Assembly: GCF_020382885.2 (NCBI RefSeq)
Contig: NC_058504.1
Location: 15,077,019 to 15,141,018 of the forward strand
Reading direction: 5' to 3'
Length of the DNA: 64,000 nucleotides
DNA from: Scatophagus argus
Lineage: Eukaryota; Chordata; Actinopteri; Scatophagidae
In this document: positions 1 through 64,000 of the stretch, in pieces
How positions within the stretch are numbered: the stretch's first letter is position 1
Layout: each line of letters opens with the position of its first letter
The notes under the pieces: generated by a model
Database searches by the model: none
What the model saw: only the letters and a program-made list of their open reading frames with translations
Told to the model about the DNA's origin: nothing
Made by a program: the position numbers and the translations under genes

Positions 1-141
1 AAATAGGTTTACTTACAGATATGCTATGCTGTTGACTCAATAGTGCAAGCTTAACTGACCTGACACAACAACAAACATTAACATTAAAATGGCTTTGTAT
101 CGTTGACATTTAAAATAGGTTTACTTACATATATGCTATGC
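1..141. repeat. Short direct repeat of about 29 bp
   Basis: Bases 1-29 and 113-141 match at 28 of 29 positions (aaataggtttacttacag versus aaataggtttacttacat, then atatgctatgc). The first copy touches the window edge, so the duplication may extend further left. The 83 bases between the copies are AT-rich and unremarkable. No element family was recognised. Confidence 0.6.
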
Positions 142-1129
142 AGGAAAAAAACAATGTATGGACTCAAACAAAAATAACCCCCCTCACTGGCAAGTGTGAA
201 GTGTGTGGCAGGGTCTGTATATCTCCAGAGACCTCCCCTCTGTCTGTATTTCCTCATTTTCTACCTGTTTCACTGTGTTTGGGATGTTCTATTTGTCACT
301 GTTTCTGAAGAAAGATTTTGTTCACACTTACAGCAACAGACAAATTGTGCAGAGTGTACCTTTAAGACTGATTTCTCTGTGTTATTAGCACTATGGCTAA
401 GCATTTGAAGAGCAGATAGAGCAGATCGAAGCTGAGCTAAAAGCAGGCCAGGGGAGCCCTAAAATTGCAATAAGATTAAATTTGAATTTCAAAACCTGGC
501 AAAATCCACCACAAATACAATTGTCTCTGGCCGGTGGATATCGACAACACACCAGTCAAAAATTAAACATACAGGAATATGCCGTTGTCATTGATTGGTT
601 GTACTCACAGGAGACATTTTGACATATCACAGTAGAAAAGGCACAGGCATAAATAATCAAATTAATGATGGCTAATATTGTGTTTGTTGACTATGTGTCA
701 TGATGTCAGGGTTTCAGCTACTGGGACATTTAAACAGAACAGAGTCATTGTTAATGTTATTGATATCTTCGAATGGGCTGAATATCATTTTACGCATGAG
801 AACTGTGGGCCTTCCCTCAGACAAAGCTTGGATATATGCATCCCTAACCCCTCCTAGTTTACTTGTTTGGTCTTGCTCAATTCCTGGATGCCTATGGGAA
901 CACTGTGATGTGATGATGATGTGGTGAATACTTGAGGATCCACGTTTCCTGAGGCTCCAAATGCAACAACAAAACAATTAAGAAAATATCTAATTAATTT
1001 GAGGCAAAACTGTGTAACACTCGGGGACAAGCGGCACTAAAAACGCGGTTTATCTATAAAACTAAGTGTTGGCTCAATTCACCGTTATTTGTACTGTTAC
1101 GTTGCACTGGCATAAGTCAATGCACAAAA

Positions 1130-4462
<3,333 letters not shown>

Positions 4463-5515
4463 CAAATAGTGTCTACCACCTACTGTGTGCTGTTACACCA
4501 AAAAAAGAGAAGAGGGAATTCTCCAACCTAAACAGAAAACATTAACAAAGCTGTTCTCGAAACTAACCTCAGAGATGTTAAAAAAAAAAAAAAAAAAAAA
4601 GAAAGAAATTCAAAGGAATGAACTGTCATGTCTGTTACTAATGCTGACCCTTCTCTCTTGAGCAGTGTCTGTTCATGTTTGGGGCACCAAAGCAAGCGCA
4701 AGCGCAGTTTAGCCCAGCATATTTATTGTACATGGGTAAATAAGTGTTTATCCACTGTGAACTTTGTGACACCCCACTCCCTTCATAACATATAAACATT
4801 TCTCCTCTCGTCAGAGCTTATATTAATATCCCTGGCAGGTTCCTCTGGTCAGGAGAAGCCACATAAATCTGTTACAGTGCTTTCTGTCACAATAAATGAG
4901 TGAAGTTTTTCATGTTGCTCTTGGATCCTCTGCTGTTTTAAAGAGTATAATTAATGAAGTGAATGTGTATTGAACTAGTTTACAGTGCCACTGAAGCTCC
5001 ACTCAACCAAGAGTGCCTCAACAGTCTGAAATGTTAAACAGTCTATAAAAGTCAAAGTCTATCTTATCATAAAATCAGATTACTTTTATTCCAACCCACC
5101 CACTCCCAGACTCTTATTTAGCTGGGATCATTTTTTTTTTCACTGGATGAAGGAGCTTTTATGTGTCTTATCAGGCTGTAAAAGATGTTTTGGGATGTTT
5201 CTTTCAACTCTTGAGGTGCCCTCATTGAGTGGGGTTTGCCCAGTGTCCAGGGTTTACCCTTTGAGATTCTGTGTTGAAGGTCTTTTTATAGAGAAGCTGA
5301 GGGGTTTGGGGTCTCTGCAGGCTGGAGCTTCCATCAGAAGTGTTCGCCTGCTACTTCTGTTTTTCTTTGCATCTTGGTCTTTTTTGTATGTCTGGAGGAA
5401 GGATAATTAACGTGCATAGTCCAAACCTCTGTATTTTAGTTTTTCAGTAGCGTGAATGTGCCAGTTATCTGAAGATGCATTCGTAATAAAGTTATATATG
5501 CGCAAAATCTTAAAT
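4463..5515 (+). other. prps1 3' UTR with two poly(A) signals
   Basis: Non-coding sequence after the prps1 stop. AATAAA occurs at 4891-4896 and at 5485-5490, giving a likely short and a possible longer 3' UTR. A run of about 20 A near 4580-4600 is a simple repeat, not the mRNA tail. No other gene was seen. Confidence 0.6.
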
Positions 5516-6410
5516 CTGTTTTAGTTATTGTGTTAATAATGCACCATACTTCCAGGTTTATAGTGCTTGAAGTATCTTACAACCAAGAATATAGATAAAA
5601 GAGGTCTTATTTAATGGAGACAGGGCACAGTTATTGCTCCAGATAAACACTATATAGACAAAAGTATGTAGAATTCTGCATTAAAAAAATCTCTATATTT
5701 TGTTGAGTGGCATAGTCACATTAGCCCAAATACTGTCAACAATGCCCAGACACAAAGAAACTAATTTTCAAGATATCAGTGTATTTTACTTGGTTGGTTG
5801 TCACTCTAACTTCCAGGACAGAGTCAGAGAGTGAAGAAGGAAGTCTGTGAACATGACTAAACATAAGATGAATAAAATTTTACCTCATCTGTGAACATTT
5901 GTTGAACATGAGTTACCACAGATTCACCGCTGGCACTGGTGAATCTTTAAACAATGAAGACAACAACTCCTATGACTGCATGCCACCTGCACCTTCTGTT
6001 AAAGAAACCCCTAATATCATGTACAAGTACAATGTTTATATAAATTAATTGTCTTATATTTATAAGCTTGTTCCAATGGTTTTAGACCTTTTATGGTCAG
6101 TAAATAATTAAAAGATTCAGTATTTCCCTGCCAGAATTTGATTCCCTGTTGGGTCTGAAAAAGATTTTAGACCCTAAAAAGACTATGAATTGCAGACAAG
6201 ATGTTTGGACAGTTAGATTAAAACAACAACAATACAAATAACTAAAAAATAATTTTAAAAAACTATCTAAGTGTATGTATTACTGATCTTTGTATTTCAG
6301 AAAAGGAAAATAAGTTTAAAAAAAAAACATCCTGCATGACATTGGGGTAATTATTGTAGAAGGCTGTTGTTATTAACGTTTTATCACTTTGAACACACCC
6401 TTCTTCAGGG
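5516..6410. other. AT-rich intergenic spacer, with a small hairpin
   Basis: No gene seen. A perfect inverted repeat occurs at 5920-5946 (agattcacc, 9-base loop, ggtgaatct), which could form a short hairpin. The rest is AT-rich and of low information. Confidence 0.45.
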
Positions 6411-6414
6411 GAGA

Positions 6415-6757
6415 AAAGACTTTGACCGGCAAGTCAAATAACCAATCGCCGACCATATGACGTAGACCGTCTTGGCCAATAGTTATTCTGTAAGAGGCAG
6501 GACAGTAACCGACGCCGAAAGATTAATGCCCGTTGCATCTGTTATCTTGACGCCGTCGCGCACTGTCTGACGGGATTTAACTACTTATTTTATCTGCATT
6601 CATGAAGGAAACCTGTTGTCCTCGCAGCTCAACGAAGAACCAGAGATTAGCCCCTTTCACGATCGGTGTTGGAAAACAAATAGATGCCCGTGCTGCCTTC
6701 AACAACCAACAATGACTTTACATTTTCTATTTTTGCTGTAGGGTGACAGCTGACTGG
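6415..6757 (+). promoter_or_regulatory. slc25a53 promoter and non-coding first exon
   Basis: Two CCAAT boxes on the + strand (6442-6446 and 6476-6480), 34 bases apart, resemble an NF-Y double site. Moderately CpG-rich sequence follows (about 6505-6570). A good splice donor (ctgactgg|gtgagt) ends a non-coding exon at 6757, and the matching acceptor (tactcag) precedes 6927. The transcription start is inferred to lie around 6540-6620. Confidence 0.55.
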
Positions 6758-6933
6758 GTGAGTAAATTTAATCTCTGATTCGTCTTAAATGTTTATGATT
6801 GCTCACCATAATTTACATTTTGAAGTATGATTTCTTTGGCTGTAGTCTTTTTTTCCATTTCTTTGTTTTCAATTTAAGCATGACTGCTGTGACACAGTAA
6901 TGATTTGTGGTTTCATTTTTACTCAGCTCAACG

Positions 6934-7815
6934 ATGGCAGGAAGTTCTGACAGTAAAAATGATGAAAGGGGCCACGGTGATCCACAGTTTCGTTTCCATA
7001 GCTATTTACATGGAGGGACCTCGAGTTTGCTGTCAGCCCTGCCCACTCTCATTGTTTTCCCTGTATATAAAACTGTTTTTCGCCAGCAAATCCACAATAC
7101 CCCAGTTCACCAGGCAGTTGGACAACTCTACAAAGAGGGACTTGTAAAGCTCTACAGGGGCGTGGCCCCACCATTACTGATGAGAACACTTAATGGCACG
7201 CTGCTCTTTGGCCTCCAGGACACCATCCTCCACAAGCTCTCCCTGTCATCCCAAAATGTCATCTCCACCTCTGCCCTGCCTGCTCTGGCTGGGTTTGGTG
7301 CAGGCATGGTAGAAGCTGTGGTTCTAACCCCCTTTGAGCGCATCCAAAATGTGTTGCAAAACAGTCAAAACGACCGTCAACTGCCCACCTTGAAAAGTGT
7401 TCTCGTCAAGCTGAAGGCACAGAGGCTGGCCTCAGGGTACTACAGAGCTTTCCTGCCCATCACAGCCCGCAACGCCCTCGGCAGCTCCCTCTACTTTGGC
7501 CTGAAGGGGCCTATGTGTGCCGTCGTGGCAGGACAAGGACTGTCTCCAGTGTTCTCCTCCTTTATCTCAGGAACACTGACCTCCATGGCAATCAGCTTAG
7601 CTCTTTACCCACTGTCTGTGCTTGTGGCAAACATGCAGGCACAGGTGGGAGGGGAGGTGAAGGGGGTCATGGCTTGCTGGAGGATGCTGTGGAAATCTCG
7701 GCAGGGGCGTGTCGCTCTGCTTTACCGAGGAGGTTCTCTGGTTATTTTGAGGTCATGCATTACATGGGGAATCACCACTGCTATCTACGACAGGCAGCAG
7801 AAACATTCAGGCTGA
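6934..7815 (+). CDS. slc25a53: Solute carrier family 25 member 53-like mitochondrial carrier
   Basis: A single coding exon (exon begins at 6927 after a tactcag acceptor) encodes 293 residues, normal for a mitochondrial carrier of six membrane helices in three repeats. The start at 6934 (MAGSSDSKND) lies just inside the exon; an upstream in-frame methionine at 6907 lies in the intron. Signature positions are FPVYKTVFRQQ (42-52), TPFERIQNVLQ (about 132-142) and YPLSVLVANMQ (about 225-235). The FRQQ form of repeat 1 is typical of the SLC25A51/52/53 (MCART) group, whose member SLC25A51 carries NAD+ into mitochondria. The substrate of SLC25A53 is not established to my knowledge. Position between prps1 and a thymosin beta gene matches human Xq22 and favours SLC25A53 over SLC25A51. 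The third signature lacks the usual acidic and basic residues. Confidence 0.85.
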   Translation: MAGSSDSKNDERGHGDPQFRFHSYLHGGTSSLLSALPTLIVFPVYKTVFRQQIHNTPVHQAVGQLYKEGLVKLYRGVAPPLLMRTLNGTLLFGLQDTILHKLSLSSQNVISTSALPALAGFGAGMVEAVVLTPFERIQNVLQNSQNDRQLPTLKSVLVKLKAQRLASGYYRAFLPITARNALGSSLYFGLKGPMCAVVAGQGLSPVFSSFISGTLTSMAISLALYPLSVLVANMQAQVGGEVKGVMACWRMLWKSRQGRVALLYRGGSLVILRSCITWGITTAIYDRQQKHSG

Positions 7816-8945
7816 TGACAGACCATTAAAAATTGTTGGGTTTATTACTTGTATTATTTGTTATCCAGAAAACTGAATGAAACCATATTACATCAATTTT
7901 TTTTTGTATGTTTGCACTTTGTATTCACTTGTATTCCTCATCACTATTTCACACTCACCTGGTGCCTAAACAGCCACATTGCTGTTGACTTCATCTGACC
8001 TCCAGTGCTTCCACAAGAAGAACACAATTCATCACCTGCTTCAAATCAGTGAATGCTGACATTTTTGCAAGTCAGAATGCCCGAACAAGTTGAAAGCACC
8101 ACTGCTGGGACTTAAACCCCAGTCACTAAGGGAGTGGGTGAATATTTATTATGTACCAAAGTGGTCTGTGCATTAGAAATATAAATACTCTGCAAGTGAA
8201 TCATAGGTGCCTTGTATTTTTTCTCTTTTTTTTGTCTTAAATGGGAACTTCACAAATGTTATTCCTGAAAGTTTACCCATTACTGGAAGTTCTACTGAGC
8301 CTGTGGAAATGGTTGTATAATGTCCTCTGTGGCTCTGAAGGAGGATGAAATGGGGAATGACATTCAGGAAAGGAAAGGTAATCGCGTACCATGATCAGCG
8401 ACTTAGATCCTATGGGCCACCCATGGAGTTTTCTAAAGTGATGATCGGGGGTTTTTTTATTGCATTGGAGACTACAACTTAAAAAGTAGAAGTTGAAAGT
8501 TGGGGTGTGGATTTTGCAAAAAGATGGTTAGTGATTTGATTTCATGCATATGCCAGACCCATATGACGGGATTAGATTGTGTCTTTGTGATAGTGCATGC
8601 CAGTATACTAAATTACTGGAGTTCCCCTTTAAGTGTACAGAGGAGACAAATGCAAGTTCAAGGTGTTTTGTCAATGTATTATTTAATTTTCTGTATGATA
8701 TAGACACTGTATTATGTATAATATCTATACCATAAAGCCAACACTGCAATCAGAAGACAATGCTTGAAATAATTTAGTTTGTCATTTAAAATGTAGCCCA
8801 TAAAATAAAACTGTATCTACTTGACTGTGAAAGAAGAATGTCAACTGCCTGTCTGTAAACTAAACATATAACTTTATTTTTAAAAACTCCTTTATTGTAT
8901 TTATTTATCAAGTCACTGCATTAATAAATTAATCTTATCAGTCGT
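7816..8945 (+). other. slc25a53 3' UTR and following spacer
   Basis: Non-coding. AATAAA at 8804-8809 and 8923-8928 are likely poly(A) signals. Short open frames at 8500-8750 on both strands show no family resemblance. Confidence 0.5.
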
Positions 8946-9035
8946 GCATTGATCCCAAGGGGTTTGTGTTATTTACTAGCTGTTATCGTTCTTTCCCAAC
9001 AGATTTATGCCTCATCATGTTATGTCAGAACCAGT

Positions 9036-9050
9036 CCACTAGATGGTGCC
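9036..9050 (+). promoter_or_regulatory. Candidate CTCF site
   Basis: CCACTAGATGGTGCC fits the core of the vertebrate CTCF motif (CCANNAGNNGGC-type) well. It lies between slc25a53 and the thymosin gene, where an insulator would be plausible. This is a motif match only. Confidence 0.4.
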
Positions 9051-9339
9051 GTGTTAACAATAAAAACGTAATAATGCATACCGACTGCAATGGCATCTCG
9101 GTGCGCTGATGGTGCTGCGCAGTGGCAGTACGTTCTTCCCCGGAGGTACAGGGAGGGACAATTGATTGAAACCATATTGCAACACCACAAGGCAAGAACG
9201 GACAGCTGTGCACCAAGAAGCAGCCTGCAACACTTCAGGGAGGTCCAGTCATCAAGCATATCCAATTAAAAGCCTCCTCCTGAGCTCTGGGAGCCAATGG
9301 GAGCCAGAGCACCGGTGTCCATGTTGGCGTCCAGAAGGG

Positions 9340-9432
9340 CGTGTTGACTCTATTTAAACCGTTGGCTTTGCACAGATTACGCAGACGCATTTTACCTGTA
9401 AAGGACGTTGTCATCGCGCACCCACGCACCAG
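9340..9432 (+). promoter_or_regulatory. Beta-thymosin TATA promoter and non-coding exon 1
   Basis: A TATA-like box, tatttaaa (9351-9358), lies about 30 bases before a likely start near 9385. The exon ends at 9432 at a consensus donor (gcaccag|gtaaaatt). The acceptor of the next exon is cttacag before 10432. A TATA box plus a non-coding first exon is the usual beta-thymosin gene plan. Confidence 0.6.
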
Positions 9433-10443
9433 GTAAAATTATTCTGACTTGTTTCTTTCTTTTTTTTTTTTTTGTTAAAATAGCTTTTACATTCAGCAAA
9501 GGCACTTAATCATAATGCTGTGTAACACAAACGTCGTAATTAATGACAGGAAATGATTTCTTTGTAGGCTACCAAAGGCTTAGAGGTGTTGTACAGCATT
9601 TCTTACTAGTCAGGTTAGTGTACTGTTAGGCTGATGACTCCGTTATATGGTGTGTAGATACCTGCCATCACTGCGTTCCTCTTTACGCAAGCTGTTTCAC
9701 TGCATAGCTTCATCGTTACTTCACTTTCCTTGAATGCTCAGTTTGTCGCATCCTTGCTGTGACGCTGAATACTAAAATGTGCAGCCCCATGCGAAACGCA
9801 AAGTGTCCATTCTGTAGTTGTGGACGGTACGATGTTGTTGAATCAGGTACTCTACAAGTTTTACATTGAATTTCTCTAACAGTGTAGGTCTACAAACAGC
9901 AAGAGTGCAGAAAATATTCTTAGATGTCCTGGAAAAGGTGATATGTCCTCATTAAACTATATCCTCATCAAAAACTGAACTTTATGTTTCCGGTTTGCAT
10001 TTCATATTTTCCTGATTTCTTTAATGACCGTACATAAATGCAAATCAATGTACAAGTACAGTCGTCCAACTTAATAACAGAGTTGTAAGTAACAGTACAA
10101 CGTAACAACACCGCATTAGAGCTGTTTGTTCATTGTGAGCGGGTGCACAGTAAAATAGGTAGGCTCTGCATGTTGATTCTTGTGACTTACATAACTCCAG
10201 AGTTCAGCCCAGAACAGTCTTCCTTAACTGAGGTGGGGTTTGATTTGTATACCTGTACGGGCTTGTCCTGCAGACAGTATCTCAAGTGGTGAATGGGACC
10301 ATGTGTTCATACTTTCTCATGCATTCTGCTGACATTTTTCTCAGGCTCTTATAATAGATAAAAATGTTTGTTTTGATTCGAATGACTATTTTCTGCTCTC
10401 TCTCTCTCTCCCTCTCTCTCCCTCCTTACAGAATTCTTCCAAA

Positions 10444-11557
10444 ATGAGCGACAACCCAGTCAACCAGGAGGTGCAGCAGTTCAACAGGCGCAGTCTAAAG
10501 AAGACTGAAACTGCAGTAAAAACCCATATGCCAACCAAGGAGGGTAGGTGTTTAAGAAAAAAGGCGTGCTCTCAACAGATAAACAACCCCCCCCAGCTTC
10601 ACTTTTCTCTTAGCTCCTTGTGCTGAGTTCACTTCCTCGACGCCTGACATTATGAAAGGCAACTGCAAACATCGCATTACTGATTAACTGCAGGTACACG
10701 CCCAGCTACCTTAGGGGTTCATCCTTGTTGTGCTTAATGCCAACCTGTTCAGCAGAAGCACACAATTCCAATACCGGCTGTTTATCATTTCTGTATTTCT
10801 AAAGGATATATGAAGTGGTGTCATCAGGAAATGGAGCTTCGTGCTATCCAGTGTGTGTCATCTGGTGCAAACGTGCCTCACAGTGTGGGCAAAGAGACAC
10901 TATGTAACCTTGAAAATAAGAAATAATACTTTGGTCAACTCAATAGACGTCTTCACAACATCTTTACTGGATGCTTATGTTGTCCAGTGTATACAAACTT
11001 TAGACAGATGTTGCTGTGTAATCCACGTTCGAGTTCATTGACTTAATGATTTGTTTTTACTTGAGCAACCACGTTTTAGCATCCACCCCTAACCTGGAAG
11101 CAACACTGTTCAGTAAAATTTGCATAAACCTGTTTTAACTGAATCAAGTTTGTACTAAAATAAAACCTTTATTCATTTCAAAGTTCATTTTCACTCTTGT
11201 GTCACACCCTGACATATTCTACATTTAACTTTATGTTGGACGTCTCTGCAGAAATCACAGACATTTCATTAAAGGGACTCTGCATAGATTTTATATATTA
11301 AAGGTAAAATGATGGCTACTATACAACCCTTGAAAACAGATGTGTGTCCTCAGTGGCTTCTTGAAATCGACTGATATAAGATGATAATGTTTAAAAATAG
11401 AGTTGCACCCTAAGTTTTCTTGTCCTGGCAACACTTTAAGACAAATTCTTAATCTCCAGACTCAGAGGTTTACCACCGCATCTCTCTCTGTCTGTCTCTC
11501 TCTGATCCCACAGAAATTGAAGCAGAGAAGAAAGCCATAAAGGAGGGAAATAACTGA
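10444..11557 (+). CDS. Beta-thymosin (G-actin sequestering peptide), 2 coding exons
   Basis: Coding exons 10444-10543 and 11514-11557 join in frame (144 bases) to a 47-residue peptide. It binds monomeric actin one to one and buffers it in the cytosol. The hallmark LKKTET occupies residues 18-23, exactly where it is in thymosin beta-4, and the C-terminal half reads HMPTKEEIEAEKKA, matching the family's PLPSKETIEQEK pattern. The intron position just after this TKE is the conserved one. The protein is divergent: NRRS replaces the usual acidic/lysine stretch before LKKTET, and the tail is three residues longer than thymosin beta-4. Location beside slc25a53 suggests correspondence to mammalian TMSB15 on Xq22, but sequence alone does not settle which paralogue it is. 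The poly(A) signal is AATAAA at 11936-11941. Confidence 0.88.
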
Positions 11558-12522
11558 GACGCTCCTGTCATGATTCCTCTCCTTCAGTCCTGCCTATTAT
11601 CTGCTCTTCCTCCAACTGAGAATCCTGCCCATCATCTCTTCCTGTTTTCCATGCTGCCGTGTTTGATAATGAATGGTGTTTAGACTCTGAGAGATCTGTC
11701 TGTAGTACCAACTAAATTAACACAATGGATGCATATTACCGTGCTTTCTTTTTTAGAAAGTGCTGGAGAAAGCAAAATAACAATTTGGCGGGTTGTAGGT
11801 TCATAAAAGGAGAAAAATAATTCTATCAATGGAAAATAAACAACAATATTGCATTGTAAAGGATACCATAAGTATGCCTGTAAGTGGTGCCATTCAGGAC
11901 ATGTCTGAGAAAAACACAAAGAATATTTTTGATTTAATAAAAAACTGATGTGTCAAAAATCATTTGCTTGAGTTGTCTTTGTTTATATTTTGTCAATCTG
12001 TCTTGCCAAACCATCTCGTTTATTCAAAGCATATGAAGACAGACTATCAGGACGAGACTATTTGTAATGTAAGCTGGACACTTACAGTAAATAAAAACCA
12101 TGAGTGGCAGACAAAAATGAAAACAGTAACATTCAAAGGTTTACCAAGCAGGATATGTCTAAACAGAAAAACGTAGGGACTCATACAAAAATAGCTGCTC
12201 TCAGTTATCACTTATGACCTTCCTGCACAGTGCTTTCTGCCTGTATTTTCTTATTTTTTCATTATCTTGCTGTATCCAGGCCGCTTCTGGGCATCAGATA
12301 TGAAGATCTTGGGTTTGCAGTTATTTGCCTACTTGGGACTGAGACTCAACCATTTACTATCTACTATCTGGAACTGCTTACTGGTGTGTCAACAAACTGC
12401 AATCACCACTTCCTGCATATTATGCCAATAAAACTTGGGTATACCTTGATGCTCAAAATTAAGGGGCTTGAGTGCCCTAGTGTGCACAATGAAGAAACAA
12501 TGAAGAAACAAAGCAGGTACAA

Positions 12523-12554
<32 letters not shown>

Positions 12555-13740
12555 TATATATTTATGTGTTTTACTATCATAAGCAAAGGTTAGGTTATGC
12601 TCAATAATGGTGCCAGATTTTTTTGCATAGTAAAGGACACTCACTCTCTTGTTACTGCATAATGTTTGGCTAAAAAAAGGTCTGAAATCAAAGCCAGTTG
12701 TGATATCCAAGTCTCATTTTTCAATAATAAAACTCTGATCGCTGTTTGTGAGGATGCACATTTAGTTTGCGTTGGCTACCCACAAGCTACATATATTTGA
12801 TCTCAGTTTTCAAGTGCGAGCAAGTAAATCCTGCTCGCCCTGTGAAAACCCCCTCCAGATAGAGTTACAACAGGTCTAAGCCTGCCAAAGAAAAGGGAGT
12901 CGACCGGCTGCAGGTGTTGCACAATATGCACTGCAGACATGAAATTTGGTTTATGATACAAAGATTACTTTCAGTATAGTTTTCACATGCAGAGGTTTCA
13001 CATGTACCCATTTTTAAATGCAATTCATGTATTAAATTATCAGATAACTCTTGTGTCTTTGCAGTACACAAAGACGCTTCGTGTAACACATATTGAGGAA
13101 GGAGAAATGCATCAAGTGGCTAAGTTTTTTTTTTTTGTTTTTTTTTTCTCTCAGGCTATGTATGTGTGAGTTGCTTAAGATTGTAAGATCGTGTGGATTG
13201 TGAAACATGTTCATACAGCTTCTTGCATGTACTTGTGAGCAAAGACATTCTTTATGCCATCTTACTGGTTTTGGTTGGGATTTATTCATACAGATTATCA
13301 ACTGCCCTTTCTTATGTATGGAAGTAAACCGCCATTATAAAACAATCACTACATAAACTACAGTGTACAATAGCTCAATTAATAATTTATTTCATTGTTA
13401 TAGTTGTCGTTTTCTTCCACTTATCTTGTCTGGGATAAGCAGTAGTCTCACTGTCCTGCATATGATATGATATGCACAGAAAAAATAAAGTCACTCAACG
13501 TATGGAATAATGACATTAAAAACTCAACAGCAATGCCTTTTTACAAGAAACAATGGCCCAGACACTCATTTCCATCCGTCTAATTATCTATCAGAATGAG
13601 TGCCATTCATCACTGCAATCATTGCAGATAAAATATGCATTGGGTTCCTTATTTTTCAATACAGTAATGTGTTGCACATTGCATAAACAGCGACACCTAA
13701 TGGCTAAAATATAGACTACAAAAATGTTTTTGAAGTACCA
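11558..13740. other. Thymosin 3' UTR and intergenic spacer
   Basis: The 3' UTR probably ends near 11955. Beyond it no gene is supportable. The stretch contains an (AT)n microsatellite at about 12525-12560 and a T-rich tract at about 13125-13150. Open frames across the (AT)n run on both strands (tyrosine/isoleucine repeats) are artefacts of the repeat. Confidence 0.5.
12523..12560. repeat. (AT)n microsatellite
   Basis: Imperfect AT dinucleotide run interrupted by single G and extra T bases. Confidence 0.85.
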
Positions 13741-13744
13741 CATC

Positions 13745-14081
13745 ACTCCCGTAGGGGGCGCCTAATAACAGAGAAAATCCATAGGGGGAGGGGCGAGCGC
13801 TGCTGCAGGTCTGTTCACAGGGCTAACTAACTCCATCAACAAGCTAGTTAGCAGTGAACGATACGATAACGTTGTCGGTGATGTTCCAGCAACAAGAGGA
13901 CATGGACTAGCTAACTGAGAGTAAATCCAGTGCCTTGACAATCACTATCAATCTGAGGACCATTTCAGGTGGTTATAATTAGCTGCTTCATTCATGTCTC
14001 AGTTGCACAGAGGAGTTTGAGGTCTTAAGTGGCGGGCAAGCTCAGTCATCAGCTCGCTGGGATAACACGGCTCACTAACCG
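13745..14081 (+). promoter_or_regulatory. slain promoter and non-coding first exon
   Basis: GC-rich block starting with cccgtagggggcgcc (13748-13762), which resembles a CTCF or GC-box core, followed by aggggcgagcgc. The non-coding exon ends at 14081 (cactaaccg|gtatga). The next exon begins at 14572 after a caacag acceptor. Confidence 0.5.
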
Positions 14082-14580
14082 GTATGATTGTTTTGCTGAT
14101 AGCATGCTAGCCGAGCTAACAATAACTAGAGTGCTCGAATGTGTTTAGGTCGAGGTATAGCAAAAAATAGCTTCTGTGGGTTCACAGTTTAGTTCGGGAA
14201 AGGTTTGATGGCATACAGCATCCTCTTGTAGTTAGCCTCTTGAATCGTAGCGTTAATTGCAGTTGCAGAGTTATCGTTATGACGAGAAAAAGTGATCGGC
14301 GACATGTAAATAGTGGTGACTGTGAGCTGAAATTGGCTAGTTAATGCACAAGAGGCGCGTGACTGCAAATGGTTTGCATGGGTTGTAGGTATATTTTGCT
14401 GTAGTTGCCGTTTTATTGCTGACATGATGTTGTCCATAAACTAATGTAATGTGTATTCAGTAACGTAACATGAGCTGGTTTACAGTCATATTAGGCTTGG
14501 GCTCATGCGTTATATAGACCTACTGGGTATTGTCATTATGTAAATATTAATGTTACTCTCACTCTCAACAGAGAAGGAGC

Positions 14581-24442
<9,862 letters not shown>

Positions 24443-25415
24443 GGCTGGCCGGTGATGAAGGATGTTCACTGCTGCAACCCTCACCTGATCTCCCCCCTTT
24501 ATTTCTCTTAGTACAAACAAGACAGCCACTGTGTCCACAAATGTGTCGTACAACCTTTCAGTCTCCCGTTTCAGACTGTGGTGCTGGGCTGCACTGGATT
24601 CGTAGTTAAGACTCATCTCTTTCCTTCGCATGAAACATTGTCAACCCACACGAAGAGGATGTGTAGGCAGACAACAAGGCACACATGCACACTCAGTTTG
24701 TGATATGGACCAACTCAGAGCTTCCAGAAGATTTGTTTGTCAGTTTTACTTATTTTTCTATAGTAATTATGAGAAACTGCTGGAATATTAAGGGTTGTAT
24801 TACTGTTCTACTGATGTAATTGATATGAAGACAGTTTAAATGAAGATATTGCTCGTTTGTTTATTTTTTGTTAATTCCTACTAGATGAAGGTTTTGAGTG
24901 TTGCATGCTTCATGTTGTTTTTCTTTATCCTTCCATCCCTACACCGTTTCCACCATTACATAACTGGAATATGACTAATCTTCCATGTGTTCCATAATGT
25001 GTGTGAATGCTTGATTGGTTCATTGTGAAATTGTCATGGGATTTGTGTTGTATTTATGTTTTGCTCTTTGAATCAAGCAACAATGCAAAACTCCTGTAAA
25101 CCACACTGCCCTTTTAAATTATATATATATATATAAAAAACAAAACAAAAAACATGGTTTGTGCCAAGGTGCATTTCAGCTGCAACACTCTTTCTAATAT
25201 AAGTAATCTTGATTCATTTAAGGTACTGTGCTTTCCAGGCATTTTTATTGCATATCCAGAGCTGGTTTGGAGTGTTTGCTTTGGATACCACTGTAATGAA
25301 ATGTTTATGCACGAAGGCCGTGTGCCTTAGACAGCTATGCACCCTCATGCAGAGTGCCTCTGAAAATTTGGAGTTGTTAGTAAAAATGGATAATAAAGTT
25401 TACCCTGAAACTACA
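24443..25415 (+). other. slain 3' UTR
   Basis: Non-coding sequence after the slain stop, ending shortly after AATAAA at 25392-25397. A short (AT)n tract lies at about 25119-25134. No other gene was seen. Confidence 0.6.
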
Positions 25416-25479
25416 ATTATAGCATTATTTTTATTATTCCGTGCATGCCAAATCGATACCTGTTTGCATCACAGGCTTA

Positions 25480-26002
25480 TAAGTTACAATACGCGGCAGT
25501 AGTAGTGCGATGTTACCGTCATCATCTGCCGGATATTTGCTGGGTGCATGACGAAACGCTTCACACACGAGTGTTCGCGCTACCCGCCCCCCTTGACAAA
25601 ATGGCCTACAGGCCTCATTTACGCACATGAAGTCCGAGAGCATAGTCTGCAATCACAATAAAACTTTTATTTGTTGGTGTGATACCGTGTGAATTCTGTG
25701 TCCCAGAGTAGGAGGTAAAGGTGTTCCCAGTAAGAAAATAGATGTGTTAATGTAACTCTGCTCTCCTATGCATGACGCAAATAGTAAGGGATCAGCGGTA
25801 AACGAGGCCACGCATTGTCTGCCCCCCGCCCTCCCTCTGCTTGTCAGGAAGCAAGCTGATTGGCCGAGGCCTAGCAAAGGGTGCCCGGGGATCCAAAACT
25901 GCAGGCCGCACTTAGCTTACCGTTAAAAATAAACCAAAACAATAATCGACAAAACTGAGAAGGGGGAGAAACACCGATAGAGTCTGAAGACGACGTTATC
26001 AG
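25480..26002 (+). promoter_or_regulatory. znf711 promoter region and non-coding first exon
   Basis: CpG content rises here. A reverse CCAAT box (attgg, about 25859) lies in a GC-rich stretch. A splice donor (gttatcag|gtaaaatt) ends a non-coding exon at 26002. The next exon begins at 27546 after ttttcag. The intervening intron (26003-27545) shows no further exon. Confidence 0.55.
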
Positions 26003-27545
26003 GTAAAATTATTTTGAATCGGTTAGAAAGGCATGTGGAATAAGACGCAAGGGCCCAGTCGGCCGTAGCGGGCCTCTTTCAGCCTTGTCGAAAAACAACA
26101 TGGAAGATAATGCGGCACAAGCGGCCTCACCTAGCTTAGCAAGCTAGCTAGCCGAATGGACGGGTGTCATCGCGCGAATTATGCTGACATGTTAATAAAG
26201 ACTCTTATGGGGTATATGGTTTTGTTGCATATGCTAACGACCTTCCTTATGCTGTAATGTTATGTAAAAGTGGTGCTTAAATTATTAAATACGATCGGCT
26301 GTTGTAGTCCTTGAATTAGCCAGTATGCTAAAACAAAATGGCGCTGGCAGGAACCGTCCTAGCTTTCGTGCTAGTTAGCTCCGGTGGGTGGAGGGGGTAG
26401 CCGCCCTGGTATGCATTGCATAACGTCTGCGGTACTTTCAATGGCGGCCATAAACTCTGAGCATGTGTAGTTTTTGTACAGAGTGCACAATACATTATTC
26501 CTCTTACAGAAACGACAGTTGTGCAGCACAGTATTAGCTTTATACCACAATAGATCCGTGAAAACCAGGGACCCACAACAGACCATTGCAGACTTTACAT
26601 ATTTTGCTTATTATGGACCCTTATTTGACAACAGTGCATTTCCTCTCACAACACCAGACAGGACTCGTTTTCCAAGAGGTACCAGAGACGTTGCATGTGT
26701 GCTCGTCCTCCTGTATACTGAGCGGTACAACCTTTTGTCTTAACTGGGCTCTTGCCATCAGGCACAACCAGCTCCAGGTGTATAGCTATATAGTATGCTC
26801 AGGTTGAAGCAGCCTGTAGTACTCTTAATAGACAAAAGATGGAGCCAGTGATCAACACAACAACCCTCAGTGGCAGAGTTGTGTTGTGCAGCTATGAGAC
26901 AACTGTCAGTCGATTAGTGATCGAAAATTAGTTTCACGCTATTTAATTGCTTAGTTATTATCCAGGGAAAAAATACACGTGAAAACATTTGTTGGCTCCA
27001 GCCTCTTAAGTGTCATTTATGACATGAAATGTTCAGTCTTAGAGTTTGGGGCTGTTGATTGGACAAAAGAAGCAATTTAAGATGTCACTTTTGACTTTTG
27101 GAAATTCTGAGGTTTTTCACTTTGTTCACATTCACATTTTGTAGACTAAATGATAAATCAATAATGCAAATAATTGTTAGCTGTGGCCCTCATAGATATG
27201 TATTTTACTTGGAAAGAGACCATTATTTGTGGCAACACCAGTACCATTATTATACATCTAAACATCTTAACAACACTACACATATTTATAAAATTGCAGA
27301 TAATCACTCATTACTCCCTTTCTATTTGATTCTGTGTACCAATTGCTTGTCTTTTTTTCATTGTCAGAGGCAACGTTTGCCTTGATGGAAGGAAGCACAT
27401 CACATATCTTAATGGTTTTATTCTAAGGGTTTTGTCATCAAATGTGAAGGTATGTGTTGAATACGAGCCATTGTGATTTTCTCAGTTTTTGCATTCACTT
27501 TGAATAATGTGAAAGAAGTAATTCACAAAGTACTACATTTTTCAG
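26003..27545 (+). other. znf711 first intron
   Basis: CpG-containing at its left end (to about 26450, continuing the promoter island), then AT-rich. Short open frames at 26328-26807 on both strands have no family features. Confidence 0.5.
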
Positions 27546-27566
27546 CCTTTTTTTCTGAGTGAAGAC

Positions 27567-30500
27567 ATGGATCAAGGAGGAGGGGTGTTAGAGCTGCACA
27601 CTCAGGAGCTAAAGATGCCCCATGCTATGATCATGCAAGACTTTGGTAAGTGGTCACATAGACCAAAATGACAATCATTATGACGCAACTGAAATGAATT
27701 TCAGCATGCAACATGTAATCCCAGTCTTATTTTCACAAAAAGATAAATTCATAAGATGACATCTCTAACTCATAACAGTTTCACTGCATAACAACATAAA
27801 GGAGATTTACCTTCACAAACATATGATGGGAAGCTGCACTATCTCTACTGTCGCTATAGTGTGCAAAAAAGTGGGTTGTAGTTTTGATTGTCATTTTGCC
27901 ATTTGAAGCTCTCTGTCATGCACTTCTTTTTCCATCTTTTGTTTTCAGTTGCGGGCATGGGAGGTCTGGCTCACATTGATGGGGAGCACATTGTGGTGTC
28001 TGTGCCTGAGGGTATGCTTCTTTCTGATGTGATGACAGATGAGGGCATCCTCCTGGAGCATGGGCTTGAGGTGGAAGGCCTAGAGACTCAGGTGGTCGAA
28101 GGACTGGAAACAGAAGTAGTGGAGAGCTTACATGCAAATGTAGAAGGCTTGGAGGCAGAAGTAGTTGAAGAGCTGCAGACACAGGTGGTAGAGCTGGAGG
28201 CTGAGGTTGTTGAGGGACTAGAGGGTGAGGTGGAAGTAGAGGGTCTCGAGGCACAAGTGGTGGAAGGCCTAGAAACTGAAGTTGATGTTGAAGGTCTGGA
28301 AGCTCACGTTGTTGAGGGCCTTGAGGAGGAGGTAGAAGTTGAGGGTTTAGAAGCTGAAGTTGTCGAAGGCCTAGAGGTAGATGTTGAAAGTCTGCAAACT
28401 CAAGGGGTAGAGGCCCATCAAATGACCAGTGAAGACATGGTGTCCTCAGAACATAGTGTCATTATGCCTGAGAATATTCTTGGGACAGAGGTTGCGATAG
28501 AGGAAGCACTCGACCCACATCATCACCACGTGCTAACGTCAGACCTCATCCAGGACTCAAACCACCACCATGATGACATGTCAGACCAGGTGTTTGTGGC
28601 AGAGTTACTGTCTGAGCATCAGGACAACACTCTAGACCACCAGCTTGTGTCAGAAGGCTTGATGGTGACAGAGGCCAACTCTGAGACCATAATCCACCAA
28701 CAGCTGCCAACTGAGGCTGTTCCCCTTCAGACAGATGAGGATGATGATGCAAGGAGCAGCTCTGAGGATTACCTCATGATCTCCTGTAAGACAGCTTGAC
28801 ATGTGTTAACTTATATTAATAAACATTGTTCTTATGCAAAGCTTTATAATTGCTGATTTCTGATAATTAAGGTTGTTTATGTTACTGTAGTGGATGAGGT
28901 GGGAGAGAAGCTGGACATTGGAGACACTCCACTTGAGATCAGCACTGAGGTAATGGAAGACAAGGAGTCTAAAGAGGAGGACGGGTCAGAGGTCATCAAA
29001 GTCTACATTTTCAAAGCTGAAGCAGATGACGATTTAGGCAAGTGACTGAAAAAAAAATCAATTCAGTTGTTTCAACAATATAATTTACCTGTGCATTCTT
29101 GCCTGTTAAACTGAATGTAGATCATGACTTTGATTAAACTGTGTTTTTTCCCTCCCAGGTGGAACAGAGGTAATCACAGAGGATGACTACCAGAATGGCC
29201 ATCCTGACCTGGAAGCTGCATCATCAGGTAGACTGGGAGTTGGACGCGACAAGATGGTCTACATGGCAGTCAAGCACCAGCCAAAAGTGGAAGAGGATGA
29301 TGAAGATGACAGTGATGATGATGACGATGATGACATCAGTATGTTCCTTTGTGAAACAGCTTTTGACCCATTTCATGAGACAGGTTTTGTGACTGTAAAT
29401 AAGTAGAAGGTGTGAATCTTCTACCTTTGACTGTTGAAATGAGATCTGTAAGAGGCGCTGCTTAACATCGGCATCCTTTTTAGACAAATTACTCACCAAG
29501 ATGTTTTTGCCTGTGTTTGTGCAGTTTGTTTAAGAAATATCACAATCTGGATAGATAATATGACAGTGCCATCGAGCAGTTAGCATGTTTCACAATGTAA
29601 GGTTTCTGTGCAGTTGATAAGTAAATGTAAACCGTATTTGCAGGTAATACCATTGATCAGGTGAAGAATGGAGCTTCTGGACCATTTCTGCAAATCCGAG
29701 AGGGGCTGGGTGCTAACCGTGCCCTCAAACCCAAAGCCAGAAAAAAGAAGAAAGGAGAGACACGGCAGTGTCAGACTGGTATGAACAGTACCAAATGCTT
29801 TATGCTAAGATAATAAGTTTGTACAACAGATTTATGTGATCTGATAATAAGAATTTCACATTTTCAGAAGGGTGTTAACAGTACTTCCATTTCCATTCTT
29901 TCTCAACCCTCTCTCCCAGCTGTTATCATTGGACCAGATGGTATGCCCTTGACTGTCTATCCCTGTCACATATGTGGGAAGAAGTTTCGTTCACGAGGCT
30001 TCCTCAAATGCCACATGAAGAACCACCCGGACCATCTGCTTAAGAAGAAGTACCAGTGTACAGACTGCGACTTCACCACCAACAAGAAGGTCAATTTCCA
30101 CAACCACCTGGAGAGTCACAAGCTGCTGAGTCATAACAGTGAGCGCTCTCCAGAATACACTGAGTACACACGGCGCTACCACGAGTCCAGCCCCCTGGGT
30201 TCTGACAAGCTCATTGTCAAAGACCGAGAGCCCAAATTGCATCACTGCAAGTACTGCGACTACGAGACAGCTGAACAGGGCCTGCTCAACCGTCACCTGC
30301 TGGCTGTGCACAGTAAGAACTTTGCACATGTGTGTGTTGAATGTGCCAAAGGCTTCCGTCACCCATCAGAGCTGAAGAAGCACATGCGAACCCACACAGG
30401 CGAGAAGCCATACCACTGCCCGCACTGTGAGTTCCGCTGTGCAGATCAGTCCAACTTAAAGACTCACATCAAGAGCAAGCATGGCGCAGATCTGCCGTTC

Positions 30501-31100
30501 AAGTGCAGCCACTGTCCTCAAGCATACGCTGACGCACGGGAACTCCAGCGCCATATAGAGATGGTGCAAGGCCACAAGACCCATCAGTGCCCACACTGTG
30601 AGCACAAGAGCACCAACTCCAGTGACCTGAAACGACATATTATCTCCGTTCACACCAAGGACTTCCCCCATCAGTGTGACGTGTGTGAGAAAGGCTTTCA
30701 CAGGCCTTCAGAATTGAAGAAACACGCAGAGACACACAAGGGCAACAAGGTGCACCAGTGCCGGCACTGCAACTTCAATGCACCCGACACCTTCACCTTG
30801 AGTCGCCATATCCTGTCCTTGCACACGAAGGATCTCCCCTTTAAGTGCAAGCGCTGCCGGCGGGGCTTCCGGCAGCCCGCTGAGCTGAAGAAGCACATGA
30901 AGACACACAGTGGTAGAAAGGTTTATCAGTGCCAGTATTGTGAGTATAACAGTACGGACGCTTCTGGCTTCAAACGCCACGTTATCTCCATTCACACTAA
31001 GGACTATCCCCACCGCTGCGACTACTGCACCAAGGGCTTTAGGAGGCCTTCGGAGAAGAGCCAGCACATAGCCAGGCATCACAAAGAGATGTTGATGTAA
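27567..31100 (+). CDS. znf711: Zinc finger protein 711 (ZFX/ZFY family transcription factor), 6 coding exons
   Basis: Nuclear DNA-binding transcriptional activator; human ZNF711 is an X-linked intellectual disability gene. Coding exons are 27567-27645, 27949-28785, 28891-29037, 29159-29338, 29644-29778 and 29920-31100 (2,559 bases, 852 residues; human is about 760). The start [12 protein letters not shown] and [20 protein letters not shown] follow human ZNF711 closely, as do [27 protein letters not shown] and TAVIIGPDG. An acidic activation region (to about residue 430) precedes a basic NLS ([11 protein letters not shown], about 443-453). Twelve C2H2 fingers follow (from residue 475), with the ZFX-type two-finger pattern and CxxC...GFRRPSEK...HHKE end. 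Two unusual points are a residue 68-179 repeat of VEGLExEV units absent from mammalian ZNF711, and a GC-AG intron after 29037. The end HHKEMLM favours ZNF711 over ZFX. Confidence 0.96.
28071..28406 (+). repeat. In-frame tandem repeat coding for acidic VEGLExEV units
   Basis: Inside znf711 exon 2, about 14 units of 7-9 residues (consensus VEGLE-x-EV; variants [22 protein letters not shown]) cover residues 68-179. The DNA is a matching degenerate repeat with variable third positions, so it is an old or selected expansion and not a fresh slippage tract. Confidence 0.9.
29038..29158 (+). other. GC-AG intron in znf711
   Basis: The donor reads GATTTAG|GCAAGT and the acceptor CCTCCCAG|GTGGAA. Only this junction keeps the family sequence ([11 protein letters not shown]) in frame. 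The nearby GTGACT donor would hit a stop. GCAAGT is the usual strong context for rare GC donors. Confidence 0.85.
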
Positions 31101-32690
31101 TGTCGTCACACACACAAACACACTCCTCTTTCCTGAATGAATCTGTGTCACACACCCAGAGGTAATTTTAGTGTATTAACAAAGAAATGGCGGATATAGG
31201 TTGTCAGTGAAGACAGCGACATTATAATTGCCATTCTGTGTTCTGTGTTGTAGTGGGTGTAAAACTCCTTCCCCAGGGGTAAAACAAGAACACATTTTAG
31301 ATGGGTGTGAAGTCTAAAACACAGTGTGTACACTGAGTGGGACAGCTGTAAATTGTTTTGTTGCAGAAAATCACATATGAACATATATTCAGGGTCTCAA
31401 ATGTCTATATTTTTATACCCACTCAGCTGAAATGCTGCAAGGTGATTACTGTGTCCTGTAAAACAGAAAGTGGTGCTTTGCAAACGTCATGCCAGTTCTT
31501 CATATGTTGTGGAAGGAGTACGGGAGGCGTTTGTGCCCAGAGTACCAACTAGTGTCTCTTTTCCTTATTAACTAGCTTTTACACTGACACTTGTTTTCAA
31601 CGCCATCTGGTCATTCAAGAGTTCATAAATTGTTTTAAGTGATGTTGAAACACATTAGGCACACACATTGTTCCATTAAATAAATGAATCATGCATAGTA
31701 TGGGCTATATTCCGTTAAATTTGTCTTAAAAGTTGAATCAGAATTTTTCCGGTCTGATCAGATGTGTCGAAAAAGGAGGAGAAATGTTGCAGCATGGTAT
31801 ATAAGTAGAAAATCCCTTTGTTGTGCACAGCACGTGTCTGACACAGAAATCTGCTATTCTGTCTGCTGCGATGGTGCCGATAATTAACAGATTTATTATT
31901 ATATTAACTTGACAGATGGTTTTCTTCATGTTTGATAACCCCTGAAGTTGTTATATCTGACTGCCACTGTAAGTTGCGTATATGTGATGTTACCTATGAC
32001 ACAGATGTGCTCTCTCAGCTAACCATGCCTTACATCTGTTGATCTTTATTCCTGAAGCACTGATGAATACAGCTAATCATAAAATAAGTGATTTTAACTC
32101 TCAAACATGCTGTATCAATACCATTCTCTCAGAGATTGTTTGAGTTAGTAGAAAGCACTTTAATAAATCTTTGTGTATTTTAATTACACATGTCTCACAC
32201 ACACACACACACATTATGTAGGATATAGATATATATATTCTACATAATGAGCAATTACAGAGCTTTGTGAGTTGGTAATGGTAAAGATTGTTTTGAGTGT
32301 TATTGTTAGCAAGTGGGCACGATCCATTACCACATCAAAACTGAATTGTCAGTGACAGTGGTGGGTGAAACCATTTATTGTTTTGTTCTATGGAAAAGTG
32401 ATTGGGTTTTGTGTTTTGTTTGTGCTCACTAACAAGTTTCCCAGACCCTCTTCCTACAGTCCTAAATAACCCAACCCAATCCCAAACATGGGATTATTCC
32501 CTTGATGTCAGTGGTCATCATATTGGCATTAGTCTTTAAAGTATGCACATATGCTGTCTCCATGAAATTAATTGTGGCATATATTAAAAATTCCTGCATT
32601 TCGTGTACCTTAGTCTATATTTTCTTTCAGTCTGATTGTGGATATACTACTGGTGGGGAAGAACCAAAATAAACAATTATCTTTTTACGC
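31101..32690 (+). other. znf711 3' UTR
   Basis: Non-coding. Possible poly(A) signals AATAAA lie at 31679-31684, 32162-32167 and 32668-32673. A short (CA)n tract and an inverted repeat (attatgtag ... ctacataat, about 32213-32249) occur within it. Confidence 0.55.
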
Positions 32691-35600
32691 TTTTTGTATT
32701 TTCTGTCCTGCGAAAAGGAGTCACCTTTACGTGACATCTTAAAGACCCAGTCAGGAATTCTATCGCCGTCTAACCCTTGTTTATGGCCACGCAGATTTAT
32801 AAAGGGTTGATTGTACCAAATCTGTATTATGTTTGACCAACATCAGCTCTTGTTGATAATTCAGGACGTTTCTTAAATTTTCTCAAAAAACAAACAGAAA
32901 ACATTCACTTGTTCCGATTCATGGGTTTGCAGGAATATTTGTACACTGAGTGCTCTTTAACTTATCTGTCAAGCTGACAGTTTCCGTTGTCCCTGCAGCA
33001 CGGCTTCAGCATTTGTTGTGACTGTACAACTTCAGTCCAAACAGGCCATCTTGTCATCTAGTAAAAGGCAGTGCCACATTTGAGTTGATCACTAGCTCAT
33101 CCTCCTCCACACCTGTGCATGCATGTAGGTTTTAGTGAACGAGGCAGCTGAATGAGTACTGTACTGTCCAGTCTTGTGAATGCTATCCCAGTAGACATCA
33201 AAGTGTTCCACTTTAGGTGGCAAGCAGTGAAAGAGGCTGCTGATTTATTTAGAATACTACAGTTTCAATTTTAGACCACAAACATCAGAATTGTTAGTAG
33301 TCAGAGGGGAAAGGTCAGTATGAGAGAGTGAGAAATAGTAATGAGTGTAAAACTGCATTTGTTGTATACATTATTGTATAGGAAGGATATCATTGCTTTG
33401 GGGTGGTCTCAGAGGGGCTTTAGAAACCCGCCCTGACCCTAAATGGATTAAGGAAAAGCTTCCTTCTCCCAGGATAATTGAAGTGCATTGATCGAGGACC
33501 TGAGCCACACCATCTACACGGCTTCATCCACCTGGAAAGCTGACGGGCCATGCAAACACTGAAGACGATGAGAGTATCCACACCGAGGGGAGAAACAGAC
33601 AAACATGCAGAGAGGGAGAGATGGGCAGAGGATGAATCTCCTGGGTGGGGGTAAAGATCCAGATCAATGACTGGATGGGGTACCGACAGCCAGGACAGAA
33701 AGAGACGGAGGTCCCGAGGTGCCTGATAGTCGGGCTCAGTCTTGTTATTAAATAAACATTAACATGTTTTTCCTCTACCCTGAGACTCACTGCGGGGTTG
33801 ACTGTTTCAACAAGATGTGTTGCAGTCGTGTCTGGTTTCACTCCCGTGTCATCTGTCTTGAATGATGTATGATGCTTCGTACTGAGGGAAATGAGGCTGT
33901 GCAGATGGGTTCTCATGGACACCGCAGACACCTTAGAAAAGAAACAACAGCCTGTTCAATGTTGTTGATCCCACAGAATATCTCATAAATCACTTACTGG
34001 TGCAGCTGTCAGCACGAACCGCTGAGAATGTTGAGATCAATATGCAGACATACCCACAGAATCCTCCCTAAGTAACCCTTCACTTTCATTGTGTGATTCA
34101 AGCATTCGGTACGAGTAGCATGTTTAGTTGTTTTTCCTCTGAAGGTAGATTTAGCAACAGTGGTAGCATTAAGCACTGTCTCAATGTGCTGAACCACTTT
34201 CTCTCCCACGGGTTGCAAGCCTCTTCTCTGCCTGTTTTGAATCAGCAAAGCATCAAACACAAATGTACGCGGGACACCGACACCGCAATACGCCTCGGAA
34301 GGCCATCACTGTGATGAGAACTGACAGACGTACACAGATAATCCAGCTGCTGCAGAAGGTCAAACTAATTTATTTTATGTAGTCATTTTGTCCAGGATCA
34401 ATGGACTATGGTCTGGATGTGATTAGAGTGATGAAACTGCCAGTAAAAATCCACAGTCACGTGCTGATAAGTGAAAAGGTCACAATTCATACACAAATTA
34501 TCGTTACTATTATTATCACAAATACACATTTCACTAATTCAATCATTTTAAGTCACTGGCAAGGGATATTTGTTGACAGTAGTTCCAAATATGTAAGCGG
34601 GGTTATACATCAGCGTTGATTATTTTGGATATTTTGTTTTAGGCTGCACAAGATTCTGGTGTTACACAGCATATTGCTCTTGCATATTTCAGTGGAGGGA
34701 AAGGCAAACGGAGCTGGGACTGTGTCATCGACTTATCTCGTTGGCAGACAGCTCTGCCATATTACTCCCAGATCCTGTGGTGGCCCACATAACCAGAGCC
34801 GCCCGATCCAGAGTGTCGACGACCAGGCTGCAGTGCTGCAAGCCAGTTGGAAACTGCGTGGCCCTCACGGAAATCAGTGCCAAGATGCTCGGAGATGGGT
34901 AAAACTGGCCCACTGATCAGTCAGAGAAAGAACGGTGTGGTGGGCTACTCACGAGAAGAACAAGACCGAGACGCAGAGCATAACCAGCCTGTGCAAGTAT
35001 GTCCAGCAGCTAGTATGTGGATCTTGGGCTGGGATTGTTTTGTCAGGCTGATATTTTAAAGGTCAGGGATGAACTTTAATGCTTAACTTTTAAGCCCAAA
35101 ATGTACTATGAAAGGAATCATAGCAGCTACTCAAGTCACGTCACCATGACAACTGTGCCAAAATCATCTGCGTGATATGGTTGAAAGCTCTGGACAAAAA
35201 CCTACAACTTTCATTCACTTTTGTACACCAGCCTCCACTCATAACCAGAGGAGCTATAGTTATTGACAAATACGCTTGTATTTGTGTCCTTTATGGTTTG
35301 TTAAAAAAAAACATTTATTGCATGTTTATTTAGTGAGGTATGGGGCTTTAGATCCCCCCATCCAGACATGTATAATTTGCATCTAACAGTTTTTTTTAGC
35401 TAAAATTCTTAAAATTCCAGCGAGCACATCTCTCCCCTTTAAAAGTCCATAATTTATGAATATGCCAATATTGCTTCAAACCTGCTGAACAGAAAGCATC
35501 TTATACTTCACTGAAGGTCCAATCTCAGTGTATGTGCATTTGGGGACTTTTAAGCTTCCCCATCACACTTGTACATGTTGGATAATGGGCCATGACTGGC

Positions 35601-36229
35601 TTGTTGTGATGTCACAAAATCATGTCATTAGGCTGCATCTCTTAAAGTCAGATTTAAAGGTGATTAATGGGGCCCCCCATTAATTAAAATATATACCATA
35701 TACCAACTAACACTATAGTAAATCTCTGTCAGAGTGAATTAATATTTCCTCTTGAGTGTTCACTAGATGTCACTGTTATCCCATCCTACTGAGAGACACC
35801 TACTGCACAAAAATAAATGCATCAGAATTAAATGCATACCCATGTCTAAGTCAGTGGCTGGATTTTAATGAGACTCCACTAAAAATAAATCAACCCCTGG
35901 AGGCTGCTGTTATTTTATTCTGAGACAACGATTTAGTCAAGTGAGCACGCTGATAATAAAATCCATGAATGGATGTTGGGACTACAGGTTTGGCTATTTT
36001 TTTCTATTTATGAGAGTTATGTTGTTGAAATGTATGAATTAGATATTTATAGGAAAAATTCCAAACAAAAGAGAGAGAGAGACTCCTTTAAACTGGTTCT
36101 GTATGTATTTGGGGCGACTAGATCATTAAAATTTTAGGGATAATAGTCAAATATGCACCCTCAAGCAAACACAGTAAAGAGCCTGGTCATCTGCACTGAC
36201 CTCTGAGGGTACGAGATTTGGACCTGGGT
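32691..36229. other. Intergenic spacer between znf711 and kctd12
   Basis: No gene is certain. An exon-like open frame at 34693-34899 is listed separately. AATAAA near 33753 follows a GC-balanced stretch (33420-33740) that might be a decayed transcript end. The right part (about 35100-35830) has the look of an old dispersed repeat. Confidence 0.4.
34693..34902 (+). other. Unidentified exon-like open frame
   Basis: After a tatttcag acceptor, a frame stays open for 69 codons to a TAA (34900-34902) that overlaps a GG|GTAAAA possible donor. The DNA has more CpG than its flanks. The translation includes ILLPDPVVAHITRAARSR and NCVALTEISAKMLGDG, which looks protein-like, but no family was recognised and the other frames and the minus strand are also largely open. 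It may be a lone exon, a decayed gene piece, or chance. Confidence 0.25.
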
Positions 36230-36500
36230 CACAGGAGAGCGGCGCGTCACCGGGGGTGGGCGTGGCTAACCGGGGCGAAAGCCGTACCTCCGTTACGTTG
36301 CAGCGGAGTTACAGTCTGACACGAGACACGGGCAGAGAAATTGCAGAGCTGACCACCTCGCACCTCGGCTGATGGAAGGGACGGAGATCTTTTTGTACAT
36401 CTTCCTCGTCTCGCACTACGTCTTCACCATCCTCTTCATCTCGTGGCTTTTCGTCTACGGAGTACCCACAGAACTTACAAACTATGGATTGCTTAATTGA
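36225..36500 (+). promoter_or_regulatory. kctd12 CpG-island promoter and leader
   Basis: Abrupt GC- and CpG-rich block (ggcgcgtcaccgggggtggg, ccggggcgaaagccg) within AT-rich surroundings, with no TATA box evident. It is the only promoter-like region before the kctd12 coding exon. A donor-like tgaag|gtgggc follows at about 36503 and an acceptor-like tttgagcag precedes 37028, so the leader may be spliced. This is not certain. Confidence 0.55.
36372..36500 (+). CDS. 42-codon ORF for a hydrophobic single-pass peptide (uORF or microprotein)
   Basis: Starts at an ATG with G at +4 inside the CpG island and stops at TGA 36498-36500. The 42-residue product has a short polar start (MEGTE), about 25 hydrophobic and aromatic residues (IFLYIFLVSHYVFTILFISW then LFVYG), and a short polar tail (VPTELTNYGLLN): the plan of a single-pass membrane microprotein. 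It lies about 535 bases upstream of the kctd12 start on the same strand, so it may be an upstream ORF of the same mRNA or a separate small gene. I do not recognise the peptide. Translation is unproven. Confidence 0.4.
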   Translation: MEGTEIFLYIFLVSHYVFTILFISWLFVYGVPTELTNYGLLN

Positions 36501-37032
36501 AGGTGGGCCGCCTGATCCCGTCTGCGCCAGGACAACCGAACAAAATTAGAGTAAGAGAAGTCGTTATGGACAGTTGTGCCAATCGTGCTGCTTTTCCTGC
36601 TCAAGGAACTGGTGTAAAAAGCAGACTTTCAGTCTCAGTGTACCACATCTGCCTGTGCGTAAAGTACGCGGACAGAACAGTTCCATTGAACGCTGCCTGA
36701 AATACTCCGCGCTATGTTTTAGTAACCATGGGAGAAAGCTTTAGTTAGAGTAGCGGGTGTTTTTCATTGACTGTTGTATTACTGTCGGCTTTAATGTGAG
36801 ACTGGCGGCCAGCTTTTATTGCGTGCGTACCAATCGTGCCCTGCACTTGAGCCGCTCCGTTACCACAGGCGATCCACCGCAACAGGACCTGCAGTCTTTG
36901 ACAGGCAACAGACCTCACCAACCGCTGTAAAAGGTTTCACAAAAAGTCTTGTAATTTCAGCTTTTGCTAGAACCAATTTTTTCTTTTAAAAAAGAAAAAG
37001 CTGCATCCAAGTGCACCTTTGAGCAGAAGTAA

Positions 37033-37887
<855 letters not shown>

Positions 37888-38760
37888 GACTATTGGCTTT
37901 GTTCCCCTGGTCCCCAACCCTGTCTCCAAGTGCCCCCTCTTCCAGCCTCCAGCCATCCTGTCCATCTCTCTCTGATGGCTCCTGCACCAGTAGATAACAC
38001 TGTAGATGTTGTGCCCTTCCATGTCTCTCTGCAGCCTCCAGATTTTATCCCATGAACAGTACCCCGCAGCTGCTTTGACTCTTCACACCTTCTTTGCAGG
38101 TCTAATCTGCAGCCTGCCCCCTGAACCCCAGACCCATTCCCCCCATCCTCAGGTCTAGCTTTTGCCCTTGCTTAGCTGTAGTCCGCAGTCCTCAACCACA
38201 GCATCCCAACTGCAGCCTCTCCTGCAAAGACTGATACCTTCAATGTACTACTTCCCTTTTGTAATCTTTACATTGCATCTGCCTTGGTGAAGCACAATGC
38301 TGTATCCAAGAACTAATTTTTGTTAAATAAGCACCCAGGTATGTCTATGTGAGTACTGAACCAGTCACAACAGCATAAGGGAAAGGGCTTCAAAGAGTGG
38401 CTGTGATGTACAGTGCTAAACTTTGGCTGCAGATTGGACTCTCTCCTGCTCCTCTGAACTAACTTAACAAATAATTGGACAACTTATCAGCCTTGAGGGA
38501 CGTGAGCAGCCCCCAGCACAAGAACGAAGCGTAACATAAAAAAGAAAAAAAAAAAATCAAATTTCTCTCTGTTTTTTTAAAAAGATTATTAAATGTGATC
38601 AGCTGTTGTTATGAATGAACGAGGGTTGTGATAACACAGCCACACGGGCAAGGAGAAATACATTGAAGTTGTTATTTTAAAAGGGAAATATAGGTTGTGG
38701 GTGTGTGGAGTTTCCCTCTCAAGAAGGTGCTGTTTGTGTGGAAAATGAACAAGCAACAGT

Positions 38761-38863
<103 letters not shown>

Positions 38864-40988
38864 ATAACAACAACGAAAGCACAAAAATCAAGAGATCTTG
38901 CAGACAGAAAGAAAAAAAGGTTGCCAGATGAAGTGTGTGTATTGATTGTGCGAGGGAGCTTTCAGTATTTAATCGCCCACGCTGGGAGGACAGGGGAGAT
39001 GGGAGGTGTTACATCACTCGCAGCCACCTCTCATTTTTTTGCTCATTGTGCTTCTTTGACATTTCTTTGCTCAATTCGATATTCGAGAGCGTTTTTTTAG
39101 TGAAGCTCCTCTTGGATCAGTCTTATACCATGACTTTCATGCTGTTTCCAAAAAAAAAAAAAAAAAAAATGTTGTAGTCACCTTATCAGATCACATTTGG
39201 CATGTTCTGCAAACTATAATGTCATGCTTAATACTCAGTTCAGTATTAGTTGAAGCTCTTGCATATTTGATGATAGCTCTCACTTACTGTAAGTGAATAC
39301 CCCTAAGAAAGGGTAGGATTATGCTGTAGCCAGCCAAAACACATTTTTTTTTTCAGCACTGTAGCAAGGGCATTGCAAGGGAAATTTATAGTGAGAATGT
39401 ATAACTTAAGTTATAGAGGAGTAAGTTAAGAAAGAGGGTCCTTTCCAGTTACAGCCTCAGGACAGGTCTGCACATGATACCTCCAACTAAATCATAAACT
39501 GAAGGCACTTAGATCCGATGAAAGATCCAGCGGATGATGTGAAAATGCACGCACAGTTAGGAGCAAGTGCTATAGTAAGACTGATGAATAAGAGGTGGAA
39601 TATAAAGTGAGTATTGTGTTAAACTGCTTTCGAGCCAGGAGAGTGCAGAATTTCTCCTGAGCTAGAAGGTGTCACTTTGTAGTTTTGGCAGAACGTCTTG
39701 ACAGTGACAATAAATGTTTTCGCAAATGTCTAGAAACTGCAATGTTGTGTTTCAGTGTGATGAAGTGCTGTTGACATCTGAGTCAATATGTTAGAACTGC
39801 TGCAGTGTGTCACTGCAGGCATAGACTAGAGTGAATTTAAAAGTGTTCAGCAAAAAGCAAATTGATTTGTCAAATAATAAAAAGATGTTTTCTTTCTATT
39901 TGGGTTGTATTTTCCATTCCTAACAAAAAAAATGGTTTCTCAGCATTGAATGGCATTCAGTAGAAACCTGAAAGGGGTGCATGCCCTCATATTACTGCAC
40001 TTTTTATTTTTACTGACAACACAACGCAACCACAAGCAAACCAGTTCATATTTTTGATCTCACCGTTTCCCATTAAACTGAAACATCCATGGAAATAAAC
40101 TCTACTTCATGTTAACAGTCTGCCTCCAGGCACCACCCTTCCATCCTCCCATCTGCTTTTCCACTTTTTCTCCATATTTTTTCCCCTACTTCTTTATATT
40201 GAGCGATTGACCGTAAAGCAGAGCCGAGATAGAAATGAGGACATGCATATATAATATGCTTTTAGAGTACAATATATCTATTTTTCTGACAAAAAAATGA
40301 CTTAATTACTGCTTACAATAACTAATCTTGCAACAAATTGGACCTAAAATCCAGAACTGTGAAGTACTGTAGTTCTGCAGACTTTATAATATTAGAGATG
40401 TTTTGTTTTTCCTGTTGTCAGTAAAAACAGCATTTTTTATTGCACACTCCCCCAGATAGAAAAGTGGGAATAATTAACACTTGAACAACAACAAGGGTAA
40501 TGTTTATGTAAGTGTGGCAGTCACGTGTTGTTTTATAAACTCTGACTCATTTAAGATTTTTACCAAGAGATTATCCCATGCTAATTACCTTAGTATAAGT
40601 CGCTAAACCTGATCTCAGTCTGGCCTAGATAAAAGCGTAGCGTATGAGCTTCACAAAAACTGCTGAAACATTTATGTGGCTCACTTCTTGGAAAACAGAT
40701 TATTGCTGTTGTGGTCTGGATTGCATGACAAATCCTCAGAGAGGATGACAATATTGTGCCTGCAGTGTCTCTCCAGCCCAAACAAACACGTTCACACAGC
40801 ATTCCTGTGCTCCGGCTACACTGCCGCAACATGGGAGTGCCAAGGTCAGTCATTAGCACAAGCATGGAGAGACACGCCTCGTGTGTGAAATTCCAGGCAT
40901 CAGCGTCCCAAACCACTCTTGCTTTTTAGCTCCATGAGTCTCAACATTCAACAGTAAATGTGTGAAAAGTGATGATACTCTGACACTG

Positions 40989-40989
<1 letters not shown>

Positions 40990-41025
<36 letters not shown>
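40990..41025. repeat. (AGC)n trinucleotide repeat
   Basis: About 12 AGC/CAG units with one interruption, outside any recognised coding exon. Confidence 0.85.
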
Positions 41026-43174
41026 AAGTCAACAGTCCAGGCTGTGATGAAATGCTGCTTGGGTTTATTTTTTTTCTGTCCTATTTTTTTCCATAACGTT
41101 CCATTGTGAAATCTGTGGCTGAAAAGTGTAGCATGCCTTCACGTGGGCCGTACAAGAAGCAGATTCCACTTGTGCCACACAGTCATAGTGGTATGTCTGT
41201 CGCGCCCAGAGCATTACAATAAAGATATTTTACCATGAAATTTTTTGCTTCTCTGTCTATTGGAAAAATCCAAAATACCAGATTGCTTTATTTCCTCACC
41301 ACAGAGTACACCTTCAATCCTTTATTTCAGCTTATTTTCCTTCCACAAGCTTTGGGGTTTTAAGTAAGATTTAATAAAATCGTTCAGTGAGCTTGTGCAA
41401 TTCATCATTAAACGCTTGTCATGAAAGCACAAGGCAAAAAGTAATGCATCCTGACAGCATAAGACTGTTGTCTATACCTTGAGGCAGAGATTTGACCCAT
41501 GTTGTCTTCCTGTGGTGCTGTTGCTACTGTACACGACTCTGCATGGCAGCATGCCTTGGCTCGGTCGGCTTTTCTCTCTCAGAATGATCCCCCTGTCTTG
41601 TAGCCAGCTGGGTCATCGCTTCCCCCTTTTGGAAAAAAAAAAAAAGGAAGAGAGCAGAAGGAGAACAGGAACGGATGTACGTCAAAGGAAAAAAAAAAAA
41701 AAGGAAATTTGGAAAATGGGGCAAGGAAGCAGAGACGCAGTGAGACAGATAACCTGGCAGAGGAGAGTATTTAAGTGGGAAGGATTTGGTGTTCCCAGCT
41801 TATCTCCCTTCCTGAGCAACTCCAGCATGAAGTGTCCTGTTATTTGGTGAGGTCTGATCACCCTGACAAACCCTCGCTGGACTCTGCTGTAACAGGCTCC
41901 TCTGTGGCCCGTCTGCTCTGTCAACATCACAGAGAGATTCAGTTACACCAGACTGATGTAGAGCCACAGGACGATGGGATTGTTATTGATTCGTAGTACG
42001 ATTACATCAATAGAAAGGGATGAAACTGATATTTTCCAACAGAAAAAAAACTCTCATGTTTATGTGAATCACGAGCTGCGCCTTTAAATTGTCTACAACC
42101 AGCCCCAATTCCCAGACTGCATCCTCTTTTGTGAATAAACATGCCACATGCATTAGAGTGACAACACGGAGAGCTAAACTGAGTCATTTTCTTAACATCT
42201 TTGACTGAGCGTACTATCAGATGTCATCTGCGTACTGCTGCTTCTGTTTATTCAGCTGCAACTATCTGTAGCTCTGCGCTTGTTCATGTTGTCTCAGCCT
42301 CAAAGCCTTGTCTACTTTTGGATCTGTATGCCAATATACTTTGGCTCTGTTTTGTTTTTGTATGTGCTGATGTAGAGGTTTGAAGGGCAGGTTGGACGAG
42401 TGTTTGGGCCTCTGCGTTGGGCTGGTCAGCGCTGGGTTGGCATGGGAGCCACGTGGGGGCAATGAACTAGGCGCGCTCCCTGTCTCACAAATATGCTGAG
42501 CAGACAGTTGGCATCTCCAAACGCTCACTGACACAAACACAGACGCACACATGCACAGAGGGACAGAAGTTGCTAGGAGAAGACAGGCAGCAGCCTTCGT
42601 GTGCGAGGCTAATGACTTGGAGCTGTGATGTTTTGGATTTGTTTGGTTGCCTTTGTGATCAGTTAAAATGCATTAGGAGACAAACAAGCCATTTGTTTAT
42701 GTCATTTGCCTCATTCATTCTCTCTTGATAGCAACAGCAGGAAAAGTCCATGCTAACACAGAAAAGCATCATTGCTGCTAATTATCTCAGAGTAGCTTTG
42801 GCCAAACAGAGGATGTAGTGGGGAAGTGGAGAGAGCATGCGGCAGCCTGAGGCCTGCCACTGCTTTCTCCATCAATATGTGAGTGAAGGGAAAGTGGGCA
42901 TGTTACGTGTGAACGTTGGCCAAGAGCTTTGCATGCTTTTTACCATTTGCACATGAATACGTACGCGAGCTCAGTCCCTACTGCGTTCGTGTTTGTCCTT
43001 GACGACAACACGGTTCGCCCACACTTCCATATAAGCCTATACGCACAGAGTACAGTAGCGCTGGCTCGGGGCGTCTTTATCTCATTGTATGCTGGGTTAT
43101 TTATAGTGTGCCAGGCATTGAGTCAGCTGTGTGCTGCCACTGCTCCTCCAGTATAGGTACACATGCTCCACTGC

Positions 43175-43199
43175 CCCTCCTCCTCCTCCTCCTCCTCCT
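43175..43199. repeat. (CTC)n trinucleotide repeat
   Basis: About eight CTC units. Confidence 0.85.
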
Positions 43200-44617
43200 A
43201 TTCATCTTCACACACACATCTCCTATAGAGAGTAGCTATCACAAAACATATTGGCCCTGTGAACACCATGGGGACTCCACCACGCAAGGTCAGAGGGGCA
43301 GTCATACCCAAGGGGTTAGACAGAGAGGGATGTTAACAGGGGACAAGATCTAGCAGCTGAGAAAGAGCAGATGAGGTCACTAGTGATGTGCAGTACTGTG
43401 TCTTCTCACATCTCTCTCCACGTTGTCTCTGTTATTCTCTTTTCTTTTCCCATTTCAGCTCCAAGACACAGAAAGAATAAAGTAGGATGGGAATGATGGA
43501 GCATGAAATTACTTAGAAAAGCAGTGACTGTCAGAAGCAAGTTGTAGGATTAAAAAGGAAAACGTAAAGGATAATTAGAGAGGCAAAGTTCCTCATACAC
43601 AGTGCAATAGTGCTTGTAAATATGTGAAGATGAACATGAGGAGTGGGGCAGGAGCAGTTGAAAGGAAAAGAGAAATACTGAATTGGGCAAAGTGAGGTTG
43701 AAGTTGTGACAATAACTGACTGAGGAAACCGTTGGAAGACAGTTGAACTTCCCCTGCCAGACTCTGCTGCAACTTGAATGGAACGATATAAATGATTTCA
43801 TAACAAATGCAAAATATTACAGCTAATATTATGTGCTGATTCCATGGACGGATTAAAAGGCCTTATAGATACTTTAAAATGCTATTTAATATCCCTCACT
43901 TTTTATTGCAGAAGCTTCACGTCGTTTTTATCCATTTTATGGATATATATCTTTCCTATGTTTTGGTAATCAGAATTGTTTGACTAGGATGGGAACGCTG
44001 TACGTTTGTATCGATAAATAAAGTGAACTGTTGAACTTGGTGGTTTTATGTATTTGTACCCATTGTCTCATAATCCGTTTCTAAGTTCCTAAGTTCATAT
44101 TTTCTATAATTTCAGCTTCTAATGTTTCTGTCTTTGCAAATTAACATCCCAAGATGGAAAATTACTTAAATGCATGCCAACAATCATTGACAGAGGAGAT
44201 AAGGTCATTTTTACACTGAAGAGTTTGTAAATACAATTTTGGAATGAAAAGTTTTGTATCTTCCAGTTATACCAATGCAAAAAAAAGTTTCTCACTTAAC
44301 ATATTTTATTATATAGTTACTTATGACATACACCAACTTGGTATCACACCATTCATCAGCTTTGTGAAAACAATGTGACAACAGGACGGTGAGCAGTGAT
44401 CATGTCTCTGCTGATGTAATGTATCTTGCGTTAAGCAGCCAGTCGTAAATGTGTTGTTGTTAGGATGGGATTCACCTTGGCCATCTGGAGACTTGGGCTC
44501 TAATCTGATCCCCTAATTATCACTAATGTGAACACTCAGGCTTGTCCTTGGTGCTGCAGTCCAGGGCAGGGTTGGATCCTGACTGGAACAAGGCAGGAGA
44601 GGAGATGTCGTTTGGCA

Positions 44618-44630
44618 GGGGGGGGGGGGG
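44618..44630 (+). repeat. Homopolymer run of 13 G
   Basis: Thirteen consecutive G, an uncommon length, flanked by other G-rich words (caggagaggag). Confidence 0.9.
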
Positions 44631-46591
44631 CTGCAGGCTCTGCTGGGACTGAGGGTTGCCAGGATGGGCTTTAGGTTGCTCAGGGATGCTGGCTGCGAGC
44701 TGTGGTAGACAGGAAGCAGCTTTGGGTGTTTAAACAGAAGAGGATAAAGAGGAGGCACGTGGAACACTTGGTTCATGCAAAAATTTTTGCAATTTTGGAC
44801 AAATAAAAATCATGTTATAATGTTTCAACACACAAATGGATTGAATAACCTTATCAGTCAGTTAATTATTAATGGCTGGCTCACAGCTTTCTTTCAAGCA
44901 CCTCTTTCTCTTTCCCTTTTCTTTCCTCTAACCTTTGCTCCCTTTTTGCTTTACTTGCTTGGCAGCAGCTCCTCAGTCTCCAGCTGTTTACTTCTTGCAT
45001 TTCCTCCACATTATTTAGATTGACAGATTTGTAATTGACCCTTTTGAGTGCGCTCTTCAGTGATTTTGGATCTGCTCTTATGCACGAGCTTGTAAAGTTA
45101 GTCTGAAGAATATAGTATTACCATATCTGATTATGCTTCCGCATGTGTTTGCTCCGACGGCAGTCAGAGAGAAAAGACAATGAATGAAAAGACCGTAGGT
45201 GGAGAGGCTCGCTCTGTCATTAGGCACCAAGCTGATCATTTCACAAAGCAGATGTTGGATATCTGAGCTGAATACTTGCTAATTAGATATAAAACATGCT
45301 GTGATTGCCAAAACTATGTAGCGTGAACTCCCTTTAGAACAGCTTGATGGAGACATATGCACAACTTCACCCTGTTTATAAAAGGCTTCGCTCAGTCTCA
45401 GACATTAGCATGCATTTGTGTTGCTTGGGCTCCTGCACATCAGTGTGACGTTACCATGGAGATGATGCTGTCATCTTGTTTGCCAGTCTCCCCATCCTTG
45501 GGTCACAACACCCGTCAGCAGCGGAGTGAATTTTAAAAAGGCCCCACAGGCTGATTGACCTGGTCATATTCAAGGTAATGCAGAAGCAGCGAATACACAC
45601 ACTTTCAAACAGATTTATTCTACATTCGTACACTGAACTGAAATGCACTGTTTTCCCTATGCAGCTTGTGAAAGGAAATATAAGCTACAGTGATAGCGAC
45701 GCTGCAGCTATTTTCTGAAAGACTGAACCATTTTGGGCCTTTTGGACAGCCTCTTCCCTTTTGAAGTATAGTTTTCCTATTACCTTTAGCAATCTAAGAC
45801 ATCTGTCACCTTTCTGAACAGTCCCTGCACTGAACAGACTCACTGTGTATTAATATAAATACTTAAGTATATTCCACCAATCGTATTGCCAGTACCAGTA
45901 AGAGTCAGTCAGGACAAAACTCTGCTATTGTAGGCGGGACAATCACTGCACAAGTAGATAAAACATAGACTTAGTAAACTCAGACACCAAATGTCTTATT
46001 CATATTTGAAATAGAACTACTCAGATGAAGATTAATTAAATGATTATAAAACTTCCATTTATTCAATGTTCCTACACTGGTGCATGACAGGAGAGAATGC
46101 TACTGTAACTGTTTTTTTCCCTTGTAAATACATTTTGATTTTGAATTTGTCTTCTAGTGCAGAGAAATGTAAATGACCGTCGATAAAGTCTGCTTAGTGG
46201 TTGGATTAAATAGGTTTAAACTGCGATTTGTCAGTTGATAGTATGTTTGGCTGATGTTCAATGATCCAACTTGTATAGAGCTTGACAAACCTATTTTGAA
46301 GTTTTTAGAACAGCTTTGCTAAAACAACATGCATGTTTGTCCCAGCTTGCTTGTTCCATGATCGTCTCCTAGACACTGAGACAGGATCCTGTTCCTGTTT
46401 ACATCTCCAGAGATTTTGATGCTGCCTCCACTTTCTTTTTCCAGTGACTGATGGTTTCTTGTAGTTCTATCTAAATTGCTGCTCAGAAGTATCTTTATTT
46501 CTTTCTGCTGTTTCAGTTGTCAGCCTGATTGAACCATCTTGTCCATATACAAAGCATTTTTTCCAAACATTTCATATAAAACATGTCAATG

Positions 46592-46640
46592 TGAGAATTT
46601 CCCCCACTGGGGGACTAATAAAGGCCAATCTTATCTTAAA
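46592..46640 (+). mobile_element. LINE-type 3' tail fragment
   Basis: gaatttcccccactgggggactaataaaggccaatcttatctta follows the teleost pattern of a LINE end (aatttcccc...gggat/aataaagg...(atctt)n). Only the tail is present; no reverse transcriptase. Confidence 0.55.
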
Positions 46641-46664
46641 TAACTACTGTTTATAAAGAGAGCT

Positions 46665-46736
46665 TCTTACAACCCAAGGGTATGAAACAAATCTCCCCTT
46701 TTTGGTACTAATAAAGGATTATCTTATCTTATCTGT
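46665..46736 (+). mobile_element. Second LINE-type 3' tail fragment
   Basis: aaatctcccctttttggtactaataaaggattatcttatcttatct repeats the same tail plan, with ATCTT units at its end. It is a more diverged copy than the one just upstream. Confidence 0.5.
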
Positions 46737-46959
46737 AAACGCGGAGTCCTCTCAGCTGTAGCAAATCAAGCTTTTGTGGCAGGCGATTGGCTGTAATATG
46801 AAATCAACTCCTGTACACTATATGTTCACTTTAGGTTTGGATGACAACACTACCAGAACTTTCTACCAATAATCAGTGGTGGAAAGTAACTAAGCACATT
46901 TAGTCAAGTACTGTTCTTAAGTTTTGAGGTTTTATTTAATAATGCAAAATACAATGAGA

Positions 46960-47222
46960 AAATAGTGTGATGGTTAGCACTGTCGCCGCACAGCAGTTCA
47001 AGAGTTCTGGATTCAAGCTCAGGTGTGGGTCCTTCTGTGTGGAGTTTGCATGCTCTCCCTGTGCCTGTGTGGGATTTCTCAGGGTACTCCGGTTTCCTCC
47101 CACAATCCCAAAACATGTACATTAGGTTAATTGGCTACTCTACATTTGCCCCTAGGTGTGAGTGTATGTGTGTGTGGTTGCCTTGCACCAATAAAACAGT
47201 GTAGAAAATGGATGGATGGATC
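46960..47222 (+). repeat. Teleost dispersed repeat ending in (GGAT)n
   Basis: Matches a repeat family widespread in fish genomes: ggttagcactgtcgccgcacag, gtgtggagtttgcatgctctccctgtgcctgtgtggg, tccggtttcctcccacaatcc, ggttaattggctactctac, ending atggatggatgga. The copy is shortened near its 3' end. Its class is not settled here. Confidence 0.75.
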
Positions 47223-47227
47223 TAATA

Positions 47228-47285
47228 TTATAGATCAAAATAAAGCTTTATTGATCTCTGAGGAGAAATTCACAAGCTACCCTGC
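47228..47285 (-). mobile_element. LINE-type 3' tail, minus strand
   Basis: ataaagctttattgatctctgaggagaaattca is the reverse complement of the LINE tail pattern (gaattt...gatcaataaagc), directly after the dispersed repeat. Confidence 0.45.
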
Positions 47286-47450
47286 AGTTAAATGATATGA
47301 AGTATTTAAACCTCCTTCACCATTAAAGTGGTGAACACATTAATGCATTAAAAATTCTAACCTAATTATATAATATACTTTACATATTTAATAACATGTC
47401 ATAATGCATAATAGTATTTTCACTTTAGGTACTTATATATATTATATATA

Positions 47451-47451
47451 C

Positions 47452-47517
<66 letters not shown>
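47451..47517. repeat. Compound (CT)n(TA)n microsatellite
   Basis: About 11 CT units pass directly into about 22 TA units. Confidence 0.93.
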
Positions 47518-47519
<2 letters not shown>

Positions 47520-47874
47520 ATGCTCATTCTTTTGTACTTTTAATGAAACAAAAATTTAAATGCATGACTTTTACTTGTAATAGAGCATACAAGGTATCGA
47601 CACTTTTAATTAAGTGCAAGATCTGGGTACTCCCTCCAAATAATGGAGCATCTATTTTAATACCTTGTCATGATTTTGTTTGGTCAGTGCATAACAGCGC
47701 ACAGTGTGTGATGATTTAAGTAAATAAAGATTCAGGTGGGCTAAACAAACAACATTACACACAACGGAGACATTTTGCATCAATGAGGTACTAAACCTTG
47801 GCAACAGTGACATATTAGAGTTGCTAATGGCAGTAATAATGGCAATGGAGGGACACGTCACACTGAACAGATGG

Positions 47875-47908
47875 GAGAGAGAGAGAGAGTGAGAGAGAGA
47901 GAGAGAGG
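47875..47908. repeat. (GA)n microsatellite
   Basis: GA dinucleotides with one T interruption. Confidence 0.85.
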
Positions 47909-48417
47909 CAGCAAAGAGAGGAGAGGATATGTGAGAAAATGTTTTGGCTTTTTCATATATCCCTGGAGAAGTGGCCCAGGGAAAAGGGTTGAGTGCTCTC
48001 TTTCACTGTTCTCCTCCATAAGGCTTAGTGATAGAGGAAAGCATAGAGCCCATCCCCCAGTGGATTATTCCTCTGACACTGCTAAGCCCCCATACTCCCA
48101 CGTCCAGGCAGCCCTCAAACACGTATTCATTATGAGACTTTGAATGCATCGAACACACAAACACAATCAGTGGAGAACATGTTTCTGCCAACCCCTCCTT
48201 CCCCTATATTATCTTTTTTTCTCTCTGTTTTATCTGTCTTTCTTTCAAATGTCAGTTAATGCCCAGAATATAACAACACACATGCCCACACGCACACACA
48301 ACCCCCCTGTAACCACACGTGCTTTCGGTACACATGCATGCACCAACATATGAGACAACACTCATTTGTGCTCACACACAGGCTGGTGCACTTCCTGTCA
48401 CAAGTTTACACACACAT

Positions 48418-48660
48418 ACATAGTGGTGTTTCCATCACTTTTGGGGACATTACATAGGCTTACATTAATTTCCTGGAGGCTTAACAACCACCTAACCATT
48501 GCAACAAACATTACTTGCCTCATCCTAACCCTTACCTTAACCTAACCCTGATCTCATCCTAACCTTAAAGCAAGTCTACACTCTAATATTTAATTATTTA
48601 CATTGTGGGGACTTTCCTTTTGTCCCCATAAATCAGGCAGGTCCTCATAGTTTAACTGCA
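48418..48660. repeat. Fish dispersed repeat with 'tggggac ... gtcccca' ends
   Basis: cttttggggacattacatagg, then taaccctaacc-like words (cttaaccctgatctc), then cattgtggggactttccttttgtccccataa and caggtcctcatag. This arrangement recurs across fish genomes. The partly inverted GGGGAC/GTCCCC words suggest a non-autonomous, MITE-like element. Confidence 0.6.
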
Positions 48661-48663
48661 CAG

Positions 48664-48688
48664 ACACACACACACACACACACACACA
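48664..48688. repeat. (CA)n microsatellite
   Basis: About 12 CA units adjoining the dispersed repeat. Confidence 0.85.
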
Positions 48689-48689
48689 T

Positions 48690-50240
48690 ATTCAGGTATC
48701 TAGAAAGGCGAGGCAGTGGGAGACTATTCTGTGCCGCCTCCATTTGACACAAGCAGCTTTTCCTGTTATGTAAGATGGGTTACCGTGACGAGTCCCGTTG
48801 CAGGAAAGAGTTCAGGGCCTTGTGTGTCGTCGTATGTCTTTTTGGGTTGTGTGTGACTGCTGCTGCTGAGTATGTGACATATTGTGCCTGCTTATTTCTG
48901 CATGAGCACATGAGAGGCTGTGAGAGAGATTAGCTGTTCATATGCATTTTCATGTACTCTACCAGCCTGTACTCTATGTGGCTGCTTCACAATGAGCGTG
49001 AGCATGTGTGTGACAATGATTCCATTGCATGATAAGCAGTATTCATGCAGGAATATTTTTGCCATTCAATTTGATCCGTGGCCATGTCCAAACTCATGTG
49101 GTTAAATTTTAAAATGACTTGCATTTGAGTATTTTTTTTTATGTTCACACAGCATTTTCTCATTGTTCTCTTAAAGTTCAGCCTCCATATTGAAACACCA
49201 CCACAACAAGAAAAGGCTCAGATTTCTTCTGTGGACAATTGCAGCCATATAGCTTTACACTGCTTCCTCCAGAGGCATTTTCAAATGCCATTTATTGTTT
49301 ACAGAGAAGGCATGTGCAAACCTCTGAAATGTATCACTTGACAAGAGAGCCTGAAAATTTATAGCAATCATATGTTACAGTAAGGCTCTGACTCTGTTTT
49401 CCCAATCCACCCTACAGTATGAAACTGGCAGTTTGTGCCGGGGTTCTCCATGGTCAGAAACTCAGGACTAGTGAAAAAAAAAAAGAAAGAAATAAAGATA
49501 CATTTGGTAATTTATCCACTTTGGTGTGGACATGGGTGACAAGTGTGCTGTGACTTGTTTACCTAATCTGAGGAAGTGTGCCATTATGTAGACATTAAGA
49601 ATAAAAGGAAAAAGACGGGCTGATTACACACTCAGTGGTTTCTAAAAAAAATAGGCTGCTTGTACAGAGAGAGGAGAGGCAATTCAAAATGGTTGATGGG
49701 CTTTCAAATAGAACAGAATGTGCATGTGCCACTCCAACTATTCAGCGCTGCAACCTCCTCTGTCCTCACACAGAGATGAGATGAAAAATCAACATAGCGT
49801 GAAAAACGGCTTGTCAAGCTTCAGTCAGGAGGATTCACACCATCCGTTCAGTCTGTTTGCTTGTAAGATAACATACATACAAGCAAACGTATAAAGGAAT
49901 TCTGAAATTAAATGAAACTGTCCTCCACACTTGCTCTTATCTCTCATTTCCTTTCCTCTCCTGCTGAGTTCCTTTCTCTGCTAATTTCTGTTTTCACTAC
50001 AGGCTCTTGTGCCAGCATGTGTGTACTTTTGTACTCCTGGAAACAAAGACTGTAAAGTTCAAAGCTGAGGTGCTTGTTTCTGTGCAAGTCATAAACTCCT
50101 GACACATTTTGATAAGGCAGACAATAAATAAATAAAATGAAATAGAAATGCAATCAAAGTTCTGTGTAAAGCGCCGGTGTTAATTATGATTCATTCTTTC
50201 ATCCAAACAGACCAGACACCTCTATCTACCCCCTTATTTA
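48690..50240. other. Gene-poor region
   Basis: No exon, repeat family or RNA gene is supportable. Small open frames at 48920-49341 and 49944-50153 show no family resemblance. Confidence 0.4.
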
Positions 50241-50750
50241 TTGATTTTGAAAGGAATAGTCTGACATTTTAATAAAATACTCATTGGATTTGTGGAGACT
50301 GGTACCACCCTTACATCTGCATGCTAAGTATGAAGCAAGCAGCAAGTTTCCATAAAAGTAACTTCTTTTAAATGTCTGTCAACCACTGATTCCTCAGTTG
50401 TTTTTTCATTATATCTTCTGAATATAGACTAGGAATTTGACATTTTTTGACATTTGAAATTTGCTTGTTAGCTTTCTTGTATAAGAACATTTATTAGCTA
50501 TAGTTAACTATAGCTATATATGAAGCTAGAGTCAGAAGGTGATCAGCGAAACATAAAGACTGGAAACAGGGGCAACAGCTAGCCTGCCTAAAACCTCTAA
50601 CGGGAAGGAAAAAATTTGGGGGTGGAGTGATTAATAAGAAAATGTCTTGCAAACAAGAAATAGATCTTAATGTGAACCTCTGACATTACTTGCTGCCCCC
50701 CCTCGTTCCAATCCTTATGCTAAGCTACGCTAATCACCTGCTGGCATATT
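50240..50750 (+). repeat. Teleost dispersed repeat ('agactggaaacagggg' family)
   Basis: Contains the widely repeated words gaaggaatagtctgacatttt-like (about 50250), tatgaagctagagtcagaag, cataaagactggaaacaggg and caacagctagcctgcc, ending ctaagctacgctaatc. It is internally decayed and lies just upstream of the proline-rich terminal exon. Confidence 0.65.
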
Positions 50751-50946
50751 TCTCAACTATTCTTTTTAGTAATTGTGCAACATAACCTAGCATGCAGTTT
50801 TACAGACTTTAACCCTTTTAGCACCATAATAATAAATATGTTTATTAAAACGCCTGGTCTTTTTTGTCTATTTTTGTCAATAACTGTGTCATACAATTTG
50901 AAGTACACATGCGCCGCTTTGTCACCTGTGATCCCAGTGGTTTTAA

Positions 50947-51570
<624 letters not shown>

Positions 51571-52065
51571 AGAGCTTTGCTGTGGCACCACAGTGGCGAG
51601 AACATGTCACGACCTGTGGACTCCAGCTTTATATTCACGTTACTCGGATTCAAACTTTGTGAAGGTTTTCAGCAAGTTTACTTAAATATTTAATGTTGTA
51701 ACTTTTGCATGTCAACAGAACTGAACTGTTTCAGTAAGTGTAGTGTAGTCTAGGCTGAGTTTTTCTAGAAATCACACGTACGCAATTAAACTGTTTGATT
51801 TGTTCCATCGTAGAGAAAACATCCCTCTAGAGATAGTGACACTTTTTTCCGTACAGCTATCTGGAGACATTCTAAAAATACTCACTGAATCATTTTCTTT
51901 CGACTCTCTCAAAGGATAATATTTATAATGTTGTTAATTAGAGATTTCTGTCTTGCTCTCTGTACTGTGTCCACTGATCAAGCAACTGGAAAATGTAAGC
52001 TAAGTGTGAATTTCTATGCGCCTGACCTTGCTGATGCAAAATAAAAGAAAGAAGAGAAATCTCTG
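51571..52065 (+). other. 3' UTR of the proline-rich gene
   Basis: Non-coding sequence ending shortly after AATAAA at 52040-52045. Confidence 0.6.
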
Positions 52066-55000
52066 CTGCTAATCATCTAAAATATCTTACCTCATCAATA
52101 TTAACCCTATGACTTCAAAGTCTCTCTTCCCTGCCTGCGACTCAAAAGCTCTGAAGTTTGGTTCATTTTGTGATTACATTAAAGCTAGCACTGGAAAGAA
52201 TTCAGAACAAGAATATGGCGTACTGGAAAGCAAAGTGGGTAATTACAGATAGCAGAATGAGGAATAACAACGAACCGATGCAGAGTGCCATTTGTTCTTT
52301 TGTTCCTCTACCTCAGTGGTGTTCAACATCTCTTTGTACCAGCACCCTCTATCATTTAACCAGATCCCTTACCCTGCTATCAAATAAAATGCAGCCTAAC
52401 TGTCTTCCCTAAATATTAATGTTGATTATTATTCTGAGTTACATAATTTAAAAAAAACATGTCATTGAATGCCAAATAACTGGACAGCTGGAACATCATT
52501 ATCATTAGTTTCCAGGGAGCACAAAAGCCCTGTGAATAGAAAATATATTTATGAGTGTTAAACAAATGCAACTGTTAGAAATTTGACATTCAAACTTTAA
52601 TTAGAGCTCTTATCGATCACAGCAGCCAATCAGAAATGCCAGACAAGTAGCCTGCTTATTAACCGTTCCAGCAGAAACCAAGAGCACCCACCAAGGCAAA
52701 AGTGTGAAGCTACTGGGAAAAAAAGCAGATTGCTATAGCAGCTATGCAAGTCTATTAATCTGTTATTATATCTTAATTCTCAAATTTTTAAACTGATTTT
52801 GGAATGATTATTTTAGTGCTAATTAGTTTACTAATCAATGTTTCTTTATATTTATAATTTTTAACATATTGACCTATATTTTTAGGCAAGTCAATTTAAT
52901 AAACATTACGATATAATGTGTTAGAAGAAATAAAGAAAAACTGCAGCTTAGATCACCTTCACTCCTGCCTATACTCGTACAGATCCAATCTGTCTCTGAG
53001 TGCACTTGACCAGAGTAACTGATAACGATCAAAAATATTTTGATTGGATCTGTTGCTCACAGTTTTCAGCAGCACCCAGTGCAAAAGCCAGTTTAGACCA
53101 AAGATTCATGGATACACAAAACTGTTTAAGAAAGCTGGAGAGTAAAGTTGCAGTTGTGTAAACTTCACTGTCTCAGCTGGAATCAAGCTGGCTGGTGACA
53201 AAGCCAAACGTTAACTTTTCCTAACCCTCATTAACTGTTTTTTGTGTCCAAACCTGACCAGACTTTAAACATAGCACTGTCGAAATGTAATATTAAAAGC
53301 TGAAACATAACGTACCTTTGTTTTGCATAAAAACTAGAAGTAAGTGGAAGCAGCCAACAGCACAGTATGCTACTAAATGGACTGACATGACAGTTCTGCC
53401 AATCTTTTCATATAACTCTTACCTAGAAGTTAATATTTTTTGTAGTTTCTTCTTGGTTTACCAGTAAGTCTAAACAGTAACAATCGGTAGCATCATATGG
53501 CACATAAAAACCTGAAATGTCACCACAAGTGACACGAAAAAACTGTGCCTATCTCTCTTAGTTGACCTGAGCACACCAAAAGTCCAACCTGCTGCTCTGC
53601 CTTTAATCATAATCAGCTCGGTGGCCATGGTTATCAGTCCTAATGATGTTGTTTTTCTGTTATCAGCACGTTTCCAACCTGCTGCTGTTCGGCTCTGTGT
53701 TTGTCCCAGGTTAATACTGAGGTTAAAACATTAGTGCTCAAGTGCTGACTGAGAGGAAAGTTTTATCTCTGTAAACATCAGGCAAGTAGAATAGTTTTAG
53801 CCACTAAGAAGAAATATAGACATCCTCTTGGTCTGAGTAGATGATTAACAACAGATTAGGATTTGTCACAGTCCTAAAGAGCCTGAACAGCAGGCTATTC
53901 CTTTCACAAGCTACATGGTGATGACGATTTATACTATCCAGTCAGTATTTGCTGAAGCATTTCACACCAACATCAACACTCAGGCTGCCTCCAACTGGAT
54001 GCTGATTGCTGAGAAATCCATAGAAAAGTTTTTAGTTTGCAGCTCATTAGAGAGTATTGCCTCATCAGCTCCTTTTCTCATAGTTCCCGTCTTTCAGCAT
54101 TGGATTGGACAACCACAGCAGGCTGGCCAGGCTCCAGGCCATGTCATCAGAACGTTCCTGAGTCAGGAGGCATGCAGAGGATTGAAACAACAAATCTTCC
54201 CTATATTAAAATTCCTGTTTACTGCAGCAGAAGCTACACAGTCTGCTGTGTTGGAGTCCTGTTAGGCGAAACAGTCATCCCTGTCCAAAACCAAGGTCCT
54301 TGATTTGCATGTGGCATCTCCACAGGAATCACTTTTCATTTCTCTTTCACCCCTTGTCTTTTTTCAATATAGTCCTCTGAAGCTGGATTTTGGGCTTATT
54401 ATGGATGCACTATGAGGATTTGATCTCTGAAGTCGATAGGCTCAGACCTTCAACAAAGGGAATACTTATCCTTTGAAATGAAGAGGTAAAGCAGTCTAAC
54501 AGGAAAAAGGACTGACAGAAAATAATTCTTTGACAGAATATTTAAGCATGAGAGATCAAAACTTTGAAATGTAGCTGTGGTGATCATCACTGGACAGAGG
54601 TAGAGCTAACCATAGGGTCTGTCTTCAAAGTCACGTCTTAAGTTTTTCACTGGGGTGGCACCCACGTTGCAGAGGATGAAAAATATTAAGCTCTTCCCGT
54701 ATGATTTTGTGACGATGGTAGATCCAAGGCCAAAACTGTTAGTGTCTGAATTTTAAAGTGTCAGTGCCATTAAAATTATATCTGATTAAATACGTATCAT
54801 AATAAGTATTCTGAATAAGAGAGTGACACCAGAGAACAGGCAGCAAGTCATTTGTTTTCAGGTAATTCCCTACTGGCCACAGTAGCCTTAAGCAAGAACC
54901 AGATGTTAGAAAAAATAAAGCTTGCCACAGACATCCTCAACACAATCTTCCATCTTCTTATCTCCATTGCATCCGTTTTTATCGTTTTTGCTGACACACA

Positions 55001-58000
55001 AGGCGCCGCTCATTTGCATGAAAGAGCACCTTGCAGATTTATTTCGAATGGCCAGCAATACATTAGCATCTCATTTCTTCGGGGCATGAGTTATCTTCAG
55101 TACAGTTAGTCCTCCTGACAATTAAAGCTCAGTTGAAAGTGATCCTTGTGAAATACAGTGCCATAGCAAAGGTCTTGGGATATTTCAGTATTTCAGCAGT
55201 CAGAAAGAGTTTCACACTTAAAGATAAACGTTGTGTGCAAGCAGTATGTAAGCACTAATGAAATGTAGCTTTAGGGGAGATAAGAGAACTGAGGCCTAAT
55301 TATTACGCCTGAAATGGGAATGCAGAGCTGGCAGTAAAGCTGCCTAACATACTCACAGGTTCATACTGGTGTGAAAATTTAGTAGCCTGCAGTTTTACTA
55401 TTATACAAAAAGTAGCGTGGTGTGACCCTAAACAGTTCAAATGATCAAAAGGTACATGTACAGAATCATTTTTACCAAAACCAAATGGTGCAACACTCCA
55501 GTTACTGCAACTGTTATTAAACACTTCATTCAGGTGAAATCCAGGTTAGAAAAACTACTGATTCACAAGTCTAAATTATAATAAACAAGCATTGTCACAG
55601 CTTTATTACTGTGCATCATGTTTGTGCATCACTCAAAGCAATGCATAATCTTGTTTTTTTTTTAAAAAAAAATAGGATGGCTAGGTTTGACTTTTGACTG
55701 AAAGTAAAACAGTTGTCAATCTGCATATTATATTATATTTACATAGATCAAAATAAATAAATCATGTTAAGGTGCTTTGTAAAGTCATTTTAGAAAAGCA
55801 AGAAGGCCCTCCATTTTCTAATAGATAAGATGTTTGCAGTGAGCAGCTGCACATCCTTCCAGATGTTAAACTGATTATATTATCTCAGGACATCTGTTTA
55901 CTGTACTACTTTAACCAAACCATTGCCTGTTGTTTACGATGTTATTTCAGGGCACAAAACACTGCAAGTGCAAATGAGATGTAACTTGCATGAGTTAAAT
56001 GTGCACTCTGGTCCACATACTATCTGTTAACCAAAGTGGCTGCGTTGCTTCAGGGCATATGCTTGTGTATAGATGTTCTTTACAGAGATAAATGTTATTT
56101 AGCGGAGAGCAGAATGTTTTTATTTCTTCCTGAAGGTCGTCCATGTGATCAGCAGGAGACACATGCTCTGCAGAGAGGCAGCGGAGAGGAGAGGAGCGCC
56201 AGAGAGAATGTGTCAGACTCTGTTCGCAGCTTTTCCATTTCCATCATTAAAACCTGGGGCCTAATCCTGCAGCTACTTTAATCTCCTAATTCTGCACCCT
56301 TTTCTCTCTGCATTACAGTACACTGCTATTCCAGTCTATCTCTGTCTCCCTCACTGATTTAAAATCATGGGGTTTCCACTGGATTCAGAATGAAAGCTTT
56401 CAGAGCTCCTCTACCACACACACACACTTCCAGTATTTCAGTGGGATCACTTTACTTGCTTTTAAATCCTTTACATGAATATGCCTCAGCACGATAAACG
56501 TGTATGGAGAGGTTTCTGTGGCTCATTTCTCATGCTTTTGCCATTTCCATGATCCTTGTCAACGACTCAATGTGATTAATGGTATGAAAGAGGATATACA
56601 GCAGCATCATGGGTAGTACTGTGTAACGGCAGGGAAGCAGGCATGTGGGGATGAGCAGTCGCATGCAGTAAATGGAAACATTAGATGACTTGATTACCAA
56701 GCATCACATGGACAAGTGAATTTGTGCAATGCTATGGCAGATGGCCTGATAGTCCGAGCTGTGAGCCAAGTGCCTGGCTCGCTATTTTTCTCCGTGGAAA
56801 ATATGACATGGCTCGTCTGAATGTGAGGCACATTGCCTTGTTGCTGTTTTGCGTAGACCGCGGCGTGATTGGAACAGCCTCTCTGCATGGGTATTATAAT
56901 GTACCAAATATAGAAACAAATACAGGCTAAGCCTCCTGCAGGGGAGTATATAAGAGCTTGCAATAGGTGTATAACACTGCAATTGATATGTTATAGGCCT
57001 CACGGCACATCGCTTGAATTAATTAAAATTCAGCCATGTCATTTCGACATTCATCCGGCGATGCTTTGTTGCCCATTAATGCTTTCCGTGCTGCAGATCA
57101 CTGCTCTGTGTTCCATTCTTTGTCTTTTACAGATCGTTACATTTTCATGCATAGCAATGAGTGCCCTGCTGACATGTTACCCTGCAGGCCATCTGCTGTC
57201 AACGTGAAGACGAGCGGGGCAGAGAATGTAGCTTGACATGAGTTTTATCAGAGGTGTCTGGTTTGTACTGTCCTCTGACTGGCCCTGATTTCAGTGTGTT
57301 TTATGAACTAAAGGATGGTAACTAAGTGGGATCTTGGTGGGAACTATGAGCTGTAGAGACATCACTGCAATCAGTGTGCACAAATGAAACAAGGCATCTT
57401 GCCACTCAAGCTTCTCTTTATGTTTTTTTTAGATGAATATGAAGCAATTTTAACAATTTACAGTACATCTGATGGTAGGAGAAAGATGTATTCTTACTGA
57501 TGTGCCTGGAAACAGCAGGAATTCAGCTCATGATAGTGATGATGATGTACAAAGGCATTTGTAAAACGTCTGTAAACAAGATACAAAACATTGCTGTGCT
57601 GGTCTTAGTGTATTTTGTGATAAAAACATGTGTTATGTTGACTGTTAACCTGTTTACAAATCCGATTGGGCATGACCACTTTAAACTTGTTAATTGTGTT
57701 AACTGTGCTTCAAACACGTCTATAGCACGGAGTGGAAGCAGGGGAAAAGATTCTTGACTTCTAGAGAGAAAGCTGCCTTTTAAATACCAATTAGCCTTTA
57801 ATCCTATTTGACATGACTTCACCTTTAATGACATTTTAAAGACCATTAAACCTCACCTGCATGTCCCTCGTTAGCTACGGTCTCATCTGTCATTCAGCAA
57901 CAACACAAGCAATTCCGTCCTCATAATAAGATCCTTCTTTTGCAGTTTCCTTTGCATGCAAAAACCATTCATGCAAAATAGATAACCAAAAGGAAGAAAA

Positions 58001-59400
58001 GAGACTTGAAAGAGGTTTTGAAAACTAAACTCTTATCGGAAATTTTTATTTGCTGCATCAAGCCCCTTTCAGATGAAGTGTTTCCTTCTGATCTTCACCA
58101 GTAAGATCCATCCACAACATCAACACTATGCTGTCACCTGTGAGTAGATGGTAGCTGAATCCATAATTATTCTTTTTCTTTTTAACTACTCATTGCTATG
58201 CTGTGAAGCATTTCGTGATCATAAAGAATAAGAGAGAAACAATAAAATGTGCAAATGCTGTTCATTTGTTTTGTTTTTAAGAGTGAAGATTAATTCAAAT
58301 CAAAAGCAGAATTCATGCATTTTTTATGTGCCCCTGGACAGTTTGTCCCAAATACTTCAGAAAAAAACAACCGTAAAAGCGAGGGATGGAAAACAATACC
58401 TACAGACTCAGTCATTGCAGGGATCCTGATCTTGCTTCCCAAAGAAAATCCCCTGTGTGCAACACTATTAAAAATATATTAAAAGAATTCCCATCAAAAT
58501 GTCAGAGATTTTTGAAGCTCTGTGGCACACACTACAGGGACTGTTGTTGCTGTCATTACCTCGGGTTTCTGTTTTATTTTTTCACCTCTACACCCTGAGG
58601 CAGTAATTCAGAATCTCTTTTGTCATTATTGTTAAATGAATAATTATTTTGCCGGTAATGTCTGTTGAACTAAATGTACTTTTTGACTAATTTAGCACAG
58701 TGTGGAAAATTGATAAGATGCGCTTATTAACCTTGTAGGGGAAAACAGGGGATATAAAATGAAAACTCAGAACCGCAAATTTTCAACATGCAGGGACTCA
58801 GGCAGCAGATAGACGACATTAAACAACATTACCATTAACAACGGGGCCCGGGAGTCAGACTGGGCTCCAAAAGCGGGAGTGTTTCTGGCAGTGGAGGAGT
58901 TGTGGTGCACTGGGAGCTGATAGTAGATTCCTCAGCCCCACACTCCCGCTGTGTCAGCCTGAGTCACTGTGCTCTCTTGGCATCTTGTAATGCTGAGGAA
59001 GGCTCCTCAACACACCGAGGCTGTATATCATTGTCAGTCCCTATGTACTGTGTGTGTGTGTGTGTATGTCTTGTCTGCAAGTCTCTCATGAGGCCTCACA
59101 AACTCCCAAGCAACAAACAAAAACACTGCGGCACCAGTAGAGCCCACGAGTCCCCCCGTTGTTCCTAAATAAAGCAGGAACATCATCGGCTTCCATTCTC
59201 TTTGCATCCAAATGGGCTGCATGCATTAGTGATGCTGCTCACTCGGTACACCTCAAAACATGCCATGGGAAAACTCCTCACACAAAAAAAAAAAGTAGAC
59301 TGTGTTCTTTAGTAACTATAATTAATATTTTTATATCAAGAAGTCAAAGGATCCAGTGGCTTTGACCCCCCCAAGCTCATTGTTTTGGCTTTTGGGCAGA
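52066..59400. other. Gene desert segment with possible regulatory blocks
   Basis: No exon is supportable. Most is AT-rich. The part 56690-57240 is more complex, with TAAT-type homeodomain words (gaattaattaaaatt, cccattaatgc) and few repeats, and could be a conserved non-coding element. A short (GT)n tract lies at about 59050-59065. Confidence 0.4.
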
Positions 59401-59475
59401 ATTTCAAGGTTCAAGGTTCAGTTTATTGCTATTCAAACATGTTAAGAACATGAAGGAAAGAAATTCGTCACCCAG
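59400..59475 (-). mobile_element. LINE-like tail remnant
   Basis: caaggttcaaggttcagtttattgctattcaaacatg...gaaattcgtcaccc resembles a minus-strand fish LINE end (ttcaaggttctttattgtcatt...gaaattc). Confidence 0.35.
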
Positions 59476-59509
59476 GTCCAACAGCATATAGAATAAATAA
59501 CATTAAAGA

Positions 59510-59640
59510 ATAGGTCCAGGTCCTGCTCAAGGTTTCTTCCTGTTACAAGGGAGTTTTTCCTTGCCACTGTCTGCTTGCTTAGGGGTTCAGGCTCTGGGTT
59601 TCTGTGAAGCACCTAGAGACAATTTTGATTGTCCCCATCA
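59510..59640 (+). repeat. Teleost dispersed repeat ('tttcttcctgtta' family)
   Basis: gtcctgctcaaggtttcttcctgttacaagggagtttttccttgccactgtc is the signature of a repeat found throughout fish genomes; the gcacctagagacaattttgattg end also fits. Confidence 0.7.
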
Positions 59641-59839
59641 ACATCGGGACGGTACAGACTGTACACATCTTCCACTGTAGACAGAGAGCTCATCTACTCG
59701 GGCTGTACCATGGCCCATACTAAAGAAATATCTCTTGATGTGTGAAATGTACCTTTTGAAGCAGTTCAGCATATTTAATAAAGTCAATGTACGTGCATGA
59801 TTCTTGCAGTTCTTTGGGTTGGATCCACATGATTGAATA

Positions 59840-59892
59840 CACATACTGTAAGTCACTTTGGCTTAAAGTATCAGTTAAATAAATGTAACGCA
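59840..59892 (+). repeat. Dispersed repeat tail ('gtaagtcactttgg' type)
   Basis: actgtaagtcactttggcttaaagtatcagttaaataaatgta follows the common fish pattern ctgtaagtcgctttggataaaagcgtctgctaaat...aatgta. Confidence 0.6.
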
Positions 59893-62800
59893 ATGCATGG
59901 TTACAGTGTAAGTAAAAAAATAATAAATTAAAAAAAAATAAGATTGACAGAGTGCCTGGCTTGTGATCACAGTTTTGCTTGTGATTGTCTTTTTCTAATT
60001 ACAGCAGTAGCAGCAGCCTTTCTGCAGTGGTCTCTCATCTTATAAAGGTGCCTCAGGAGTTATTATCTCTAAATTAATTGGGAGAGATGAACAACGCACT
60101 TCAGAGCGGACCACTCTTGTGTCATCCATTATGTATAGGCCCTCTGACGGCTTTGAAGTGATCATCACACTGCTGTATTCTTCGCCCAGAGTTTTGTGAA
60201 GTCTGTGTTATTGCCTGTGGCTGAGTCTCCGACTCATCAAGGTGAGCAGAGCGAGCGCTCTCCCCTGCAGTCCCAGCTATTACAATGCACAAAAATAATT
60301 GAATTATAAAGCACCACTAACAGAACATGTAGGAGTTACTGAGATTTAATCTGACTCTGTCGCATTGAAACACTCGAGCTGAATGCAACCAATTAATGGA
60401 AGTCAGAATTAATGAATTAATGGAGGGCTGAAAGAGCAAAATGCTAATTCCTGCTGGTTATCCTCCGAATATTCTCAGAACTGCATTTAGGGCTTTTGTT
60501 GTTATTATTGTAAACCTCTAAATGGGAATGCATTTGAGACTCAGCTTTTTAGCTCTTTTTTAATCCTGAATTTAAACACACACTCCTGGTTTTAATGAAT
60601 ACAAGAGTGATTCACATTTGAATGTTCGTACCAAATTATGCCACAGCTTCACTGCATGCCATTTGTTTTTTTGTTTTGTCGTTTGTTTGTTTGTTTTTTA
60701 TTTCCTTAAATTGTAAATTTGTTGGGGGATTTACACCACTAAAGTACAATACAACTGGGTTCTGCATTAAATGTTTACTTGTGATGCTACGGGAAAAAAA
60801 ACCCATCAATCAAATGGCTTTAAAGGATCTGGGAGTTATTTTTCAGATTTTTGACCGAGCCATTTCTGGATAAAGTACCTCCATACATCCAGTATTTCTC
60901 AGGGAGATTTTTTCTACATTTGCAAAGTAGAAAAGCAGTATCTTTAAAAGTAACCCTCAAAAACTTAGCAATTTTATTATGCATGCTTGCATTTTTAATA
61001 ATTCTCATTTTGTCCTTGCAGTGTCAACACACAAATAGCAAAAGGCCTAAAGTACATTCTGTTTTTTTACATGCAACACTGAATATCTCAGTGAGTCGCA
61101 GGACGCCTCAGGCTTCTCACACCCGAGACTCTTACAGAGGACACAGCATACAAGCCTTCCTGAATGCGTTTGTTACCTCAGTGAATGTGACCTTCATCTA
61201 TTGATCCTTATCTTGCATCATTCAAAATTTCAAAAGGTCCATTGAATCATATCAGTCATTTCAATATCATGGTTCTCTTGCGGTTTTAGTTTAGTTTCGG
61301 GACGAGCCCAGATAATTGGATTTCCTCACCTCACACTGTCTGCTCTGCCAGAGAGGTTTGGGGAAATTAAAATCTTCCCTGTGCAGTGAATCAATATAAA
61401 AACAACCCTCCCTCGCTCTTAAAATGTGCTAGACATGCACAGAAAAGCAATTAACCCACTGCAGGAATTGATTTGGTCCACTTCAGCTTATCTCCTCTGG
61501 CATGGCAAGGTTTTTACATACCCACTGGGAAGATCAAAACTTTTTCTTGTTTCAAAACCTGACAACAGCCAAGGATTAGCACTGATTTCATCTTCACCAA
61601 GCAATTACCTGCTATGGTAATCAATGCAAGGCTGCTGGTCTTTAATAGTCTGTGGCATCACCTCTACTGCAGGCTGTGCAAATTACAGCGATTCATCACA
61701 CAACCACACTGCACTGCCAGCAATGCTGAATCAATTCACACAAACAACACACACACACACACACTTTCATGCTGCTGTTGCTGCTATGGCGGCTGTTAAC
61801 TTGCTCTCTGTATCCTAGAGAGGCTGCTGGGAGACAGGAATATTTTCATCAGGAGGATTTTATCCAGGAATTAATAACTTTGCAACAACAATGGAGGAAT
61901 TCAAAGGTTCTGTCTCAAAACAGTAAATTCCCAGACCCACAAACACAAGCTGACAACCGTAATGAAACATCTTGGTGATGCAGAACTCCAAGTTTAATCA
62001 TATTTACAATCCTACAGATCGTGTTAACTAACTACAGAAAACTACACACCTCGGTGTAGTTAGAATGGGTTGGAGGTTAGAGAAGCAGCTTGAGAGAAAC
62101 TGATTAACTGCAGGACAAAAGCTTCTGCTCCAATGAGCTGCAATGAGCACATCTGGCCATTCTCCCTTTTGCACTTTTTTCATGCACATGCACCAGCTCA
62201 TGGAAAAAATCAATAGCTGTCCCGCCTCTTTCTATTTCCAGGCAACACCTGCCAACTTCTGCAAATGTAACATCTCACAGACGTCGTAGACAAACACACA
62301 GCAGATGAGCTGTGCTCAACAGGAAGAGAGCAGAGACAGGAAAAGTCAAAACAGGAAAAGATCTGCAAGCTGTGCAGCGCACACGCTGGGAGCAGGATGC
62401 TTCCATTACTGGTGTCACAACATTATCTGAACTGTGTGGTTCATAAACCAGTGATGGTTCTTCACTTTCAGTCAGGGATCACTGTAAAGTTCAAACAAAC
62501 AAAAACAATTATTTATTCACGTTAGAATATACTACATAATAATTTTGGGGGGAAAATTAAAAAAAAATGAATATGTAGTATTTAGTCAGAGCAGCAGAAA
62601 TGTGAACAAGAGCCATAACCTAAATATATAGTCATCAAATGTGAGACACTGGATCTTACATCTGACACTAAATACAGCAAAGTATACTATGTATTTATAT
62701 TGTAAAGGATTAATTGTGGTTAAATGATAATACACATATCACAGCTTCTCTAGAAAGTATATTCCCATGAGAAAAGAGAGCAAGAGAAAGCAAAAAGTTT

Positions 62801-62934
62801 TTTTTAATTACATAATTCATTAAAAGACATTTCCAAACTGCATGAAACTATAATGAGTTAGTCTCTCCTGTGTCTGAGAAATGGGACTTGAATCAGTAAA
62901 GAGACCACTAAGCTGAATGTTGACAGATGGTATA
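59893..62934. other. Gene-poor region before the Tc1 element
   Basis: No exon is supportable. Around 60340-60440 several AATTAAT words cluster (accaattaatgg, agaattaatgaattaatgg) in otherwise non-repetitive DNA. A (CA)n run lies near 61745-61764. Confidence 0.4.
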
Positions 62935-64000
62935 CAGTGCATCCGGAAAGTATTCACACCGCTTTGCTTTTTCCACATTTTGTTATGTTACAGTCTCATT
63001 CCAAAATGGATTAAATTAAATTTCTCCCTCAAATTTCTACACAAAATACCACATAATGACAAAATGAAACAAGTTTGCTTGAATCTTTTGCAAATTTATT
63101 AAAAATGAAAAATAAAAAATGTAACATGTACATAAGTATTCACACCCTTTGCCATGACACTCAAAATTAAGCTCAGGTGCATCCTGTTTCCATTGATCAT
63201 CCTTCAGAGGCTTCTACAACTTGAGTTGAGTCCACCTGTGGTAAATTCAGCTGATTGGGCATGATTTGGAAAGGCACACCCCAGTCTATATAAGCCCTCA
63301 CAGTTGACAGTGCACGTCAGAGCACAAACCAAGCCATGAAGTCAAAGGAATTGTCTGTAGACCACTGAGACAGGATTGTGTCTAGACACAGATCTGGGGG
63401 AAGGGCACAGAAAGATTTCTACCACATTAAAGGAACCACCAGGACTCTTCTTAGAACTGGCCACCCAACTACACTGAGTGATTGGGGTATAAGGGTTTTA
63501 GTCAGGGAGGTGGTCACTCTAACAGAGCTCCAGCGTTGCTTTGTGGAGAGGGGAGAATCTTCAAGAAGGACAGCCATTTCTGCAGCAGTCCACCACTCAG
63601 GCCTGTATGGTAGAGTGGCCAGACGGAAGCCACTCCTCAGTAAAATGCATAAGAAAGCCCATCTGGAGTTTGACAAAAGGCACCTGAAGGACTCTCAGAA
63701 CACAAGAAACAAAATTCTCTGGTCTGATGAAACAAAGATTGAACTCTTTGGCATGAATGACAAGCGTCATGTCTGGAGGACACCAGGCACTGTGCACTGG
63801 ACCTCAGCCTGGTGCAAAAGTTTATCTTCCAACAGGACAACAACCCTAAGCATACAGCCAACATCACAGAGGAGTGGCTTCAGGACAACTCTGTGAATGT
63901 CCTTGAGTGGCCCAGACTTGAACCCTATTCAGCATCTCTGGAGAGATCTGAAAATGGCTTTGCACTGACGCTCCCCATCCAACCTGATGGAGCTTGAGAG
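62935..64000 (+). mobile_element. Tc1/mariner-type DNA transposon, decayed, cut by the window end
   Basis: Begins cagtgcatccggaaagtattcacac directly after a TA (62933-62934), the Tc1-family target site, with the long AT-rich inverted-repeat region and the cacaccccagtctatataagccctc leader known from fish Tc1-like elements. The transposase region starts at about 63336. The right inverted repeat lies beyond the window. Confidence 0.9.
63336..64000 (+). pseudogene. Inactive Tc1-like transposase
   Basis: A DDE-type transposase remnant. The likely start (MKSKELSVDH, 63336) meets a stop after ten codons (TGA 63366-63368). The frame from 63378 shows the second part of the DNA-binding domain and the first catalytic aspartate (KILWSDETKIELFG). 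The second aspartate block (FQQDNNPKHTAN) appears from about 63824 in another frame, and the segment normally between the two blocks is mostly missing. The region after VLEWP, where the family has its NPIEHLW block, has shifted frame again. It therefore cannot encode an active enzyme. Confidence 0.88.

Follow-up and report, generated by a model that had tools for sequence, protein, structure and literature searches.

Does a short hydrophobic reading frame in front of a fish kctd12-type gene encode a selected membrane microprotein, or is it an ordinary upstream ORF (uORF) whose product happens to be hydrophobic? The question is raised by an ATG-initiated ORF that lies on the same strand as, and 5' of, the main ATG (37036) in a 64,000-nucleotide stretch of Scatophagus argus DNA (C12:15077019-15141018; this whole stretch is called the window), and that was originally suggested to be either a translated microprotein or a peptide uORF controlling kctd12 translation. 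Our analysis indicates that the product is striking and probably incidental, and that the ORF should for now be regarded as an ordinary upstream frame, at most as a candidate.

A 42-codon ORF in the CpG island upstream of a kctd12-type gene

The coordinates, strand, length and peptide of the predicted ORF were all confirmed (Table 1). It encodes the 42 residues MEGTEIFLYIFLVSHYVFTILFISWLFVYGVPTELTNYGLLN, and 535 bases separate its stop from the kctd12-type ATG. As had been proposed, it sits in a CpG island: seven 200-base windows from 36201 to 37000 gave a GC content of 0.44-0.59 and a CpG observed/expected ratio of 0.78-1.00, the latter against just 0.00-0.40 in eleven windows from 35001 to 36200. 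The island thus has a sharp upstream edge at about 36200 and extends to about 37000. The assignment of the downstream gene also stands, as a kctd12-type gene, its product matching the KCTD8/12/16 H1 domain (Pfam PF23110, E 2.3e-55) and BTB_2 (PF02214, E 4e-17), with KCTD12 as the top two of 24 PDB matches.

Table 1. Positions of the ORF, its surroundings and the control ORF, numbered from the first letter of the window.
Feature	Position	Strand	Description
42-codon ORF	36372..36500	+	peptide hydrophobic and helix-like, lacks K and R, net charge -3
CpG island containing the ORF	36201..37000	.	CpG observed/expected 0.78-1.00 per 200-base window
kctd12-type coding sequence	37036..37887	+	283 aa in one open frame, with BTB and H1 domains
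Second upstream ATG ORF	36484..36549	+	21 codons, overlaps the end of the first ORF, A at -3, G at +4
Third upstream ORF	36566..36700	+	44 codons, G at both -3 and +4; peak Kyte-Doolittle 0.90, not hydrophobic
Donor-like site AAG/GTGGGC (cut at the slash)	36500..36508	+	top score in the leader; begins on the final base of the stop codon
CCAATCGTGC	36579..36588	+	CCAAT-box-like, downstream of the ORF
CCAATCGTGC, identical second copy	36830..36839	+	CCAAT-box-like
Plain CCAAT, third copy	36973	+	downstream of the ORF
KLF/SP-like GGGCGTGG	36258		near the upstream edge of the island
Control ORF	29227-29376	-	50 aa, peak Kyte-Doolittle 3.15, antisense between two zfx-type exons

The window holds further genes and elements. 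Pfam matches identified a ribose-phosphate pyrophosphokinase exon (1897-2280), a single-frame mitochondrial carrier (6904-7815), two SLAIN exons (22114-22515 and 23886-24257), a Zfx/Zfy activation-region exon (27888-28799) and a C2H2 zinc-finger exon (29817-31100). A run of TA dinucleotides at 38763-38858, 3' of the kctd12 stop, by itself yields an open YIYIYI frame, and the frame at 63369-63896, which matches a Tc3-type transposase helix-turn-helix (PF01498, E 5.6e-11), is probably part of a Tc1-like element.

The hydrophobicity of the peptide is unusual for island DNA

In one reading, which we consider unlikely, the kctd12 leader would give rise to a selected single-pass membrane microprotein and the gene would be bicistronic. 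Residues 6-31 form an unbroken apolar run, 26 residues that include no D, E, K, R, N, Q or P, which speaks for that reading, and the peak Kyte-Doolittle value over a 19-residue span is 2.16 (exact value 2.158). We set the peptide against chance with three measures, namely the peak Kyte-Doolittle value and a simple sum of insertion energies, each over 19 residues, and the longest run free of D, E, K, R, N, Q and P. The comparison set comprised 988 other ATG ORFs of 30-60 amino acids on both strands of 35 sequences (the window and loci L016-L049), with genuine exons kept in. For this ORF, chosen post hoc among the many features of a 64-kb window with several genes, the peak value was reached by 32 of the 988 ORFs, the insertion energy by 19, the run length by nine and all three by two. 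The corresponding counts among the 316 ORFs of the window alone were 9, 6, 4 and 1, and among the 77 ORFs from GC- and CpG-rich surroundings 1, 1, 0 and 0. When the leader was shuffled 5,000 times with its dinucleotides preserved (36310-37035, with an assumed 5' end), an ORF with such a peak arose in 0.54% of shuffles, with such an energy in 0.14%, with such a run in 0.02% and with all three in none, and in a larger set the hydrophobicity of the ORF was matched in 51 of 10,000 leader shuffles. The claim that leader ORFs of random sequence rarely resemble a membrane peptide therefore holds in GC- and CpG-rich DNA and in leader shuffles and fails genome-wide: such hydrophobicity stands out in island DNA but not across the genome as a whole.

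The composition of the peptide is also informative. Lysine and arginine are both absent in seven of the 512 ORFs of 40-60 amino acids, this ORF being counted among the seven. Positive charge orients a membrane helix and is carried by a mitochondrial-type N terminus; the peptide has neither an orienting charge nor such an N terminus, which argues against a microprotein. AlphaFold predicted a single helix spanning residues 3-41 with a mean pLDDT of 90.8. The control, a hydrophobic ORF from the opposite strand of the zfx-type region (Table 1), was modelled as a helix over residues 2-49 with a pLDDT of 86.0. Because this chance ORF also yields a confident helix, the model does not discriminate, and we rejected it as evidence for a microprotein; a helix that chance equals weighs, if anything, on the other side.

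The peptide has a single match in the genome

Searching the whole genome (570.7 Mb, 48 contigs) with the peptide at E up to 10 returned only the ORF itself, in a search whose first pass gave one candidate and which weak relatives could escape, and the leader DNA likewise matched only itself. As peptide and DNA each match the window alone, a copy or fragment of another gene of this genome was rejected as an explanation. The original statement that the peptide belongs to no recognised family agrees with our searches at E up to 10, in which neither Pfam nor PDB returned a match, for a 42-residue query that gives such searches little power.

The kctd12-type protein matches 13 places in the genome, four of which, besides the gene itself, are nearly full-length with 57-68% identity. 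A second gene of the kctd8/12/16 group is located some 436 kb from the kctd12-type gene of the window, also on C12 (C12:14677125-14677895, 57% identity). Pattern matches of the kctd12 protein to 6 and 66 stretches of virus and prokaryote contig collections, respectively, gave no confirmed relative.

We examined one 9.9-kb stretch for each of the four paralogues and found no clear counterpart of the ORF upstream of them. The last 3,000 bases of each stretch contain no ORF of at least 20 amino acids with a peak Kyte-Doolittle value of 2.16, the top value being 1.92. Of the loose, unfiltered tblastn alignments, the best covered 20 residues at 23 bits (E 0.010) and the next scored 21 bits (E 0.052); these two are located several kb upstream of their paralogue genes. 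That no relative appears in this genome or upstream of the four paralogues counts against a selected microprotein. A conserved non-coding block in common with the paralogues was rejected as well: the search gave three alignments, 19-28 bases long with E 0.25-0.86, which we attribute to chance and of which one falls inside the window. Nor was a structured RNA retained as a candidate, since 194 of 200 shuffles of 36310-36520 fold equally well or better (z +1.65) and Rfam gives no family in the window at gathering score.

Codon choice gives mixed evidence

Codon usage was scored with a model trained on kctd12 and 29 receptor genes of this genome (11,085 codons; a thirtieth receptor locus, L046, has stops and was excluded). 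The ORF reached 10.8 bits in its own frame against -7.0, -15.9, -3.0, 6.2 and -13.1 bits in the five other readings, a result that favours a microprotein. So do the leader shuffles, in which an ORF of at least 10.8 bits arose in 8 of 10,000, and one with both this score and the hydrophobicity in 0 of 10,000. With a local background the ORF ranked 19th of 989 ORFs by codon score, and at least one of the 12 best-ranked resembles, judged by look, a genuine exon. The receptor-trained model favours hydrophobic composition because its training genes encode membrane proteins; with the codon usage of non-receptor genes (2,061 codons) the score of the ORF drops to 3.8 bits, which tells against the microprotein.

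A synonymous test, in which the peptide is held fixed and codon choice alone is scored, we regard as fairer. The whole ORF scored -0.6, about halfway between the values expected by chance (-7.8, sd 4.8) and for coding sequence (7.5, sd 4.5), and the density ratio of coding to chance was 0.67 with the receptor-trained model and 0.17 with the non-receptor genes. With the composition of the ORF itself as background, the synonymous score was higher than chance would give (P 0.025) and lower than coding would give (P 0.037). Of 243 real membrane stretches from receptors, 16% did not exceed the score of the ORF. Across the whole ORF, synonymous codons do not favour coding, and a selected microprotein loses this support.

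Parts of the ORF behaved differently. In a split made after seeing the data, codons 1-29 were coding-like (P 0.0055 against chance) and codons 30-42 chance-like (P 0.003 under coding). Cytosine occupies the third position in 20 of 42 codons, where about 12 would be expected given the peptide (P 0.0056 with the island background and 0.0034 with the ORF's own composition), an excess that is independent of the training set and suits a microprotein. The autocorrelation of 36385-36460 points the same way, with values of 0.37-0.42 at lags 3, 6, 9 and 12 and of 0.19-0.31 at the remaining eight of the first 12 lags. A tandem or decayed triplet repeat was rejected as the source of this pattern: no array was detected at score 30 in 36200-37040, and the period of three comes without a repeat unit. 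The codon evidence is mixed overall, with codons 1-29 and third-position C on one side and codons 30-42 and the whole-ORF score on the other, and taken together it leaves the standing of the microprotein reading unchanged.

Leader anatomy and the position of the transcription start

Six upstream ATGs lie in the stretch from 36310 to the main start. The first in the island, that of the ORF, has C at -3 and G at +4; the three at 36484, 36566 and 36728 combine a purine at -3 with G at +4. Donor, acceptor and promoter motifs were scored with general weights, not fitted ones. The donor-like site would be cut before 36503, two bases past the stop codon, and belongs to the top 0.65% of GT dinucleotides in the window; such a site directly after the ORF stop is compatible with the ORF lying in a first exon. 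Joining 36503 to the acceptor-like sites at 36869, 36905, 36961 or 36971 would leave two upstream ATGs and place 67-169 bases between the ORF stop and the kctd12 ATG. With the best acceptor-like site, at 36606 (top 2.3% of AG), five upstream ATGs would stay, and with the one at 37027 the second uORF would overlap the kctd12 start.

The CCAAT boxes 3' of the ORF are compatible with a start site that excludes it. Under this somewhat unlikely alternative, kctd12 transcription would begin downstream of 36500, and the ORF would be promoter DNA that never enters the mature mRNA. A CCAAT box usually stands some 60-100 bases from the start, and the copies at 36579, 36830 and 36973 would suit starts at this distance further downstream, in an island that continues to about 37000; moreover, an unspliced leader from about 36310, with its six upstream ATGs, would be costly for the main ORF. 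However, an upstream start would fit equally well with an island that begins at about 36200 and bears the KLF/SP-like motif at 36258, and the presence of the top donor-like site of the leader at 36503 also argues against a start beyond the ORF.

A hydrophobic nascent chain, encoded in a leader and begun at the first upstream ATG of the island, could also act through its sequence, as a regulatory uORF whose peptide would stall ribosomes or draw the mRNA to the ER. We consider this very improbable, since no arrest motif was recognised by eye and all the preceding points against translation and selection apply here too.

Discussion

At this locus the likeliest readings are a leaky uORF of the generic kind or promoter DNA, the product being hydrophobic by accident. 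We tentatively prefer the first, an ordinary uORF in a promoter-proximal first exon of the fish kctd12-type gene, to which we give a little less than an even chance. The ORF, the island, the ATG contexts and the lack of a second match in this genome are observed; what we infer about transcription, splicing, translation and any effect on kctd12 is the following. If transcription begins upstream of the ORF, scanning ribosomes would reach its ATG first; given C at -3 and G at +4, some of them should initiate there and others pass. Translation of the ORF would lower kctd12 output in the general manner of uORFs. If the leader were spliced from 36503 to an acceptor close to the kctd12 start, the 44-codon uORF would be lost and less sequence would separate the two reading frames. 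The hydrophobicity would be incidental, second-position T in a pyrimidine-rich stretch giving F, L, I and V.

According to Vakirlis et al. (PMC7005711), the membrane propensity of a sequence, whether real or scrambled, is driven by its thymine content, and this would be the simplest account of the ORF peptide. Like the emerging membrane ORFs described there, the ORF has a predicted helix that derives from T-rich codons (T at the second position in 21 of 42) and has no relatives that we found; the yeast cases, in contrast, arise in thymine-rich intergenic DNA, whereas this ORF lies in a CpG island and has C at 20 of 42 third positions.

None of the indirect tests, on the genome, the paralogues, known families and whole-ORF synonymous codons, favours a selected microprotein. 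The points that fit one are codons 1-29, which resemble real membrane-protein coding DNA, the third-position C and the donor-like site. In its fullest form this reading would make kctd12 a bicistronic gene of the fish lineage, encoding a GABA-B auxiliary subunit together with a 42-residue single-pass microprotein without positive charges that would serve in the same neuronal membranes or tune kctd12 translation, a proposal we hold to be quite improbable.

Known systems provide partial parallels. STREMI, or SLC35A4-MP, is described in the available text as conserved across vertebrates, with a positive PhyloCSF score, translated and located in the mitochondrial inner membrane (PMC13303939). Our ORF resembles it as a small, here predicted, membrane peptide encoded 5' of the main ORF of another gene; unlike STREMI, for which these properties are reported, it is a candidate predicted from sequence. 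KCTD does not occur in the main text of that report on 14 human bicistronic transcripts, whose transcript list is placed in a figure and a dataset (PMC13303939). The dual-coding gene TP53BP1 is likewise reported to have a smORF beside its main ORF, with expression tied to promoter choice and reinitiation (PMC10193022); that case was characterised by experiment, unlike the kctd12 ORF, for which such control is a possibility. In the available text of literature pairing kctd12 with uORF, microprotein or ribosome profiling, we found no report of a leader product.

As it stands, the ORF is one of many upstream ORFs, and it provides a worked example in which high peak hydrophobicity and a confident AlphaFold helix are insufficient to mark a microprotein. 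Should its frame prove conserved, the gene for a GABA-B auxiliary subunit would carry either another product or a leader peptide switch.
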